Source: Prochlorococcus marinus bv. HNLC1 (GTDB lineage: Bacteria > Cyanobacteriota > Cyanobacteriia > PCC-6307 > Cyanobiaceae). Taken from it: 64,000 nucleotides of DNA. This document shows positions 1 through 64,000 of this stretch, piece after piece (positions within the stretch are counted from its first letter, which is position 1; each line of letters opens with the position of its first letter). The notes under the pieces were generated by a model. It searched no databases. It was not told the origin of the DNA and worked only from the letters and a program-made list of their open reading frames with translations. The position numbers and the translations under genes are program-made. The stretch covers positions 580,358 through 644,357 of the forward strand of contig GL947594.1 in assembly GCA_000218705.1 (NCBI GenBank). The letters run 5' to 3'.

Positions 1-379
1 AATTCAGTGCCCATAATTTATTTAATCCGATCAAAGTTGCAGCAGCATTACTTGATCCACCTGCCAAACCAGCTCCAATAGGAATATTCTTATTTAAAAA
101 AATATTTGCACCTAAATTCCTATGTGGATAATAACTTCTTAGGATATTTGCTGTTTTAATAATCAAATTATCGTCTTCTAAATCAAGTTCAGTATTATTT
201 GAACTTAAATTTATACTCCCACTAGCATTAAGTTCAATTTCTAAATAATCTTCAAGATTGATGCTTTGCATTAACATTGCGAGTTCATGATATCCATCTT
301 TTCTCTTACCCAAAACTTCTAAATGAAGATTTATTTTAGCTGGAGATACTACAGTTATTTTACTATTCTTAAATTCCAC
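1..379 (-). CDS. ispE: 4-diphosphocytidyl-2-C-methyl-D-erythritol kinase (partial, C-terminus beyond left edge)
   Basis: IspE is the GHMP-family kinase of the non-mevalonate (MEP) isoprenoid pathway. It phosphorylates CDP-methylerythritol and so feeds carotenoid, phytol and quinone synthesis. The reverse strand reads from a GTG at 379 (VEFKNSKITVVSPAKINLHL) and reaches the GHMP glycine-rich ATP loop PIGAGLAGGSSNAAA before the window ends. About 126 N-terminal residues are present out of roughly 310. It lies 13 bp downstream of rsmA on the same strand, the usual rsmA-ispE operon of cyanobacteria. GTG was chosen because no in-frame ATG gives the conserved N-terminus. Confidence 0.93.
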   Translation of the reverse strand, partial: MEFKNSKITVVSPAKINLHLEVLGKRKDGYHELAMLMQSINLEDYLEIELNASGSINLSSNNTELDLEDDNLIIKTANILRSYYPHRNLGANIFLNKNIPIGAGLAGGSSNAAATLIGLNKLWALN

Positions 380-392
380 GGTTACTACTAGT

Positions 393-1214
393 TCAACTTC
401 TTATAGTATTACAAAGCTTGGCTAATTTAATCCATTTTTCTATAGAAATATCTTGAGGTCTCAAATTAAAGTTTATTTCTGATTGTTTTTCTAAATTTGA
501 AATATTTTCTTTTGAGAAAACTGAACATAATGTATTTCTAAGTTTTTTTCTTCTAGCATTAAATGTAATTTTAAGAAGATTTTCTATAGTTTTTTCAGTT
601 TCAAGATCTAATCTTGAACTTAAGGACAACGGAGTAAAAGAAATTAATGAAGAATATACCTTTGGGGGAGGGTTAAAAGATGAAGGATGAATATCACATA
701 TTTTTTTCACCCCTGAAAGAAGTTTTATTCTTGTACTAAGGGCACCATTATTACTATTACCTTCTTTCGCAATTATTCTATCTACAACATCTTTTTGCAT
801 TAAAAATATTATTTTTTTTAAATTATATTTTGGTAACTTACCTAATCTTCCTATAAATAAATCTAATATTGGACCAGTAATATTGTAAGGAATATTAGCT
901 ATTACTTTTGTAAATTGACTACTATTTTTTAGATTTATTGAGAGAATATCTCCTTGTTCTAATGAAAAATTATCTTTTTTAGAAAACTTATTTTCTAAAA
1001 ATTTTATTAAATCCATATCTAACTCAACTGCATGCAACCCTTTTATATTTGAATCTAATAATCTCGAAGTAAGAGCACCTTTCCCTGGACCTATCTCTAA
1101 AATAAAATCTTTTTCATTAAGATCTGCATTTTTTTTTATTTTTTCTAGTATTTCATCGTTTATTAACCAATGTTGACCAAATCTTTTTTTTGGAATAGAA
1201 CTTTTTAAATTCAT
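393..1214 (-). CDS. rsmA: 16S rRNA (adenine1518/1519-N6)-dimethyltransferase RsmA/KsgA
   Basis: This 273-aa enzyme dimethylates two adjacent adenosines in the 3' hairpin of 16S rRNA late in 30S assembly, using SAM. Visible signatures are the N-terminal RFGQHWL (about 11-17), the SAM-binding loop [10 protein letters not shown] (40-49), the acidic GDI after strand 4 (about 88-90) and the catalytic NIPYNIT motif (107-113). Length matches the family. It precedes ispE by 13 bp. The divergent small gene begins 36 bp upstream, so the two share a promoter region. Confidence 0.97.
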
Positions 1215-1249
1215 TCAAAATTTAAATATAATATTTTAATATTTATTAT

Positions 1250-1624
1250 ATGAAATTTATAGTTTTACCACTCATGGCTTTATCAAAAAAGAATTTAGAT
1301 CAATTAAAATCGATTTTAAATAAAGAGAATATTATTAAACATAATATTCCTGATAAAAGTTCAATCTCTGATTCAAAATCTTTAGAGAAAGATCAACCGA
1401 TAGAAGTTAATAATCCCAATCAAATCTTTTATTCAATAATAGATAATTCTGAACATTTAGAAGATACTGTTTTAAGTAACAATAAATTGAAGAAAATTGA
1501 AGAAAAATTAGTTAAAGATAAAAAATATTATCCTATTGATAAAAAAATTAATTCTCAAAGAAATAATCAATTATCAGAAGAAGATTTATTATATGACGAA
1601 TTCAATTATCTTTTGGATGAATAA
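1250..1624 (+). CDS. Hypothetical acidic/lysine-rich protein, 124 aa
   Basis: I do not recognise the family. The protein begins [19 protein letters not shown] and then becomes highly charged (Lys, Glu, Asp, Asn), with no cysteines, membrane segment or catalytic motif and an acidic tail [15 protein letters not shown]. The start could equally be the ATG at 1274 (MALSKKNL), which would remove a short hydrophobic stretch. It sits 20 bp upstream of rlmH, so the two are probably co-transcribed. The composition suggests a largely disordered or helical protein. Confidence 0.7.
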
Positions 1625-1644
1625 TATTTATCAATTTTTTATTT

Positions 1645-2067
1645 ATGTTAATTACCAATAGAATATCAATAAATGCTATCGGCAAGATTAAAAAATCTTG
1701 GATAGCGGATGGAATTAATCAATATAGAAAACGAATGCCTAAACTATCAATTTATGAATTTAAAGATTTTAAATTTAATAACCTGAGAAATCTCTATCAA
1801 AATAATATTATTATTAGCCTCACCGAAGAAGGTAAATTATTCAATTCTCATGATTTCTCTTCCTTACTTTTAAATTTTGATAATAAGAAAATTTCTTTTT
1901 TTGTAGGTGATGCAGATGGGCTTTCAAATAATATAAAATCTAACTCTGATCTGCTTCTAAGCCTTTCTCCTCTAACCTTTCCACATGAGCTTGCACGTTT
2001 AATATTAATTGAGCAAATTTATCGAGCCGTTTCTATCTCACAAAACTCTCCATACCATCGATCCTGA
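1645..2067 (+). CDS. rlmH: 23S rRNA (pseudouridine1915-N3)-methyltransferase RlmH
   Basis: RlmH is a SPOUT-class SAM methyltransferase acting on pseudouridine 1915 of helix 69 in assembled 70S ribosomes. The 140-aa protein shows the knot motif [10 protein letters not shown] and the very conserved C-terminus [18 protein letters not shown]. The central part (residues about 40-75) is more diverged than in E. coli RlmH, and the protein is slightly shorter than the usual 155 aa. It follows the 124-aa hypothetical gene by 20 bp. Confidence 0.92.
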
Positions 2068-2117
2068 AATATTTCTTCAATAAATCATAACTCATTTAAC
2101 CATACAAACTAATATAT

Positions 2118-2131
2118 AGTACATATATACT
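2118..2131 (+). promoter_or_regulatory. Putative LexA (SOS) box upstream of umuD
   Basis: The near-palindrome AGTACATATATACT lies 26 bp before the umuD ATG. Read on the opposite strand, it fits the cyanobacterial LexA consensus RGTAC-N3-D-GTWCB with one mismatch. A TATAAA-like -10 directly follows or overlaps it, so a bound repressor would block RNA polymerase. The position before an SOS mutagenesis operon supports the call. I have not seen lexA in this window. Confidence 0.7.
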
Positions 2132-2157
2132 ATAAAGATATTAGGTATAGGGCTGTA

Positions 2158-2553
2158 ATGAAAAAGACAGGATTACCATTGCTAAGTTTCTCTGTATCAG
2201 CAGGATTTCCTTCTCCTGCTGATGACTATACAGAAGAGAATATAGATCTAAATGAATATTTAATACAAAATCCTTTTAGTACTTTTTTCATAAGAGTTAA
2301 AGGTGATTCAATGATAAATTCGGGAATTCAAGATCAAGACCTGATAGTCGTAGATAAAAGCATAATTGCAAAACCAGGAGATATTGTAATCGCGATTATA
2401 GATGAAAGATTTACTGTAAAACGGCTAGAGAAGAAGGATGATACTTTTTATTTAAAAGCAGAAAATCGTAATTATCCAGATTTACATTTAAAAAATTATA
2501 GTAATATGCAAATCTGGGGTGTTGTCATATATTCGATACATAATTGCAGGTAG
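2158..2553 (+). CDS. umuD: UmuD-like translesion-synthesis accessory protein (S24 self-cleaving peptidase)
   Basis: UmuD is cleaved with RecA assistance, and its processed form partners UmuC as DNA polymerase V. The 131-aa protein has a probable Ala15-Gly16 cleavage bond (VSAGFPSP), the catalytic serine in VKGDSM (Ser51) and the catalytic lysine in FTVKRL (Lys88), followed by RNYPDL typical of S24 peptidases. Length matches UmuD and not LexA, because no N-terminal DNA-binding domain is present. umuC starts 10 bp downstream. A LexA box lies in the promoter, so SOS control is likely. Confidence 0.95.
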   Translation: MKKTGLPLLSFSVSAGFPSPADDYTEENIDLNEYLIQNPFSTFFIRVKGDSMINSGIQDQDLIVVDKSIIAKPGDIVIAIIDERFTVKRLEKKDDTFYLKAENRNYPDLHLKNYSNMQIWGVVIYSIHNCR

Positions 2554-2563
2554 ATAATTAAAA

Positions 2564-3835
2564 ATGAATGCTATAGCTTTGATCGATGGAAATAATTTTT
2601 ATGCATCATGCGAGCAAAGTATTAATCCATCTTTAAGAAATAAACCATTAGTAATTTTATCTAACAATGATGGATGCATTATTGCGCGAAGTGCAGAAGC
2701 TCGTATTTTAAAAATAAGGATGGGAGAACCTTATTTCAAAATAAAGGAGAGACTAAATAAATTAGGAGTAATAGTTTTGAGTTCAAACTATTCACTTTAT
2801 GGCGATATGAGTAAAAGATTAATGAATTTATTAAAAAAAAATTGTGAGAAAATAGAAATTTACTCTATTGACGAAGCATTCATCTCTATACATAGACCAC
2901 ATAATAAAGATTTATCTCCTTGGGCAAGGAAATTAAGAACTTTGATATATCAGAATCTAGGCTTAACGATCACAATTGGGATTGCTGAAAATAAATTAAG
3001 AGCAAAATTAGCTAATAAATTAGCAAAAAGAATTAATTATTCAGCTGGTATATTTGATCTGGGAATTACAAATAATAAAAATTCGTATTTAAAAGAAATT
3101 AACGTAGATAATATTTGGGGCATTGGGACTCAAACTTCACGATGGTTAAGAAGTAAAGGAATTAAAAATGCTAAAGAATTAAAAGATATGAATCAGCATG
3201 AGTTAAAAAAGAAATTAGGAGTTGTAGGACAAAGAATACAACTAGAATTAAAAGGTTATCAATGCCTTCCCATAGAAGAGAAGAGAAATCAAAAAAAAGA
3301 AATTCGTGTTAGCAGAAGTTTTAGTCAACCAATAACAAAATTAGAAGAGTTGAAACATGCTTTAGCAATTTACGCAATAAGAGCATCAGAAAAAATGAGG
3401 GCTCAAAATTTGCAAGCCTCTGCCATCACAATTTTTACAAGAACTAGTCATTATTCAAAATTTAATTATCAAAAAAGTGCTTATAAGAAACTTATTGAGG
3501 CAACTAACGATACAAATATCATTTTAAAAATAGTCATTGAATTATCTAAAGAAATTTATCATCCTGAATATAAATTAACCAAAGCAGGTGTTTTAATGCA
3601 AGAGTTAAGTGAATTTACTTACTTTCAAAAATCAATCCTAAATTACTCTTCTAAAAACAAATCAGACAAAGAAAGAAAACTAATCCAAACGATTGATTCT
3701 CTAAATAATAAATTTAATAATGAAGTCATTACATGGGGTATTGCAAAAAAGAATCAATCATGGGGTATGAATAGGAAATTATTAAGTGGTACATCAATTA
3801 CCGATATTGAGAAAATTCCAACTATAATTATTTAA
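2564..3835 (+). CDS. umuC: DNA polymerase V catalytic subunit UmuC (Y-family)
   Basis: UmuC is a Y-family translesion polymerase that copies past UV lesions. The 423-aa protein starts with the metal-binding MNAIALIDGNNFY (Asp8), carries SIDEAF (Asp103-Glu104) as the second metal site, has a helix-hairpin-helix thumb (IWGIGTQTSRWL) and ends with the UmuC-type C-terminal domain (AKKNQSWGMNRKLLS), all in usual order and length. It is in an operon with umuD. Two in-frame tryptophan-rich C-terminal motifs distinguish it from DinB. Confidence 0.96.
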   Translation: MNAIALIDGNNFYASCEQSINPSLRNKPLVILSNNDGCIIARSAEARILKIRMGEPYFKIKERLNKLGVIVLSSNYSLYGDMSKRLMNLLKKNCEKIEIYSIDEAFISIHRPHNKDLSPWARKLRTLIYQNLGLTITIGIAENKLRAKLANKLAKRINYSAGIFDLGITNNKNSYLKEINVDNIWGIGTQTSRWLRSKGIKNAKELKDMNQHELKKKLGVVGQRIQLELKGYQCLPIEEKRNQKKEIRVSRSFSQPITKLEELKHALAIYAIRASEKMRAQNLQASAITIFTRTSHYSKFNYQKSAYKKLIEATNDTNIILKIVIELSKEIYHPEYKLTKAGVLMQELSEFTYFQKSILNYSSKNKSDKERKLIQTIDSLNNKFNNEVITWGIAKKNQSWGMNRKLLSGTSITDIEKIPTIII

Positions 3836-3847
3836 TATTGTATTAAA

Positions 3848-4312
3848 ATGGAATTTATTATATTTCTAAATAAATTAGATAAAGACATACTTGAATTAAT
3901 AAAGAAAGCCAATTATTCAATAGAAGAAAATTCTGCTTTATGTTTAATAGATAAAAAATATATTGGATTCCATAAAAAGAGAGAAAAAGAAATTGTTATA
4001 TGTACTAAAAACGCGAAAAATATAACCAATTTCACAAATAAAATAAGATCAAATAATAAAGATAATCACAAAACAAAACTCTATATAAGGAGAGCACTAA
4101 GACATGAAGCAACGCATATGATTCAAGCATGCAATGGTGATAAAATAATTGGAGATATAAATGAGATAAAAAAGAAAATAAATAAAAACAAAGAAAAAGC
4201 AATTAAATCTTCAGTAAGAATATCTGGAAATTATGAGAAAGAATTGGAAGCTTATATGATGGAGGATAAACCTAGAAAAGTTAAAAAAGCAATAATTAGA
4301 TATTGTTTGTAA
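3848..4312 (+). CDS. Small HExxH (zincin-like) hypothetical protein downstream of umuC
   Basis: The 154-aa basic protein has no name I can give with certainty. It contains RHEATHMIQ, a HExxH zinc-protease signature (His86-Glu87-His90), and a later ELEAYMMED (about 132-140) whose glutamate could be a third metal ligand, as in gluzincins. The protein has no signal peptide or membrane segment, so it would act in the cytoplasm. It begins 12 bp after umuC and may belong to the SOS operon. It is convergent with dnaG, 8 bp apart. Peptidase activity is inferred only from the motif. Confidence 0.75.
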   Translation: MEFIIFLNKLDKDILELIKKANYSIEENSALCLIDKKYIGFHKKREKEIVICTKNAKNITNFTNKIRSNNKDNHKTKLYIRRALRHEATHMIQACNGDKIIGDINEIKKKINKNKEKAIKSSVRISGNYEKELEAYMMEDKPRKVKKAIIRYCL

Positions 4313-4320
4313 GAATATTA

Positions 4321-6349
4321 TTAATTATTTAAAGCATACTTTCCACATCTTTGCTTATCAAGAGAAAAAATATGCTGCCTTTCAAGGTAATAGAGATTTT
4401 GAAACTTTAGAGCATCGGAATTTAAATCTTTAAAAAGATCATCTATTTCTATTGAAGAATCTGAAGTTTGCGAGGAATTTCTATCAATTAAAATTGAAAT
4501 GCAATTTTCTAAAGTATTTAATCTTTGAGAACTCCAGGATTCAATGAGGTGTCTACATCGTTTTAAAGATTTGTATCTTTCTAAAAGAGATAAATTTCCA
4601 AGTAAGTTTCTTTTGGAATTAGTTAATGTTGCAAGAAGTATTTCATTTGGATTAATAAAAAAGCTAAGTTTATTAATAATTTCCGGATGACTAATAGAAA
4701 TAGAATCAGTAACTAATTTAAGCAAATTAAGATCAAAAAATTCATTTTTTAACTTAGAGTCTCTAATCTTATTCAAATAATTATCTCCAAAATTCAACTC
4801 TTCAACTTTAGAAATAGAATCCCAAATTATCTTATGATGATCAACAGAGAAGCATTCAATTTCACGATTAATCAATTCATCTCTAATAAAGATTCTTAAA
4901 TTTGGCGAATGTAAATAATAGAAAATTATTTCAGATTCATTCTTTTCTCTTTGATTTACTTCATTTGGGAGTTCAAATTTTTGCGATCTTCCATGCCATC
5001 TAAATCCTTTAATTTGTTTTCTTAAATCTTCTTCAAATTTGATTGCCAATCTTGCTTGGCCCATACTTAATCTTTCAGAAACCTTTTGAAGATAATGAGT
5101 CCTAGTCGCAGATTGAGGTAACTTACTTAAGAACTTTACGAGGGCAGTAACAACACTTTGAAAATTCTCTACTTTTGATAAATCTTTATTTAAAAATATT
5201 TGATCTAATTCCCAATCGATCCAGAAAGAAGCATTATCAATCAAGTTGAAATAATCGACTGCTGAATTTTGATTTAAATATTCATCAGGATCTTTGAATC
5301 CACTTAGTTGAAGTATCTTTAAATTTATTTGCTGATTTAAAGATAAACTTTCTACTTCAGCAATAATTCTTTTTGTTGCTGAAATGCCTGCATTATCAGA
5401 GTCAAAATTAATAACAATATTTTTATTATCTGTACATCTACATAATTGTGATATCTGATACTTACTCAAGGATGATCCCTGAGCTGCTACACAGTTGTTA
5501 ATTCCCTTTGCATGGAGTGATATAACATCAAAATTACCCTCAACAACTATCGCTAAATCTTTTTTTCTAATATTGCTTGAAGCCTTATCGAATCCATAAA
5601 GAATTTTTCCTTTCTCAAAGACATCTGTTTCTGGAGAATTTAAATACTTCGGATTTGATCCGTCTAGTGTTCTTCCAGTAAATCCTACAACTCTACTTTG
5701 GGAATCATATATAGGTACCATTAATCTATTCCGAAATCTATCAAAGACTTTATTTTTATTATCTTTGGAAATAATTAATCCAGCATTTAGAATAGCTTCA
5801 TAAGAAAATCCTTTAACTTTTAGCAGATATTCATATAAGCTTGTCCAAGAATTAGGAGCAAAGCCCAATTCAAATTCCTCAATTATATTTTTACTTAATT
5901 TCCTATCATTTATTAAATAATTATATGCATTATTTCCAAGAGTAGCTATTTAACTGTGTTTTGAACCAATTCTTTGTTTCTCTTAAAATTTTAAATAATT
6001 CTTCTCTTTTAGATAATTGTTTTTTATAGTTTTCTTGTTGATTAGCATCAACTGTAACAATATTAATATCATTTTTCCTTGCTAAAGATAATACAACATC
6101 TGAGAAATTATTCCGAGTAAATTCCATTAAAAACTTGATGGAATTGCCTCCAGCACCACATGAAAAACAATAATAAAACTGTTTGGAAGGTGAGACCGTC
6201 ATTGACGGTTTACTATCATCATGGAAAGGGCAAATACCAACATATTCCTTACCCCTCTTTTTTAAGACCACATGTTCAGATATAACATCAACGATATCTG
6301 CTTTTTCTTTGACCTCCTGTATAGTTTTGGGATGAATAGAGGAACCCAT
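4321..6349 (-). pseudogene. dnaG: DNA primase DnaG, interrupted by a +1 frameshift
   Basis: DnaG makes RNA primers for replication and is essential. The first reading frame (6349 down to 5930, 139 aa) holds the CHC2 zinc-binding domain with Cys40, His43, Cys61 and Cys64. It stops at a TAA at 5932-5930. The second frame (open from just upstream of the break to 4321) carries the RNA-polymerase core with TOPRIM glutamate in VVEGNFDVI and the helicase-binding C-terminal part. Frame 2 continues the protein as GNNAYNYLINDRKLS across the break. The shift lies in the TGGAAA run at 5933-5940. One extra base explains it. Sequence error is most likely, with programmed +1 shifting or two functional subunits as alternatives. 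Confidence 0.9.
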
Positions 6350-6470
6350 AGAATTGGCTTAATTAAAAATTAAAAATATTATTAAGTTATAAATCATAAT
6401 TATCAAAGAATCTACTTAAATTCACAAAATAATTATTTTTAAAATTATTACTTTAATAAAGAAAGTACTA

Positions 6471-7343
6471 ATGAAGATAAATAACTTTAATAAATTTTAT
6501 CTTGTATTTGCTTCATTATTTTTTAGTTTAATGACTGTTTGCGTTAAAAAAATTGATGAATCAATTCCAATTTATGAACTAGTTTTCTTTAGATCTGTAT
6601 TTAGTTTAATAATTACATCAATAATAATAAGAAAAAAGAAAATTAATCCATGGGGTAAAAATAAAGGTCTTCTAATTGTTAGAGGATTACTGGGAACAAT
6701 AGCGTTGATGTGTATATTTTATTCAATAAGAAATATGCCTCTAAGTATTTCAACTGTAATTCAATACACCTATCCCATCTTTATTTCAATATTTGCAGTG
6801 TTTCTAATTAAAGAAAGAATAAACTTTAATTTAATACTTGCTTTATTTTTAGGATGGTTTGGGATATTAATAATTTTAAATCCTTATCAATCAACATCAT
6901 ATGAAATTGATAAATTTGCTGTTTTTATAGCATTTACTGGCGCTGTAACAACATCATTAGCCTACATAGCAGTTAAGAAATTATCTAGACAAGAAGATAT
7001 ATTTATCATAATCAAATATTTTCCTTTAATTTCTGTCATAACATTAATCCCAATTGTTTACGCGAATTGGATTACACCACAAATAAATGATCTAATTTGG
7101 ATAATTGGCATTGGAATATTTACCCAAGCAGGTCAAACTTTTCTAACTCTAGGTTTAAAAAATTTACCAGCATCACAAGCTTCATCAATAAATTATTTAC
7201 AAGTTATTTTTGGCTCTTTATGGGGAATTTATATATTTGGAGAAAACATAACTATAAATTTTGTAATTGGATCAATTTTTGTTTTATTAGGAACTATTAT
7301 TTCTACTAGCAAAATACAAAAAACAGATTTACAATTGAAATAA
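6471..7343 (+). CDS. EamA/DMT-family transporter (10 TM)
   Basis: This 290-aa inner-membrane protein belongs to the drug/metabolite transporter superfamily. About ten hydrophobic helices form two EamA repeats. The end of the first repeat, TVIQYTYPIFISIFAVFLIKERI, and of the second, ASSINYLQVIFGSLWGIYIFGENI, are the duplicated signature. Substrate cannot be read from sequence; amino acids or other small metabolites are typical. It precedes a secreted 116-aa protein by 13 bp. Confidence 0.9.
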   Translation: MKINNFNKFYLVFASLFFSLMTVCVKKIDESIPIYELVFFRSVFSLIITSIIIRKKKINPWGKNKGLLIVRGLLGTIALMCIFYSIRNMPLSISTVIQYTYPIFISIFAVFLIKERINFNLILALFLGWFGILIILNPYQSTSYEIDKFAVFIAFTGAVTTSLAYIAVKKLSRQEDIFIIIKYFPLISVITLIPIVYANWITPQINDLIWIIGIGIFTQAGQTFLTLGLKNLPASQASSINYLQVIFGSLWGIYIFGENITINFVIGSIFVLLGTIISTSKIQKTDLQLK

Positions 7344-7356
7344 GATATCTTAAATA

Positions 7357-7707
7357 ATGAAAGTAATTCTTCTTACAATATTTAGTTTGATGCCGTTTCA
7401 GCAAGTATTGGCATCAACCCCTAAATCTGTAACATGTACAAGAACAGAATATAGAGAAGAATATATTCCTGGAACAAAGTCAAATCCTGGTTACGTCAGA
7501 AATTATGAAGTTGATGTTGAGATCCCATGTGGAGGAGCTCAATCTCAAAATACTGATATCAATGACTGCAGTGAAGGCTCAGTAATTGGAGGACTGTTAG
7601 GGGCTGGGCTAGCTATTTCAAGTTCAAGAGGAAAAGATAGGTGGTGGGCAATTCCAGCGGGCGGTACAGCTGGAGCCCTAATAGGATGTCAAGTTGACGG
7701 AGGTTAA
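7357..7707 (+). CDS. Secreted glycine-zipper hypothetical protein
   Basis: The 116-aa protein has a signal peptide (cleavage likely after QVLAS, about residue 20). A cysteine-containing domain follows (VTCTRTEYREEYIPG), then a glycine-rich C-terminal segment, SVIGGLLGAGLAISS and AIPAGGTAGALIGCQ. That segment resembles the glycine-zipper (17-kDa surface antigen/Rick_17kDa) fold of envelope proteins. It is therefore probably periplasmic or outer-membrane associated. Its stop codon directly abuts the ruvA start. Confidence 0.8.
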   Translation: MKVILLTIFSLMPFQQVLASTPKSVTCTRTEYREEYIPGTKSNPGYVRNYEVDVEIPCGGAQSQNTDINDCSEGSVIGGLLGAGLAISSSRGKDRWWAIPAGGTAGALIGCQVDGG

Positions 7708-8370
7708 TTGATTAGCTGGATTAGTGGAGAAATTGTTGATACATGGATTAAAACAAAAAAAATTTATGTATTAATAAATTGTCAAGGATTAGGATATGAA
7801 GTACAAATATTAGAGTCATTAGAAAAAGATTTAGATAAAAATAAGATAACCTTATGGATTCATCAAATAAAAAAAGAAGATTCTGATTTCTTCTTTGGTT
7901 TTAAAGATAAAGAAAAGCGAGATTTTTTCAGAGACTTATTACAAGTTAGAGGAATCGGTCCTCAAATAAGCATGTCATTATTAAATAAATATGATCTAAA
8001 GCAAATTTTTAATTCTATAAGAAATGAAGACAAAGAACTTTTTAATTCAATTCCAGGTATAGGTCAAAAAATGACCGAGAGATTATTTTTAGAACTAAAA
8101 AATAAGATTACAGTTACTTCAGAAATTAATAAAGATTCTACTGAAAAACCAAATAATACCAAGTTAAAAAAAGAGATTAAGAATTTAATTGATGATGTAG
8201 ATTTAGCTCTTAAATCATTAAGCTATTCTCTAAAAGAGAGAAAAAAAGCAATAAATTTAATTTTAACTAAAGTAGATCAATCAAATCTACCTATACAAAA
8301 GGTATTAAATAGTTTTACTTTTGAAGTTTTATTAAAAGATTCTTTAGACTTTTTAGATAAGAATAGATAG
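7708..8370 (+). CDS. ruvA: Holliday junction branch migration protein RuvA
   Basis: RuvA binds four-way DNA junctions and loads RuvB for branch migration. The 220-aa protein starts at a TTG giving MISWISGEIVDTW, as in cyanobacterial RuvA. It has an OB fold followed by tandem helix-hairpin-helix motifs, VRGIGPQISMSLL (about 92-104) and IPGIGQKMTERLFLEL (about 113-128), and a C-terminal RuvB-binding helix domain. The TTG follows immediately after the previous stop codon, suggesting translational coupling. Confidence 0.95.
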   Translation: MISWISGEIVDTWIKTKKIYVLINCQGLGYEVQILESLEKDLDKNKITLWIHQIKKEDSDFFFGFKDKEKRDFFRDLLQVRGIGPQISMSLLNKYDLKQIFNSIRNEDKELFNSIPGIGQKMTERLFLELKNKITVTSEINKDSTEKPNNTKLKKEIKNLIDDVDLALKSLSYSLKERKKAINLILTKVDQSNLPIQKVLNSFTFEVLLKDSLDFLDKNR

Positions 8371-8418
8371 AATTTCTGCTTCATTCCATAGTATTATATT
8401 AATAAGCTTTAAAATATT

Positions 8419-8688
8419 ATGACTTTAGATACAGCAGAGAAACAGAAACTTATTGACTCTCATCAAATACATCCTACAGATACAGGTTCTGTAGAGTTAC
8501 AGGTAGCAATGCTTTCTGAAAGAATTTCAAAATTAAGTGATCATCTACAAAAAAATAATCAAGACTATGCTTCAAGACAAGGTTTATTGAAAATGATTGG
8601 AAAAAGAAAAAGAATGTTATCTTACATAAAAAATAAAGATGTAAATAAATACGCAACCTTAATTAAAAAGATTGGAATAAGAGGGTAA
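8419..8688 (+). CDS. rpsO: 30S ribosomal protein S15
   Basis: S15 is a primary 16S rRNA binder and forms an intersubunit bridge. The 89-aa sequence is full length and shows the family hallmarks: the [19 protein letters not shown] stretch in the second helix and [16 protein letters not shown] near the end. It lies 48 bp after ruvA and 9 bp before the PAM68-like gene, in one probable transcription unit. Confidence 0.98.
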
Positions 8689-8697
8689 TTTATATTA

Positions 8698-9144
8698 ATG
8701 GCGAAGAAAAGATCAAAAAAAAATAATTCATCAAAAAAAATATCTACTCAAAGTAATGCATTTCAAGATTTAGAAAAGGATGTTAAAACAAATAATTCTA
8801 AAGTTCAATCAAGTGGAATTCCTAAATATGTAGCAGATAGAATGGCAAAAAGAATATTTTTTACAGCAGGAATTCCTACTTTACTAGGAATGTCAGTTTT
8901 TGTTATTAGTTATATCATTGTTACTAGGAAAATAGCAGAAATACCTCCTTCTTCTACAATTGCTATTTCAGCATTATTCTTCCTATTAGGTTTAGGAGGA
9001 TTAAGCTATGGAATTTTATCCGCCAGTTGGGATAGAGCTCCTGGAAGCTTTCTAGGTTTAGAAAATATTCCATTGAATATACAAAGAGCTAAAGCAGCAT
9101 TCAAACCAGCTTCTCAGAATTTTGATGAAGCAAAGAAAAATTAA
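8698..9144 (+). CDS. PAM68 family protein (DUF3464), photosystem II assembly
   Basis: PAM68 proteins assist early photosystem II assembly at the thylakoid membrane. This 148-aa protein has a lysine/serine-rich N-terminus, the conserved IPKYVADRMAKRIFFTAGIP segment, two transmembrane helices (about 59-78 and 90-110) and the family's ASWDRAPGSFLG motif after the second helix. Length and layout match DUF3464. Its last 4 bp overlap the convergent dnaE stop. Confidence 0.9.
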   Translation: MAKKRSKKNNSSKKISTQSNAFQDLEKDVKTNNSKVQSSGIPKYVADRMAKRIFFTAGIPTLLGMSVFVISYIIVTRKIAEIPPSSTIAISALFFLLGLGGLSYGILSASWDRAPGSFLGLENIPLNIQRAKAAFKPASQNFDEAKKN

Positions 9145-12100
9145 GAGACTAAAGATTGCAAGTTAACATTAAATGAATTTGACTCTAAAAGTTTTGCGGC
9201 ACCATTAATATCACTTACACAGAATTGATCACCAAATTTTACATAAGTAACAGAATCATTAGATTTTACTGCCGCCAATACTGGGGTTTTCACACCACAC
9301 TTATCTCTATCTGCTTTAAACTTTATTAAGCAATTCCTTATTTTATTTTGCACTCTAATATCAGATGCCTGTTCACATTTGAGATTTATTATTAATAATT
9401 TTAGATTATCAATTTCTCTGCAATCTTCAACAATCAATTGTGTCTTATCACTTCTTTTATCAATAGTACCCCATACAAGAAGTCTAGTATCTGTGATCAA
9501 AAATTCAGAAAGTCTAAGATAAGTTTTAGGAAAAACTACTGCTTCGCAAGTCCCTGATAAATCCTCAAGTTGTATAATTGCCATCCTGTCACCTTTTTTA
9601 GTTGTAATTTGCCTTAATTCTGGAATCATTCCAACTAAACTAATTTTACTTTTATCTTTAAATTCTTCTAATAAAGAGATACTAATAGGTGAGATTAATC
9701 TAGCAGGCTTAGAAAGATGCTTAAGAGGATGATCAGACAGATAAAAACCTAAAAGCTGCTTTTCTAATCTTAGTTTCTCTATTAGAGTATAATCTTCTAC
9801 TTTAGTATTCTTATTTAAAGAAATATCTAAACTATCAATTTTATTATCAATATCAAATAAATTTCCTTGTCCAGAAATACGATCACGATTTCTTGACGCA
9901 GCCCATTCAGTCACATACTCAAGATCAGCTAATAATTGCGCTCTATTTTTATCCTTAGAAAATTCATCAAGGGCTCCACAATGAATTAATGATTCTAGAT
10001 TCCTTTTATTTAAAATGTTAACAGGTAACCTATCGCATAAATCTGATAATGATTTAAAAGCTCCAAATTTATTTCTATTATCAATAATATTTTTAATTGC
10101 GGAATCACCTAAATTCTTGATAGCAGATAATCCAAATAATATTTGTTCGTTTTTTATCGTAAAATCATATCCAGATAAATTTATGCTGGGAGATATAACT
10201 TCTATTCCCATTGAATAACAATTAGAAATATATCGTTGCATCTTATCAGTGGAACCTGAATTTACAGACAATAAAGCTGCCATATAAGCAACAGGAAAAT
10301 GTGCTTTTAAGAATGCTGTTTGATAAGTAACAGCCCCATAAGCGGTAGAGTGACTTTTATTAAAGCAATACTCAGCGAATAAAACCATTTGATCAAAAAG
10401 ATCATTAGCTATTTTCTTATCTACTCCTTTATTAATTGAACCTTCGATAAAAATACTTCTATGTTTAACCATCTCTGAAACTTTTTTCTTACCCATCGCC
10501 CTTCGAAGTAAATCTGCATCGCCAAGAGAATATCCTGCTAAATCTTGAGCGATTTTCATAATCTGTTCTTGATAAACCATTATTCCGTATGTTTCAGTCA
10601 GTATTGATTCAATAAATGGATGTGGAAAATCAATTTTTTCAGAGCCATTTTTTCTCTTAATAAATTTTGGTATCAATCCTGCATCAAGAGGTCCTGGTCT
10701 GTACAAAGCTAAAATCGATGAAATATCTTCTAATGAATTAGGCTTGAAATCTTTAACAACCTGCTTCATACCAGAAGATTCCAATTGAAATATACCTTCT
10801 AAATCTCCTCTACCAATAAGATTAAAAGTTTTTGTATCATTTTCTGGCAATGTATCAAGATTTATTTTTGTTCCTGTCGAAGATTCTATTAATGAAACAG
10901 TTTTATTAAGCATTGTAAGATTTTTTAATCCAAGAAAATCCATTTTTAGAAGACCTAGAGACTCAATATCATCCATTGAGTATTGAGTAATAATTTGACC
11001 ATCATTATTCCTCTGTAAGGGTACAAGTTTATCAAGGCGCTCTGATGATATAACAACTCCCGCGGCATGGACTCCGTATGTTTTATTGGTTCCTTCAATT
11101 CTGATAGCTAAATCAACCCACTTTTTTACCTTACTATCATTAGTATATTTTTCTAGAAATTCTGGAGTTGGTGTATTTTTATCTATCATCTCATTTAATT
11201 TATATGGTTTGCCTCTAACTACTGGAATTAATTTTGCTAACTTATCTGACTCGCCATAAGGTATATCAAGAACTCTTGCCACATCTTTTAATACGGCTTT
11301 AGAGGTCATTTTATTAAATGTAATTATTTGAGCAACTTTTTCTTCTCCATATCGATCGGTTACATATTCAATAACTTCATTTCTTCTATCAATACAAAAG
11401 TCCGTATCAATATCAGGCATAGATTTTCTTGCAGGATTTAAAAACCTTTCAAAAAGTAATCCATGCTTAACTGGATCAATATTAGTAATTTGTAAAGAAT
11501 ATGCGACCAGTGATCCTGCCGCTGATCCTCTCCCTGGGCCAACAGGAATAGAGTTATCTCTAGCAAATTTAATATAATCCCAAACAACTAAAAAATAATC
11601 AGGGAAGCCCATATCCTCAATAATTTTTAACTCAGTATTTAATCTTTTTTTATACTCATCACTTATCTCTTGGAAGGAGTTTTTAAACAATCTTTTCTTT
11701 AAACCATCTTCTGATACTTCCTTGAGAAAATCTATAGCCTTTTTATTTTCTAATAAAGGATACTTTGGCATTCTATATTCACCAAATAATTCAAAAATTT
11801 CGACCTTATTTGAAATCTCAGTTGTATTGTTGATAGCTTCTCTAATTATTTCCATATCAATATGATCTCGAAAAAGATTTAACATCTCTTCCTCTCCTTT
11901 TATATATTCAGTTCCTGTGTACCTCAGTCTTTTTTGATCACTAATTAATTTACCTGTCAAAACGCAAAGTAAAGCATCATGAGCTCCAACATCCTTATTG
12001 GATATATAGTGAGCATCATTAGTTGCAATAATCTTAATACCATACTTTTTACCTATTCTAATTATTTCTATATTTACAACTCTGTCTTCAATAGATCCAT

Positions 12101-12647
12101 GATCTTGTATTTCTAAATAAAAGTCTTCACCAAAAACTTTTTGATACCATTTTGCAGTATTCTCAGCAACATCGATTCTACCTTTTAAAATTGCCTGAGG
12201 AATTTCACCACCTAAACATGCTGTCGAAATAATTAATCCTTCTTTATACTTTTGAAGCAAACGCTTATCAATACAAGGTCTTGAAAATATTCCCCTACCT
12301 CGCATACCATTTAAATGACTTAAAGTAGTTAATTTAACTAGATTCTTATATCCAACATAATTTTTTGCTAAGACAACCAAATGATATCTCTTTTCTTTCT
12401 TAGGTTGAGGATCATCTATAGAGCCATTTATTATATACATTTCGTTACCAATTATTGGTTTAATATCATATTTCTTACAGGTTTTAACTAATTCAAGAAC
12501 ACCATACATAACTCCATGATCCGTTAGAGCAATACTTTTCATGCCAAGTTGATTGGCTCTTTCTACGATTTTTGGAACCTGACTAGCCCCATCAAGCAAA
12601 CTATAATCACTATGGTTATGTAAAGGAACAAATCCCATTCTTGGCAA
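9141..12647 (-). CDS. dnaE: DNA polymerase III subunit alpha
   Basis: DnaE is the replicative polymerase. The 1168-aa protein contains an N-terminal PHP domain (HNHSDYSLLDG at 10-20, LTDHGVMYG), the palm with GPGRGSAAGS (370-379) and the catalytic aspartates in PDIDTD (Asp412, Asp414), a further metal aspartate in KMDFLGLKN, a double helix-hairpin-helix region and an OB fold (EAVVFPKTY). Length is typical of DnaE1. The start ATG is 12-15 residues before the PHP motif, as expected. It is transcribed away from gatA with a 69-bp gap. Confidence 0.98.
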   Translation of the reverse strand: MPRMGFVPLHNHSDYSLLDGASQVPKIVERANQLGMKSIALTDHGVMYGVLELVKTCKKYDIKPIIGNEMYIINGSIDDPQPKKEKRYHLVVLAKNYVGYKNLVKLTTLSHLNGMRGRGIFSRPCIDKRLLQKYKEGLIISTACLGGEIPQAILKGRIDVAENTAKWYQKVFGEDFYLEIQDHGSIEDRVVNIEIIRIGKKYGIKIIATNDAHYISNKDVGAHDALLCVLTGKLISDQKRLRYTGTEYIKGEEEMLNLFRDHIDMEIIREAINNTTEISNKVEIFELFGEYRMPKYPLLENKKAIDFLKEVSEDGLKKRLFKNSFQEISDEYKKRLNTELKIIEDMGFPDYFLVVWDYIKFARDNSIPVGPGRGSAAGSLVAYSLQITNIDPVKHGLLFERFLNPARKSMPDIDTDFCIDRRNEVIEYVTDRYGEEKVAQIITFNKMTSKAVLKDVARVLDIPYGESDKLAKLIPVVRGKPYKLNEMIDKNTPTPEFLEKYTNDSKVKKWVDLAIRIEGTNKTYGVHAAGVVISSERLDKLVPLQRNNDGQIITQYSMDDIESLGLLKMDFLGLKNLTMLNKTVSLIESSTGTKINLDTLPENDTKTFNLIGRGDLEGIFQLESSGMKQVVKDFKPNSLEDISSILALYRPGPLDAGLIPKFIKRKNGSEKIDFPHPFIESILTETYGIMVYQEQIMKIAQDLAGYSLGDADLLRRAMGKKKVSEMVKHRSIFIEGSINKGVDKKIANDLFDQMVLFAEYCFNKSHSTAYGAVTYQTAFLKAHFPVAYMAALLSVNSGSTDKMQRYISNCYSMGIEVISPSINLSGYDFTIKNEQILFGLSAIKNLGDSAIKNIIDNRNKFGAFKSLSDLCDRLPVNILNKRNLESLIHCGALDEFSKDKNRAQLLADLEYVTEWAASRNRDRISGQGNLFDIDNKIDSLDISLNKNTKVEDYTLIEKLRLEKQLLGFYLSDHPLKHLSKPARLISPISISLLEEFKDKSKISLVGMIPELRQITTKKGDRMAIIQLEDLSGTCEAVVFPKTYLRLSEFLITDTRLLVWGTIDKRSDKTQLIVEDCREIDNLKLLIINLKCEQASDIRVQNKIRNCLIKFKADRDKCGVKTPVLAAVKSNDSVTYVKFGDQFCVSDINGAAKLLESNSFNVNLQSLVS

Positions 12648-12716
12648 TATTCATATTTATAAGATAATGAAATTTATAAAAAGATCTATAAAAAATAAAA
12701 GATATTAATTATTAAT

Positions 12717-14171
12717 TTAAAATTTGATCTTTGGTCTACTTATGATTAAGTTTGCATCTTGTTCAAAAATATGAGCTGCATTTAAAATTTTTTCTTCTTG
12801 TAAAACATCTCCTATTAATTGTAATCCAATTGGAAGACCTTTTTTATCAAAACCGCAGGGGATTGTGATTGCAGGGAGTCCTGCCAAGTTTACTGGTACT
12901 GTTAAAAGATCAGAAAGATACATAGATAAAGGATCATTGGAATAGTCTCCTTTTAAAAAAGCGGTTGTAGGACAAGTCGGCGATAACAAGATATCTACAT
13001 TTTCAAAAGCCTTATCAAAGTCATTTTTAATTAAAGTTCTAACTCTTTGTGCCTTTTTATAATATGCATCACTATAACCAGCCGATAGAGCATAGGTTCC
13101 TATTAAAATTCTTCTTTGAACTTCATCTCCAAATCCTTCACTTCTACTTTGTGAAGTCATATCAGATAAATTATCTGTACCTAAGGATCTATATCCATAT
13201 TTAACTCCGTCATATCTAGCTAAATTTGCAGAGGCTTCAGATGGTGCAATCACATAGTAGGTAGCAATACCATCATTAAATCTGGGGCAACTAATATCAA
13301 TTATCTCTGCTCCAAGTGATTGAAATCTATTAATACTCTTTTCTATTGATGTTTTAACTTCATCATCAAGACCTGGATGTTCTAAGCATTCTTTAATAAT
13401 CCCAATTTTTAAACCTTTAATTGAATTATTAAGACTAGATATATAATCTGGGACTGGAAAATCTAATGAAGTAGAGTCAAATGGATCGTTTCCAGAAATA
13501 ACCGATAGTATTTCTGCTGAATCTGAAACCGTATTTGTGATTGGCCCTATTTGATCAAGAGAACTCGCGAATGCGATCAATCCCCACCGACTAACTCTTC
13601 CATATGTTGGCTTCAAGCCAACAACTCCGCAAAATGAAGCCGGTTGCCTTATTGATCCACCTGTATCAGAGCCAATCGAGGCAAGACATAAGCCAGCAGC
13701 TACAGATGCTGCACTCCCTCCAGAGCTTCCTCCAGGTACTCTATTTAGATCCCATGGATTAGAAGTAACACCAAAAGCAGATGTTTCTGTTGAACTACCC
13801 ATAGCAAATTCATCTAAATTTGTTTTTCCAAGGCATATTGCACCTTCTCTCCATAAGTTTTTAGTAACTGTAGATTCGTATGGAGCAACAAAATTTCTTA
13901 ACATATTACTAGAGCAGGATGTAATTATTCCTTTTGTACAAAGGTTATCCTTTATAGAGATTGGAAGTCCAGACAATAGAGGAAGTTTGGAGTTATCAGT
14001 AATTTGTTTATCTATAAACTCAGCTTGCTGTAAAGCTTTCTCTTTAGTAATTGTGGTGAACGCGTTAATCTTTGGATTTAAATTATTAACTTTATCAATA
14101 AAATCAATAACTAATTCTTTTACAGAAGAATTCCCACTATTAATTTCATTGCGATAAGATTTAAAATCCAT
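12717..14171 (-). CDS. gatA: Asp-tRNA(Asn)/Glu-tRNA(Gln) amidotransferase subunit A
   Basis: GatA releases ammonia from glutamine for the GatCAB transamidation of misacylated Glu-tRNA(Gln). The 484-aa amidase shows the Ser-cisSer-Lys triad: Lys74 in PISIKDNLC, Ser149 in GGSSGGSAA and Ser173 in [10 protein letters not shown]. These spacings match characterised GatA. GatB and GatC are not in this window. It lies downstream of the DUF1816 gene on the same strand. Confidence 0.97.
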
Positions 14172-14206
14172 GTAAGTAAGTAAAGTGTATAGGGAAAGTT
14201 ATATTA

Positions 14207-14440
14207 CTACTGAATTGTCAATGGTTCACTTTTTTTACATCTCATAAGGCTATGAGAAATATTTTTTGATCCTTCATCATTTAAATCGCTTAGAAATGTT
14301 TCCAAATTTCCTTCCAGACTTTTTTTCGTTAAAAATGGACCAAACCAATAAATAACATCTGGGGCCTGCGTTTCAACTTTGGCCCACCAAGCTAAACCAA
14401 GCTTGTTTCCTAATTTTCTAATCAATTTAGTTGGTCTCAT
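14207..14440 (-). CDS. DUF1816 domain protein
   Basis: The 77-aa protein carries the cyanobacterial DUF1816 pattern LAWWAKVETQAPDVIYWFGPFLTKKSLE. This domain occurs alone or beside phycobilisome linker-like sequences, and its role is unknown. There is no signal peptide or membrane helix. The ATG at 14440 is the only start that keeps the conserved basic N-terminus (RPTKLIRKLGNKLG). It lies 35 bp upstream of gatA. Confidence 0.85.
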   Translation of the reverse strand: MRPTKLIRKLGNKLGLAWWAKVETQAPDVIYWFGPFLTKKSLEGNLETFLSDLNDEGSKNISHSLMRCKKSEPLTIQ

Positions 14441-14576
14441 AAGACCATAATAGTAGTTTGTTAAATTCTATACAATTTCTGGCTAATATTTCAACAATTA
14501 GTAAATATTAAAAAGTAATGTATTGAAATTATGATAAATGTCTTAAGACGATTAATTTACATCATTAAATTTATTT

Positions 14577-15563
14577 TTACTTAGTTAAATAACTTATACA
14601 TATACCTGCTGCTACAGAAGCATTTAGACTTGTAGTCTTGCCTATCAAAGGTATTTTCAATAAATAATCACAGTATTTCTGAGTAATTAAAGATATTCCT
14701 TTATTTTCGGAACCAATTACTATAACTAATGGCATATTTTCTTTAAATTTATACACGCTCTCTTTTGCTTTCTCTGATAGTCCCACCACTAAAAAACCTT
14801 CATCTTTTAATGTTTGTAATGATCTATTCAAATTAACGACTCTACTAATAGGTAGATTTTCTAAAGCTCCTGCTGCGACCTTAGAAACTGTTCCAGTTAT
14901 GCCTGCTGATCTTCTCTGAGGAAGTATGAGGCCAGAGCATCCAAAAGCCTCTGCTGATCTAATAATTGCTCCTACATTATGAGGATCTGTAATTCCATCA
15001 AGACAAATTAGTACTGGAGAAGTTTTATTTACTCTAGAAAAGCTTATAAGTTCATCTAAAGGTAAAGTTTTCGTATAAGAAACTTGTAAAGCTATTCCTT
15101 GATGTACAGCTCCTCTTGTTATTTGAGAAATTCTTGACCATGAAACTTCTTCAACGAGAACACCTTTATTTTTAATTTCTTTAAGTAAAATAAAAAATTT
15201 TTCTGAAGATCTGATTTCAGAAGTACACCATATTCTATTTACAGGTCTGCCGCTCTCTAAAGATGCTAATACTGAATGCTTTCCCCAAATAAAATCTTCT
15301 AAGTTAGTTTCTGCAAATTGATTGTTATTTTTATGAATTTTTATCTCACTTGAATTTTTAGAAGATTTTCTATAATTATTTTTTGATTGGTATTCATAAT
15401 CATTTTTATCTACTAGAAAATTATTATTAGAAGACTTACTGTAATTTCGTTGAGAATCATCTGTTCTTTTTGTTTTCTTTTTACTAAAACTCTTTGATTC
15501 TTGATTATCTCTAAAATTATTTTTAGAGAATTTTCCATATTTATTATTTGATTTACTTTTCAT
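14577..15563 (-). CDS. rlmB: TrmH/SpoU-family rRNA 2'-O-methyltransferase (RlmB-like)
   Basis: This is probably the 23S rRNA Gm2251 methyltransferase. After about 90 residues of Ser/Asn/Lys-rich, probably disordered sequence comes the substrate-binding domain (WGKHSVLASLESGRPV). The SpoU knot domain follows with CLDGITDPHNVGAIIRSAEAF, the arginine-containing LPQRRSAG, VIGSENKGIS and the knotted LIGKTTSLNASVAAGI. The long N-terminal extension is seen in cyanobacterial members. It is followed 13 bp upstream by mrnC, forming an RNA-processing operon. Confidence 0.92.
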   Translation of the reverse strand: MKSKSNNKYGKFSKNNFRDNQESKSFSKKKTKRTDDSQRNYSKSSNNNFLVDKNDYEYQSKNNYRKSSKNSSEIKIHKNNNQFAETNLEDFIWGKHSVLASLESGRPVNRIWCTSEIRSSEKFFILLKEIKNKGVLVEEVSWSRISQITRGAVHQGIALQVSYTKTLPLDELISFSRVNKTSPVLICLDGITDPHNVGAIIRSAEAFGCSGLILPQRRSAGITGTVSKVAAGALENLPISRVVNLNRSLQTLKDEGFLVVGLSEKAKESVYKFKENMPLVIVIGSENKGISLITQKYCDYLLKIPLIGKTTSLNASVAAGICISYLTK

Positions 15564-15576
15564 AAAAATTTTTTGA

Positions 15577-15969
15577 TTACTTTAATTCTAATTGGTCAAA
15601 AAGATCTGATAATCTTTTTGGATTATTTAAAAATAACCAACCAATTAACGTCTCAAAGCCAGTAGATTTTGCATAAATATTTGGTTGAATTCCTTTTGGA
15701 GATCTTTTTGTTTTATTTCTAGCTCTTCTTACAAGATCAATTTCAAAATCATTTAATAATGGTTCTAAAAAAATTAAAGATTCTGCTTGGGAATTAGCTT
15801 TAACATTATTAACAACAGATAAGTGCAAATCCTTTGATTTTGCAGGCATTTTTATGTATCTCATTCTTTGATGTAATTCCCAAACAGCATCTCCTAACCA
15901 AGCTAGCTGAATAACCCCGATTTCAAAAGTTGTTTCAGTTGGTTCTAGATTAATTAACCAGTTTTTCAA
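15577..15969 (-). CDS. mrnC: Mini-ribonuclease III (MrnC)
   Basis: Mini-III is an RNase III catalytic domain without the double-stranded RNA-binding domain; it matures 23S rRNA in bacteria that possess it. The 130-aa protein shows LAWLGDAVWELHQRMRY (RNase III signature helix with Asp) and ATGFETLIGWLFL-like STGFETLIGWLFL with the second metal-binding glutamate. It overlaps the STAS gene by 4 bp and sits 13 bp from rlmB, so translation is likely coupled. Confidence 0.94.
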   Translation of the reverse strand: MKNWLINLEPTETTFEIGVIQLAWLGDAVWELHQRMRYIKMPAKSKDLHLSVVNNVKANSQAESLIFLEPLLNDFEIDLVRRARNKTKRSPKGIQPNIYAKSTGFETLIGWLFLNNPKRLSDLFDQLELK

Positions 15970-16331
15970 GTTTTTAATTTTTGTAAGGCATTTTCCAGAG
16001 TAGACTCTAATTTTAAAAAATCTCCTAATCTAACTAATTTAATAGTTTGAACAACTCTAGAATTTCCAATTACAGAAAAATCCAGCTTAAGTTTTTTACA
16101 TTCCTTAGCTGTTTGAACAAGTGCTCCAAGACCTGAGGAGTCTAGAAAATCTATCTTAGTTAGATCAATCACAAATGGCATAGGATCCTTTTCAAGATAA
16201 CTGGTGACAAATGTCTTAAATTGTTTCTCAGAAAAGGCATCTAACTGTCCTGTAAAAGTAAAAATGATTTTTTTTTCTTTTACAGTAATGTTTCCCCGTA
16301 GAGAAACTGTAAGTCTTTGGAAGTCTTCTAT
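15966..16331 (-). CDS. STAS-domain protein (anti-sigma-factor-antagonist-like), non-canonical start
   Basis: This is a stand-alone STAS domain, the fold of SpoIIAA/RsbV-type phosphoregulated switches. The signature IDLTKIDFLDSSGLGALV includes the phosphorylatable serine pair after Asp. The reading frame stays open upstream of the first ATG (16181) and encodes the missing first strands (FQRLTVSLRGNITVKEKKII, then TFTGQLDAFSEKQF). No ATG, GTG or TTG lies there. A GGAGG Shine-Dalgarno at 16344-16340 sits 8 nt before ATA (16331-16329) and 5 nt before ATC (16334-16332), so one of these probably initiates. The mrnC start overlaps its end. Confidence 0.8.
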   Translation of the reverse strand: MEDFQRLTVSLRGNITVKEKKIIFTFTGQLDAFSEKQFKTFVTSYLEKDPMPFVIDLTKIDFLDSSGLGALVQTAKECKKLKLDFSVIGNSRVVQTIKLVRLGDFLKLESTLENALQKLKT

Positions 16332-16339
16332 GATTTATT

Positions 16340-16344
16340 CCTCC
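16340..16344 (-). promoter_or_regulatory. Strong Shine-Dalgarno deciding the STAS gene start
   Basis: GGAGG preceded by a T run on the minus strand is unusually perfect for this genome, where most genes lack a clear ribosome binding site. Its 5- or 8-nt distance to ATC or ATA supports initiation at a non-ATG codon. Confidence 0.6.
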
Positions 16345-16393
16345 AAAAAATAATTTATTAAATGTAATTATCAAATCAAAAGAATAGAATATG

Positions 16394-17536
16394 TCAACAT
16401 CTTTCTAACATTAGAGAAACAAAATTATTAAATAAATAATCTGAATCATGAGGGCCAGGAGAGGCTTCAGGGTGATATTGTACGCTAAAAATAGGTTTAT
16501 TTTTAATTTTTAAACCGGCAACAGTCTTGTCGTTTAGATTTAAAAAAGTAACTTCAGCTATATCTTTTGGGATTGAATCTGCCGCTAATGCAAATCCATG
16601 ATTTTGACTTGTTATGTCAATTTTATTACCAATACCACAGGGATGATTTAAACCACGATGTCCAAAAGATAATTTATAAGTTTTGCCGCCCAAAGCTAAT
16701 CCAAATATTTGATGACCCAAACAAATTCCAAACATGGGTATATTTCCTATCTCAATTAAATCCTTTGCTAACTTTATACCTTCATAAACACATGAAGGAT
16801 CTCCAGGTCCATTAGAAAAAAATATACCATTTGGCTCATAAGATAAAACTTTATCAATTGAAGTCTTAGAAGGTAAAACGATTACATCACAACCATAGTA
16901 AGTTAATCTATTTAAAATAGATTTTTTAATCCCAAAATCAATAGCAACAACTTTTAATTTTTCTTTTTTATGAATGCTTTTGATGTTTCCAAATGAAAAA
17001 TTAGATTCAGAATGATTCCAAAAATATTCTTTAGTAGTAGAAACCTGAGAAGCAAAATTCAATCCACTCATACTTGGAGTTTTATCTAAGTAGTTCCTGC
17101 AACTTTCGATACTAATATCATCGGAAATTATAATTCCATTCATTGAACCATTATTTCTTAATATCTTTACTAAAGCTCTCGTATCTATTCCAAATAAGCC
17201 TATTACATTATTTTTTTTTAACCACTGGTCTAAAGATAATTTTGATCTCCAATTACTGGTATTATTTGAAAAGTTTCTTACTATTATTCCTTTAACAATA
17301 TTATTATCAGATTCTGAATCCTCAAAGTTAATACCTGTATTCCCAATTTCTGGATATGTAAATACTAAAATCTGTCCAAAATAACTTGGATCAGTCATAA
17401 CTTCTTGATAACCAGTCATCCCAGTATTAAAAACGACCTCACCAATCGCTTTACCTTTTGCACCAAAGGAATAACCATTAAATATTACTCCATTATTAAG
17501 AACTAACTTCGCATTTTTTTTAAAAGGATCATTCAT
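16394..17536 (-). CDS. carA: Carbamoyl-phosphate synthase small subunit
   Basis: CarA is the glutaminase subunit supplying ammonia to CarB for carbamoyl phosphate, which feeds arginine and pyrimidine synthesis. The 380-aa protein has the N-terminal CPSase_sm domain (VVFNTGMTGYQEVMTDPSY) and a class-I GATase domain with Cys272 in GICLGHQ and His355/Glu357 in QYHPEASPGPHD. Length is normal. trpD lies 13 bp upstream on the same strand, making a trpD-carA pair. Confidence 0.97.
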   Translation of the reverse strand: MNDPFKKNAKLVLNNGVIFNGYSFGAKGKAIGEVVFNTGMTGYQEVMTDPSYFGQILVFTYPEIGNTGINFEDSESDNNIVKGIIVRNFSNNTSNWRSKLSLDQWLKKNNVIGLFGIDTRALVKILRNNGSMNGIIISDDISIESCRNYLDKTPSMSGLNFASQVSTTKEYFWNHSESNFSFGNIKSIHKKEKLKVVAIDFGIKKSILNRLTYYGCDVIVLPSKTSIDKVLSYEPNGIFFSNGPGDPSCVYEGIKLAKDLIEIGNIPMFGICLGHQIFGLALGGKTYKLSFGHRGLNHPCGIGNKIDITSQNHGFALAADSIPKDIAEVTFLNLNDKTVAGLKIKNKPIFSVQYHPEASPGPHDSDYLFNNFVSLMLERC

Positions 17537-17549
17537 TTGTTTAGTTTAT

Positions 17550-18584
17550 TTAATTTTCCTCTAAATAACTTTTTAAGTTTAGAAATTTTTGCATTGGCAA
17601 ACCTTTTTCTATAGAGGAGAAAGCGATATTAATACAATTAGAAAGATCATTTTCTATGCCAGACGCCCAAAGTACGAGAGCTGTATTAAAAGCCACTACA
17701 CTAATATGACTTTTATTTCCTTTCCCATTTAATACAGATATTAGTATCTCTTCATTAGTCAAATCTCCAGAAACAACGAGGTCATTATTAGAAATATTAT
17801 TAAATTTAAAATCAGAAAAATTAATGGTAGATGAATTTAAGACTCCATTCTCTAAAAAAATAATTTTGTTTTGCCCTTCTAGTGATGCCTCATCCAATCC
17901 GCCATATCCAAAGATGACGATGGCTCTTTTCATTCCAAGTTTTTGTAAAGCTAATGCCATGGGTTCGAGTTGATCCTCAGAAGCTACACCAAGGACTTGA
18001 GCATTCGGTCTTAGAGGATTTACTAATGGACCTAATTGATTAAAAACAGTTCGCACCCCAAGATCTTTTCTGATTGGAGCTAACTTGCCAAGTGATTTAT
18101 GCCATGCGGGAGCGAATAGAAAAGTAATTCCTATATCATCTAAAGCCTTTATAACCTTTTCTAAAGGGGCGTTTAAATTGATTCCTAAGTTAAATAGAAC
18201 ATCTGCAGAACCTACTTTCCCACTTGCACTTCTATTTCCATGTTTTGATACATTTACTCCACATGCAGAAGCGACAAAAGCAACAGCCGTAGAAATATTA
18301 AAAGTATTAGCTCCATCTCCTCCAGTACCGCATGTATCTACAAGAAATAAATCAGGCCTATCAATAGGCAAAACACAAGCATCAAGTAATATATTTGCCA
18401 TAGTTGCCAACTCTATACCAGTAACTCTTTTGCATCTTAAGCCTGCCAATATAGCAGCTGACTTTATTGGAGAAATATCATCATTAAGCCAACCATTCAT
18501 AAGAGTTCTTGACATATTTTCATCCAAATCATTCCCTTGAAGAATCGTTTCTAGAATTGAAGATATTTGATTTGATATTGTCAT
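17550..18584 (-). CDS. trpD: Anthranilate phosphoribosyltransferase
   Basis: TrpD transfers phosphoribosyl from PRPP to anthranilate in tryptophan synthesis. The 344-aa protein has the PRPP-binding loop [17 protein letters not shown] (83-99, GTGGDG at 86-91), the [15 protein letters not shown] anthranilate/PRPP segment and the metal-binding GGLDEAS. It starts 14 bp after the DUF3288 gene stops and precedes carA. Confidence 0.97.
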
Positions 18585-18598
18585 TTTGAGTTTGCAGA

Positions 18599-18895
18599 TT
18601 AGTTAGAAGTATCAAAACCTGAACCAATTAAATCTTTTGGTGCATTATTTGGTTTAAAATTATTTGACCAAATATCTCTTGTTTTTGCAAATAATAATTC
18701 TTCTGAAATATTCCAAAATTTGATAATCTTTTCTAAATCATTTTTAAGATCTTTTTCTCCAGGAAAATTTTGATATCTGTTAATTAATCTGGCTAAATTT
18801 ATTAAATCTATATCTGAAGGTATTTGTTTAACGACAAGAGCATCTATGATATTTTTATCAATATCATGAAGGGGATGAATCTGATCATCTTCCAT
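18599..18895 (-). CDS. DUF3288 family protein
   Basis: The 98-aa acidic soluble protein matches the cyanobacterial DUF3288 pattern: [41 protein letters not shown] and [16 protein letters not shown]. The role is unknown and no catalytic residues are evident. It is the promoter-proximal member of a DUF3288-trpD-carA run and is divergent from the ABC exporter. Confidence 0.88.
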
Positions 18896-18975
18896 AGTAA
18901 AAAAAGCTTATCTTTATAAAATTAGCTCACAAATTTAAAAATGAAACATTATCTTAATCTTATTGGAAAAACTTA

Positions 18976-20733
18976 ATGAACAATCTGAAATTAAATATTA
19001 TAAGAAAGTACCTTAAACCATTTAAAAAAGAATTATTAATTGGTGCAATTGCTTTATTAATCGTAAATATTTTAAGTGTAATAATTCCATTGGAAGTTAA
19101 AAATATCATTGACCAACTCCAAGAAGGATTTTCTAGAAATTTTATAATATCAAAATCTCTATGGCTAATACTTCTAGCAACCTTAATGGGTGTTATCCGA
19201 TTATCCTCGAGACAAATAGTTTTTGGTATTGGTAGAAAAGTAGAAGTTAAATTAAGACAAAAACTTTTTGATCACTTACTAATTCAAGATCCAGATTGGA
19301 TTCAAAAGATGGGAAGCGGAGATATTATTGCAAGAGCTACAAGTGATGTTGAAAATGTTAGGCGATTATTAGGTTTTACAGTACTAAGTCTGTGCAATAT
19401 CATTCTTGCTTATTCATTAACAATCCCATCAATGTTCTCTATTAATAAAACCTTAACTATTTCTTCTTTATTAATTTTTCCAATAATTCTTGGAATTGTA
19501 GGTTTATTTGGAGGGAGAATGGTTAATCAAAGGCGTTTACAGCAAGAGGCATTATCAAAATTAAGTGACTTAATACAAGAAGATTTATCAGGAATAAGTG
19601 CAATTAAAATTTATGCACAAGAATCATCAGAATATAATCAATTTAATAAATTTAACAAGGCTTATAGAAATGCAGCTATTAAACTTGCTAGAACAGCAAG
19701 TACATTATTTCCTCTCCTTCAGGGCATTTCATCAATTTCCTTATTACTACTACTAGCACTAGGTACATCACAACTTGAGAATGGATTTATAACTATAGGT
19801 GGATTAGTTGCATTAATACTTTATGTTGAGAGATTAGTTTTTCCTACAGCATTATTAGGATTTACACTAAATACTTTTCAATTAGGTCAAGTAAGTTTAG
19901 ATAGAATCGAAGAAATTTTTCAAAGCGAACCAAAAATTAAAAATAATAAAAGTTATAAAAAATCAAATAAAGCAATTAAAGGCTTAATTGAAGCGAAAGA
20001 TCTAAAAATAAGATACGAAAGTTCTAAAACGAATGCCTTAGATGGTATTGACCTTAAAATTTTACCTGGTGAGCTAGTTGCAATTGTTGGACCAGTTGGT
20101 TGCGGGAAAACAACATTAGCTAAAGCTTTAGGTAGAACAATAGATATTCCTAAAGATCAATTATTTATTGACAATATTGATGTAAAAAAAATAGATCTTA
20201 AATACTTAAGAAAAAATGTAGCAATTGTTCCTCAAGAAGCATTTTTATTCACATCAACAATTTCAGAAAATCTTAGATTTGGAGATCCCAAAGCATCTAT
20301 AGATTTAGTAAAAACATCAGCTAGGAAGGCAGGTCTAAGTGAGGATATTATCAATTTTCCAAAAGGATATAATACTTTAGTAGGAGAAAGAGGTATTACA
20401 CTAAGTGGTGGTCAAAGACAAAGAACAGCTTTAGGAAGGGCACTTCTTGTTAACGCTCCTGTTATTGTTCTAGATGATGCTTTGGCTAGCGTAGATAATA
20501 AAACTGCTTCTAAAATTATCAAAGAAATTAGAGATAATAAGAACAAAACTATATTAATGATAAGTCACCAATTATCAGTGGCAGCAACATGCGATAGAGT
20601 TTTAGTTATGGATAAAGGAAAGATAATTCAAGAAGGTGTTCATAAGGATTTAATAGAAAAAGATGGACTTTATAAAAATTTATGGGAAAGAGAACTAGCT
20701 GTTAAAAATTTTGAAGATAATTTAAACAAATAA
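18976..20733 (+). CDS. ABC transporter, fused permease and ATPase (MsbA/multidrug type)
   Basis: This 585-aa half-transporter would dimerise in the membrane to export lipids or hydrophobic compounds. The N-terminal half is a six-helix type-1 exporter domain (GSGDIIARATSDVENVR coupling region). The C-terminal ATPase has Walker A GPVGCGKTT (about 372), a Q-loop (VPQEAFLF), signature LSGGQRQR (about 476) and Walker B VIVLDDALASVD. Motifs are all intact. Substrate is not deducible. It lies 62 bp before msrA. Confidence 0.93.
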   Translation: MNNLKLNIIRKYLKPFKKELLIGAIALLIVNILSVIIPLEVKNIIDQLQEGFSRNFIISKSLWLILLATLMGVIRLSSRQIVFGIGRKVEVKLRQKLFDHLLIQDPDWIQKMGSGDIIARATSDVENVRRLLGFTVLSLCNIILAYSLTIPSMFSINKTLTISSLLIFPIILGIVGLFGGRMVNQRRLQQEALSKLSDLIQEDLSGISAIKIYAQESSEYNQFNKFNKAYRNAAIKLARTASTLFPLLQGISSISLLLLLALGTSQLENGFITIGGLVALILYVERLVFPTALLGFTLNTFQLGQVSLDRIEEIFQSEPKIKNNKSYKKSNKAIKGLIEAKDLKIRYESSKTNALDGIDLKILPGELVAIVGPVGCGKTTLAKALGRTIDIPKDQLFIDNIDVKKIDLKYLRKNVAIVPQEAFLFTSTISENLRFGDPKASIDLVKTSARKAGLSEDIINFPKGYNTLVGERGITLSGGQRQRTALGRALLVNAPVIVLDDALASVDNKTASKIIKEIRDNKNKTILMISHQLSVAATCDRVLVMDKGKIIQEGVHKDLIEKDGLYKNLWERELAVKNFEDNLNK

Positions 20734-20795
20734 ATTCTTACTTTAATTTTCAAAAATAATTTAAAATATTTATAATATAAATAAAAAGAATTTAA

Positions 20796-21506
20796 ATGTT
20801 TGAACTTTTTAAAAATAAAAATGATGATAAAGGTAAAAGCGATAAATTTTTCAAACACAGGATTTTAAAAACAAATATTTTTAAAGAACCAGAACTCGGA
20901 GAGGATTCAATTTTATTTGGTTGTGGATGTTTTTGGGGAGCAGAAAAGTGCTTTTGGAAACTTCCTGGAGTCATAACTACTTCTGTAGGATATTCTGGTG
21001 GCGAAACAATTAATCCGACATACAATGAAGTTTGCTCTGGCTATACAGGCCATGCTGAAGTTGTAAAAGTTGTTTGGGATAAGAAAGTCATAGATATTAG
21101 TGATTTATTGAAGATGTTTTGGGAATGTCATGACCCCACACAAAAAAATAGACAAGGAAATGATTGTGGAACGCAATATCGATCTGCTATATATTTCAAC
21201 AATAAAAACCAAGAAGAAATAATCATTAATAGCCAAAAAGCTTATCAAAAAGCTTTAGAAAATAATAATTTTGGAACAATTGAAACTGAAATAAAAAAAA
21301 TAAATAAATATTTTTATGCTGAAGACTACCACCAACAATACCTTGCATCATTTGGAAGCAGGCAATATTGTTCAGCATCTCCCACAAAAATCAATTTAAA
21401 AGACTTTGAAAATTCAAATTACAAATTAAAAGAGGAAATATGGGAAAACTTTAATTGGGAAGTTGATAAATGCGTCTTAATATCTACTAATGAACCAATT
21501 TCATAA
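20796..21506 (+). CDS. msrA: Peptide methionine (S)-S-oxide reductase MsrA
   Basis: MsrA repairs oxidised methionine with thioredoxin. The catalytic GCFWG motif (Cys45) is preceded by a 43-residue N-terminal extension that is Lys/Asp-rich. Further hallmarks are GYSGGETINPTYNEVCSGYTGHAEVV and GNDCGTQYRSAIYF. The C-terminal part (EDYHQQYLASFGSRQYCSA) contains a possible resolving cysteine. Total length is 236 aa. The tRNA-Pro gene follows on the same strand. Confidence 0.96.
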   Translation: MFELFKNKNDDKGKSDKFFKHRILKTNIFKEPELGEDSILFGCGCFWGAEKCFWKLPGVITTSVGYSGGETINPTYNEVCSGYTGHAEVVKVVWDKKVIDISDLLKMFWECHDPTQKNRQGNDCGTQYRSAIYFNNKNQEEIIINSQKAYQKALENNNFGTIETEIKKINKYFYAEDYHQQYLASFGSRQYCSASPTKINLKDFENSNYKLKEEIWENFNWEVDKCVLISTNEPIS

Positions 21507-21678
21507 ATTTAAAAATAATTAAATTAAAATGATTAAAATCTTTATTAAAATAAATTTTAAAATCATCATCCTATATTAATAGTAAGATATAAGTTGATCA
21601 AAAATTATTAATTAAGAAAATTATAAAAAAATCTATAAATCATAAAAAAGAAATTTTAGGATATCATATTTAATATAA

Positions 21679-21752
21679 CGGGGCGTAGCGCAGCTTGGTA
21701 GCGCACCACTTTGGGGTAGTGGGGGTCGTGGGTTCAAATCCCGCCGTTCCGA
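21679..21752 (+). tRNA. tRNA-Pro (TGG)
   Basis: The 74-nt cloverleaf has acceptor arms CGGGGCG and CGTTCCG pairing through two G-U pairs, and discriminator A. The D arm is GCGCAGCTTGGTAGCGC, the anticodon arm CCACT-TTGGGGT-AGTGG gives anticodon TGG, and the T arm is CGTGGGTTCAAATCCCG. CCA is not encoded, as usual in cyanobacteria. tRNA genes often serve as integration sites, but I see no att duplication. Confidence 0.97.
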
Positions 21753-21754
21753 TA

Positions 21755-21910
21755 TTAATCCTTATTATCACTATTTATTAATGATTTATATAATTTAAAT
21801 GAACTAACACCAACTGCCAAAAATGTAAAGGATGAGAAAAATATTAATATTCCTAAAGTTAAATTAGAGACTTCTACTTCACCTAATTGAATAGATATAA
21901 AATAATACAT
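21755..21910 (-). CDS. Small single-pass membrane protein, 51 aa
   Basis: The reverse strand reads MYYFISIQLGEVEVSNLTLG, then the hydrophobic segment ILIFFSSFTFLAVGVSSF and a short polar tail (KLYKSLINSDNKD). This is one membrane helix with a charged C-terminus, like many small photosynthetic-complex subunits, though I cannot match a named family. It ends 3 bp from the tRNA-Pro 3' end and is convergent with it. It lies downstream of uppP on the same strand. Confidence 0.65.
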   Translation of the reverse strand: MYYFISIQLGEVEVSNLTLGILIFFSSFTFLAVGVSSFKLYKSLINSDNKD

Positions 21911-21959
21911 TTATTAAAAATAAGCATTTAAAGACTAGCATAAATATTAAATATTTTTA

Positions 21960-22760
21960 TTAAAAAATTTCCCAAAATAAAATTAATATCCCAAAAAATA
22001 ATTTATAAAAAATAAAAGCCTTTAAACCTTTCAATGAAATATATCTAATTAAAAATTTAATTGAAATATATGAAGTTATGAAAGCTGAAATTAAAGCAAC
22101 AAAAAGAGGTCCATAAGATATAAATAGATTTCCTTTAATTGAACTAAAAATTTCAACCAAAGCAGCTAATGATATTGCTGGTATTCCAAGTAAGAAAGAA
22201 AACTTTGCAGCATCAACTCTTTCCCAACCAAGTAAAAGGGCCATAGTTATGGTTATTCCTGATCTAGAAACGCCAGGAATTATAGCGAAAGACTGGGCTA
22301 AACCTATAAGAAAACTATTTAAAAAACTATGATTTTCTAATGTGATATCTTTATTTTTTGTTAATTGTGATAAGTACATTAATAAAGCTGTAAGAATTGA
22401 AATGACACCAATTAATACATTTGAGCGGAGATATGTTTCATAAAACTGAGGTATTATAAACTTGATAAATCCGCCTAATAATACAATAGAAATTGAACCG
22501 ATTAATATTGATATGAATATTTTTCTTTTATACAAATAATTATTTACGAAGGAAATACCATTAATAGTTCTAAAATCTTTTCTAAAATATATTAATATGG
22601 CTAAAACACTTGCAATTTGAACTATTGCAGATAGAGAGGATCCTGGATCTTGTAAACCGAAAAATTCAGACAATACTTTTAAGTGGGCACTACTACTAAT
22701 TGGTAAAAATTCAGTAAATCCTTGAATAATTCCATAAAATAAATATTTAAGATAATTCAA
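21960..22760 (-). CDS. uppP: Undecaprenyl-diphosphatase UppP/BacA
   Basis: UppP recycles the C55 carrier lipid for peptidoglycan and surface polysaccharide synthesis. The 266-aa polytopic protein shows the first catalytic motif GFTEFLPISSSAHL (14-27) and the second PGVSRSGITI (about 163-172), which form the phosphatase site across the membrane. Length is standard. The start ATG lies at the beginning of helix 1. Confidence 0.96.
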   Translation of the reverse strand: MNYLKYLFYGIIQGFTEFLPISSSAHLKVLSEFFGLQDPGSSLSAIVQIASVLAILIYFRKDFRTINGISFVNNYLYKRKIFISILIGSISIVLLGGFIKFIIPQFYETYLRSNVLIGVISILTALLMYLSQLTKNKDITLENHSFLNSFLIGLAQSFAIIPGVSRSGITITMALLLGWERVDAAKFSFLLGIPAISLAALVEIFSSIKGNLFISYGPLFVALISAFITSYISIKFLIRYISLKGLKAFIFYKLFFGILILFWEIF

Positions 22761-22842
22761 GAAAGGTTCTCATAAAGTATTTTCATTTAGTATAGGAATA
22801 AATATTTATAAAAAAATTTCTTTTACCAATTTTTAAACTAAA

Positions 22843-23121
22843 ATGACCTATAAAATAATTTTTAAATTTCTATTTATATTGGGAATCTTGAATATAGCAA
22901 ATCCAATAAAAGCTAATTATTGGCTAGTTATAGGTACATATAGACAAGGGCCAAGTGGTAGGCCAGAAGTAAGTGGTATAACAAGTCCATCTTTATATTC
23001 TTTACCTATGAAAAATTTAGAAACCTGTTTAATAGCTGGTGAAAAAATTACAAAAGAGATATACAAACCAGTCTGGCAATTTGATAGTAAATGGACATGT
23101 ATTTATGGAGGTAAAGATTAA
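22843..23121 (+). CDS. Secreted hypothetical protein, 92 aa
   Basis: A signal peptide (FKFLFILGILNIANPIKA, cleavage about residue 24) precedes a mature domain NYWLVIGTYRQGPSGRPEVS with two cysteines (LETCLIAG and KWTCIYGG) that could form a disulfide. The domain resembles a small SPOR-like or carbohydrate-facing periplasmic module, but I do not recognise a family. It is convergent with the 44-aa gene 5 bp downstream. Confidence 0.75.
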   Translation: MTYKIIFKFLFILGILNIANPIKANYWLVIGTYRQGPSGRPEVSGITSPSLYSLPMKNLETCLIAGEKITKEIYKPVWQFDSKWTCIYGGKD

Positions 23122-23126
23122 ATTAT

Positions 23127-23261
23127 TTACCTTTTTACATCATGAGCGCAACCATCTCCTTTATAGTTATCACTTTCGTAAAAATTACTTTTTGTACCAA
23201 AGTAAGCAGTCAATAAAACAAAAGGAAAGCTAAAAAAGAAAAGTACCGTTGTTAATTCCAT
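23127..23261 (-). CDS. Small membrane protein, 44 aa
   Basis: The sequence MELTTVLFFFSFPFVLLTAYFG forms one N-terminal membrane helix. It is followed by TKSNFYESDNYKGDGCAHDVKR, a short polar tail with one cysteine and histidine. It looks like a thylakoid or plasma membrane mini-protein with no named family. It lies 53 bp upstream of a second mini-protein gene's position on the same strand order (23315-23440). Confidence 0.6.
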   Translation of the reverse strand: MELTTVLFFFSFPFVLLTAYFGTKSNFYESDNYKGDGCAHDVKR

Positions 23262-23314
23262 ATAATATTATATGAGTATTTTGAATAAAAGCTCTTTATG
23301 TTCACCAAAGTTCT

Positions 23315-23440
23315 TTAATAATCTTTAGGTCCTTTAATGCCAAGGTAGAAAAATACAGCCAGTCCTATTAATAATAAAGCACCCGAGGCTGCTGCAGATG
23401 GTACAAATCCACCTATAGCAAAAGAGGAAAAACTATACAT
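23315..23440 (-). CDS. Small single-pass membrane protein, 41 aa
   Basis: MYSFSSFAIGGFVPSAAASG is followed by ALLLIGLAVFFYLGI and ends KGPKDY. The helix is preceded by a small-residue-rich segment, and the tail KGPKD resembles those of low-molecular-weight photosystem or cytochrome b6f subunits. I cannot assign it to a named one. Codon-level integrity and the adjacent similar-sized gene support a real gene. Confidence 0.6.
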   Translation of the reverse strand: MYSFSSFAIGGFVPSAAASGALLLIGLAVFFYLGIKGPKDY

Positions 23441-23531
23441 TAAATATTTAAATAATCTTTTTGAATATTATCAATATATAAAATTCCTATTACGAAAAAT
23501 ATCGAGTCGAAGATATTTAAAATTTATTTCT

Positions 23532-24479
23532 TTAAATATTCAATGAAACACTTATTAATTCTCGATTTTTATTTAATAAGATCATATATTTAGAATTAAT
23601 TTCATTAAAACTTTTTTGAGGAATTGAGCAATTCAACATTCTTAGAAAATTTGTTAATTGATTATCAACTAGAGCATTACCCTTAATTCTTAACATTTCA
23701 TTTTCTTGATTAGATTTCCATTGATCCATGTATGAAAAATTTTTTGGCCTTATTTGCCAAATCTTCTCAATTAATTGCCAAATTTTCAAATATTCATTTA
23801 AGTTTTTTTGTATTTTTGATCTATATTCTATTTCTCTTGTATGGAGTGGTGGTTTTACATTCTCTGAGGAAATCATCTGAGAAGAAATTTGATTAACACC
23901 TAAGAACCAACCTTCTAAAATTAAAATTTCAGGAAAATCTATTTTCCAGCAACTTCTATCTCCTAATCCATTTCTTAATGACTTGTCAAAAACTGGATAA
24001 TTAAATCTTCCAGTATTCTTCCATTCTAAAATTCTCTCTTCAATCAAAGAAATTGAATGACTTCCAGGGAAGCCTCTTGACACATTCCATGGATTATCTT
24101 TTATAGCTATATTCATCTCTTTAAAAGGCAAGTAAAAATCATCCATAGAAACTACAGAAGTTTTAATATCCATTTTTAATGAAAGTCTTTCAATTAGTAA
24201 ACCAAGGGTTGTTTTTCCTGTTCCAGGTAAAGCTGATAAGCCAATAACTATTCTCTTATTCGTAGATTTTTTTAAAGTATAAATATCAGATAATATTGGT
24301 AAAATAACTCCCCAAAGCCAATCATCTCTATAATTTTCGCGATAATACTCAGAAACATATGACAAGATCTCTCTTTCTTTTTCCCAAAAATTTATCCATT
24401 CATCAAGTTTCAATCCTGAAATATCATTGATTAGTTTTTCATAATTATTTAAAGGAAATTTAATTTTGTCTAAATTCAT
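23532..24479 (-). CDS. Glycerate kinase, plant/cyanobacterial GLYK type
   Basis: This P-loop kinase phosphorylates D-glycerate to 3-phosphoglycerate, the last step of photorespiration in plants and cyanobacteria. The 315-aa protein has Walker A ALPGTGKTT (about 83-91), a lid/substrate DDFYLPF motif and EGWFLGV at Walker B, as in PRK/UDK-like kinases. It ends before the mini-protein genes and is 7 bp after the HAD phosphatase. Glycerate released from glucosylglycerate is a second likely substrate source here. Confidence 0.88.
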   Translation of the reverse strand: MNLDKIKFPLNNYEKLINDISGLKLDEWINFWEKEREILSYVSEYYRENYRDDWLWGVILPILSDIYTLKKSTNKRIVIGLSALPGTGKTTLGLLIERLSLKMDIKTSVVSMDDFYLPFKEMNIAIKDNPWNVSRGFPGSHSISLIEERILEWKNTGRFNYPVFDKSLRNGLGDRSCWKIDFPEILILEGWFLGVNQISSQMISSENVKPPLHTREIEYRSKIQKNLNEYLKIWQLIEKIWQIRPKNFSYMDQWKSNQENEMLRIKGNALVDNQLTNFLRMLNCSIPQKSFNEINSKYMILLNKNRELISVSLNI

Positions 24480-24486
24480 AAAGTAA

Positions 24487-25284
24487 TCATTTATTCAATA
24501 ACTTTGTAACTAATTTAGAAACCTCTTCTTTCCATCCATAACCATGAGGTTTTTTAGAAATACAAAATTCGTTTCCTTTTAATTGATTTAAAAGTAATTG
24601 ATTTGGTCCTTTAATTCCTGAAATAACTATTTTATAATTTGAATTCATTAAAAGTGGTAAATCATTTGGAGAATCGCCTAAACCAATTATTTGTACATTT
24701 AAATTTTTGTTTTTATTTAAAAGTGTTTTTATAGCTATTCCTTTATTAGAATTTTTAGATAGCAAATGACTCATTCTATTTCCTCTAAAGATATCAACAT
24801 CATATATTTCACAAAGTCTCTTTAAATCTTCATCAAAAGTATCTGGTGGATTTAAAAATGGCATACTCCAATGCCTATCTCTCATTAAATTTAAAGAATC
24901 CCCCTGAAGTCCAGTTAAATTTGTAGCTTCATCATCAGATAATGTATTAAGAGGTCTTAATTTAAAATTTATATTATCAGAAAGATTATTCAAAATTTTC
25001 TCCAAAATATTATAACTTTTACCTAATATAATTTTCCATTCTTTCCCATCAGAATACTCTCCATATATTGCACCGCCATTCTCAACGATATAAGGATCTT
25101 TTAGGTTTAGATCATCTCTAATAATCTTTACTTCAGATTTAGTTTTACTAGTACAAAGAATTACTGGGATTCCTAATCTTTGCAACCAGGTTATTGTTTC
25201 TTTTGCTGGTGTTAAATCATAAAAATGATCCATAAGTGTTCCATCAACATCAGATACTATCCAAATTTTTGAATTATTAATCAT
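24487..25284 (-). CDS. gpgP: HAD phosphatase, glucosyl-/mannosyl-3-phosphoglycerate phosphatase family
   Basis: The 265-aa HAD-IIB protein has motif I SDVDGTLMD (nucleophile Asp12, acid Asp14), motif II LCTSKT, a C2b cap and motif IV GLGDSPNDLPLL. It belongs to the mannosyl-3-phosphoglycerate phosphatase subgroup. Next to gpgS, the likely substrate is glucosyl-3-phosphoglycerate, giving the osmolyte glucosylglycerate. It overlaps the phosphorylase stop by 4 bp, so coupled translation is likely. Substrate is inferred from context. Confidence 0.88.
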   Translation of the reverse strand: MINNSKIWIVSDVDGTLMDHFYDLTPAKETITWLQRLGIPVILCTSKTKSEVKIIRDDLNLKDPYIVENGGAIYGEYSDGKEWKIILGKSYNILEKILNNLSDNINFKLRPLNTLSDDEATNLTGLQGDSLNLMRDRHWSMPFLNPPDTFDEDLKRLCEIYDVDIFRGNRMSHLLSKNSNKGIAIKTLLNKNKNLNVQIIGLGDSPNDLPLLMNSNYKIVISGIKGPNQLLLNQLKGNEFCISKKPHGYGWKEEVSKLVTKLLNK

Positions 25285-27079
25285 TTATTTTTACCAATCC
25301 ATAAGACTTGAAAAGGATCAAGGACAAAATTTAAATTACTATATTCTTTACCAGATAGATAATCGCAATAATTACACTCATCTTTTAAAGAATTGTTTAA
25401 AGAATCATCAATTGAAAAATCTAATTTATTATCAGTAATATTATGTATAGCAATTATTGAATTATTTTCAACTCCTCTTTGAATTGCTACTATATCTCTT
25501 CTACCTTTCGTTAAGCATTTCATCTCTGCAGATGGATGAAATGACTTAATTTTTGATCTTATTTTCATTGCATTACTTAAAATTTCTAAATTTTTCCTTG
25601 CTACAGAATTTTTATCCTCTAACTGTATTAATAATTTATTAAATTCAAATTTTTCACGATTTAAATCCCTTCTTTCCCCTGTCAAAGAAAATCTTTTAAT
25701 ATCATTTTCAGATCCTAATAAAGCAGGCAAATAGAAAGCTGGAACACCTTTTAATGCCATTACGAGAAGTTGAGATAATATAAATCTTTCTTGCTGAAAA
25801 CGTTGAGAATTTCTACTTGAATCCTCCATAGCACTCCACCAACTTATATTTAACTCATAAGGCTTATCTTCTCCATTAAATAATCTTCTGTGGCTAATTA
25901 GTCCCCCCCTTTTTTCACAATTAATTAGTAGTTGTTTTATTCGCTCTTCATTCATTAAACCTTCCAAAGGCCTCAAACCTACTCCATCATGTGAAGCTGT
26001 GAAATTAAAAAGCGTTGTATTTTCTGGTAGCATTGGCCAATTATAAATCCAGGTATTTAGTATGTCTGCACGGGAAGTAACTACTGCCTCTAATAAGAGA
26101 GGTGGGAGCGGAAAATTATATGCCATATGAGCTTCATCCTCTGTTTCAAGATAAGAAAGATTTTCCTTTTGAGGAACATTTGTCTCGGTTATTAAAACTC
26201 CATCACTTAAGAGGCTAGAAAGTTTTATTCTTAATACTTTTACTATCAAATGAGCTTTTGAGAGATGTAAACAAGTAGTTCCAGATTGTTTCCAAATAAA
26301 TCCACGGCATCTAATCTGAACCACTTAATTCCATGATTAATATATAAAATCACTAAATTTAAAAACTCTAAGAGCATTCTTGGATTTTGCCAATTTAAAT
26401 CAACCTGATCAGGCCCAAAGGTTGTCCATACCTTCTTAGGACCTTCACTTGTATTAATTTGAGAGAATAATGAGGAACTTCTTGGTCTAATTACATTACT
26501 CCAATCTAAATCTTCTGAAGGTGCAAAAATATTTGATAAACCTGGTTCTTGTCCTTTTTTAAACTGTTGTACCCAAGGATGAGAAGATGAAACATGATTA
26601 AGAACTAAATCTGCCATCAAAATATATTTTTTAGATAATCTTTTTAAATCATTCCAATTTCCAAACTTTTCATCTAATAATTTATGGCTTGATACAGCAA
26701 ATCCACCATCACTTGTTGACTTCAAGAATGGAAGAATATGAACTACTTTAGATAATTCTTGGAAGTACTTTTCCAGAATAATATTTAAAGTAACTAAGGT
26801 TGGCTCACCTTCTCTTTGAACTGAATCAGCATAAGTTATTAATACAGAATGATTTTGATTCCATGAAATTATTCTATTCTCATTGATAAAACCAGATTCA
26901 TTTTGATATTGAAAAAGTATCTTTGATAACTGAGATAAAACTACATTTAATTCTTCGCTATCATGATCATGGTAGATTATTTCCAATAATTCTTTAAGAT
27001 TAAATCTATCTAAATTTTTATTTAAATTATTTTTCATTACTTTGAAAAAATCTTCGAAGTTATTACTACTATTCTGCAC
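25281..27079 (-). pseudogene. GH13_18 phosphorylase (sucrose or glucosylglycerate phosphorylase), frameshifted
   Basis: Two reading frames (from about 27079 or 27037 to 26302, and 26302 to 25281) make one GH13 phosphorylase of about 590 aa. The first frame ends FRLDAV, which holds the nucleophile Asp, and then runs out of frame. The second resumes as GFIWKQSGTTCLHL with the acid/base Glu in LITETNVPQ and the third Asp in ASHDGVGLRP. One G missing from GTGGGA (26302-26303) explains the break. The neighbours gpgS, phosphatase and glycerate kinase make glucosylglycerate a better substrate guess than sucrose. Start is GTG 27079 or ATG 27037; the latter leaves 54 bp to divergent gpgS. Confidence 0.85.
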
Positions 27080-27091
27080 ATCAAATAGCAA

Positions 27092-28294
27092 ATGGACTTT
27101 CAACAAGGATTAATCACAACAATTCATGAATATGGTATTACGAAAGATTTAATCAACGAATTAAATAAAGGGTTAAAGAATAGACCAACTGCAATATTAA
27201 TTCCTTGCTTATATGAAGAATTTGAAAGACCTGCATTAAAATCTATAAAAGAAGTTCTTAAAAATTTAAATGGATTAAATGAGCTTGTAATTGCCTTATC
27301 AGCAAAGTCAATAGAACAGGTAAAAAGCGCAAAATCATTTTTTGAATCAATGCCATTTCCCGTTCATTTACAATGGACGAATTCCCCTTCAGTTATAGAA
27401 CTTCTCAAATCTCAAGAAAAAAATGGTCTTGAATTACTTGGAACTCCTGGAAAAGGTTGGGCAGTTTGGCAAGGGATAGGAGTTGCGACAAGAAAATCTG
27501 AAGTAGTTGCATTATTTGATGCTGATATAAGAACATTCAGTTCATTATATCCTTCTAAAATGATTCTACCTTTGTTAGATGATTCATATGGAATCTCATA
27601 CGTAAAGGCTTTTTATAGCAGATTATCTCTAGAAACTAATGAATTACAGGGCAGAGCAACAAGGTTATTTGTTGGACCGCTATTAGATAGCTTAGAGCAA
27701 TTGGTTGGGAAAGGTCCATTTCTACAATATCTCCAGTCATTTAGATATCCATTAGCAGGAGAATTCGCATTTACTAAAGATCTTGCCATGAATCTAAGAA
27801 TTCCTTGTGACTGGGGTTTAGAGATAGGTCTTCTTTCAGAGGTATATAGGAATGTAAGGACATCTAAAATTGCGCAAGTAGATCTTGGGCTATTTGATCA
27901 TAAACATAAAACCATAGGATCATCTGCAAAGGATGGTTTACAAAGAATGTGTACTGAAATTTTATCAAGTGTTTTAAGAGGATTAATGGAGCACCAAGCT
28001 GAAACATTAACTAATACAAAACTTTCAACATTAGAAGTCCTCTATAAAAGGGTTGGGGAAGATAGAGTTAAACAATTTGGATTAGATTCTGCGATAAACA
28101 AAATTCCATATGATAGGCATGAAGAGGAACTATCTGTACAAAAATTTGCAAAATTACTTAGACCTGCAACTGAAAATTTCTTAAAAAGTCCCGCTACACA
28201 ACAATTACCTAGTTGGTCACGCGTTCTATCCTGCGAGAAGCGTCTACAAGAAGATTTAGCAATTTCTGGTTCAAAAGATATAATTTTTAAATAA
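27092..28294 (+). CDS. gpgS: Glucosyl-3-phosphoglycerate synthase
   Basis: GpgS transfers glucose from a nucleotide sugar to 3-phosphoglycerate, the first step to glucosylglycerate. The 400-aa GT-A enzyme shows LIPCLYEEFERPAL near the N-terminus, the GTPGKGWAVWQG loop (118-128) and the metal-binding DAD (143-145) in ALFDADIRTF. CDWGLEIGLLSE resembles the acceptor/catalytic region. It is divergent from the phosphorylase and forms with the three minus-strand genes a compatible-solute cluster. Confidence 0.93.
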   Translation: MDFQQGLITTIHEYGITKDLINELNKGLKNRPTAILIPCLYEEFERPALKSIKEVLKNLNGLNELVIALSAKSIEQVKSAKSFFESMPFPVHLQWTNSPSVIELLKSQEKNGLELLGTPGKGWAVWQGIGVATRKSEVVALFDADIRTFSSLYPSKMILPLLDDSYGISYVKAFYSRLSLETNELQGRATRLFVGPLLDSLEQLVGKGPFLQYLQSFRYPLAGEFAFTKDLAMNLRIPCDWGLEIGLLSEVYRNVRTSKIAQVDLGLFDHKHKTIGSSAKDGLQRMCTEILSSVLRGLMEHQAETLTNTKLSTLEVLYKRVGEDRVKQFGLDSAINKIPYDRHEEELSVQKFAKLLRPATENFLKSPATQQLPSWSRVLSCEKRLQEDLAISGSKDIIFK

Positions 28295-28315
28295 TAAAAA
28301 ATTTACAAATATTTT

Positions 28316-28510
28316 TTAATTCTCACACCTTATAAGATCTATACTATTTGGATGATCATGTATATATTTATTAAATTCCATTGCTAAAGTCCTTGCTTCA
28401 AAAGCATCAAATGCATAAAAGCAATTTTCTAGTCGTATGTTATTAAAATTTCGATAATGTACTGTGTATGGTTTTAAATTATTAGTTTTTGAGTTCTTTA
28501 AATTATTCAT
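28316..28510 (-). CDS. Hypothetical protein, 64 aa
   Basis: The protein is small and soluble, with YTVHYRNFNNIRLENCFYAF followed by DAFEARTLAMEFNKYIHDHP and a C-terminal DLIRCEN. The aromatic, helix-forming pattern with two cysteines looks folded rather than random, but I know no family. The pattern YAFDAFEARTLA resembles small proteins common in Prochlorococcus accessory regions. It lies just after gpgS, convergent to it. Confidence 0.6.
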   Translation of the reverse strand: MNNLKNSKTNNLKPYTVHYRNFNNIRLENCFYAFDAFEARTLAMEFNKYIHDHPNSIDLIRCEN

Positions 28511-28603
28511 TTTCTAGAAATACCTATTTAAAACTTGCAATAAATAAATAAACTTAGGAATGAAATTTGTTGTTATCAATATATAAGTTATTACGGGCTA
28601 AGA

Positions 28604-28738
28604 TTAATCTTTTATTCTTGGAGATTTATTAATAGCTTTTTTATTATGTTTATTTTTACCTTCAATTAAAAAAACAAATTTATATAATATTTTACCGAAA
28701 AAAGGATACCAAAAATTGTTATAAAGAAACTTAAACAT
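28604..28738 (-). CDS. Small basic membrane-associated protein, 44 aa
   Basis: MFKFLYNNFWYPFFGKILYK is aromatic and basic, followed by FVFLIEGKNKHNKKAINKS and RIKD. It could be an amphipathic or single-helix peptide. It starts 3 bp after the stop of the 63-aa gene, in operon-like packing. No family is recognised, and coding status is only moderately supported. Confidence 0.45.
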   Translation of the reverse strand: MFKFLYNNFWYPFFGKILYKFVFLIEGKNKHNKKAINKSPRIKD

Positions 28739-28741
28739 TTT

Positions 28742-28933
28742 TTAGGCAACTAAATATGAATCAGCATAGTCGCCTGAACTTGAAGATTTATTATTATCAT
28801 TGAAATTATCAAGCTCTAAAGATTCAAAAATGTACTGCATTATTAAATAATCAAGTTCACCTTTTAATAAATTGTCCTCAGATGAAATAATATCATCGAC
28901 AAACATGTCAAAAGCTTCAAGTTCTTTACTCAT
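28742..28933 (-). CDS. Hypothetical acidic protein, 63 aa
   Basis: The strongly acidic helix-rich protein MSKELEAFDMFVDDIISSED is followed by NLLKGELDYLIMQYIFESLE and a Ser/Asp-rich tail. There are no cysteines or membrane segments. The amphipathic pattern suggests a small regulatory or protein-binding helix bundle. It shares an operon with the 44-aa gene downstream. The role is unknown. Confidence 0.6.
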   Translation of the reverse strand: MSKELEAFDMFVDDIISSEDNLLKGELDYLIMQYIFESLELDNFNDNNKSSSSGDYADSYLVA

Positions 28934-29118
28934 CCTTAAATAAAAATTATCATTAATATAACTTACTTGTTTAATAAGTCAATCATTTAAATTTAATATA
29001 TTCAAAATAAATTAGATAAGTGTATATATAAATACAATAAATTTACTTTAAGCTTAATTTTCTGAAAAAACTTGAAAAGTATAGTTTCTATGTAAAAGTA
29101 AGATAAAGTTTTTACTAA

Positions 29119-29262
29119 ATGATTACAATTTTAAAACAAGATTTTGATAAGAAGAAAAGATCAAACTTTTTAAAATCAGATCTTAATAAATATTTAGTTG
29201 ATAAGAATCAAATTAGAGAATATCCAAATCGTATATGGTTTAAAGGTAGTCGCTACAGATAA
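29119..29262 (+). CDS. Small basic protein, 47 aa
   Basis: MITILKQDFDKKKRSNFLKS continues DLNKYLVDKNQIREYPNRIW and ends FKGSRYR. It is highly basic, soluble and possibly nucleic-acid binding. A -10-like hexamer (TAAGAT in AAAGTAAGATAAAG) lies about 20 bp upstream. No family is recognised. The adjacent gene at 29333 is 70 bp downstream. Confidence 0.5.
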   Translation: MITILKQDFDKKKRSNFLKSDLNKYLVDKNQIREYPNRIWFKGSRYR

Positions 29263-29332
29263 TTTTATTTTACTAAAAAATCAATTGAAAGATATTATAT
29301 GTATAGTTTCAATTACTTATATTAACTTTAGT

Positions 29333-29488
29333 ATGTCTGATTTACTTCAAAAGGATTTAGGTTCAAGTTTATTATCTATCACTGTATTACTAGGATGGCT
29401 TGGAATAGGATTTGTTATTTTAAGAATATTGACTATATCTATAAAAAGGATTCTTGAAGCGGTATTTAAACTTTCGAATAAAAAATAA
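29333..29488 (+). CDS. Small single-pass membrane protein, 51 aa
   Basis: I start at the ATG giving MSDLLQKDLGSSLLSITVLL, because an upstream TTG/ATT-type extension would add an unrelated charged stretch. The membrane helix SITVLLGWLGIGFVILRILT is followed by a basic tail (ISIKRILEAVFKLSNKK) that should stay in the cytoplasm. No family is recognised. It is followed by the DUF2862 gene. Confidence 0.6.
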   Translation: MSDLLQKDLGSSLLSITVLLGWLGIGFVILRILTISIKRILEAVFKLSNKK

Positions 29489-29543
29489 AATATAAATTTA
29501 ATATTTTCACTCATATTTTAATCATTTATGGTAGCTTTAATTC

Positions 29544-29930
29544 ATGGAATTTTTAGATTTAGTTAAAGTAGGCTCTCTTGTAAATATTAATGTTAATCTA
29601 TCAAAGGATAGGTTATCTTCTAAAACACTTAATGCAATTAAAGATAGTTCCAGTTTTAAAGTAAAAGATTTTCGACTAACTGATGGAAAAGGAGTGGGAG
29701 TTATTGTAGAGTTTTCAAATGGAGAAGAAGAATGGTTTTTTGAAAATGAAATTGAAATACTTGATGATAACGGTAAAATAATTCCAAGAGATGATGCTTT
29801 AGAGAAAAATATTTTTATTAGTAATTTGTTAAAAGACTTAAAATATAAACCAAGAACAAATGTTAAAGAACTTATTAATCCTATTAACTTTTTTTCTTGG
29901 TTAATTTACTCTTTAAAGGATATTTTTTAA
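29544..29930 (+). CDS. DUF2862 domain protein
   Basis: The 128-aa protein contains the cyanobacterial DUF2862 pattern: SLVNINVNLSKDRLSSKTLN, then FKVKDFRLTDGKGVGVIVEF and NGEEEWFFENEIE. This small SH3-like beta domain has no known function. A C-terminal tail of about 45 residues ends in a hydrophobic segment (NFFSWLIYSLKDIF) that could touch a membrane. It stands 78 bp before the ABC exporter operon. Confidence 0.82.
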   Translation: MEFLDLVKVGSLVNINVNLSKDRLSSKTLNAIKDSSSFKVKDFRLTDGKGVGVIVEFSNGEEEWFFENEIEILDDNGKIIPRDDALEKNIFISNLLKDLKYKPRTNVKELINPINFFSWLIYSLKDIF

Positions 29931-30008
29931 ATAAATAGAAAATAATATTGATAATATAACCTCACATTTGTAATAGAAAATAAGTTAGATTAGAAAAAAT
30001 AATAAAAA

Positions 30009-30995
30009 ATGAGAAAGAATATAATAGAGGTTAAAGATATAACAAAATCTTTTACTATTTCTGCCAAAACTCCAGGTATAAAGGGTACTTTAAGACATTT
30101 CTTCAATAGAAAAACCATTGAAAAAAAAGTTGTTAAGAATATAAATTTTGAAATAAATGAAGGAGAAATAGTTGGATTTCTTGGTGCTAATGGCGCAGGT
30201 AAAACTACAATACTGAAAATCCTATGTGGTTTGCTTTATCCATCAAATGGATATATTTCAGTTGCTGGATCTCGTCCTTTTGAGAGGGAAACATCATTTT
30301 TAAAAAAAATAACTTTAATAATGGGACAAAAACAACAACTTATTTGGGATATACCACCGATAGATTCCTTTTATTTAAATGCCTCAATATACGGTATAGA
30401 AAAAAATGAAGCAATAAAAAGAATTAAAGACTTATCTGAAATGCTTGAAATAGATTCTGAACTTTATTTACCTGTCAGGAAACTATCTTTAGGCCAACGT
30501 ATGAAAGCTGAATTACTAGCAGCATTAATACATAAACCTAGCATTTTATTTTTGGATGAACCTACATTGGGACTTGATATAAATGCTCAAGCAAATTTAA
30601 GAAAATTTCTTCAAATTTATAATAAACAAACAGGTGCAACAATACTATTAACCAGCCACTACATGAAGGATATAACTTACCTTTGTAAAAGAGTAATCTG
30701 TATTCATGAAGGTTATATTACATATGATGGAAAACTTGAGAAATTATTAACAAAACTTTCACCAAATAAAGATGTATCAATCATATGCAAATCTATAAAA
30801 GATATAGAAAATTTAAAAAAATTAAATTTAGAAATAAAAAATATTAATGATAATCAAATCACTTTTACAGTAAACAAATTAGATTTCAAAAATACTCTTA
30901 AAGAGATATTAAATAAATTTGATATTGAGGACTTACACATTAATGAACCTCCAATTGATGAGGTAATTGGAAAAATTTTAATTAATAAAAAATAA
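30009..30995 (+). CDS. ABC-2-type transporter, ATP-binding protein
   Basis: The 328-aa ATPase has Walker A GANGAGKTT (59-67), a Q-loop (LIMGQKQQL), the variant signature LSLGQRMKAE and Walker B ILFLDEPTLGLD. The N-terminal insertion KTPGIKGTLRHFFNRK before Walker A and the GxxQRMKAE signature are typical of the ABC-2 exporters with DUF990-type permeases. It is first of three tightly spaced genes (1 bp, then ATGA overlap). The substrate is unknown. Confidence 0.93.
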   Translation: MRKNIIEVKDITKSFTISAKTPGIKGTLRHFFNRKTIEKKVVKNINFEINEGEIVGFLGANGAGKTTILKILCGLLYPSNGYISVAGSRPFERETSFLKKITLIMGQKQQLIWDIPPIDSFYLNASIYGIEKNEAIKRIKDLSEMLEIDSELYLPVRKLSLGQRMKAELLAALIHKPSILFLDEPTLGLDINAQANLRKFLQIYNKQTGATILLTSHYMKDITYLCKRVICIHEGYITYDGKLEKLLTKLSPNKDVSIICKSIKDIENLKKLNLEIKNINDNQITFTVNKLDFKNTLKEILNKFDIEDLHINEPPIDEVIGKILINKK

Positions 30996-30996
30996 A

Positions 30997-31788
30997 ATGA
31001 AAAATTCATCAATCTATAAATTCAGTACTTTATTTAAAACTCAATATGCAAATATGCTTGAATATAGAGCTGAAATTGCTTTATGGGCTATTTCTGGAGT
31101 TATACCATTTTTCATGTTGAATATATGGACCAATAATGGATTAAACGAATCAATAAATATTAGTAATGTAATGCTTTCTAGATATTTTTTAAGTGCATTT
31201 TTTGTTAGACAATTTTCTGTAGTTTGGGTTGTATTCACATTTGAAGAAGATGCTCTTTTAGGCAGGGTATCTCCATATATTATTCAACCTTTACATCCTT
31301 TCATAAGATATTTTGCTCAACATATTGCTGAACAAATAACAAGGTTTCCTTTTGCATTATTCATAGCTATATTTTTTTTTATATTTAATCCACAAAGTTT
31401 ATGGATACCTTCTTTTTTGACAATAATAATTTCTCTTGTAAGTATTTTTTTCTCATTTTTAATACAATTTCTAATGCAATCAATTATCGCTAGTTTTTGT
31501 TTCTGGACAGAGAAAGCAAGCTCCATTGAGAAATTATTATTTATTCCTACATTATTTCTTTCTGGATTATTAGCTCCAGTTTCATCATTTCCTCCCTATG
31601 TAAAGTCTTGGATTTATCTAACACCTTTTCCTTATTTAATAGATTTCCCTGCAAGTATTTTATCTGGGAATCAAGCCAATATAACTGAAGGCATATTTAT
31701 ACAGTTTTTATGGATTATTTTATTTTTTACTATTTTTAAGAAATCATGGAAAGCTGGAACAAAAAAGTTTACTGCTATGGGTTTATGA
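30997..31788 (+). CDS. ABC-2-type permease subunit 1
   Basis: The 263-aa membrane protein has about six hydrophobic helices and the motif YRAEIALWAISGVIPFFML at the start, as in DUF990/ABC-2 permeases. It starts 1 bp after the ATPase gene and overlaps the next permease by ATGA. The pair would form a heterodimeric membrane channel, perhaps exporting a hydrophobic compound or polymer. Confidence 0.88.
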   Translation: MKNSSIYKFSTLFKTQYANMLEYRAEIALWAISGVIPFFMLNIWTNNGLNESINISNVMLSRYFLSAFFVRQFSVVWVVFTFEEDALLGRVSPYIIQPLHPFIRYFAQHIAEQITRFPFALFIAIFFFIFNPQSLWIPSFLTIIISLVSIFFSFLIQFLMQSIIASFCFWTEKASSIEKLLFIPTLFLSGLLAPVSSFPPYVKSWIYLTPFPYLIDFPASILSGNQANITEGIFIQFLWIILFFTIFKKSWKAGTKKFTAMGL

Positions 31789-32579
31789 ATATAAAAAAAT
31801 ATTTACAAGTTTATTCTTATTTTAATTATTCCTCTTTTTCTATTGAATTGGAGTATAAGATTAATTTATTTATTGATTTATTAACCTCTATTTTAGGACT
31901 AATTGGAAGCGTTTTTTTACTATCTATATTTTTCTCAAATACAGATGAGATAGGTGGATGGAATTTCAACCAAGCATTAATAATACAGGGTATATACACT
32001 ATTTTAAATGGAGTTACTAATACTTGGTTTAATCCTAATTTAAAGGAAATTGTAAAATACATAAGAGAAGGAACTTTAGATTATGTTTTACTAAAGCCTA
32101 TAGATAGCCAGTTTTGGATTTCTTTTAAAAGAATTTCTCCTACAGGATTAATAGAAATATTATTAGGTTTTTTTGTTCTCAGTTATTGTTTTTATATAAA
32201 TAATATATCTTTTACAATTTGGTCTTTTATTTTATTAATAATTACATTAATTTGTTCAATCTCAATTTTATACAGTTTGTGGTTCTTAATATCCACAACT
32301 ACCATATGGTTTGTTAAAACATGGAACGCGACTGAAGTTTTAAGATCTTTTTTATATATGGGTAGATTTCCTATGGATTCATTTTCTTTTTCTTTAAGAA
32401 TATTTTTTAGCACTGTTATACCAATAACATTTATAACAACTATTCCATCAGAAGTTTTGCTGGGTTTATCTCCTGCATGGAAAATAATTTTAGAAGTTTT
32501 AGTATCTATGACTTTTTTAATTTTTTCTAGGAAATTTTGGAAATTTGCGCTAAGATTTTATACCTCTGCTTCTAGTTAA
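31785..32579 (+). CDS. ABC-2-type permease subunit 2
   Basis: The 264-aa permease starts MNIKKYLQVYSYFNYSSFSI at the ATG in the ATGA overlap with permease 1, which is more convincing than the in-frame ATG at 31746. It has six or so hydrophobic helices and the DUF990-like IREGTLDYVLLKPIDSQFWI segment, which is the most recognisable family feature. It completes the three-gene exporter. Confidence 0.88.
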   Translation: MNIKKYLQVYSYFNYSSFSIELEYKINLFIDLLTSILGLIGSVFLLSIFFSNTDEIGGWNFNQALIIQGIYTILNGVTNTWFNPNLKEIVKYIREGTLDYVLLKPIDSQFWISFKRISPTGLIEILLGFFVLSYCFYINNISFTIWSFILLIITLICSISILYSLWFLISTTTIWFVKTWNATEVLRSFLYMGRFPMDSFSFSLRIFFSTVIPITFITTIPSEVLLGLSPAWKIILEVLVSMTFLIFSRKFWKFALRFYTSASS

Positions 32580-32585
32580 TAAAAA

Positions 32586-32852
32586 TTAAAAGCTAAATTC
32601 CCTACAAAAATCCCAAATTTTTTGTTTTTTTAATTGTTTAGTCAGTTTTGATAATTTTTTAAAGTTGCTTTGTGATTTATCTACAAGAATTAATCTACAT
32701 AAATAATTTATTTCGTAATAACTGGTTAACTTATTTAGATTAAATGAAATATTTGTGAAAAGAACAGCAAAAAAGGTAATTATTGATATCGCAAGCGATA
32801 ATGACAATCTATCTGAAAATCTATTTTGATCAGTTTTTATTTCAAATTTCAT
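32586..32852 (-). CDS. Hypothetical membrane protein, 88 aa
   Basis: The start ATG (32852-32850) overlaps the preceding stop as TAATG, giving MKFEIKTDQNRFSDRLSLSL and then one hydrophobic helix (AISIITFFAVLFTNISF). The C-terminal half is Lys-rich (SKLTKQLKKQKIWDFCREF). A longer start eight codons upstream exists but is less likely. It is convergent with the ABC exporter, 6 bp apart. The function is unknown. Confidence 0.6.
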   Translation of the reverse strand: MKFEIKTDQNRFSDRLSLSLAISIITFFAVLFTNISFNLNKLTSYYEINYLCRLILVDKSQSNFKKLSKLTKQLKKQKIWDFCREFSF

Positions 32853-33079
32853 TATTCCATAATATATTTTGGGCATTTAACTGCCGCTACAGCTATAGCA
32901 GCTACCTTAAAATTGTCTGACTCTTCAATTACATTTTTTACTTTTAAAGGTCCAAACTCATAACTAGCATCACTATATGCCAATAAAAGAGATTTATAAT
33001 TATCATAACCAGTATCTCTATATTCACAAAAATTATTTCCAACTAGATTTAATAAGGTCAATAGACTCAATTCAACCAT
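32852..33079 (-). CDS. Hypothetical protein, 75 aa
   Basis: The protein reads MVELSLLTLLNLVGNNFCEY, then RDTGYDNYKSLLLAYSDASY and a C-terminal AAIAVAAVKCPKYIME. Two cysteines frame a compact helical pattern typical of folded small cyanobacterial proteins. It is translationally coupled (TAATG) to the membrane protein downstream. The family is not recognised, but the composition differs from random A+T-rich translation. Confidence 0.65.
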   Translation of the reverse strand: MVELSLLTLLNLVGNNFCEYRDTGYDNYKSLLLAYSDASYEFGPLKVKNVIEESDNFKVAAIAVAAVKCPKYIME

Positions 33080-33237
33080 AATTTTTTAATTAATAAGCAC
33101 TTTTATGAATAATACATTGAATATTAAGTAATTCAAGTTAAAAATTAAATAAGAAAATATACAAGTAATTTTAAATTTAAAGATTTTAAATAAATCATAT
33201 ATATTAAAGAACTAATCAATAATTTCAATGTCAACAC

Positions 33238-33358
33238 TATCTGTAGCGCTTAATTGATCAATTAAATCCGCTACAGGTGGGGGCTTGCAATTTACTCGAA
33301 TTTGGTTTAAAAATAAAGTTCCCCATCACCTGGCTTCACGGTTGTGAAGCCTTTTTTT
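33238..33358 (+). ncRNA. Candidate structured small RNA with intrinsic terminator
   Basis: Three helices can be drawn in about 120 nt without a coding sequence. First, CTGTAGCG (33241-33248) pairs with CGCTACAG (33269-33276), with a self-complementary TTAATTGATCAATTAA inside. Second, GGTGGGG pairs with CCCC-AT-CACC near 33321-33330. Third comes a GC-rich terminator hairpin followed by T7. A TATATT-like -10 lies near 33200. It sits alone between two minus-strand genes. I cannot match it to a named cyanobacterial RNA. Confidence 0.6.
33332..33358 (+). terminator. Rho-independent terminator
   Basis: GGCTTCAC-GGTT-GTGAAGCC forms a perfect 8-bp GC-containing stem with a tetraloop followed by seven T. 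It is the clearest intrinsic terminator in the window and reads on the plus strand, where no protein gene ends, so it must terminate an RNA gene. Confidence 0.85.
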
Positions 33359-33546
33359 ATTTCTAGGATATTGTCCTTTACAAGATATTGATTCATGAGA
33401 ATTAGAATAGGAAATTAATTTCTATTTTTAAATTGGAGATTTTATACATAACTAATACTGCAAGATTATTAAATAAGTAGTTTTTATATGATGATTACTC
33501 AATAAAGATTAATTATTAATAATATTTTGAAATAATAAAGTATTTA

Positions 33547-34341
33547 CTAATATAAGTTAAATAATTTAAATATTAATGTTAAACCAATTAAAAAACATAA
33601 GCATGTAAAAAGTTTCTTAATAAATTTATTTCCCTTTAAATTTGACAAATGTGCACCACTAAATCCTCCCAGAAAAGAACCCAATATTAATATACTTATA
33701 ATATTTAAAGGCAAAGAACCTATCTTACTTAGTGCTATAGCTCCTGCGGCATTCCAAAAGATTCCTACAGTAAGAAAAGTAATGCTAATTGAAGTAAGAA
33801 AATCTAGGCCGAATGTCTGAATTAATAAAATAGTTACCAATAAACCTGTGCCAGAAGATATTGAACCATTTAAGATTCCAATAATAAATGCTAAAACATT
33901 AAATTTAATATAAGTATATGGCCCAATTTTCTTTTGAATAGATATCAACCCTAAATTAGGCTTAATAAAGGAATAATATCCCAGTAATATAGTAAAAATT
34001 GCTAATAATAAATACAAATACTCATCGGATATTAATGAGACAATAAAGGTTCCTAAAATAACTCCTGGAATACCAAATATTATTAATTGAAAAACTACCA
34101 AATAATTTTTTTCTATATTTTTATAGTTTCTTATCGAACCTCCAATTCCTAGTGCTACAGTTGCAATTTTATGAACAGCAAGAGCTTTATAATAAGGTAT
34201 TCCAAATAATATTAAGGCTGGCAATTGAATTAAACCTGCGCCCCCGCCTGCAATTGAGGAAAATACATTAGATAAGTATGAAATAATAAAAATTATAAAT
34301 TGGCTTAAAATATTTAGATCTTGATTAATATGAGAATCCAA
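33547..34341 (-). CDS. TSUP (TauE/SafE) family permease
   Basis: The 264-aa membrane protein belongs to the TSUP sulfite/organic-sulfonate exporter family. It has eight hydrophobic helices in two repeats, the first with NVFSSIAGGGAGLIQLPALI and the second with GILNGSISSGTGLLVTILLI. These glycine-rich loops (GGGAG/SGTG) are the family signature. The substrate may be a sulfur or organic anion. It stands alone between the small RNA and the HNH gene. Confidence 0.88.
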   Translation of the reverse strand: MDSHINQDLNILSQFIIFIISYLSNVFSSIAGGGAGLIQLPALILFGIPYYKALAVHKIATVALGIGGSIRNYKNIEKNYLVVFQLIIFGIPGVILGTFIVSLISDEYLYLLLAIFTILLGYYSFIKPNLGLISIQKKIGPYTYIKFNVLAFIIGILNGSISSGTGLLVTILLIQTFGLDFLTSISITFLTVGIFWNAAGAIALSKIGSLPLNIISILILGSFLGGFSGAHLSNLKGNKFIKKLFTCLCFLIGLTLIFKLFNLY

Positions 34342-34478
34342 AACAAATATATTCTTTCTAAAGATCAGATAAATTTAATTATAGTTCCATTTCATGAATT
34401 AAATTCAAATTGATCGATAAGTTAAAAGTCAAAAAGAAGTCATATCTGCTAATATCTTTTATAAATTAGTTTTTGTAA

Positions 34479-34820
34479 ATGCATAATCAAGATGCTATTT
34501 ATTTAGAACAATTATGTCCAAAAATAAATAATAAAAATTGGAGAGAATCACTACATAAAATCACAAGAAACAAATGTATTTATTGTGGATCTAATTCCGA
34601 ATCAATTGATCATTTATATCCTCGATCCAAAGGAGGAGAAACTATTACTAGTAATTGCGTACCTTGTTGTCTGTCCTGTAATGGTAAAAAATCAGATAAT
34701 GATGCTCTCGAATGGTATCGCAAACAAATCTTTTATGATCCAAGAAGGGCAATGGCTGTTAGGGCTTGGTATAACAATGAAATAAAATTAGCTTCTTTAT
34801 TACTAGGTTACGTTAAATAG
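34479..34820 (+). CDS. HNH endonuclease family protein
   Basis: The 113-aa protein carries a complete HNH fold: zinc pair Cys33-X2-Cys36, the catalytic DH in SIDHLYPRSKGG (Asp44-His45), Asn59 in TSNC and the second zinc pair Cys64-X2-Cys67 before NGKK. The C-terminal WYRKQIFYDPRRAMAVRAWY is typical of small cyanobacterial HNH proteins. It could be a free-standing homing-like or DNA-repair nuclease; no intron or host gene is nearby. Confidence 0.88.
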   Translation: MHNQDAIYLEQLCPKINNKNWRESLHKITRNKCIYCGSNSESIDHLYPRSKGGETITSNCVPCCLSCNGKKSDNDALEWYRKQIFYDPRRAMAVRAWYNNEIKLASLLLGYVK

Positions 34821-34883
34821 TTATTTTATATATTAATATTTTTTATTTAATTTTATATTATTTTTTAAATTAATATCTGTTAA

Positions 34884-35066
34884 TTAAATAAACTTTTGAC
34901 TAGGAGTATCATTGTTTTTATAACTTTGTGTATAATTATCCTTCCATATTAAAGGAGAATCAATAACTTTTCTTTCTGGAGATTTTACAGAAAAAATTAG
35001 TCCAAAAATAAAAAATATAGTGATTAAAATTATAATAATTACATTTTTATCAGATATATTATTCAT
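34884..35066 (-). CDS. Small membrane protein, 60 aa
   Basis: MNNISDKNVIIIILITIFFI begins a single N-terminal helix (to about residue 26). A polar tail follows with SPERKVIDSPLIWKDNYTQS and the end NNDTPSQKFI. It is likely anchored with the tail outside or in the periplasm. It is 9 bp downstream of a secreted protein gene on the same strand. No family is recognised. Confidence 0.55.
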   Translation of the reverse strand: MNNISDKNVIIIILITIFFIFGLIFSVKSPERKVIDSPLIWKDNYTQSYKNNDTPSQKFI

Positions 35067-35075
35067 ATATTTAAA

Positions 35076-35477
35076 TTAACCTGATAGTTTTTTATTAGGT
35101 GTAGTTTTTTCATTAATCTCTAAAAAATACTTTTTAAAATAATTAATCCCTTCTTTACCGGAAAGCCCAAAAGACCATCCACATTTATTTATAACTTTAA
35201 TAGATATTTGATTTGCTAAATCATCTTTTAATATAAACTTTTTTTGAGGATTGATAGAAAAAGCAACAATATTTTCTGTCTCTATAATTGCAGACCTCAT
35301 TGCTTGGTCTTTTGAAAAACCACTTTCAATTCCTTTACAGTATTTATTTGAAAAATTATTAGAAATTCTATTCCTTAGAGCAATTGCACTTGGATTTGTT
35401 GCAGTAGAAGAAAATCCTTGAATTGGATTAATTACTAGAATACTAACAATTACAAAGCTAATAAAAATTTTGAACAA
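35076..35477 (-). CDS. Secreted hypothetical protein, paralogue of 55802-56197
   Basis: The 133-aa protein has a signal peptide (about 1-24, ending GFSSTA). The mature part shows RNRISNNFSNKYCKGIESGF, an Ala-rich helix and FILKDDLANQISIKVINKCGWSF. The same cysteine spacing and helix order recur in the gene at 55802-56197 (FAKVFCEAKKGG, DTCGEF). It appears to be a small periplasmic family of unknown role, with a disulfide between the two cysteines. Confidence 0.7.
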   Translation of the reverse strand: MFKIFISFVIVSILVINPIQGFSSTATNPSAIALRNRISNNFSNKYCKGIESGFSKDQAMRSAIIETENIVAFSINPQKKFILKDDLANQISIKVINKCGWSFGLSGKEGINYFKKYFLEINEKTTPNKKLSG

Positions 35478-35640
35478 TTTAAATATTAAATTATATATTT
35501 ATAATAAATTATATTAACTAAAATTTTTAGTTTTAATAATCAAAAAAGATTTAATTTATAATATTTAAATTTCAATTTATTAAAAATGCCCATATTTTCG
35601 ATCTCTATCAGCCATAGTAATAATTAATAATTAAATTTAT

Positions 35641-35862
35641 ATGTATAATTTTTTTTCAACATTACTCTTTTTTCCAGATTGGACTAACGGTTTTCCCTCT
35701 GATTTCTTAATACTACATTTTTTTGTAGGAGCAATATTCATACCTTTTCTTATGATTAGCAGAAGGGCGAGAAACTTTGATAAAAAAAATCCCGAAGCAT
35801 ATTTAAATGGTTATAAAGATTTTAATAAATCTACCTTCTTAGGCTACGAAGAAATAAACTAA
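35641..35862 (+). CDS. Hypothetical membrane protein, 73 aa
   Basis: MYNFFSTLLFFPDWTNGFPS is followed by one hydrophobic helix DFLILHFFVGAIFIPFLMIS and a charged tail RRARNFDKKNPEAYLNGYKD. The Arg/Lys stretch right after the helix predicts a cytoplasmic C-terminus. It lies 25 bp before another single-pass gene. No family is recognised. Confidence 0.65.
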   Translation: MYNFFSTLLFFPDWTNGFPSDFLILHFFVGAIFIPFLMISRRARNFDKKNPEAYLNGYKDFNKSTFLGYEEIN

Positions 35863-35887
35863 TTTAAATAAATTTTGAATATATAGT

Positions 35888-36100
35888 ATGAAAGAAAATG
35901 TAGATTTAACAATTTTTAGCCCAACAGCTCCTTTGGGAATATTTATAATATTTTGTGGTCTTATTTTTAGTTCTATAGTTTTTTATATAATTTATGCAGT
36001 AAGCACAAATAAAGAATCATTAGAAGATAAAAAAATGAGGGATAAGAAAAATATCATCCAAAAGGAAAAAATAAATAGATTATTTCCTAAGAAAAAATAG
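35888..36100 (+). CDS. Hypothetical membrane protein, 70 aa
   Basis: MKENVDLTIFSPTAPLGIFI continues into IFCGLIFSSIVFYIIYAVST, one transmembrane helix. A Lys/Glu-rich cytoplasmic tail follows, ending RLFPKKK. It is a likely operon partner of the 73-aa membrane protein just upstream. The function is unknown. Confidence 0.65.
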   Translation: MKENVDLTIFSPTAPLGIFIIFCGLIFSSIVFYIIYAVSTNKESLEDKKMRDKKNIIQKEKINRLFPKKK

Positions 36101-36341
36101 AATTTATAACTTTTATTTTAGAAAGGTAGTTGTTAGTAATTGATACAGCTAAATCAATAGGGTCAAAAAACATTTTTTCAACTTCAGTAATACTAAACAT
36201 ATTTAAAACTTTATTTTATCAAAGCAAAGTTTTTATTGTGAGAAAAAAAGATAAATTTATAGTACAGAATATGATATCTATTGTAAAAAAAAAAATTTTT
36301 AAAATTCTAATACTATATTTGAATAAGTAGGATAATTAATT

Positions 36342-36845
36342 TTGATAAGTAGAAATTTATACTTAATTCTTGCTAGCGGAGAAATAAATGGAATAGGTTT
36401 TTGGTTAATTGATAAGACATATAATGAATTTCCAACTATAGAAAATAAAGATTTGTTGGAATGTCACAGAAAAGAATTAATAGCCGAGGAATCTGCAAAA
36501 GATATACTATTCGCAATAAATTTTAATCTCCATAATTTAATGAATGATTTAAAAAAAGATGGATTTAATATTGAAAATCCTCCAAAAGGTATATCCTTTA
36601 ATCTACCCTTAAATGTAATGGAAGATATTTTTGACTTTTGGCTAGAAACTTATAAAAATAAAAATTCTTGGCAAACTTCGTTAGGATTACTAAAAATAAA
36701 AAAAAGACTTTCTCTTTCAAGCATAATAAAAAGTAAAGCAATTAAAAGTCACGTTATAGATTTAGCATGCATTATTGAGAAACTTCATAATTATAGACCT
36801 AGCACTCAAGAGAAATATAAATATAAAGATCCAATGTGGAAATAA
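36342..36845 (+). CDS. Hypothetical protein, 167 aa
   Basis: The start is a TTG (MISRNLYLILASGEINGIGF), because no in-frame ATG precedes the hydrophobic beginning. The protein is soluble and rich in Asn/Lys, with FNLPLNVMEDIFDFWLETYK and later KSHVIDLACIIEKLHNYRPS in helical patterns. There is no recognised domain or catalytic motif. Codon use and length support a real gene. It stands in an accessory region. Confidence 0.65.
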   Translation: MISRNLYLILASGEINGIGFWLIDKTYNEFPTIENKDLLECHRKELIAEESAKDILFAINFNLHNLMNDLKKDGFNIENPPKGISFNLPLNVMEDIFDFWLETYKNKNSWQTSLGLLKIKKRLSLSSIIKSKAIKSHVIDLACIIEKLHNYRPSTQEKYKYKDPMWK

Positions 36846-36903
36846 TAATTTTTAATAAATAAGTGAACATAATATTCGAATGATTTTGTAAAGTTTATAG
36901 TTA

Positions 36904-37098
36904 ATGTTATTAAACCAAATGAGCAATAAATTTTCATTCAGCGAAGATGAGATGAACGGAATAGTTGAAGATACTTATAAAAATATTATTAATGAATGTA
37001 AGAATTTGATTAGAGAAACAAAATGTCCAGATGAACAAATTATTGCTTTATTAAGTTTAGTTGCATCAACATTTACACCAACTCTTTCTAAAGAATAA
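36904..37098 (+). CDS. Hypothetical small protein, 64 aa
   Basis: The protein is acidic and helical: FSFSEDEMNGIVEDTYKNII, then NECKNLIRETKCPDEQIIAL and a C-terminal LVASTFTPTLSKE. Translation may begin at ATG 36904 or at the fifth codon later (MSNKF at 36919). Two cysteines are present, and no membrane helix. No family is recognised. Confidence 0.6.
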   Translation: MLLNQMSNKFSFSEDEMNGIVEDTYKNIINECKNLIRETKCPDEQIIALLSLVASTFTPTLSKE

Positions 37099-37457
37099 AT
37101 AAAGGTATTTTGATGGTCTAAATATATTAATTTAATCTAATTTTTAGGATATTCAAATAGAGGAAATTTCAAAATATTATTAATACTAAATATATAAAAA
37201 TTTTTTCATAATATATTTAAATATAAACCAAGTATATTATTTATTTTGAATAAATTATCATCAATTTGAAAAAGTCAAAACAATTTAAGTATCATATAAT
37301 TTAAGATTATACTTATTTTCATAGAAAACTATAAAATGGAAAAAGATTAATAGTATTAACTAAGAATAAATAAATTTCTCAAAGAAAAGTTTATGAATAA
37401 AACGTAAATTACTTATATTGCATGTTAAAATGTAATAATAAATTACTATTTATTATC
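37099..37457. other. Intergenic stretch upstream of rpsU
   Basis: This 359-bp A+T-rich stretch carries no convincing coding sequence or hairpin. The only feature is a TTAAAAT-like element near 37425 that may be the -10 of rpsU. I see nothing else supported. Confidence 0.4.
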
Positions 37458-37670
37458 TTGACACAAGTAACTGTAGGAGAAAATGAAGGAATTGAGTCTG
37501 CTTTAAGGCGTTTTAAGAGACAAGTATCCAAGGCAGGTATATTTGCAGATCTAAAAAGGCTTAGACACCATGAAACTCCAATTGAAAAATATAAGAGGAA
37601 ATTACAGCAAAGAAGAAAGGCTAGAAGAAGAGTAAAGATTATTTCGGAAATTAAAATAAAAAGAGTTTGA
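37458..37670 (+). CDS. rpsU: 30S ribosomal protein S21
   Basis: S21 is a small late-binding 30S protein. The 70-aa sequence [20 protein letters not shown], then [20 protein letters not shown] and the basic RKARRR region match cyanobacterial S21. The start is a TTG at 37458, giving the usual MTQVTVG; an ATG 36 bp upstream would add an unrelated 12-aa leader. The C-terminal tail [11 protein letters not shown] is slightly longer than usual. Confidence 0.95.
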
Positions 37671-37780
37671 AATAGTTAAAAGTTTATTTCTTAAATTTTA
37701 AATTTATTTAGATTAATTCAATAGATTATTAAAGAACTTTGAATCATTAATTAATTTAGATCTTAAGTTTGTTCTTTTAA

Positions 37781-38121
37781 TTAAGGATTATAGTCTTTTA
37801 ATTTTTTTACTAAGTTTATACCAACCCCAGGAACTGCTAGAAGCTCTTCCTCTTTTGCAGATAAGATATCCTTAGTAGATTTAAAACCAGCTTCATAAAA
37901 TGCCTTAGCACTTTTTGCTCCAACACCAGGAATTGAAGTGAAGCTTTCAATTAAAAGTTTAACTTCTTGTTTCTTTCCCTTAACAGGCTTCGTAGCTTTT
38001 GAGGCTTTTGATGTGTTTTTGTAGATTTTGTTGTTTTTAAAACTTTCTTAGGCTTAGAAGTCTTTGAAATTGATTTTTTGCCAAAGAGTGATTTTAATTT
38101 ATTTAAGATTTTGGAAAACAT
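37781..38121 (-). pseudogene. Helix-hairpin-helix protein, frameshifted by one base
   Basis: From ATG 38121 the frame gives MFSKILNKLKSLFGKKSISK and a Lys/Ser/Thr-rich linker, then fails near 38016-38020. The shifted frame continues as KPVKGKKQEVKLLIESFTSI and two HhH motifs, IPGVGAKSAKAFYEAGFKS and AVPGVGINLVKKL. One A missing from a run (five instead of six on the coding strand) restores a 113-aa protein. The two HhH motifs imply DNA binding. Indel error is more likely than decay. Confidence 0.75.
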
Positions 38122-38522
38122 TTAATCAATTAAGTAATTAATAAAATCTAAATTCAAAGAATTTATTTAAAAAAAATAATTCGTTACTCAAGTGAACTTA
38201 GATTTTAATTTATTCACAATCTTATAAAGACACATTTTTAAATGTTATGCAAGTAAATAATCTTAATAAGAATGAAATTATCAGTTTAGGCTCTTAAATT
38301 TCTTTATAAAATTATTTTTGATTAGATAATTTTTGATGTATTAATTTAATTCAAATTATATGAAAAGCATATAATAATATTTTTTTTTCGAAATTAATAA
38401 ATTCAGTTCCTTTATAAACAATATTAATATGGATTCTAATATTTATATTTGAAGTTAATATTTCTCAAATTTATAAGCTCTTTTATAATTTACGTAGCTT
38501 AAATAATATATATTTACATTTA
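38122..38522. other. Intergenic stretch before the kinase gene
   Basis: About 400 bp of A+T-rich DNA with short open frames of fewer than 20 codons only. I see no terminator, strong repeat or tRNA. A TATATAT element near 38508-38514 might be the -10 for the kinase gene. Confidence 0.4.
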
Positions 38523-39128
38523 ATGAAAATAATTATCATTACCGGTCCATCTGGTAGCGGGAAGACAAGTCTCGCTAAAAAACTTATGTTTGAATTAGAT
38601 AATTGTCATATTATCAGTACAGATGATTTTTATAGAACTGGTAAAATAAGTAATTTACTTTCTAAATTTATAGAATCATATTTTGATAGAAAAATTAGTC
38701 ATAATAGTAAATTATTAAGAAAGACAATAAATAAAATTCTAAAAAATAAAGAGATAAATTATTCATACAAATATGATTTCATAAAAAAAAGAACAGAAAT
38801 TACCCAAAATAAAACTTTAAATATTGAGAATTTAATTATCGAAGGAATCTTTACCATGGAATTACTTAAATTTCTCTCAAGAAATGATTATCTATTGATT
38901 AGATTAAAAATAAATAAAGAAATTTGCATGAAAAGGATACATGAAAGAGATCATATTGAAAGAGGTAAAAGCAAGGAAAAGTCTATAGAGGATTTCTTAA
39001 AAGCATGGAATATTTACAAGAATAAGGAAAAATTTTATAAAGTTTTAGATAAAGGTAAAGAATTAATCTTTAAAAAAGATCCTAATATAAAAACTATTCT
39101 AAAAAAATTATCTAATAAAATTCAATAA
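38523..39128 (+). CDS. P-loop kinase of the uridine kinase/PRK type
   Basis: The 201-aa protein has Walker A GPSGSGKTS (8-16), STDDFYRTG as the substrate-side Asp motif and a lid arginine cluster KRIHERDHIERGK, followed by a C-terminal helix. This matches the uridine kinase superfamily, but the substrate cannot be fixed. The last 17 bp overlap the convergent flavoprotein gene. It sits in an accessory trio with a flavoprotein and a MetF-like protein. Confidence 0.8.
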   Translation: MKIIIITGPSGSGKTSLAKKLMFELDNCHIISTDDFYRTGKISNLLSKFIESYFDRKISHNSKLLRKTINKILKNKEINYSYKYDFIKKRTEITQNKTLNIENLIIEGIFTMELLKFLSRNDYLLIRLKINKEICMKRIHERDHIERGKSKEKSIEDFLKAWNIYKNKEKFYKVLDKGKELIFKKDPNIKTILKKLSNKIQ

Positions 39129-40268
39129 ACTTATTTGATAACTTTAAACCACTCAAAATAGCACCATAAACAGAACCATAACCTTCTAATTGAATCCAAT
39201 CTCCACAAAATCCAATATTATATTCCTCACATAGTTGAAATCTTTCGGGTATCCCTTTTCCAATAGGTTGTGATGCTCTCCAATTCATTCTGAAAATATC
39301 GTCTAATAAAAGATTTTTAAAAGCTATATGATTTTTAATTAGAAAAGTATTTAATTTATTTGATAAATATTTATTCAAAATATTTCTATCTTCTCTTCCA
39401 TATTTATTTATAATAAATTCCATATTCCTTGTATGTAAAACTATTCCAAGACTATTATCAAATTGTCTTTGAAATATTATTCTTTCAAATCCTATATCTT
39501 TCTGTGCTTTCTGATTAAAAATGAAATGAATAATGTCTTTATTAAAAATACCTTCTAAATTATAATTTTTTTTTGTAAAAATTAAAAAATTAATTCTTTT
39601 TATATATTCTTGATTATTAGTAAACCTTATTATTTCATCAATTTTAATATTGTTTTTTTTATTTATGGCTTTTCGTAGTGGGATTTCATCTACATTTAGA
39701 ATATCTAATGATCTTTTATGTAACAAGAGATTACTGGAACAAACTAAAAATTTTCCAGTAATTTTTTTATTTTTATTTGATAGTATATTCCATATTTTTG
39801 ATTGAAAATTTAATTTAATAATCAAAGTTTCAAAATAGAAATCAATTTGATCTTTTGTTTTATAAAGATGTATTAGATTCTCTACAAGTTTACTCATATT
39901 AGTGGTTGATGTATAAACATTCCCCAAATAAAATTCATTATGATAATTTTTAGAAAATTTATAATTTTCATCTATCTCAAAAATCGAATTATCTAAACTT
40001 TTTATAAGATTTTTATCTAAAAGTTCTTTTATAAAATTATCTAAACAGATATCTTCTTGAAAATTTTTTATATTGAAATTAGGACAGCCATGGTTTATAG
40101 CTAATTTTTTATCTTTATAACGATATCTGGTACTACATCTCCCTCCTAAGCCCCTTCCAGCCTCTACAACAGCTATCTTTCCGTTAAACCCTTGTTTTAT
40201 ATATTCGCAATAAATGTAGCGGAAGATATGCCTCCGCCAATTACAACTAAATCATATATATTTTGCAT
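39112..40268 (-). pseudogene. FAD/NAD(P)-dependent amine-oxidase-like flavoprotein, frameshifted
   Basis: From ATG 40268 the frame reads MQNIYDLVVIGGGISSATFI, the Rossmann FAD-binding GxGxxG-like loop, and stops at TAA about 40197. The shifted frame resumes as CEYIKQGFNGKIAVVEAGRG and LGGRCSTRYRYKDKKLAINHG (RxxxGGR-type motif), then runs to 39112, ending with GFCGDWIQLEGYGSVYGAIL. One T missing at 40209-40210 repairs it. The family includes renalase-like and protoporphyrinogen-oxidase-like enzymes. Substrate is unknown. Confidence 0.8.
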
Positions 40269-40284
40269 AAATTAAAAAATTCAG

Positions 40285-41103
40285 TCATAAATTAATAAAA
40301 TTATGAGCTTCTAAAAATTGTTTTTCAGTACATAATTCAGTTTCTACTAAAGGTATAATACTATTACTTAAATAAAAATCTATTATATTTTTTGTAATTT
40401 TACCTGATTCTTCTAAAGAATTTAAATATTTCTCAGATAAATAGACGCCCCTCCATGGCCTAAATTTAAATCTTGCAAGAAACTGCTTAGAGGGAATAAA
40501 AAGACTACCATATATGTTTATTTCTTTATCAATCAATTTTTGAGAATTACCTAAAATTTTATTTAGAAAATTTATTTCTCTGGAAAGTTGATTTATTTCT
40601 GAACCAAACTGGAGCCAAATAGACTGAACAAAATATGAATTTAATTTATCAATCAATCTATTTCTTTCGATTTTATAATATCTTTCTTCAAAGAAATAAG
40701 GATTGAATGCTACTCCAAATTTTATATTTTTACTTAAATCAGATTTTAATTTTTCTAATATATTCAAGACCTCAAATTCTCTCCTTTTTTTTGAACCAGA
40801 AACTAAGAGTATTTCATTACTTTTATTAAAAGTTTTATTTACTTCTACAAAGTTTAAAAACTTTGTGTACGAAAGATTATTATTATTATGAAATTGATGA
40901 TAAAAACTATAGTGGTAAATTACATCTAAATTTTTATATTTAACGCCAATAAATTTAACTACTTCTTGTAAAAAATCCTTTTTAATATTTCCCTTACAAG
41001 GGATATTTATTTTATAAATTTTCTTATTTACACAAAAATCTAACCTTTTTTTTAATTGATCAAAATCTTTAAAAGATATTTCTACTCTATAATTATTAAA
41101 CAT
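40285..41103 (-). CDS. Possible MetF-like (methylenetetrahydrofolate reductase fold) protein
   Basis: The 272-aa protein looks like a TIM barrel: alternating strands and helices with NLDVIYHYSFYHQF, ILLVSGSKKRREFEVLNIL, IKFGVAFNPYFFEERYYKIE and FVQSIWLQFGSEI. The order of these elements resembles a MetF barrel, in which the GVAFNPYF and WLQFG strands carry FAD/folate contacts, but key residues are diverged. It is transcribed with the flavoprotein. Assignment is uncertain. Confidence 0.5.
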   Translation of the reverse strand: MFNNYRVEISFKDFDQLKKRLDFCVNKKIYKINIPCKGNIKKDFLQEVVKFIGVKYKNLDVIYHYSFYHQFHNNNNLSYTKFLNFVEVNKTFNKSNEILLVSGSKKRREFEVLNILEKLKSDLSKNIKFGVAFNPYFFEERYYKIERNRLIDKLNSYFVQSIWLQFGSEINQLSREINFLNKILGNSQKLIDKEINIYGSLFIPSKQFLARFKFRPWRGVYLSEKYLNSLEESGKITKNIIDFYLSNSIIPLVETELCTEKQFLEAHNFINL

Positions 41104-41158
41104 TAAAGAATTACAAGAAATAATACAATTTTAATAATAATTAAAAAAGAATATCAAA

Positions 41159-41303
41159 TACAAGCATCACTTACGATTCTTAATTTGGATACATTTTCTT
41201 TATATAAATTTCTAAAATAAAAATTCTGGGAAATACATAGCGCATAATCAAATGATGATTTATATTTTATTTAATTTCCAATCATCAAATAGAGATGCTT
41301 GTA
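41159..41303. ncRNA. Possible structured RNA or nested inverted repeat
   Basis: TACAAGCATC (41159-41168) is exactly complementary to GATGCTTGTA (41294-41303), enclosing about 125 nt. Inside, TGATGATT (41253-41260) pairs with AATCATCA (41280-41287). Together they define a closed, branched structure in an otherwise empty 447-bp intergenic region between the MetF-like gene and the 134-aa gene. On the minus strand a T-rich run follows the outer stem within about 20 nt. Strand and expression are unknown. Confidence 0.4.
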
Positions 41304-41551
41304 ATTCTCATTTCTAATATTTATTGCTAGCTAGCACAAGTTTTATAGATAAATTCAGAAATTAATAAATAGATAGTTTTTCTCAATATTATATTTATTA
41401 GATTTGCATAATTGCAATAAATTTAAATCTTTAATAACTTTTGATTTAAAAAATAACAGCTATCAATTTTAAAATGTAGCTGATATCTAAATTAAAAGTT
41501 ATTTCATGTATATTAAGAGCTAGAATAAATAGACTTCGATTTATAAAACAT

Positions 41552-41956
41552 ATGGCTAGCCAAGATTATTTAATTGCAATTGCACTAATAGAACAAAATA
41601 ACGAAAGGTCAATGCCTCTTGGCGGAAAAGAAATTAAGTTAGATATAGGGGAAAAAGATAACTTTAAAAATCTTGCAAATGATGTAATTTTAAATCTCTT
41701 ACTTAGACTATTCCAAAGAAGTGATGATGGAGCGATTAAAAGATTATCGGAAGATAAGGGGCTTTTAGTAGTTCATATGCATCCAAAAAGAATGCAGAAA
41801 GAATTACCATTTATTAAAGCTGAATGGATAAGAGATGGAGATACCTCTCAATTTCTTCAATATTTAGGAAATTTATCTAAGGAGATATGGACAGCATCTT
41901 TTGTGAAATATCAAGGTGTTGACTATACATCAATAGCTAAAAATGAAGAAATTTAA
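41552..41956 (+). CDS. Hypothetical protein, 134 aa
   Basis: The soluble protein reads MASQDYLIAIALIEQNNERS and contains LANDVILNLLLRLFQRSDDG, GLLVVHMHPKRMQKELPFIK and GDTSQFLQYLGNLSKEIWTA. The pattern of strands and helices is regular with no cysteine or membrane helix. I do not recognise a family. A long upstream intergenic region with a possible structured RNA precedes it. Confidence 0.7.
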   Translation: MASQDYLIAIALIEQNNERSMPLGGKEIKLDIGEKDNFKNLANDVILNLLLRLFQRSDDGAIKRLSEDKGLLVVHMHPKRMQKELPFIKAEWIRDGDTSQFLQYLGNLSKEIWTASFVKYQGVDYTSIAKNEEI

Positions 41957-41989
41957 TGTATTAGGCTTTTTACTATATATTTTAAAATA

Positions 41990-43331
41990 TTATGTAGTTA
42001 GTTTAATCATTAAATCATAAAGACTAATAAGAAATCCCCAAGCGACTAGGACAGGAGTTATATATCTAAGCATGAATTTTAGGTAGTATTTAGTTTTTAA
42101 AGACGATCCTGAATTTTCAAGTTCTGTTTCTAATACTCCTAGGTAATACAGATCCCATTAGAAATGCCACTAGAAAACCTCCTCCTATTAGTAAGGTTCT
42201 AGCAATTGAATCCAAATTATCTAAAAAAGATATACTCTTAACAGAAGGTATACCAATAACAAATATCAAAAGAAATGAATAAATTGAAGCATATTTCCTT
42301 TTTAAATTAAACTTGTCTATAAGTGTAGATACTGGTACTTCTAGTAATGAAACCATTGATGTAATTGCCGCAATATAAGCTAATCCAAAAAATAAAACTG
42401 CCATTAATCTTCCAACAAGGCCATATTGCCCTAAACCAGTGGGGATAGTAGTAAAAAGAGTTCCAATTGTACTTTCGCTAATTGAACTACTCATGTTAAA
42501 GGTATAAATTATAGGAAAAGTAATTAAACCAGCCATTAAACCCACGAGGGTATCTAAGAAAGAAATTTGAATTGCTTGTTTAGGAAGATTACTTTTTTTA
42601 TTCAAATAGGAGGCATAAGTAATCATAACTCCGATTCCAAGACTTAAAGAGAAAAAAGCTTGACTAAAAGCCAAACTAATATTTGTAGGATTAGTGAGTT
42701 GTTTTATATCAAAATTCAATAATAAATTACTATATCCCTCTCCAGCTTTTCCTAAGAAAGCTGCCCAAATTACTAGTAAAAATAAAATAAGAAAAAGTAT
42801 TGGCATGCAAATTAAATTTAATTTCTCAATACCCTTTTTTATTCCCCCAGAAACGATATAAGATCCTAGTCCAAGACTAAATAATTGACCTATAAAAACA
42901 TGATTTCCAGTACTTATAGATTTAAAAAAATTAGCAGACTCACTAGCATTTTTAGGTAAGCCATCAAATAAAGATAGTAAGAAAACCTCTCCAGTCCAAG
43001 ACATCACAACAGCGTAATAGGAAGCAATTGCTATAGGTGCAATAATAAAAAGCCAGCCAAGAGGAGCCCAATTATTACCTGCTGCTTTAATTGGTGCAAG
43101 ATAAGCACTTACATTAGTATTCCTACCAAGAGCAAATTCAGCTACAAATATAGGAATGCAAACTATTAAAACAACAAAAATGTATAGAATTACGAATGCA
43201 GCGCCTCCTCCTTCAGATGAACTATATGCAAAACCCCATAAATTCCCTAAACCAACAGCACTACCAACTGCAGCAAGAATAAAGCCAAGTTTGTTATTCC
43301 ACTCTTCTCTCTGAATAGATTTTTGTTCCAA
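41990..43331 (-). pseudogene. Neurotransmitter:sodium symporter (NSS) family transporter, frameshifted at the C-terminus
   Basis: The first 404 aa contain eleven helices of a Na+-coupled amino-acid transporter: WNNKLGFILAAVGSAVGLGN and LWGFAY in helix 1, SGGIKKGIEKLNLICMP, and GLMAGLITFPIIY. Reading then stops at 42117 as VLPRSIRNRT. In the next frame the sequence continues as LETELENSGSSLKTKYYLKF, then MLRYITPVLVAWGFLISLYD, a plausible last helix, to a stop at 41990. One extra C at 42138-42139 explains the shift. The 11-helix form might still function. Confidence 0.85.
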
Positions 43332-43391
43332 ATTAAAATTATTTTTCTAGTTGATTTATAGCTTAGAAAATTTTAAAAAGCTAACTTTTTA

Positions 43392-44069
43392 CTAGAAGAT
43401 CTTTTTAAATATTTTATTATTTTCTTTATATAATTTAAAACATTTTTTTTTATCACCAAAGTTAATTGTTTTAAATCCATTTTTATTAATATGTAAAGCA
43501 CTATATCCTTCAATACAAATACATGAATTTATTAAATCTCTATTTAATAAATCATTAACGTAAGGTTCTCTCTCTTTTTCTTCATCAAAATGAGGACAAG
43601 CAATACCTTCTACGAATCCGAGGCAATCTAATATTTGAAGGCTTTTTGCATAAGAATCTGTAATTCCCTTTTCAAACCAACATATTGCACCTGCACTTAC
43701 CCCACTCATAATAATTCCATTGTCATAAGCTTTTTTTAGAATTAAATGTAAATTCCAATCTCTCCAAACAGCTAACATACTTTTAGTATTACCTCCTCCA
43801 ACATAAATAATATCTTGACTTAAAACTTTTTCTTCAAGTTCTTCTGTTCTTGAAAAAAAGTCTATATGTGAGGTCTCACATTTTAATTTTGAAAAAGCTC
43901 TATAGAAATTTAATTTATATAAGTCATTATCTCCAGATGCAGTAGGTATGAAACATATTTTGGGTACTTTTTTATTTACTAAGGAAATAATATATTTTTC
44001 AATCTCTAAATTACCTAATGATCTCCCAAAACCACCACCACCTATTGCCACAATATTTTGACTAAACAT
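43392..44069 (-). CDS. Peptidase E/S51-like (dipeptidase) protein
   Basis: The 225-aa protein has the S51 class-I-glutamine-amidotransferase-like fold: MFSQNIVAIGGGGFGRSLGN at the N-terminus, IIYVGGGNTKSMLAVWRDWN and the nucleophile elbow GVSAGAICWFEKG with Ser. A histidine in ACPHFDEEKER could complete the triad. It may cleave Asp-dipeptides or cyanophycin-like dipeptides, and exact substrate is unknown. It is divergent from the GNAT gene. Confidence 0.88.
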   Translation of the reverse strand: MFSQNIVAIGGGGFGRSLGNLEIEKYIISLVNKKVPKICFIPTASGDNDLYKLNFYRAFSKLKCETSHIDFFSRTEELEEKVLSQDIIYVGGGNTKSMLAVWRDWNLHLILKKAYDNGIIMSGVSAGAICWFEKGITDSYAKSLQILDCLGFVEGIACPHFDEEKEREPYVNDLLNRDLINSCICIEGYSALHINKNGFKTINFGDKKKCFKLYKENNKIFKKIF

Positions 44070-44088
44070 GATTTAAAGTATTTACTAT

Positions 44089-44550
44089 ATGAAATTAAAA
44101 CAAATAACAAAAAAAGATCAACTAAAGCTTAAAGAAGTCTATTTTGATTCGGTTTGTTCAATTGATGAAAATATTTATAGTAAAGAACATAAATTTGCTT
44201 GGGCTTGTCAAGCATGGGAAAATTCCGAGTTTGAAAAATCACTTTTGAAAGGTATAGGTTCAAAGCTTATTTGTAATAAAAAGATTATTGGTTTTGCAAC
44301 AAGATACCCTGAAAATAGATTATCCCTTTTATATGTAAGAAGTAATTATAAAAGAAAGGGTTTAGGAACATTGATTCTAAATTCTATTGAAAGAGATGCT
44401 TTAAAATCAGGTATAAATAAATTAAATACGGAAGCTAGTTTAATAAGTTATAAATTGCTTCTTAAAAGGAAGTGGGAAATTGATCGTAAAGAAAAAGTAA
44501 ATATTAATGGTTTAATTTTTGAAAGGTATAAGATGTTTAAAATTTTATAA
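44089..44550 (+). CDS. GNAT-family N-acetyltransferase
   Basis: The 153-aa protein has the GNAT acetyl-CoA signature NYKRKGLGTLILNSIE (R/Q-x-x-G-x-G/A at about 89-94) and the preceding strand LSLLYVRSNY. The N-terminal helices and the C-terminal EKVNINGLIFERYKM beta strand complete the fold. The acceptor is unknown. It is divergent from the S51-like gene, 19 bp apart. Confidence 0.85.
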   Translation: MKLKQITKKDQLKLKEVYFDSVCSIDENIYSKEHKFAWACQAWENSEFEKSLLKGIGSKLICNKKIIGFATRYPENRLSLLYVRSNYKRKGLGTLILNSIERDALKSGINKLNTEASLISYKLLLKRKWEIDRKEKVNINGLIFERYKMFKIL

Positions 44551-44565
44551 TTTAATACATTAAAA

Positions 44566-44835
44566 ATGACTATTAGAAAAAGAAATTTAAAAATATTTAT
44601 TAGAATCCTAATCTGGATAACTTATTTATTATCGGGATATTTTTTATATTCAGGAAGTTTTATATTTCCAATATTTTTAGGAACATTCGCAAAATTAGTT
44701 TATCCACTATCAATTTTTTGGTTACAAATAAGAATTAGGAACAAAGAACCTTGGTTGCCACTTACAGATTCAATGTCAACATCTCAACTATGGTTTAGAT
44801 TAATACCTATTATGTGTCTTTATTTACATTTATAA
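44566..44835 (+). CDS. Hypothetical membrane protein, 89 aa
   Basis: The protein has a basic N-terminus MTIRKRNLKIFIRILIWITY, hydrophobic segments (LLSGYFLYSGSFIFPIFLG) and a C-terminal part WLPLTDSMSTSQLWFRLIPI. It is probably a two-pass membrane protein. It lies 15 bp after the GNAT gene. No family is recognised. Confidence 0.6.
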   Translation: MTIRKRNLKIFIRILIWITYLLSGYFLYSGSFIFPIFLGTFAKLVYPLSIFWLQIRIRNKEPWLPLTDSMSTSQLWFRLIPIMCLYLHL

Positions 44836-44973
44836 TAGTCTTATTAAATCTGTTATTTAAATTAATTTTTGTATTTATAAATAAATAACAAAATAATTTA
44901 AAATGTAATTTTGTAAAGAAAATTGCCTTTTAACCATATTTGTATAAATTTTAAGTATGAATCTATTTAACTA

Positions 44974-45126
44974 ATGAATCATATAAGAGTTAAAGAAAAT
45001 GAAGAATTTGATAAAAGGAGTAATGAGATTTTAGACAATGAATTGTTTTCATTAAAATTTACTGATAGTTTATATAAAAAAGATATTGGTAAATTCTTAG
45101 AGTTTTTATCTTCATACTTAATTTAA
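44974..45126 (+). CDS. Small hypothetical protein, 50 aa
   Basis: MNHIRVKENEEFDKRSNEIL continues DNELFSLKFTDSLYKKDIGK and ends FLEFLSSYLI. It is charged and helical with no membrane helix. It is an intact open frame with good codon structure, but short, and no family is known. Confidence 0.45.
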   Translation: MNHIRVKENEEFDKRSNEILDNELFSLKFTDSLYKKDIGKFLEFLSSYLI

Positions 45127-45228
45127 ACTCAGAAAGTATTCCTAAAATTTAAAAAATCTGCATACTAAAACTTAACTTCAAAAAATAAGACATTTGCATA
45201 ATAATTAATTTACTTGTCTATTTATTAA

Positions 45229-45546
45229 ATGCAATTATTTCTAGCAGATTGTCAATTTACAGATATTGATAATCAAGTGAAAGGTTACCAAGCATTCATC
45301 CAAGCTTGGGAAAGTGGTGAAATAGCAAAATCAGATAAAAATGAAAAATTTGAAATGCTTTTCAGAGTTCATGCTCCTGGAGAAGGTAGAGTTGTTTGCT
45401 TGTGCAAAGCATTTAGTGATAAAGAAATTTTCGAGCATTTTGCACCTTGGAGAGCAAAATTTGGAATTCATATGGAATTCACCCCAGTTATAAGTTGTCA
45501 AAATGTAGTTGATTACCATAAAAAATTATTTGAAAATATATCCTAA
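45229..45546 (+). CDS. DUF3303 domain protein
   Basis: The 105-aa protein matches DUF3303, a small ferredoxin-like alpha-beta fold seen in marine cyanobacteria: MQLFLADCQFTDIDNQVKGY, then RVHAPGEGRVVCLCKAFSDK and HFAPWRAKFGIHMEFTPVIS. The function is unknown, but the pattern of stress-related neighbours in cyanobacteria is common. Length is normal for the domain. Confidence 0.82.
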   Translation: MQLFLADCQFTDIDNQVKGYQAFIQAWESGEIAKSDKNEKFEMLFRVHAPGEGRVVCLCKAFSDKEIFEHFAPWRAKFGIHMEFTPVISCQNVVDYHKKLFENIS

Positions 45547-45589
45547 GTTTTTTTAACTTAATAAATTAAATTAGTATTTAAAAATAATA

Positions 45590-45865
45590 TTATATATTTA
45601 CCGCCTCTAGTTTATCTTCAACCTCAACATCATTGTTTGGATCATTGTCTTTTTTAATCTTTAATGCATAAATTATAGATCCAGCAGCGATAGTAGAGGA
45701 TAAAACTAGACCTGATATTAAAATTAGAGCAAATAATCCACCTATTAAACCGCCTTTAAGTCTTAAAAGATTGGACTTAAGTAAAAGAACAAATAAAATA
45801 AAGCTTGTCGCTTTAAGGCTAGAAATTTTTAAAAAAGTGAATGGGGATAAAGGATTAATAAACAT
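45590..45865 (-). CDS. Hypothetical membrane protein, 91 aa
   Basis: The N-terminal part is MFINPLSPFTFLKISSLKAT, then hydrophobic stretch SFILFVLLLKSNLLRLKGGL and IGGLFALILISGLVLSSTIA. The C-terminus is a charged, acidic tail (KIKKDNDPNNDVEVEDKLEA). It looks like a two-helix membrane protein. No family is recognised. Confidence 0.6.
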   Translation of the reverse strand: MFINPLSPFTFLKISSLKATSFILFVLLLKSNLLRLKGGLIGGLFALILISGLVLSSTIAAGSIIYALKIKKDNDPNNDVEVEDKLEAVNI

Positions 45866-45914
45866 TGATTATTTTAAGCTACATATACAATAAAAATATT
45901 TTCTGAAAAGTGTT

Positions 45915-45944
45915 AAAAAAAAAGGCCCTATAAGAGCCTTTTTT
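45915..45944 (-). terminator. Bidirectional intrinsic terminator
   Basis: A run of A's plus GGC is complementary to GCC plus a run of T's, with a 9-nt loop (CCTATAAGA). The stem reads in both directions. It lies 20 bp downstream of the minus-strand gene at 45964-46179, so it probably ends that message. Confidence 0.75.
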
Positions 45945-45963
45945 ATAAATTCGAATAAATTTA

Positions 45964-46179
45964 CTAATCTTGGTTTGCCTCAGAGTCAAATTTAGACAAA
46001 TTAGGACCAGCTATTAAACCAACTAATCCAAATAGGACTAATGATCCAATGCCAAATCCAGCTGCCCATGGGTTAAAACCGCCTAATGCGAAAGAAGCTA
46101 ATAAATTCATAATTTTAAGAACATTTATCTCGGGATTAGCATACAGATTTTCATGACTGAAATTACTATATTGAGACAT
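45964..46179 (-). CDS. Small single-pass membrane protein, 71 aa
   Basis: The protein begins MSQYSNFSHENLYANPEINV and contains the helix FNPWAAGFGIGSLVLFGLVGL followed by IAGPNLSKFDSEANQD. A later in-frame ATG (MNLLASFALGGFN) could be the true start. One glycine-rich helix with an acidic tail is typical of small photosystem-like subunits, but I cannot assign it to a family. A terminator hairpin follows 20 bp downstream. Confidence 0.65.
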   Translation of the reverse strand: MSQYSNFSHENLYANPEINVLKIMNLLASFALGGFNPWAAGFGIGSLVLFGLVGLIAGPNLSKFDSEANQD

Positions 46180-46332
46180 TTCTTCGTAATTGAACTACAT
46201 TTAATTATTTTCTAATTAGTTATGTTGAAATATTATTACGAAAAGATTTTATAAATTTATTTTAAAAAACTTATTTAAATTGAAATCGTCCATTAATGCC
46301 AAAAAATGTTTATTATTTATTAAAAACGTTAT

Positions 46333-46716
46333 ATGGAAGAATCAACACTTACTTTTATTTATGATGGGGAATGTCCTTTTTGCAATCATTTTGCCGAATT
46401 ACTTGAATTAAAAAGCAAAATAAAAAATATATCAATCTTAGATGGAAGAAAAAATCCTGAATTATTAAGAGATTTACTTAAAAAGGGATACGATCTAGAT
46501 AAAGGTGCAATTTTACTTAAGAATTCAGAAATATTCCATGGAGCAAATGCAATCAATACTATTTGTAAACTTATAAAGGAGCCCTCAAGTAAATTATTAG
46601 AAATTTTATCAACAACTTTTAAATCTAGTAAAAGAACAAAATTTATATTCCCTTTTCTTGTGATAGCAAGAAGATTTGCTTTAATATCAAAAGGTATCCC
46701 AACATCTCTCGAATAA
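46333..46716 (+). CDS. DCC-family thiol-disulfide oxidoreductase (DUF393)
   Basis: The 127-aa protein has DGECPFCNHF (Cys14-X2-Cys17), the redox motif of the DCC/DUF393 thioredoxin-like family, then an expected helical C-terminal region. The fold predicts a thiol-disulfide role in the cytoplasm or near membranes. Genes of this family often lie beside membrane proteins. Neighbour genes give no further clue. Confidence 0.86.
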   Translation: MEESTLTFIYDGECPFCNHFAELLELKSKIKNISILDGRKNPELLRDLLKKGYDLDKGAILLKNSEIFHGANAINTICKLIKEPSSKLLEILSTTFKSSKRTKFIFPFLVIARRFALISKGIPTSLE

Positions 46717-46824
46717 ATTCATAAATATTTATTAAAAGAATTATTAACATATTAATCAAGTTATTAAACTTTAGAGAAATATCTGTTTTTTCTAGCTAGA
46801 ACTAATAAATATAATATTTAAAAG

Positions 46825-47016
46825 ATGATAGAAAATTTTAATCCATTTATTTGTCTTGGCGGAGACAATGAAAAAATTAATCACATCGCTGAAGCAGCCA
46901 TTGAAATGAATTTAACCTGTAATGACTTAAAAAAAGATCTAAATTTATCCGATGGGGATGTAGTCGATATGTTACAGCTAGTTATGGATAGATTTAAGAA
47001 TAGAAATTCTATTTAA
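46825..47016 (+). CDS. Small hypothetical protein, 63 aa
   Basis: MIENFNPFICLGGDNEKINH is followed by IAEAAIEMNLTCNDLKKDLN and LSDGDVVDMLQLVMDRFKNR. It is an acidic, helical protein with two cysteines and no membrane helix. No family is recognised. It is followed by another gene 42 bp downstream. Confidence 0.6.
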   Translation: MIENFNPFICLGGDNEKINHIAEAAIEMNLTCNDLKKDLNLSDGDVVDMLQLVMDRFKNRNSI

Positions 47017-47058
47017 AAATATATTTAACAAAAAGAAATTAGTGAAAAATATTCTTAA

Positions 47059-47345
47059 TTGAGTTATCAAATTTTTCATCAGTTAACAATCTTTGGTCTG
47101 AATTAATAGAGAATTTTGGATTTGAGAAAGCTAAAAAACTAATATCTCAAGCAAATGACCTACAAAAAATGAATGGAATAGATGATATTACAATGCCAAT
47201 AGTCTTTATTGGTACAGGTGGTTTAGCTTTAATTGCAATTAATCTAGTAGAAAAAAATATTGCTTTTGAGCAGAGAAAAGGTAAAAAGGTTTTAATTTTT
47301 AATCCAAAGAAAAAAACTTTTCAGATTTTATATGAAACAAAATAA
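47059..47345 (+). pseudogene. Hypothetical protein (95 aa if repaired), frameshifted by one base
   Basis: A TTG gives MSYQIF and then the frame stops, while the next frame reads SSVNNLWSELIENFGFEKAK, then DLQKMNGIDDITMPIVFIGT and GGLALIAINLVEKNIAFEQR to a stop at 47345. One T missing from the run at 47072-47076 joins them. A central hydrophobic stretch (MPIVFIGTGGLALIAINLV) is probably a membrane helix. No family is recognised. Confidence 0.55.
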
Positions 47346-47423
47346 ATTTTTAACTTAAAAGGAAATTCAAAGCTTTCTAAAAGTAAATATTTAGATATAT
47401 GATTATAAATATTTATAAAATAT

Positions 47424-48137
47424 ATGACTTTTAAAGCAACTTATTTAGGTTCAAATGGATGGATAATAGAATTTAAGAAAGCAAGGATAGTAATTGATCC
47501 TTGGCTTATTGGAGACTTAATTTTCCCACTCGGGGGATGGTTTTTTAAGGGAACATTAAAAGACGAAATCCCAACTCCAGAGAATATTGACCTGATACTT
47601 TTAACACAAGGATTACCAGATCATTGCCATATCCCATCATTAAAAAAATTTCCTAAAAAAACTAATATTATATGCTCAAAAAGCGCCTACAAAATATTAG
47701 ATGAATTAAATTTCAAATCAATCAATATCATGCAGCCAGGACAAAATTTAAAATTTAATGAAATAGAAATTGAAGCCACATCAGGAGCGGCAGTACCTCA
47801 AATTGAGAATGGCTACATTTTAGAAACAAATGATGGGAGTTTTTATATTGAACCTCATGGTTTTTTAGATAATACAATTAAACCTAGGAAACTAGATGCT
47901 GTTATTACCCCCACAAAAAACCTTGAATTGCCAATTGTAGGTCCTTTTGTAAAAGGAGCAGATGTTATTCCAAACTTAGTTAAATTATTTAATCCAAGCT
48001 ACATCCTTTCAAGTACAACTGGAGGTGATGCTAAATTCAGTGGTATTTTAAATTCTTTTATTTCTCTTGAGGAATATAAAAAGGCTCTAGATTGTAAGAT
48101 TTTAGACTTAGATCAAATGCAATCTGTCGTTATTTAA
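47424..48137 (+). CDS. MBL-fold metallo-hydrolase-like protein with degenerate metal motif
   Basis: The 237-aa protein has the UlaG-like MBL fold start TYLGSNGWIIEFKKARIVID and PWLIG, then LLTQGLPDHCHIPSLKKFPK where HxHxDH is expected. The first histidine pair is replaced (TQGLPDH), but Asp-His is kept. Later FNPSYILSSTTGGDAKFSG is family-like. The altered motif recurs in a plant-like cyanobacterial clade, as far as I recall. A role as a hydrolase is uncertain. Confidence 0.78.
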   Translation: MTFKATYLGSNGWIIEFKKARIVIDPWLIGDLIFPLGGWFFKGTLKDEIPTPENIDLILLTQGLPDHCHIPSLKKFPKKTNIICSKSAYKILDELNFKSINIMQPGQNLKFNEIEIEATSGAAVPQIENGYILETNDGSFYIEPHGFLDNTIKPRKLDAVITPTKNLELPIVGPFVKGADVIPNLVKLFNPSYILSSTTGGDAKFSGILNSFISLEEYKKALDCKILDLDQMQSVVI

Positions 48138-48595
48138 TCATATATATCTATTAAGCGAAAACGTAAAGTTTGAACTCGTCTTTTATTGACCCCTAAATCG
48201 TAAATACCTAATCTTGAAGAGGACTTTATTTGAAAAATATTATCTTGATTTAAATTTTTAATTTCTATATCATCAATAAACTTCATAATCCTACTTGTTG
48301 CTATGGCATGAATATAATTTTTTTCTTTATTAATAATTTCAAGCCTTGGAGTATTCTCTAAAATTTGAATTAATTCAATAAATGCTTTTTCAGAATCATC
48401 TACCTTCCAAGTTTGAAAAATGCAATTAGTTATTAATTTGCAATCAGAAAGATTATCATTAATATTTACTAATCCATATGCATTCAATTTAATTGGATAA
48501 AAAATTATTTCACAAAATATCATTAAGCTTATAAAAAATTTGAAAAAAAATTTTTTCAAAAATATAATTGAGATTTTTTTATTTTGTTTTTCCAA
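48134..48595 (-). CDS. DUF1499 family secreted/membrane-anchored protein
   Basis: A hydrophobic N-terminus (FFKFFISLMIFCEIIFYPIK) is followed by DCKLITNCIFQTWKVDDSEK, NKEKNYIHAIATSRIMKFID and the C-terminal SRLGIYDLGVNKRRVQTLRF, which match DUF1499. The family is present in cyanobacteria and plastids and its function is unknown. The last 4 bp overlap the convergent MBL-fold gene stop. Confidence 0.85.
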   Translation of the reverse strand: MEKQNKKISIIFLKKFFFKFFISLMIFCEIIFYPIKLNAYGLVNINDNLSDCKLITNCIFQTWKVDDSEKAFIELIQILENTPRLEIINKEKNYIHAIATSRIMKFIDDIEIKNLNQDNIFQIKSSSRLGIYDLGVNKRRVQTLRFRLIDIYD

Positions 48596-48668
48596 TTAAA
48601 TAAATTTCTAATAAATTAAATAATCTGAGCTATTTCTATAAGTAAAGCTCCTTAGTATAATTTTAATA

Positions 48669-49040
48669 ATAAAAGTTTGGATTAGAAAAATTTATTCACT
48701 TTTTACGTCAATATTCATATTTTTAACATTACACACAAATTTTATTTGTGATAATGAAAACTTAGACCTTATTATCAGAAACAATCTCAATGGGGATTTT
48801 GCTGCATTAGAAAATATATCAGATATTAAACCAGGAGCATTTATAAACATCTCATGGAACAATAAAAAACTTATGCTTCCATACTCACCAAGAGTTGGAT
48901 TTATATCTTTTTCAGATAAGAAGTGGGACTTTAGGTATAAATTCAAAGATAGTATCAAAATAAATGAAGAGGAACCATTATTATATGAGTTATTGTCTAA
49001 CGGTAAATATATTACTCATGAATGTATTTTAAATAATTAA
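48669..49040 (+). CDS. Secreted hypothetical protein (123 aa) with no canonical start
   Basis: The open frame begins after a stop near 48649 and runs to 49040. It has no ATG, GTG or TTG before the conserved-looking signal peptide: (ATA)KVWIRKIYSLFTSIFIFLT, mature NFICDNENLDLIIRNNLNGD, then ALENISDIKPGAFINISWNN. AUA is the best initiation guess, because it places Lys next and then the hydrophobic segment. It is 6 bp before pepN. The minus-strand overlapping frame looks like a shadow. Confidence 0.6.
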   Translation: MKVWIRKIYSLFTSIFIFLTLHTNFICDNENLDLIIRNNLNGDFAALENISDIKPGAFINISWNNKKLMLPYSPRVGFISFSDKKWDFRYKFKDSIKINEEEPLLYELLSNGKYITHECILNN

Positions 49041-49046
49041 TTTAAT

Positions 49047-51635
49047 ATGAAAATCTCTAAAAATAAAGTTTTAAATTACATAAATCTAAATGATTATAAA
49101 CCATTTGATTACTCAATCCCCTTAATTAAATTAAATATAATAATAAATAAAATTAATGTTAAGATAATTTCGGAATTTCGATTGATTAAAGAAAATATAT
49201 CTACTAATAATATTTCATTAAAAGGTAGAGATATAAAAATAAATAATATATATTTAAATAATATAGAGTTAAAAGATGATTTATATTTTAAGAAAGAAGA
49301 TGAATTAGTAATTTATAATATTAATAATAAAGAAAATATTCTAAGAATTGAAAGTTCAATAAATCCTAAAGATAATATCTCGCTCTTAGGCATGTATGAG
49401 AGCAATGGAATCATAACAACACAATGTGAAGCAGAAGGATTCAGAAAAATATGCTTCCATCCAGATAGACCTGATATTTTAAGCAAATATATTGTAAGAA
49501 TTGAAGCTGACAAAGAAAAATATCCAGTGTTACTCTCTAATGGAAACTTAATAAATCGTTCGATTTTAAAGAATAATCGTCATGATATAGTTTGGCAAGA
49601 TCCTTACCCAAAACCATCTTATTTATTTGCCTTAGTAGCTGGAAAATTAAAATGTGTTGAAGATTTTTATACTACTAAATCAAATCGAAAAATAAAGATT
49701 CATTTATATGTTGAATATGGTGATGAAGTTTATGTTCAACACGCAATTGATTCTTTAAAAAGAGCAATGAGATGGGACGAAGATAAGTACGAATTAGAAT
49801 ATGATTTGGATTTGTTCAATATTGTTGCTATAAGACATTTCAATATGGGTGCTATGGAAAATAAAAGTTTAAATATTTTTAACTCAAAATTAGTTTTAGC
49901 AAATGAAGAGACTTCAACTGATGACGAACTTGAGAGAATAGAGGGTGTAGTAGCTCATGAATACTTTCATAATTGGACAGGCAACAGAATAACTTGTCGT
50001 GATTGGTTCCAATTATCACTAAAAGAAGGTCTTACTGTTTATAGAGATCAGCAATTTACTTCAGATATGCATAGTTATGAAATAAAAAGAATTGATGATG
50101 TAAAGTTTCTAAGAAAGTATCAGTTCAGGGAGGACTCTGGGCCAACTTCTCACTCAGTTCAACCAGAAAAATATCTTGAAATAGATAACTTTTATACTAC
50201 GACTATTTATGAAAAGGGGGCTGAAATCATAAGAATGTCAAATATAATTTTAGGAGAAAGTAAATTTAAAAAAGGATTTAAGAATTTCATCTCAAAGTTT
50301 GATGGGAAAGCAGCCACGATAGATAATTTTATAGATTCAATATTTTTAGAAGAGAAAGAAATAAATGTTAATGCATTTAAATTATGGTACAAGCAAAATG
50401 GGACTCCAAAAGTAATAATTAAGAGATCTTGGGATGTAATTAATAAAAAACTTTCATTAACTTTTTCCCAATTTGAACGCAGTGGTAAAACATTAATAAT
50501 TCCAATAAATATTGCAGTTTTTTCCCAATCTAACGAATTTAAAAAATATAAATTTATCTTAAAAGAAAAAAAAGAAACTTTAATTATTGAAGACTTAAAT
50601 ACAAAATTTAATAAGCCTATAGTTACTTATTTCAGAGAATTTTCTGCCCCAGTGATATGGGAAACTGACACAACATATGATGAGGAAATTTTTATTATTG
50701 AGAATGAAATAGATTTATTTTCAGTTTACGATTCAATTGATAGACTTTACAAATATATTATATCTAAAAGACTTGACAATGAAATTAATGTTGATATTGA
50801 AGATAAATTAATTAATGCTATTAAATCTATAATTAATAAGCAATCTAATATTAATTTAAATTTATTATCAGAGATACTTAGTATTCCAAATTTTTCTGAT
50901 CTAGAATCTAATATTACTAATATTGATCCTCAAAAATTATATAAAATTTCTGAAGATCTATACTATAAATTTGCTAATAAGTTAAAAATAAATCTTAAAT
51001 CTAAATTAGAAGATATTGAAAAAGATATATATAAAAAATGGCCAAAAGGAAAAGATGAAAGAAAATTAATTGAGAAAATTTGGAAACTATTATTATATAC
51101 AAATGATAGTAATTTAAGGAAAAAATTAATAACCTATATCGATAATAATAATATGACATTATCAAAATCAGTCTTGAATGTATATCAAAATTTTAATTTC
51201 AAAGAAACAGATCTTGTATCTAATAAATTCTTTAATAAATGGAGTAAAAATAGTATTGTATTGGATAGTTGGTTCTCATTTCGTGCATCTATAGAAATAG
51301 ATAATTATATAGAGAACTTAGAAAGTCTTTTTAAGCATAAATGTTTTGATAATAAGTCTCCAAATACACTAAGATCGATTCTCAATAGCTTTGTCTCAAA
51401 TAATCGATTCTTTCATGACAAAGAAGGCAAGGGTTATAATTATATAGCTAATAAGGTAATTGAATTTGATAAGATAAATCCAATAGTTATTTCAAGATTC
51501 ATAAAGTTATTTAGTCGATGGGATCAATATGCAGAACCTTATAAAACTAATATGCTTAACGCTATTAAATTTATAGACTCTCATGATTTATCTATTAATT
51601 CAAGAGAAGTAATTGATTTAATTTTAAAAAAATAA
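49047..51635 (+). CDS. pepN: Aminopeptidase N (M1 family)
   Basis: PepN is a zinc aminopeptidase that finishes peptide turnover. The 862-aa protein has the GAMEN substrate motif (268-272), the zinc signature HEYFHNWTGNRITCRDWFQL (His304, Glu305, His308) and third ligand Glu327 in LKEGLTVY. An N-terminal beta domain and a long helical C-terminal domain fit the E. coli-type M1 family. It starts 6 bp after the secreted 123-aa gene. Confidence 0.96.
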   Translation: MKISKNKVLNYINLNDYKPFDYSIPLIKLNIIINKINVKIISEFRLIKENISTNNISLKGRDIKINNIYLNNIELKDDLYFKKEDELVIYNINNKENILRIESSINPKDNISLLGMYESNGIITTQCEAEGFRKICFHPDRPDILSKYIVRIEADKEKYPVLLSNGNLINRSILKNNRHDIVWQDPYPKPSYLFALVAGKLKCVEDFYTTKSNRKIKIHLYVEYGDEVYVQHAIDSLKRAMRWDEDKYELEYDLDLFNIVAIRHFNMGAMENKSLNIFNSKLVLANEETSTDDELERIEGVVAHEYFHNWTGNRITCRDWFQLSLKEGLTVYRDQQFTSDMHSYEIKRIDDVKFLRKYQFREDSGPTSHSVQPEKYLEIDNFYTTTIYEKGAEIIRMSNIILGESKFKKGFKNFISKFDGKAATIDNFIDSIFLEEKEINVNAFKLWYKQNGTPKVIIKRSWDVINKKLSLTFSQFERSGKTLIIPINIAVFSQSNEFKKYKFILKEKKETLIIEDLNTKFNKPIVTYFREFSAPVIWETDTTYDEEIFIIENEIDLFSVYDSIDRLYKYIISKRLDNEINVDIEDKLINAIKSIINKQSNINLNLLSEILSIPNFSDLESNITNIDPQKLYKISEDLYYKFANKLKINLKSKLEDIEKDIYKKWPKGKDERKLIEKIWKLLLYTNDSNLRKKLITYIDNNNMTLSKSVLNVYQNFNFKETDLVSNKFFNKWSKNSIVLDSWFSFRASIEIDNYIENLESLFKHKCFDNKSPNTLRSILNSFVSNNRFFHDKEGKGYNYIANKVIEFDKINPIVISRFIKLFSRWDQYAEPYKTNMLNAIKFIDSHDLSINSREVIDLILKK

Positions 51636-51727
51636 AATTTTCCTACTATAAATATTTTGGTAATTCAATAACTATAAACTTAAACAGTATATATTATTCA
51701 TTAAGTTATTAAATTATCAATTCATTA

Positions 51728-51801
51728 TTAGCAAAGAAATTATTTTCATCAAATAATTATAAATTTCTGTTTGATTTACTTATTAATAGTATCTTTGCTA
51801 A
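51728..51801. ncRNA. Possible small structured RNA
   Basis: TTAGCAAAGA (51728-51737) pairs exactly with TCTTTGCTAA (51792-51801), and inside it ATCAAA pairs with TTTGAT. The 74-nt region lies in the empty 273-bp space after pepN. No T-run terminator is obvious. The perfect nested pairing is unusual in such A+T-rich DNA, but strand and expression are unknown. Confidence 0.35.
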
Positions 51802-51908
51802 CTCAAATCAGGAGAAAATATATTAAATAAATAATTATAAGAAATAGATATAATTTCTTATTTTAAATAAAATTTAGAATATAATAACTTAATACAAATA
51901 AAAATATT

Positions 51909-52061
51909 ATGTTTGCTATTGCATTAGGGATGACAAAGTTAGAGACATTAACTGTAGCTATATCAAGCATCATTTTTATTGGAGCATTTACTTGGGTTTC
52001 TATTAAAGGAGACTTAAGAAAAATTGCTCAGGAATTAATTGAAGAAAATGATAAGGATTAA
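51909..52061 (+). CDS. Small membrane protein, 50 aa
   Basis: MFAIALGMTKLETLTVAISS is followed by the hydrophobic IIFIGAFTWVSIKGDLRKIA and an acidic tail QELIEENDKD. It is a single-helix mini-protein of unknown family. The 3' end overlaps the convergent 52003-52287 gene by 59 nt, so at least one annotated end may be wrong. Confidence 0.5.
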   Translation: MFAIALGMTKLETLTVAISSIIFIGAFTWVSIKGDLRKIAQELIEENDKD

Positions 52062-52287
52062 ATAATAAATTTTTATTTTTATTATAAATTATTATATGTA
52101 ACCTAGGATAATCAATAATATGCCTTATCTCTTTCAAAGATGAACCATAAATTATATGTCCTTTTAAATCAACTCCTACCCACTTTTTTTCTTGATTATA
52201 AGATTCAATATTATGAGATTGAATTTTAAAAAATTTATTTTCACTCCAATTTAATGTGATATCCCATCCTTTATAATTTTCAATCAT
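52003..52287 (-). CDS. Hypothetical protein, 94 aa
   Basis: MIENYKGWDITLNWSENKFF continues KIQSHNIESYNQEKKWVGVD and GHIIYGSSLKEIRHIIDYP. This resembles small cyanobacterial proteins with a beta-rich core. The C-terminal tail (NKNKNLLFNPYHFLQLIPEQ) is A+T-derived and overlaps the convergent 50-aa gene, so the natural stop may be earlier. No family is recognised. Confidence 0.55.
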   Translation of the reverse strand: MIENYKGWDITLNWSENKFFKIQSHNIESYNQEKKWVGVDLKGHIIYGSSLKEIRHIIDYPRLHIIIYNKNKNLLFNPYHFLQLIPEQFFLSLL

Positions 52288-52374
52288 CTTTTTACAATAA
52301 TTAAACTATCTTCAGCTTAGTCATCAAATTTCAAAACAAAAACAAAGGAAATAAGTAGTTTTTTATAAATTAAT

Positions 52375-53553
52375 TTAATCTGAAGAACTTATCTTTATGT
52401 TGCTTGCACATTGATCAGCTCTTAATCTTGCTTGTTCTATATCTAAACCGGTAGCAATTGCTACTCCCATTCTCCTTCCCTTTTTGGCGAATGGTTTACC
52501 AAAAATAAGAATTTTTGAATTTTGAATTTTTAATGCTTCATGTATTCCATAGAAAGCAAATTTGTGATACTCATCTTCCGAAAGAATAACTCTTGTAGCA
52601 GCAGGGCTAATAAGATTTATTTCAGGTATTGGTAAATCAAGTAACGCTCTCAAATGAAGTTCAAATTCATTCATGTTTTGGCTTAAGAGGGTGACCATTC
52701 CCGTATCATGTGGTCTAGGAGATAATTCTGAAAAGATAAGATATGATTCTTTAACAAAAAATTCAACACCATAAATTCCTGCTCCTTTGAGATTATCAAG
52801 AATTATTTTTGTAACTTGCTTAGCTTCTTCTAATATCGACTTTTCAATAGGAGTTGGTTGCCAACTACATTGATAATCCCCCTTATATTGTTCATGACCT
52901 ATTGGGGGGCAAAAAATAGTTTGACCTTCTTTTGTTCTAACCGAAAGTAATGTAAATTCATAGTTGAAGTCAATATATTCTTCAAGGATTACACCTTTAA
53001 CATCTCCTCTTGAATTTTCTAAAGCCTGGATCCAGGCTTTCTCCAAATCATCTTTTTTTTGCACAAGATTTTGACCTTTCCCAGAAGAACTCATTAAAGG
53101 CTTAAGTAATAAAGGAAAACCAATTTCTGAGGCATTAGATTCAAGTTTAGATAAGTCATAAACATATCTATATTTTGCTGTTCTTATATTTAAATCATTA
53201 GAAGCCAAATCTCTTATTTTATCTCTATTCATTGTCATTTCTACAGTTCTAGAATTTGGAACTATATTTATACCATTATTTTCTAAATCTTTAAGAGCAT
53301 CAATTGATAAAGATTCAATTTCTGGAATTACAAAATCTGGTTGTAAACCATTTATCAAATCCATTAAAAGTTTTTTATTACTCATATCCAAAACAAAATG
53401 CTTATCTGCTACTTGCATTGCTGGTGCATTTTCATATTTATCAACAGCAATGACCTCGCATCCCAATCTCTTAGCTTCAATTACTAATTCCTTACCTAAT
53501 TCGCCACTACCAAGCAACAATAGTTTTAAATTTGAAAAGGGTAAATTTTTCAT
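52375..53553 (-). CDS. purT: Formate-dependent phosphoribosylglycinamide formyltransferase
   Basis: PurT makes formyl-GAR from GAR, formate and ATP, a THF-free step of purine synthesis. The 392-aa ATP-grasp enzyme has the N-terminal nucleotide-binding LLLGSGELGKELVIEAKRLG, the grasp loop LLKPLMSSSGKGQNLV, SELSPRPHDTGMVTL with the metal-binding residues, and the C-terminal ATGLDIEQARLRADQC. Length matches PurT. It is divergent from or near small flanking genes. Confidence 0.95.
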   Translation of the reverse strand: MKNLPFSNLKLLLLGSGELGKELVIEAKRLGCEVIAVDKYENAPAMQVADKHFVLDMSNKKLLMDLINGLQPDFVIPEIESLSIDALKDLENNGINIVPNSRTVEMTMNRDKIRDLASNDLNIRTAKYRYVYDLSKLESNASEIGFPLLLKPLMSSSGKGQNLVQKKDDLEKAWIQALENSRGDVKGVILEEYIDFNYEFTLLSVRTKEGQTIFCPPIGHEQYKGDYQCSWQPTPIEKSILEEAKQVTKIILDNLKGAGIYGVEFFVKESYLIFSELSPRPHDTGMVTLLSQNMNEFELHLRALLDLPIPEINLISPAATRVILSEDEYHKFAFYGIHEALKIQNSKILIFGKPFAKKGRRMGVAIATGLDIEQARLRADQCASNIKISSSD

Positions 53554-53580
53554 TTGAAATAATACAAATTTTATGAAAAT

Positions 53581-53817
53581 TTATTCATTATCTTTATTTA
53601 ATGAAGCATTTTTTTTATCAGACTTTTTATTTACTCCAATAAAAGATGTTTTATTATTCAACCAACCCTGTACCTTTAATCCATTCTTTAATCCAGTAGT
53701 CATAGCACCAATGAAGAAAAATCCAATGAACAACCACACAAGCCTCTCTAAGAATATAAAAGGCGAGAAGGCTTGTCCTGATCTAATAATTTCAGTAAGA
53801 GGGTCTAAAGGATCCAA
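53581..53817 (-). CDS. Small membrane protein, 78 aa
   Basis: The minus-strand frame starts at TTG 53817, giving MDPLDPLTEIIRSGQAFSPF and then FIFLERLVWLFIGFFFIGAM, one membrane helix, followed by KNGLKVQGWLNNKTSFIGVN. The N-terminal Asp-Pro pattern is preserved by a frame that extends upstream, without ATG. The opposite-strand frame (53573-53839) is less protein-like. The function is unknown. Confidence 0.6.
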   Translation of the reverse strand: MDPLDPLTEIIRSGQAFSPFIFLERLVWLFIGFFFIGAMTTGLKNGLKVQGWLNNKTSFIGVNKKSDKKNASLNKDNE

Positions 53818-53993
53818 ATCATCTATAAAGTTATCCTAATAAACATAATATAAAATAAAAAATATACAATTTTACAAAAGACAAACTTTTAATAAAAAAA
53901 TATATAAAAATAAATAATTAATAAGAAAATTCTCATAAATTTTTACACGAAAAGTATTTCTCAGTGTTATCTTTTGAATGTTATTAATGTCTT

Positions 53994-54473
53994 ATGTCTA
54001 TAAACGTAAAAGAAACGCAAATTGTAACTTCTGACAAAAAGATTTTACATTTAGGTGATTATTCCGGAAATGTACTTTTAATAGTAAATGTTGCAAGTTA
54101 TTGTGGATTTACTGCTCAATACAAAGATCTTCAGAAACTACATGAATTATATTCTGATAAAGGTCTTAAGATACTTGCTTTCCCTTGTAATGATTTTGGC
54201 AACCAAGAACCAGATTCATTGGAAGAAATTAAAACTTTTTGCTCAACAAAATTTAATGTTAAATTTGATATTTTTGATAAAGTTCATGCTAAAGGCGATA
54301 CAACTGAACCTTTCACCACATTAAATAAAATGGAACCTGAAGGGGATGTCGAATGGAATTTTGAAAAATTTTTAATTGGCAAAGATAGTGAAGTTATTGC
54401 GAGATTTAAATCAGGAGTTAATCCATTAGAAGAAAATTTAATAGCTGCTATTGAAGTTGCTCTTGAATCTTAA
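53994..54473 (+). CDS. Glutathione peroxidase (Cys type)
   Basis: The 159-aa thiol peroxidase has the peroxidatic Cys37 in VNVASYCGFTAQYKDLQKLH and the conserved PCNDFGNQEP (Gln) and WNFEKFLIGK (Trp) motifs. The selenocysteine of animal enzymes is replaced by cysteine, as normal in cyanobacteria, where NADPH/thioredoxin may be the reductant. It protects lipids from peroxides. Confidence 0.94.
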   Translation: MSINVKETQIVTSDKKILHLGDYSGNVLLIVNVASYCGFTAQYKDLQKLHELYSDKGLKILAFPCNDFGNQEPDSLEEIKTFCSTKFNVKFDIFDKVHAKGDTTEPFTTLNKMEPEGDVEWNFEKFLIGKDSEVIARFKSGVNPLEENLIAAIEVALES

Positions 54474-54474
54474 A

Positions 54475-54648
54475 CTAAGAAGCTTCTTTATCGTAAAAAC
54501 CAAATTCCCAAAGTTTTTGGCAAAAATCATTCTCATTTAGAGCTAACAAATCATTTTTCATCCTCATATATTCATCTTTATTTTCTAATTTTGTATCATT
54601 ACAAAAATATAATCTAGTTATCATTGATGCCAAATTTTCTTTATTCAT
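54475..54648 (-). CDS. Small hypothetical protein, 57 aa
   Basis: MNKENLASMITRLYFCNDTK is followed by LENKDEYMRMKNDLLALNEN and ends DFCQKLWEFGFYDKEAS. It is a soluble, helical protein with two cysteines and is convergent with the glutathione peroxidase gene, 1 bp apart. The sequence shows helix periodicity rather than random A+T translation. Family unknown. Confidence 0.5.
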   Translation of the reverse strand: MNKENLASMITRLYFCNDTKLENKDEYMRMKNDLLALNENDFCQKLWEFGFYDKEAS

Positions 54649-54850
54649 ATTTTTATAAATATTATTTAAACTTAGTTTCTACATAAATAAATTCAACCAA
54701 AATTAATATAAATTACATAATTTAAAATAAATTGATAATAATCTGATAATTATAAGTTTGTTTTTCTTGTTTTCTAACTTATTAATTAAAAGTCTGATTT
54801 GATTTATTTAAGCCTTCAATTCTTATGAAGGAAATTTTATTAATTTATTT

Positions 54851-55757
54851 CTATAGCTGCTCCTCTTGCACATCTATTATTTTTGGCTTTATAACAGTTT
54901 TATCTTTTACAATTCGCTTAGGATTTTTTGTTTTTAACTTTTTACCAGTTTTATCTTTCTCAATTCCTTTTTGATCCTTTATTTTTGCAGAATTATTTGC
55001 CTTCTTATCTACATTAGATATTTTTAATATTTTCTTTGATTTATCCTCTTTTAATTGAGTCTCCTCTATATCTTTTTTTAGTTCTTTCTCTTTAACATTA
55101 GGCTTTTCTTCAATTTTTGTTATTTCCTCCTCTTTCTTTTGAGTTTCTTCATCATCTTTTTTTAGTTCTTTCTCTTTAACATTAGGCTTTTCTTCAATTT
55201 TTGTTATTTCCTCCTCTTTCTTTTGAGTTTCTTCATCATCTTTTTTTAGTTCTTTCTCTTTAACATTAGGCTTTTCTTCAATTTTTGTTATTTCCTCCTC
55301 TTTCTTTTGAGTTTCTTCTATATCTTTTTTTAGTTCTTTCTCTTTAACATTAGGCTTTTCTTCAATTTTTGTTATTTCCTCCTCTTTCTTTTGAGTTTCT
55401 TCTATCATCTTTTTTTAGTTCTTTCTCTTTAACATTAGGCTTTTCTTCAATTTTTGTTATTTCCTCCTCTTTCTTTTGAGTTTCTTCATCATCTTTTTTT
55501 AGTTCTTTCTCTTTAACATTAGGCTTTTCTTCAATTTTTGTTATTTCCTCCTCTTTCTTTTGAGTTTCTTCATTATCTTTTTTTAGTTCTTTCTTTTTAG
55601 CTTTTTTATCAATACTACTTTGATTACTTAATAGAAATTTTAATAGCCTTGATAAAAGATCTAAACCTTTTTCAATCCTTTTTATTCCTAAAATAACTAA
55701 TGTAATTACTAATAATACAAATAATTCAGGAGAATTTAAACCAAAAATTGTCATCAA
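54851..55757 (-). pseudogene. TatA/TatB-like protein with 84-bp tandem repeats, frameshifted in the repeat
   Basis: The N-terminal MMTIFGLNSPELFVLLVITL and VILGIKRIEKGLDLLSRLLK resemble the Tat pore helix and amphipathic helix, but the FGP motif is absent (ILGIKR). Then come about six 28-residue repeats, (D/I)EETQKKEEEITKIEEKPN then VKEKELKK, encoded by near-identical 84-bp DNA units, then a Lys-rich end. In one unit 85 bp (55401-55409) shifts the frame. Two open frames, 55757-55362 and 55408-54851, overlap there. A long charged coiled-coil is predicted. Confidence 0.75.
55070..55590. repeat. 84-bp tandem repeat array
   Basis: Six tandem units of 84 bp, nearly identical at nucleotide level, lie within the TatA-like gene. 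Spacing from motif to motif is 84, 84, 84, 84, 85 and 84 bp. The conserved part encodes KKEEEITKIEEKPNVKEKE, and only the DD/DI/ND codons vary. The outer copies are diverged at the ends. Such near-perfect units suggest recent expansion by slippage. Confidence 0.85.
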
Positions 55758-55801
55758 CTCAGCATAATTTAACTTAGTTTAATACAAGTTAAATAATTAA
55801 A

Positions 55802-56197
55802 CTAATTATTTTCAAAAGAGGGTAAATACAAATCTCTATTAGAAGCTATTATTCCCTCTTCTTTGAAGAAAATCTCTAACTCTTTTAATTCATCAATATC
55901 AACAAATTCACCGCAAGTGTCTTTTATACTTTTAGAAGTAAAAGACCATAAATCATCTAAATATTGTTCATCATCTGGAAATGCAACAAATTTTAAATAA
56001 GTATTATTGAGAGCATATTCACTTGCAGTTTCTGAATTTACTCCCCCTTTCTTCGCTTCACAAAATACCTTAGCAAATCTTTGTCCGACAGAAGATTGCG
56101 CATTGGTTAAATCAATATTACCTTGTAAAGCATTTACATTAGTTGGAACAATTAAAAGGTATAAAGAAATTAAAAATGGTAGGAATTGATAAAACAA
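55802..56197 (-). CDS. Secreted hypothetical protein, paralogue of 35076-35477
   Basis: The 131-aa protein has a signal peptide (FYQFLPFLISLYLLIVPTNV, cleavage after NALQ or NA). The mature part is RFAKVFCEAKKGGVNSETAS, NTYLKFVAFPDDEQYLDDLW and SFTSKSIKDTCGEFVDIDEL. Cysteine spacing and helix order match the 35076 gene, indicating a small periplasmic family. It lies upstream of the TatA-like gene on the same strand. Confidence 0.75.
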   Translation of the reverse strand: MFYQFLPFLISLYLLIVPTNVNALQGNIDLTNAQSSVGQRFAKVFCEAKKGGVNSETASEYALNNTYLKFVAFPDDEQYLDDLWSFTSKSIKDTCGEFVDIDELKELEIFFKEEGIIASNRDLYLPSFENN

Positions 56198-56459
56198 ATA
56201 AAATAAAGTTTGTATACCTAAATTAGCAAAAAGTAATACTCGATTAGGTACATTTTGTAAATTTTGTCTATATCTAAATTTTTTTTAATTATTCCTTAAT
56301 ACTCATCTAGACTTTACAACTTCAGGTCAATTAATACTTATACACTTATTCTACAAATATAATTAACTTTAGATATTTTAATATTTAAGGAGATACCTAA
56401 AATAAAAAATATAGATCAATATTTTATAGAATAATAAGTAAATATTTACATACAAGTAA

Positions 56460-57455
56460 ATGCATACCTCGTTAATAATAAAGGGTAAAGAAGTATCTAG
56501 GGAAATAAAGAGCATCGTAATACAATCTCCTTTAGCAGGAGTAACAGATAAAATATTTAGAAAATTTATAAGAAGATGGGCTCCTGAATCACTTCTTTTT
56601 ACAGAAATGGTTAATGCTACTAGTTTAAACCTTGGATATGGCGTAGAAAAAATAAACCAAATAAGTAATGAAGAAGGGCCTGTTGGTATTCAGCTATTTG
56701 ATAATAGGCCAAATTCAGTTGCTGATGCTGCGAAAGAATCAGAATCCTCCGGTGCATACATTATTGATATAAATATGGGTTGTCCTGTCAAAAAAATTGC
56801 TAAAAAAGGTGGAGGCAGTGCTCTTTTAAAAGATCCTTCTTTGGCGGTTGAACTTGTAAAAAGGATTTCTAGAGCAGTTAATATTCCTGTTTCTGTTAAA
56901 ACAAGAATAGGTTGGTCAGATAAAGATAAAAATATTAAAGAATTTTTATTGCGCCTTCAAGATGCTGGTGCAAATATGTTTACAATTCACGGTCGAACAA
57001 GAGAGCAAGGTTTTAATGGCAAAGCTGATTGGAAGTTTATAAGAGAATTAAAGGAAGAATTAGAGATCCCAGTCATTGCGAATGGAGATATCTTTAATGT
57101 TAAAGATGCAATTGAGTGTCTAAAGATAACAAAAGCTGATGGGATAATGATTGGAAGAGGTGTACTAGGTTCTCCTTGGATAATAGGAGAAATTGACTCA
57201 GCACTTAAAGGATTAAAAAACTTTAAGAAACCTACAACTGAGGAAAAATTACATTTAATAATTGAACATATTGATGAATTAATATTTGAGAAAGGTGAAC
57301 ATGGATTACTTTTAGCCAGAAAACACATTGCATGGACTTGCAAAGAATTTGATGGAGCACAGAATTTAAGAAAAAATTTAGTTAAAGCCAAAAGTGCTAA
57401 AGAAGCGAAAGATGAAATTCTATTAATGATTTCTTCACTTAAAGATAAAAGTTAA
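56460..57455 (+). CDS. dus: tRNA-dihydrouridine synthase
   Basis: Dus is an FMN-dependent enzyme that reduces uridines in the tRNA D loop. The 331-aa protein has a TIM barrel beginning QSPLAGVTDKIFRKFIRRWA, the catalytic cysteine in DINMGCPVKKIAKKGGGSAL (Cys108), FMN/phosphate-binding VKTRIGW and GIMIGRGVLGSPWI. A short C-terminal helical domain follows. It resembles DusB/DusA-type enzymes. Confidence 0.95.
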   Translation: MHTSLIIKGKEVSREIKSIVIQSPLAGVTDKIFRKFIRRWAPESLLFTEMVNATSLNLGYGVEKINQISNEEGPVGIQLFDNRPNSVADAAKESESSGAYIIDINMGCPVKKIAKKGGGSALLKDPSLAVELVKRISRAVNIPVSVKTRIGWSDKDKNIKEFLLRLQDAGANMFTIHGRTREQGFNGKADWKFIRELKEELEIPVIANGDIFNVKDAIECLKITKADGIMIGRGVLGSPWIIGEIDSALKGLKNFKKPTTEEKLHLIIEHIDELIFEKGEHGLLLARKHIAWTCKEFDGAQNLRKNLVKAKSAKEAKDEILLMISSLKDKS

Positions 57456-57512
57456 AACCTTTTTATAAAATTTAGTTATGAATTTATATTGAAATTATTT
57501 AATTATTCTAAT

Positions 57513-57767
57513 ATGAAATTTATTACTAAAAAAACTAGTAAAAGAGTTTGTGATCATATGAATAAAGATCATATGGATTCCGTTCATAAATATTTGAAGT
57601 TTTATGCCAAAATTGAACAATTTAAAGATGCAAAAATGGAGGAAATAAATAGTACTTCAATGAAAATTAAATATGACAATAAATTAGCAGTAATAAATTT
57701 CAAAGAAGAAATTTCTGAAGATGAAATTCATAAAACATTAGTTTCTATGATTAAAAACATCGATTAA
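57513..57767 (+). CDS. DUF2470 domain protein
   Basis: The protein is 84 aa from the ATG at 57513 (MKFITKKTSKRVCDHMNKDH); an upstream ATG at 57489 is less likely. The histidine-rich DHMNKDHMDSVHKYLKFYAK is the DUF2470 motif found C-terminal in heme-utilisation/HugZ-like proteins and alone in cyanobacteria. It may bind heme or metals. It follows dus by 57 bp on the same strand. Confidence 0.82.
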   Translation: MKFITKKTSKRVCDHMNKDHMDSVHKYLKFYAKIEQFKDAKMEEINSTSMKIKYDNKLAVINFKEEISEDEIHKTLVSMIKNID

Positions 57768-57787
57768 GTATAAATTAAATATATTTT

Positions 57788-57958
57788 TTATTTTTGATTC
57801 TTACCCTCATAATAATCTGTTATTTTCTTGCAATCCTCAAAGGAAAGGGTACTTAATCTAGAAGTAGCCGTTAAATTTAGGATTGCACAGATAGCAAGAA
57901 TATCTGAATAATCAGCCTCTAAAGCTTGTGCTAATTCTAAGACTCTTAAACCTTTCAA
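57788..57958 (-). CDS. IF2_N-like mini-protein, 56 aa
   Basis: Reading from TTG 57958 gives MKGLRVLELAQALEADYSDI, then LAICAILNLTATSRLSTLSF and EDCKKITDYYEGKNQK. The RVLELAQAL...ILAICAILNL...STLSFEDCKKI pattern resembles the IF2 N-terminal domain that occurs in tandem in infB. As an isolated 56-aa protein it could bind RNA or ribosomes. It converges with DUF2470, 20 bp apart. Only the pattern supports it. Confidence 0.55.
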   Translation of the reverse strand: MKGLRVLELAQALEADYSDILAICAILNLTATSRLSTLSFEDCKKITDYYEGKNQK

Positions 57959-58006
57959 AATTTCAAAAATAAATACTTAAATTAAATTTAGAAAAAAAGC
58001 ATATAT

Positions 58007-58246
58007 TTAGTGTGCTGCATTTTTACCTAGACCAGCTACGAAAGGAAATGTTTGTTCATCTCCAAATATATCTCCTTCACTTCTTTTTATTTTAGAGGAT
58101 TTTTCATTATCCTTGGCATTTTCTATATTGTTTAATGAATCCTTATCTAATTGATTAGTGTTATCAATTTGTTCCGCAATAGCTATTTGACCATTAATTA
58201 AAAAAGAAAAAATTAGTGCGATTATCGTAGTACAGATAAATTTCAT
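58007..58246 (-). CDS. Secreted hypothetical protein, 79 aa
   Basis: A signal peptide FICTTIIALIFSFLINGQIA (cleavage about AIA-EQ) is followed by a polar linker rich in Asn/Asp/Lys, then the distinctive C-terminal DIFGDEQTFPFVAGLGKNAA. The tail looks strongly conserved and could be a docking motif. The mature protein is about 55 aa and would be periplasmic or lumenal. Confidence 0.65.
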   Translation of the reverse strand: MKFICTTIIALIFSFLINGQIAIAEQIDNTNQLDKDSLNNIENAKDNEKSSKIKRSEGDIFGDEQTFPFVAGLGKNAAH

Positions 58247-58366
58247 ATATGAGTTAAATAATAATTATTCTATTTGCTTTTAATTAAAAAGTAAAATAAT
58301 TAAAAATAAATTTCTATAAGAATATTTGAATTAAAAGAAATTTTTAAATTATAAAATTATTTTTAA

Positions 58367-58741
58367 TTAGACTTGTGGGAATCCGCTATGTAGACCATAT
58401 GTAATTATCGTAAAGGTAGCGAATACAACACCTAAAGATACTGATGTAAAAAGAGGATCTAATTTTAAGTTATTCAATCTCCCAAAATCTGCGACAACAA
58501 GTGATTTCATAGAGTATTTTTTTCTATCTGGTATTTCAGGTAAATTATCGCTATTTATTAATGAACCAAGTATTGGTTGTGTTTCTAATTCGTCTGAATT
58601 TGTATTTAAGTTTGTTGAGGTAACATTATCATTTTTAAAAATTCTTGGAAACATATAAACATGCCACAAGGCTATAAGCGCTACCCAGATAATAAGACTA
58701 ACTCCTGCAATACCAAAAATAAAGAACTTTAAAAATTCCAT
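58367..58741 (-). CDS. Hypothetical membrane protein, 124 aa
   Basis: The N-terminal helix FFIFGIAGVSLIIWVALIAL and the C-terminal helix LFTSVSLGVVFATFTIITYG bracket a polar loop with NVTSTNLNTNSDELETQPIL and LPEIPDRKKYSMKSLVVADF. The two-helix layout with a loop resembles membrane-complex subunits. No family is recognised. It lies 120 bp after the secreted 79-aa gene. Confidence 0.65.
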   Translation of the reverse strand: MEFLKFFIFGIAGVSLIIWVALIALWHVYMFPRIFKNDNVTSTNLNTNSDELETQPILGSLINSDNLPEIPDRKKYSMKSLVVADFGRLNNLKLDPLFTSVSLGVVFATFTIITYGLHSGFPQV

Positions 58742-58989
58742 ATGATTTTAAATTTTTTTTATTATAAGACTTCTGGTTTATATAGATGGCACTTCTTAAT
58801 ACATTAGTTGCATAAAAAATAAAATAAAATAATTTGAAAATATTTTTTAAATCAATAAATAATACAAATAATTAATGATTAAAATAAAGTCTATATTAAT
58901 GTTTCTCAAATTTTCTAAGCTTTTTTATTTAGTAATAATTAGAAAAATGATCTAAGATTTTTAATTAGATTAGTAAATATAAACATTCT

Positions 58990-59226
58990 TTACTTAGAGA
59001 TTCTTCTTCTATTTTTCAATCTTATAAGCAGATAAATACATACTAATAATAAAATTGCATATGTAAATTTATTTAAGAAATTATAAACAATAATAGCTAA
59101 GAAAGGAAATAAGCATGCTCTTTTAAAGTTAATTTTTTGTTGCGCTGACATTTTACGCCAATTTAAGTATTCTTCCCACTGAAAGATCTTTTTTAAATTT
59201 CTATCTTTATTTTTTTTTCTAAACAT
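58990..59226 (-). CDS. Small membrane protein, 78 aa
   Basis: The basic N-terminus MFRKKNKDRNLKKIFQWEEY is followed by LNWRKMSAQQKINFKRACLF and one long hydrophobic helix (FPFLAIIVYNFLNKFTYAIL). The C-terminus LLIRLKNRRRISK is Arg-rich and should be cytoplasmic. No family is recognised. Confidence 0.6.
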   Translation of the reverse strand: MFRKKNKDRNLKKIFQWEEYLNWRKMSAQQKINFKRACLFPFLAIIVYNFLNKFTYAILLLVCIYLLIRLKNRRRISK

Positions 59227-59330
59227 AATAAGGTTAGTAATTAAAATAATACTGTTTAAATAATATTTAATATTAAATAATTAACAATAGCTTATCATTC
59301 TTATATGCTTAATGTATAAATAAAATATAT

Positions 59331-59759
59331 TTGATGAATACCTGTAAATCCTGGGAATTAAAAAAGAAGGTTTTACCACAACATACAGACCATGCAGGAG
59401 TTGTCTGGCATGGAACATACCTAAATTGGCTTGAAGAATCGAGAATTGACTCGATTGGTAAGGCAGGAATAAAATATATTGAGCTTCTTAATAGGGGCTT
59501 TGAGATGCCAGTTTATAAGATTGAAATTAAGTATCTAATGCCAATAATGATTGGCGATGAAATTATTGTTAAAAGTTCATTTATTATAAATCAAGGGCCA
59601 AGGATAAAAGTGAATTCAAAGTTTACTAACTTAAGAAACAAAATTCATGCAGAAGCAAGTATAGATATTGTTTTGATAAATAAAGAAACTTTTAAAGTTG
59701 TTAGAAAAAGGCCTCTTTTTCTAGAGCATTGTCTGAATAATTTGAGAAAAGGACCCTAA
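59331..59759 (+). CDS. Acyl-CoA thioesterase, 4HBT/hotdog family
   Basis: The 142-aa hotdog-fold protein has the active-site motif QHTDHAGVVWHGTYLNWLEE with catalytic Asp20, followed by RGFEMPVYKIEIKYLMPIMI. This is the YbgC/4-hydroxybenzoyl-CoA thioesterase pattern. In cyanobacteria a related enzyme cleaves 1,4-dihydroxy-2-naphthoyl-CoA in phylloquinone synthesis, so this is one candidate, without proof. The start MMNTCKSWELKKK is uncertain by one codon. Confidence 0.88.
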   Translation: MMNTCKSWELKKKVLPQHTDHAGVVWHGTYLNWLEESRIDSIGKAGIKYIELLNRGFEMPVYKIEIKYLMPIMIGDEIIVKSSFIINQGPRIKVNSKFTNLRNKIHAEASIDIVLINKETFKVVRKRPLFLEHCLNNLRKGP

Positions 59760-59771
59760 AGATCAATCAAA

Positions 59772-59999
59772 ATGAAAATTTTATTTAATGATTTTTTTAT
59801 AAAATATTTTCTCGAAGTTATTGATTCATATCAGTATGAAATGGAATCAACTTATCAAGAGAATTCTATGCTTACAAATTTATTTATCGAGAATAAATTT
59901 TTAGGATGGTTAGGATTATTTATTATTTTCTTTTCAATATTCGCTGTTTTTGTTTTTCAATTCCTTGATTGGGAGAGTAAAGATAAAAATAATAAATAA
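59772..59999 (+). CDS. Small membrane protein, 75 aa
   Basis: MKILFNDFFIKYFLEVIDSY is followed by a polar segment and the helix FLGWLGLFIIFFSIFAVFVF. It ends QFLDWESKDKNNK. It is a single-pass C-terminal-helix protein, 12 bp after the thioesterase, and of unknown family. The amphipathic N-terminal part could interact with a partner. Confidence 0.6.
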   Translation: MKILFNDFFIKYFLEVIDSYQYEMESTYQENSMLTNLFIENKFLGWLGLFIIFFSIFAVFVFQFLDWESKDKNNK

Positions 60000-60033
60000 A
60001 CTATTTTATAATTAATAAACCTAATAAAAATTA

Positions 60034-60285
60034 ATGGCAATTTATCTTAAAATAACAAATTCAACAGAAGTCGTTCAAAAAAAGACATCTAAATGGTTAA
60101 CAGATATAACACCTGAAAGAATTGATAGAAAATTAGTAGAAGATGAAGTTATTAAAGGAATAATAGAACAATTAACATTAGAAGGTATAAAGGGGGAAAT
60201 ATCAGCGATAAGTGGATTTGATGTTAAAGATTCAACTCTTGTCACAAAAAATAATTTTCTTGTAAGGAAAACGAAAATTTTTTAA
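60034..60285 (+). CDS. Hypothetical protein, 83 aa
   Basis: MAIYLKITNSTEVVQKKTSK is followed by WLTDITPERIDRKLVEDEVI, KGIIEQLTLEGIKGEISAIS and GFDVKDSTLVTKNNFLVRKT. It is a compact alpha-beta fold with no cysteines. The pattern is regular and probably conserved across Prochlorococcus. It precedes the Mrr-like nuclease by 24 bp and may share its transcript. Confidence 0.7.
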   Translation: MAIYLKITNSTEVVQKKTSKWLTDITPERIDRKLVEDEVIKGIIEQLTLEGIKGEISAISGFDVKDSTLVTKNNFLVRKTKIF

Positions 60286-60309
60286 CTTAGATTCAACAAA
60301 TATCTTTTA

Positions 60310-61179
60310 ATGAAATCAACATTAGCCATTTCAATACCAATTCTTTCTTTTATTGTTTATCGGTTAATTATTGAATATATAAAAAAAAGAAAAAAAGAAA
60401 AACTTTTAATCGATTTAGGCTCAAATTTTTTTATTGATGAAATTAATCGGATTATTGAAGAAAATAAATACAATCTTTTAGAGGAAAGGAGAAGACTAAA
60501 AGAGATTGATCCTTATGGGAACGAAAATCTTGATAAATGGTTTGGAAATCCTCCCATAGATGAGAATTTAATACAAAAAAATATATTAGAAGGCTCAACA
60601 AAATTTAAAGAGGGTATTCCGTATTTCTGGATTAAAGTAATTATAAGAGAGTTTGAAGGTGTTGAATTATTTTTTGAGAAATGGAATTATTACAAAATAA
60701 AGAACCCATTAATAGAAGACGAAATTCTTGGGATAAAAAGGAAACTAAATAGTAATGATTGGTACCTTTTCATAGCAAGTTTAATTGAGAAATCATGTTA
60801 TAAATTATCAAAAGAAAATCAATTTAATTCAAAAATCAATCATAAAAAAGGATTAAAATTCGAAAAGTTATGTTTTCAAAAATTTCGATCACAAGGTTGG
60901 GAAGTTAAAGAGACCCCTGTCTCAGGTGATCAAGGCGTTGATCTTATTGCATCAATAGGTGATATTAGACTTTGTATTCAATGTAAAGACCATCAAAAAG
61001 CAATAGGTAATAAAGCGGTACAGGAGGTTTATGCTGGGAAGAAGTACTGGTCTGGGACACACGCTATATTAATTTCTAGATCTGGATTTACTAAGTCCGC
61101 TCAAAAATTAGCTTTGTCAAGTAACGTAATTTTGATAAATGAATTTGAGATTGAAAATATTAATAATATTATTTATTAG
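60310..61179 (+). CDS. Mrr-like restriction endonuclease family protein
   Basis: A hydrophobic N-terminus (LAISIPILSFIVYRLIIEYI) predicts membrane anchoring. The C-terminal part is an Mrr_cat PD-(D/E)XK domain: GLKFEKLCFQKFRSQGWEVK, then the catalytic Asp in SGDQGVDLIASIGDIRLCIQ and the QCK lysine, then AVQEVYAGKKYWSGTHAILI. Mrr proteins cleave modified DNA. There is no methylase or specificity gene nearby. The last 4 bp overlap the convergent MAPEG gene. Confidence 0.86.
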   Translation: MKSTLAISIPILSFIVYRLIIEYIKKRKKEKLLIDLGSNFFIDEINRIIEENKYNLLEERRRLKEIDPYGNENLDKWFGNPPIDENLIQKNILEGSTKFKEGIPYFWIKVIIREFEGVELFFEKWNYYKIKNPLIEDEILGIKRKLNSNDWYLFIASLIEKSCYKLSKENQFNSKINHKKGLKFEKLCFQKFRSQGWEVKETPVSGDQGVDLIASIGDIRLCIQCKDHQKAIGNKAVQEVYAGKKYWSGTHAILISRSGFTKSAQKLALSSNVILINEFEIENINNIIY

Positions 61180-61580
61180 AGAATCTGAGAAATGCCTTCT
61201 TTATACAAAATAATAGTTGATAAAATTCCTGTAGCCCAACATAAACCTCTTGCGGCAGGAATATTAAGAACATAGGAAGGAATATACAATAATCTCACAA
61301 AAGGATGTATCCAGGCAGCAATTATGGCTAAGTTTGAATCTGGTATTGTTAATAAACAAAATAAACATGCTGGGGCATGTAATGAAATACTTTCCCAACA
61401 GTTTTGATGGCACCAAACTGCCCTTTTTCCAAAATCAGGTAAATCATTAAATAAAGCCCTTGGTGCAGACATGTTTTCAACTGAATAACCAGCTTTAATC
61501 CTTCCTAGAGTGAGAGGTATTATTGAAGCTAAAACAACTATTACGGAAAGACAAAGACTCCAAGCGTATGTGATTTGCAT
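61176..61580 (-). CDS. MAPEG family membrane protein
   Basis: The 134-aa four-helix membrane protein shows MAPEG features: SLCLSVIVVLASIIPLTLGR, the conserved RALFNDLPDFGKRAVWCHQN with Asn/His, ESISLHAPACLFCLLTIPDS and HPFVRLLYIPSYVLNIPAAR. The family includes glutathione-dependent eicosanoid and hydroperoxide enzymes, and cyanobacterial members have no known role. Confidence 0.88.
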   Translation of the reverse strand: MQITYAWSLCLSVIVVLASIIPLTLGRIKAGYSVENMSAPRALFNDLPDFGKRAVWCHQNCWESISLHAPACLFCLLTIPDSNLAIIAAWIHPFVRLLYIPSYVLNIPAARGLCWATGILSTIILYKEGISQIL

Positions 61581-61620
61581 ATAAAAGATTTTTATTAGAG
61601 CTTAATAAGAATAGTTATTT

Positions 61621-61682
61621 AATGTGAAAAATAAAAAAAAATAATCAACAAATTAATAATAAAATTAATTTGTTGATTATTT
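61621..61682 (-). terminator. Strong A+T-only terminator hairpin of the b559-beta-like gene
   Basis: AAATAATCAACAAATTAAT (61639-61657) is an exact 19-bp complement of 61664-61682, with a 6-nt loop. On the minus strand it is followed by a long T run (61640 to 61621). It stands 64 bp after the 61746 stop. The stem is unusually long and perfect for this genome. Confidence 0.8.
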
Positions 61683-61745
61683 AAAGGTCCTAAAATAATA
61701 AAGGTCTAAAGAATATAGATAAAGTTTTAAAAATAATTCTAAGAT

Positions 61746-62069
61746 TTAGAATTGCATGGCTAATATTGCGCCAAGAAAAAATACTGTAGGAATTCCTAAC
61801 GCATTCACTGCAAGAGTTCTTACAGTAAAAACAGGGTAACCCTCTTCAGGTCTTCCACTTTCAGGAACAAGTGCGGAGTCTTCCCAAACTTGATAATTTT
61901 TAAATGGTGCTACATCCTTTTTGGGTAAACCTAAAGGTGTCAAACGGAATACATCCCATTTACCTAACCAATAAACAGTTGATATCCAAGCAATTACAAG
62001 TGGTGCGATAACTAAAACAACTCTAAAATCCATCTTAAGGAACATTAATTTATGTAGACCTATTCTCAT
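61746..62069 (-). CDS. Cytochrome b559 beta (PsbF)-like membrane protein lacking the heme histidine
   Basis: The C-terminal [20 protein letters not shown] and [12 protein letters not shown] closely resemble PsbF, whose helix reads FTVRWLAVHALGVPT. The axial heme His is replaced by Asn89. An N-terminal part adds one hydrophobic helix ([20 protein letters not shown]) and a loop. The ATG at 62069 has GAGG 5 nt upstream; ATG 62033 (MDFRVV) is the other option. It probably sits in the thylakoid membrane, with a role near photosystem II. It is not a heme-ligating b559 subunit. Confidence 0.8.
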
Positions 62070-62424
62070 ATATTCCTCTTTTTATTTAGGACAATGTAAA
62101 TTAATAGTTATTATTTTTAATATATAAACAAATTGAATTATCATTTTATACTTTTATATGTATAAAAACGTATATGTTAATCTTTTTTTTAAAAATTTAT
62201 CAATAAATTTAAAAGTAAATAATTTAATATTGTTGATTTCCCAAGATTAAATATTTTAGTTTTTTAATACGAGAATTTTTAAGTTTATATAAACTTTTTT
62301 TGGTAAATAATCTTGAAATCAACTCTCATAAATTTAATCGAAAATCCGAGCAAATATTTATTCATAGCAATTATATAATAATCAAAAATTAGGGTAGAGC
62401 AAAAATACTTAACTTTGATGTGCT
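62070..62424. other. Intergenic stretch
   Basis: About 355 bp of A+T-rich DNA contain no coding sequence that I can support. It includes the promoter and Shine-Dalgarno (GAGG) of the b559-beta-like gene at its left end. I see no other structured feature until the palindrome at 62425. Confidence 0.4.
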
Positions 62425-62442
62425 ATATTCTTCGAAGAATAT
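62425..62442. promoter_or_regulatory. 18-bp perfect palindrome before DUF1330 gene
   Basis: ATATTCTTCGAAGAATAT is self-complementary and lies 9 bp before the ATG of the 62452 gene, in its leader. It could be a repressor operator or an RNA hairpin that hides the ribosome binding site. Nothing identifies the protein that might bind it. Confidence 0.45.
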
Positions 62443-62451
62443 TTTTGAATA

Positions 62452-62736
62452 ATGAAGAAAAGCTACTGGTTGAAAAAGATTTCAATTGCCAATTCAGATT
62501 TATTTCTTGAATATATTCGTACAGTACTTCCTTGGTTAAAATCAGTTGGAGGAATTGTTGTCAAAAAAGATATTACTCAAGACTCTAATTCATCTAATTG
62601 GGATGGAGGAAACGTTGGCATGGTAATTGAATTTGACTCAAAAATTGCTGCTAAAAAAGCTTTTTACTCTGAAGTTTTTCAAAATTATCTAATATCAAGA
62701 GATTTAACTGACCTTGTAACTATAAGTACTCTATAA
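62452..62736 (+). CDS. DUF1330 domain protein
   Basis: The 94-aa protein has the ferredoxin-like DUF1330 pattern: ANSDLFLEYIRTVLPWLKSV, GGIVVKKDITQDSNSSNWDG and NVGMVIEFDSKIAAKKAFYS, ending ISRDLTDLVTIS. These small dimeric alpha-beta proteins are often linked to stress. The leader has a perfect 18-bp palindrome. A 43-aa gene starts 2 bp after the stop. Confidence 0.82.
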   Translation: MKKSYWLKKISIANSDLFLEYIRTVLPWLKSVGGIVVKKDITQDSNSSNWDGGNVGMVIEFDSKIAAKKAFYSEVFQNYLISRDLTDLVTISTL

Positions 62737-62738
62737 AA

Positions 62739-62870
62739 ATGGACAAAATTATTCTTGCTAATTACCACCTACCTTTTCTGTTGGCTTTTACGTTTATAAG
62801 TATTGGCTGCACATTAAATACTGTCATTAGATTACCAGTTATTGATTTTAATAAAATTTTTAAAAATTAG
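62739..62870 (+). CDS. Small membrane protein, 43 aa
   Basis: MDKIILANYHLPFLLAFTFI continues SIGCTLNTVIRLPVIDFNKI and ends FKN. It is mostly one hydrophobic helix with a cysteine. It starts 2 bp after the DUF1330 stop, suggesting an operon. No family is recognised. Confidence 0.5.
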   Translation: MDKIILANYHLPFLLAFTFISIGCTLNTVIRLPVIDFNKIFKN

Positions 62871-62907
62871 TAAATTAATTAAAAATTTTTTACCTTTTAA
62901 TTAATCA

Positions 62908-63075
62908 TTAACCTTTTAAGTAATAAACAAATCCCAAAATTAAAGAAAGAAAAATAACCGAAAAAATAATTAATGACTTTTTTGATTCTCCTTCAGAAAT
63001 AACATTTATTTCTGGTTCCAAGGCAAAACCATTTTGCCTACCACCACTCTCTGTTGTATAACCTTTTTTGTCCAT
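62908..63075 (-). CDS. psb34: Psb34-like/ssl1498-family small light-harvesting-like protein
   Basis: Beginning at ATG 63075 the protein is MDKKGYTTESGGRQNGFALE, then PEINVISEGESKKSLIIFSV and IFLSLILGFVYYLKG. The TTE-GGRQNGFALEPE N-terminus and one membrane helix fit the Psb34 (ssl1498) family, which attaches to the photosystem II assembly intermediate RC47. An upstream start at 63120 would add an unconserved leader. The 55-aa length is normal. Confidence 0.78.
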   Translation of the reverse strand: MDKKGYTTESGGRQNGFALEPEINVISEGESKKSLIIFSVIFLSLILGFVYYLKG

Positions 63076-63179
63076 GAAATAATAAATTTTAGATATTATT
63101 GCATGAAAATAATTAATCAAATGAAAGCTTTACAAATATAAATTTGAAAACATTTTAAAAGTAAAAGTAAAACTTTAAT

Positions 63180-63431
63180 TTAGCGTTTAAACCAGCCTTT
63201 TTTATTTTCTTTTTTGTTCTCAACTATATTTAGTTCAACTTTCTTTTTTCTGCCAAATAAACCTTTTTTTTCAGAATTAACACTTTTAACAGGTTTTGTA
63301 GAATTCTTTTTGGAATTCTTCTCAGGAAAATCACTGGAAACTTTTTCTGAAAGGAGACGGTATACAAAAAAGCCAAATACACCAAAAAAACCTACCGCTT
63401 GTACAATCGCAGTACCAAAATTTTCAAACAT
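63180..63431 (-). CDS. Small single-pass membrane protein with Lys-rich tail, 83 aa
   Basis: MFENFGTAIVQAVGFFGVFG then FFVYRLLSEKVSSDFPEKNS form one helix and a linker, followed by KGLFGRKKKVELNIVENKKE and NKKGWFKR. It is strongly basic at the C-terminus and would keep its tail in the cytoplasm. The start ATG directly follows the stop of the upstream small secreted gene. The opposite-strand frame (63214-63603) is a shadow. Confidence 0.75.
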   Translation of the reverse strand: MFENFGTAIVQAVGFFGVFGFFVYRLLSEKVSSDFPEKNSKKNSTKPVKSVNSEKKGLFGRKKKVELNIVENKKENKKGWFKR

Positions 63432-63618
63432 TTACGCTTCTACCTTGTTAAAACTTTTTTCTGATTTTGTATTATCACAATCATCATCAGTTAATGAACA
63501 TTCGACTTTAACATTTTTATTCTTATGTGAACTACAGCCTGCAGCCTCTAGATTCGCAGTAAAACTAAACATACCTAGAAAGTATGGTAAGTGGTGTGAT
63601 TAGGATAATTTTTTTCAT
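63432..63618 (-). pseudogene. Small secreted protein, frameshifted by one base
   Basis: The start frame gives MKKIILITPLTIL and soon stops. With one base removed near 63579-63581 it continues GMFSFTANLEAAGCSSHKNK, then NVKVECSLTDDDCDNTKSEK to a stop right before the next ATG. The joined sequence is a classical signal peptide with a mature part carrying three cysteines. TTT instead of TT would explain the shift. It is the first gene of a pair with the 83-aa membrane protein. Confidence 0.6.
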
Positions 63619-63790
63619 ATTTAATTATTAGTATATTTATTATGGAAAAATTTTTTTATAAATGTGGTAGAAATTTGTTTATTAGCTCAATAATCTCAAT
63701 TGAACAACTTATTACTTAATTTTTATAGATTTTTTCCTTATAAAGTTAGAAGTATAAATGAATAAATTTTCGATATTTTTAATTTTTAAG

Positions 63791-63976
63791 TTAACTATAA
63801 TAATTGATCAAATCTAAAATAAGTATGAGTAATAAAGAAATGCCAAAAATATAAGGCAAGAAAGGGTATTTATTTAAAATTTGATTTAACTTACCTGTTG
63901 ACTTTATTTCTTTTTTAGTTGACTTAATTTCTCTAGGAGGAAGTCCTAGTTTTTCTCTCCTTTTGGCTTCACCCAT
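63791..63976 (-). CDS. DUF2839 family protein
   Basis: I start at ATG 63976 (MGEAKRREKLGLPPREIKST), the DUF2839 signature. The upstream TTG at 64000 would extend past the edge and is less likely. The 61-aa protein has a basic linker and one C-terminal membrane helix (FLPYIFGISLLLILILDLIN). The role is unknown. It is common in cyanobacteria. Confidence 0.85.
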   Translation of the reverse strand: MGEAKRREKLGLPPREIKSTKKEIKSTGKLNQILNKYPFLPYIFGISLLLILILDLINYYS

Positions 63977-64000
63977 TAATTTAAATGAATTATTATTCAA

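Follow-up and report, generated by a model that had tools for sequence, protein, structure and literature searches.

Prochlorococcus has few protein regulators. One RNA that bears on its transcription machinery is 6S RNA, which binds the holoenzyme. No small RNA (sRNA) is known to us that base-pairs with a principal sigma factor gene at its start site, and a search of the open literature for such an sRNA found none. Other described sRNAs that invite comparison with the locus analyzed here include the Yfr RNAs. Steglich et al. (2008; PMC2518516) tabulated 14 new non-coding RNAs of strain MED4, Yfr8–Yfr21 (their Table 1). Of Yfr22–29, Yfr100–108 and the 152 candidate intergenic regions of MED4 in PMC7368042, Yfr28 is the one given a place in the text, between ftsQ and ftsZ, which is not our locus. 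The paper on Yfr1 and Yfr2 reports no sigA/rpoD.

The locus lies in a 64,000-nucleotide stretch of the Prochlorococcus marinus bv. HNLC1 genome (the window), in which a sequence-only reading had singled out positions 33238–33358 as a stand-alone, structured, non-coding RNA that it could not name. None of the 4227 Rfam families tested reached its gathering threshold in this region, and none did so in a permissive scan either.

Evidence for a conserved stand-alone RNA gene

Comparison with homologues showed that the element is real and that its conserved unit begins at 33235 rather than at 33238. The features discussed below, with the two flanking genes, are as follows.

33235..33358, plus strand: conserved small-RNA gene, from homologues and the score of covariance model R1; transcription may start within this stretch or ahead of it
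33235..33248, plus strand: left motif CACTATCTGTAGCG, almost invariant and with the consensus CACTA-N4-TAGTG (alignment columns 1–14, 118 unique loci)
33241–33248 and 33269–33276, plus strand: 8-bp stem formed by CTGTAGCG and CGCTACAG, seen in the sequence
33249..33267, plus strand: hypervariable segment of fixed length (19 nt in 115 of 118 unique loci), including the 16-bp palindrome
33250–33265, plus strand: 16-bp palindrome TTAATTGATCAATTAA, seen in the sequence
33268..33279, plus strand: right motif CCGCTACAGGTG, consensus nCRCTACAGATA (nCRCTA-N4-TRG), complementary to the left motif
33279..33283, plus strand: invariant G run, pairing with CCCC at 33321–33324
Plus strand: second helix, GGTGGGG pairing with CCCCATCACC, seen in the sequence
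33319..33336, plus strand: putative antisense seed UUCCCCAUCACCUGGCUU, complementary to GGCCAGGGTGATGGGGA at the rpoD start
33332..33358, plus strand: intrinsic terminator with an 8-bp stem, GGTT loop and T7, from a terminator scan and compensatory changes
32852..33079, minus strand: conserved 75-amino-acid ORF with no Pfam match, divergent from the RNA gene
33547..34341, minus strand: TauE/SafE-family permease gene (Pfam PF01925), convergent with the RNA gene

All the pieces of the structure originally described, two long helices with a 16-bp palindrome inside a perfect 8-bp stem, are present in the sequence. The plus strand of 33235–33358 folds with an energy of −40.1 kcal/mol (z −3.98; none of 200 dinucleotide shuffles did as well), and the copy scores 129 bits with model R1. 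The strong terminator that had been claimed was borne out by the scan: the stem at 33332–33351, with eight pairs (five of them G-C) and a 4-nt loop, followed by T7 at 33352–33358, is the sole terminator-like site of the region, and 0.0 were expected from shuffles.

The element was present in 48 of the 50 genomes of the genus with at least 97% completeness, with no match at E 0.001 in G025 and G145, which are near-complete genomes of the same genus; there it may have been lost or may fall in an assembly gap. When 200 genomes of the genus were searched at the nucleotide level, about 150 had clear homologues among the matches listed, and nearly every high-light Prochlorococcus genome checked carries a member of the family. 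Gene order was identical in all 16 of the 12-kb neighbourhoods compared. An ABC transporter of three genes is followed by two small ORFs on the minus strand, then by the RNA and the minus-strand TauE permease. As the sequence-only reading had it, both flanking ORFs lie on the other strand; this synteny in 16 of 16 genomes and the element's own terminator agree with a stand-alone, non-coding gene on the plus strand. At one locus (L161, in G004) the permease gene is absent and the RNA and all other neighbours are kept, which argues against an RNA role tied to the TauE neighbour.

In the 118 unique homologues the parts follow a single order: left motif, 19-nt segment, right motif, GGGG, A/U-rich hairpin region, TTCCCCATCACC and terminator. 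The invariant portion, GGGG...UUCCCCAUCACC, lies 5′ of the terminator. Across 58 homologues the whole proposed structure exceeded 500 of 500 shuffles on every measure, and two-sided compensatory changes (19 cells versus 3.1 in shuffles, with none of 500 as high) fell mostly in the terminator stem, five of whose eight pairs showed them. The pairing of GGGG with CCCC was retained in 58 of 58 sequences (57 of 58 for one pair); because it never varies, it provides no covariation evidence.

The first helix fared differently from the terminator stem. Its arms are complementary, and at their variable positions they paired no more often than shuffled arms (92.7% of cells versus 92.2%, with 88 of 500 shuffles as high), and cells with two-sided changes were not significantly enriched (17 versus 12.9, with 46 of 500 shuffles as high). 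Maintenance of pairing in this helix as a conserved RNA stem is not supported here, though it may exist. Covariation is clear in the terminator stem and not significant in the first helix, on which the sequence-only reading had laid weight. Taken over all of these comparisons, the element is very probably a real, conserved and unclassified sRNA gene.

A multicopy family

A covariance model search, which had been proposed as a check, found members in 44 of 151 genomes of the taxonomic family, in 14 of 34 genera. Genomes of low-light genera carry up to six copies. In many copies a second CCCCATCAC block lies upstream, at a spacing of 111–156 nt: at a second high-light locus (L208–L214, L264–L270) two CCCCATCAC seeds stand 111–113 nt apart and the 19-nt spacer is conserved, and in low-light strains the two seed blocks are spaced by 144–156 nt. 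In one low-light genus, two copies about 17 kb apart have opposite, outward orientations (431577, minus strand, and 448278, plus strand, in G264), an arrangement that recurs in G241, G286, G295, G304 and G313; the region between such opposed copies contains hli, PTOX-like and pstS genes.

MED4 has three copies of the family, at 936,711–936,837 (plus strand; the counterpart of the element), 772,355–772,479 (minus strand) and 348,853–348,968 (plus strand), and none of Yfr8–Yfr21 in Table 1 of PMC2518516 coincides with them. Transcript length and gene order had hinted at Yfr13 or Yfr19, an identity that the MED4 coordinates rule out. The Rfam model of Yfr19 (RF02366) matches MED4 at 1,086,081–1,086,162 on the minus strand, exactly the coordinates given in PMC2518516, and it matched neither the element nor nine other scanned loci. 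Later screens may already include the transcript, or a name for it, in their supplements.

Two loci in genera without a model match, L440 (G212) and L437 (G228), have paired TCCCCATCAC blocks 196–204 nt apart, which look related to the family. Between these blocks lie TTATCCACA / TTTTCCCACA-like sequences, which we take to resemble DnaA boxes.

A phage origin of the family was considered and rejected. The high-light pattern had no match in 2.9 million viral contigs, and other viral pattern matches were not homologues. One viral contig (L250, IMGVR_UViG_3300006565_001309) has a low-light copy at 10598–10729; its positions 1–7511 match P-SSM2-like cyanophages and its positions 8821–12657 are 93% identical to a low-light host chromosome. 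Because the contig is part phage and its RNA-bearing part is host-like, it is likely chimeric, and we left it uncounted.

Complementarity to the rpoD start codon

Outside the family, each of the four genomes searched (the element's own genome, MED4, MIT9301 and one low-light genome) contains GGTGATGGGGA, the reverse complement of the invariant block, a single time, and always at the rpoD start codon. The gene concerned, recognizable as rpoD/sigA from its sequence, encodes a group-1 sigma factor of ~340 amino acids (MGIPLES...RVPLLT...), and the start region of its mRNA reads GGAGGCCAGGGTG-ATG-GGGATCC. The duplex predicted between the element's own seed and its own rpoD has an energy of −35.3 kcal/mol. 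Among 54 control start regions in the window the strongest duplex had −14.1 kcal/mol, and among 917 start regions taken from all loci, −20.0 kcal/mol; the controls are mechanically chosen ORF starts rather than curated genes, and the 54 from the own genome span 64 kb. The high-light seeds and the 3′ and 5′ seeds of low-light copies differ in their flanking letters, and all of them reached −35 to −40 kcal/mol on rpoD (z about −9 to −10), with the low-light 5′ seed lengthening the match to GATCCCCATCACCC. In every sRNA copy a single bulge or mismatch occupies one fixed position, just before GGCC, and lineages differ in the change that makes it (CACC-TGGCC, CACCC-GGCC or CACCCAGGCC); in our reading, the perfect complement, CCCTGGCC, is found at the rpoD loci themselves. 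A search of the literature for the seed sequence found nothing.

Because the most conserved part of the RNA is complementary to the rpoD start codon, the RNA probably controls the amount of the main sigma factor. We consider it quite likely that rpoD is the main target, and the model that we favour, with good though lesser confidence, is that the element is a stand-alone gene for a trans-acting sRNA of a picocyanobacterial family outside Rfam that would pair at the rpoD start codon and block the initiation of translation. In this model, the sRNA would pair with 5′-GGCCAGGGUGAUGGGGA-3′ at the rpoD start codon, beside the GGAGG ribosome-binding site. Covering the start codon would prevent initiation on rpoD mRNA, and the family probably represses rpoD translation. 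The invariant internal GGGG, by pairing with the seed, would keep it masked until a signal or a partner opened it. In the predicted fold of the element the left motif competes for a neighbouring GAUAG, and exposure of the seed could therefore differ between a longer and a shorter transcript. In low-light Prochlorococcus the task at rpoD would be divided among several copies, in many of which a second seed lies closer to the 5′ end.

The conservation of the site in rpoD calls for some caution. The start region CCAGGGTGATGGGGA is conserved at the nucleotide level across most of the taxonomic family (L405–L421, L350, L357, L359 and L364), and equally so in G228 and G240, two genera in which the model detected no member of the RNA family. 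As the site is conserved also where the RNA is not found, its conservation alone does not prove co-evolution or maintenance by the RNA, and the RNA may have acquired a seed that matches a site under some other constraint. The seed and the site are both invariant and compensatory change between them is absent, and there is thus no compensatory evidence to link them.

That same invariance leaves room for a reading in which the sRNA is real and its match to rpoD incidental, with CCCC-AUCACC kept for folding with GGGG, as in a structural or protein-binding RNA or a sponge; the retention of the GGGG/CCCC pairing in essentially all 58 sequences would be expected on that account. However, AUCACC and the GGCC that follows it lie outside the GGGG/CCCC pairing and also match rpoD, an exact 11-mer is expected only ~0.1 times per genome (our own estimate from base composition) and is found at the same start codon in four of four genomes, and the second seed of the paralogues lengthens the match on the other side (GATC). 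We therefore regard an incidental match as unlikely.

A hypervariable segment of fixed length

The paired motifs at the 5′ end enclose the least conserved part of the element. Where the flanking genes of two genomes are 91% identical at fourfold-degenerate sites, their 19-nt segments share 36% identity over the inner 14 nt, versus 30% for shuffled segments. Even in pairs at least 95% identical over the 40 nt just upstream, the segment is merely 41% identical, and recent import of the whole locus is therefore not an easy explanation. The second locus of the family serves as a control: over ten genomes, its equivalent 19-nt segment is 90% identical, compared with 35% at the main locus. The differences between closely related segments are scattered substitutions, of both kinds, and the length stays constant.

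The 16-bp palindrome that was prominent in the sequence-only reading falls within this segment, which has almost no sequence conservation, and is missing in relatives; the weight placed on it is not supported. We accordingly dropped the palindrome as a functional feature; on this comparison it is evidently a one-species accident, one allele of the 19-nt segment. We also rejected the segment as a guide or antisense to neighbouring DNA, since its longest exact matches within ±3 kb (sense or antisense) equalled those of segments swapped between genomes (8.36 for own versus 8.35 for swapped, and 8.32 versus 8.34). The MED4 segment had no good second site in the MED4 genome. Diversifying selection and local hypermutation are candidate causes of the hypervariability. 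A fixed length with near-random sequence between close relatives, at a locus whose paralogue has a conserved segment, is a puzzle separate from that of rpoD. The joint proposition, that the family is devoted to controlling the housekeeping sigma factor post-transcriptionally and that the high-light main copy bears an actively diversifying, length-locked 19-nt segment whose turnover exceeds that of neutral sites more than 10-fold, we put forward tentatively, giving it a little less than an even chance.

The layout of the motifs could also suggest that GGGTGATGGGGA / TCCCCATCACCC is a DNA site for a protein that binds at rpoD and at these loci, which would then be regulatory DNA and not RNA genes: CACTA-N4-TAGTG and its partial inverse, held 19 bp apart around a free spacer, resemble paired protein-binding sites, and the two arms lack significant covariation as an RNA helix. 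This explanation fits less well with a motif followed by a terminator that shows covariation, with the constant orientation of the motif relative to the terminator in the 3′ seeds, and with the finding that other copies of CACTANNNNTAGTG in the genomes are no more frequent than chance predicts, and we judge it very unlikely. The left motif as the operator of a regulon was likewise rejected, as it had an exact match only at its own locus in five genomes, bar matches at the level of chance. Least probable of all is that the element belongs to a longer mRNA, as its leader or 3′ end, or is antisense RNA to a neighbour: a scan gave no convincing sigma-70 promoter at the element (four promoter-like sites versus 4.3 expected, a chance level), as such a reading would predict, but the neighbours lie on the opposite strand in every compared genome, the RNA survives the loss of the downstream gene in L161, no conserved ORF runs through it and its paralogues occupy other gene contexts.

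Comparison with known systems

The first reading missed three features: the invariant CCCC-AUCACC block with its complementarity to rpoD, the multicopy family, and the hypervariable segment of fixed length. If the model is true, global transcription in the ocean's most abundant phototroph would be linked to RNA control through an RNA that sets the amount of its main, housekeeping sigma factor; the copy number in low-light strains suggests a strong or multi-signal input.

Among RNAs of other bacteria, enterobacterial OmrA-B (RF00079) has in common with the element two hairpins before a U tract, and its match, the best in the permissive scan, is at chance level (20.8 bits versus a gathering score of 40, E 0.08). 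6S RNA (ssrS, Yfr7) has no match in the window. Both RNAs would act on the principal sigma factor's output, and the element differs from 6S RNA in being predicted to pair with rpoD mRNA. The closer likenesses are to the Yfr RNAs. Like Yfr1–Yfr21 of MED4 (PMC2518516, PMC1242208), the element is short, stand-alone, terminator-ended, intergenic and restricted to Prochlorococcus, and like Yfr2–5 its family is multicopy. The antisense-type sRNAs Yfr1 and Yfr2 differ from the element in their motif, and neither Rfam model matches in the window; what they share with it is a short, ultraconserved, single-stranded motif that is taken to be the seed for binding mRNA.
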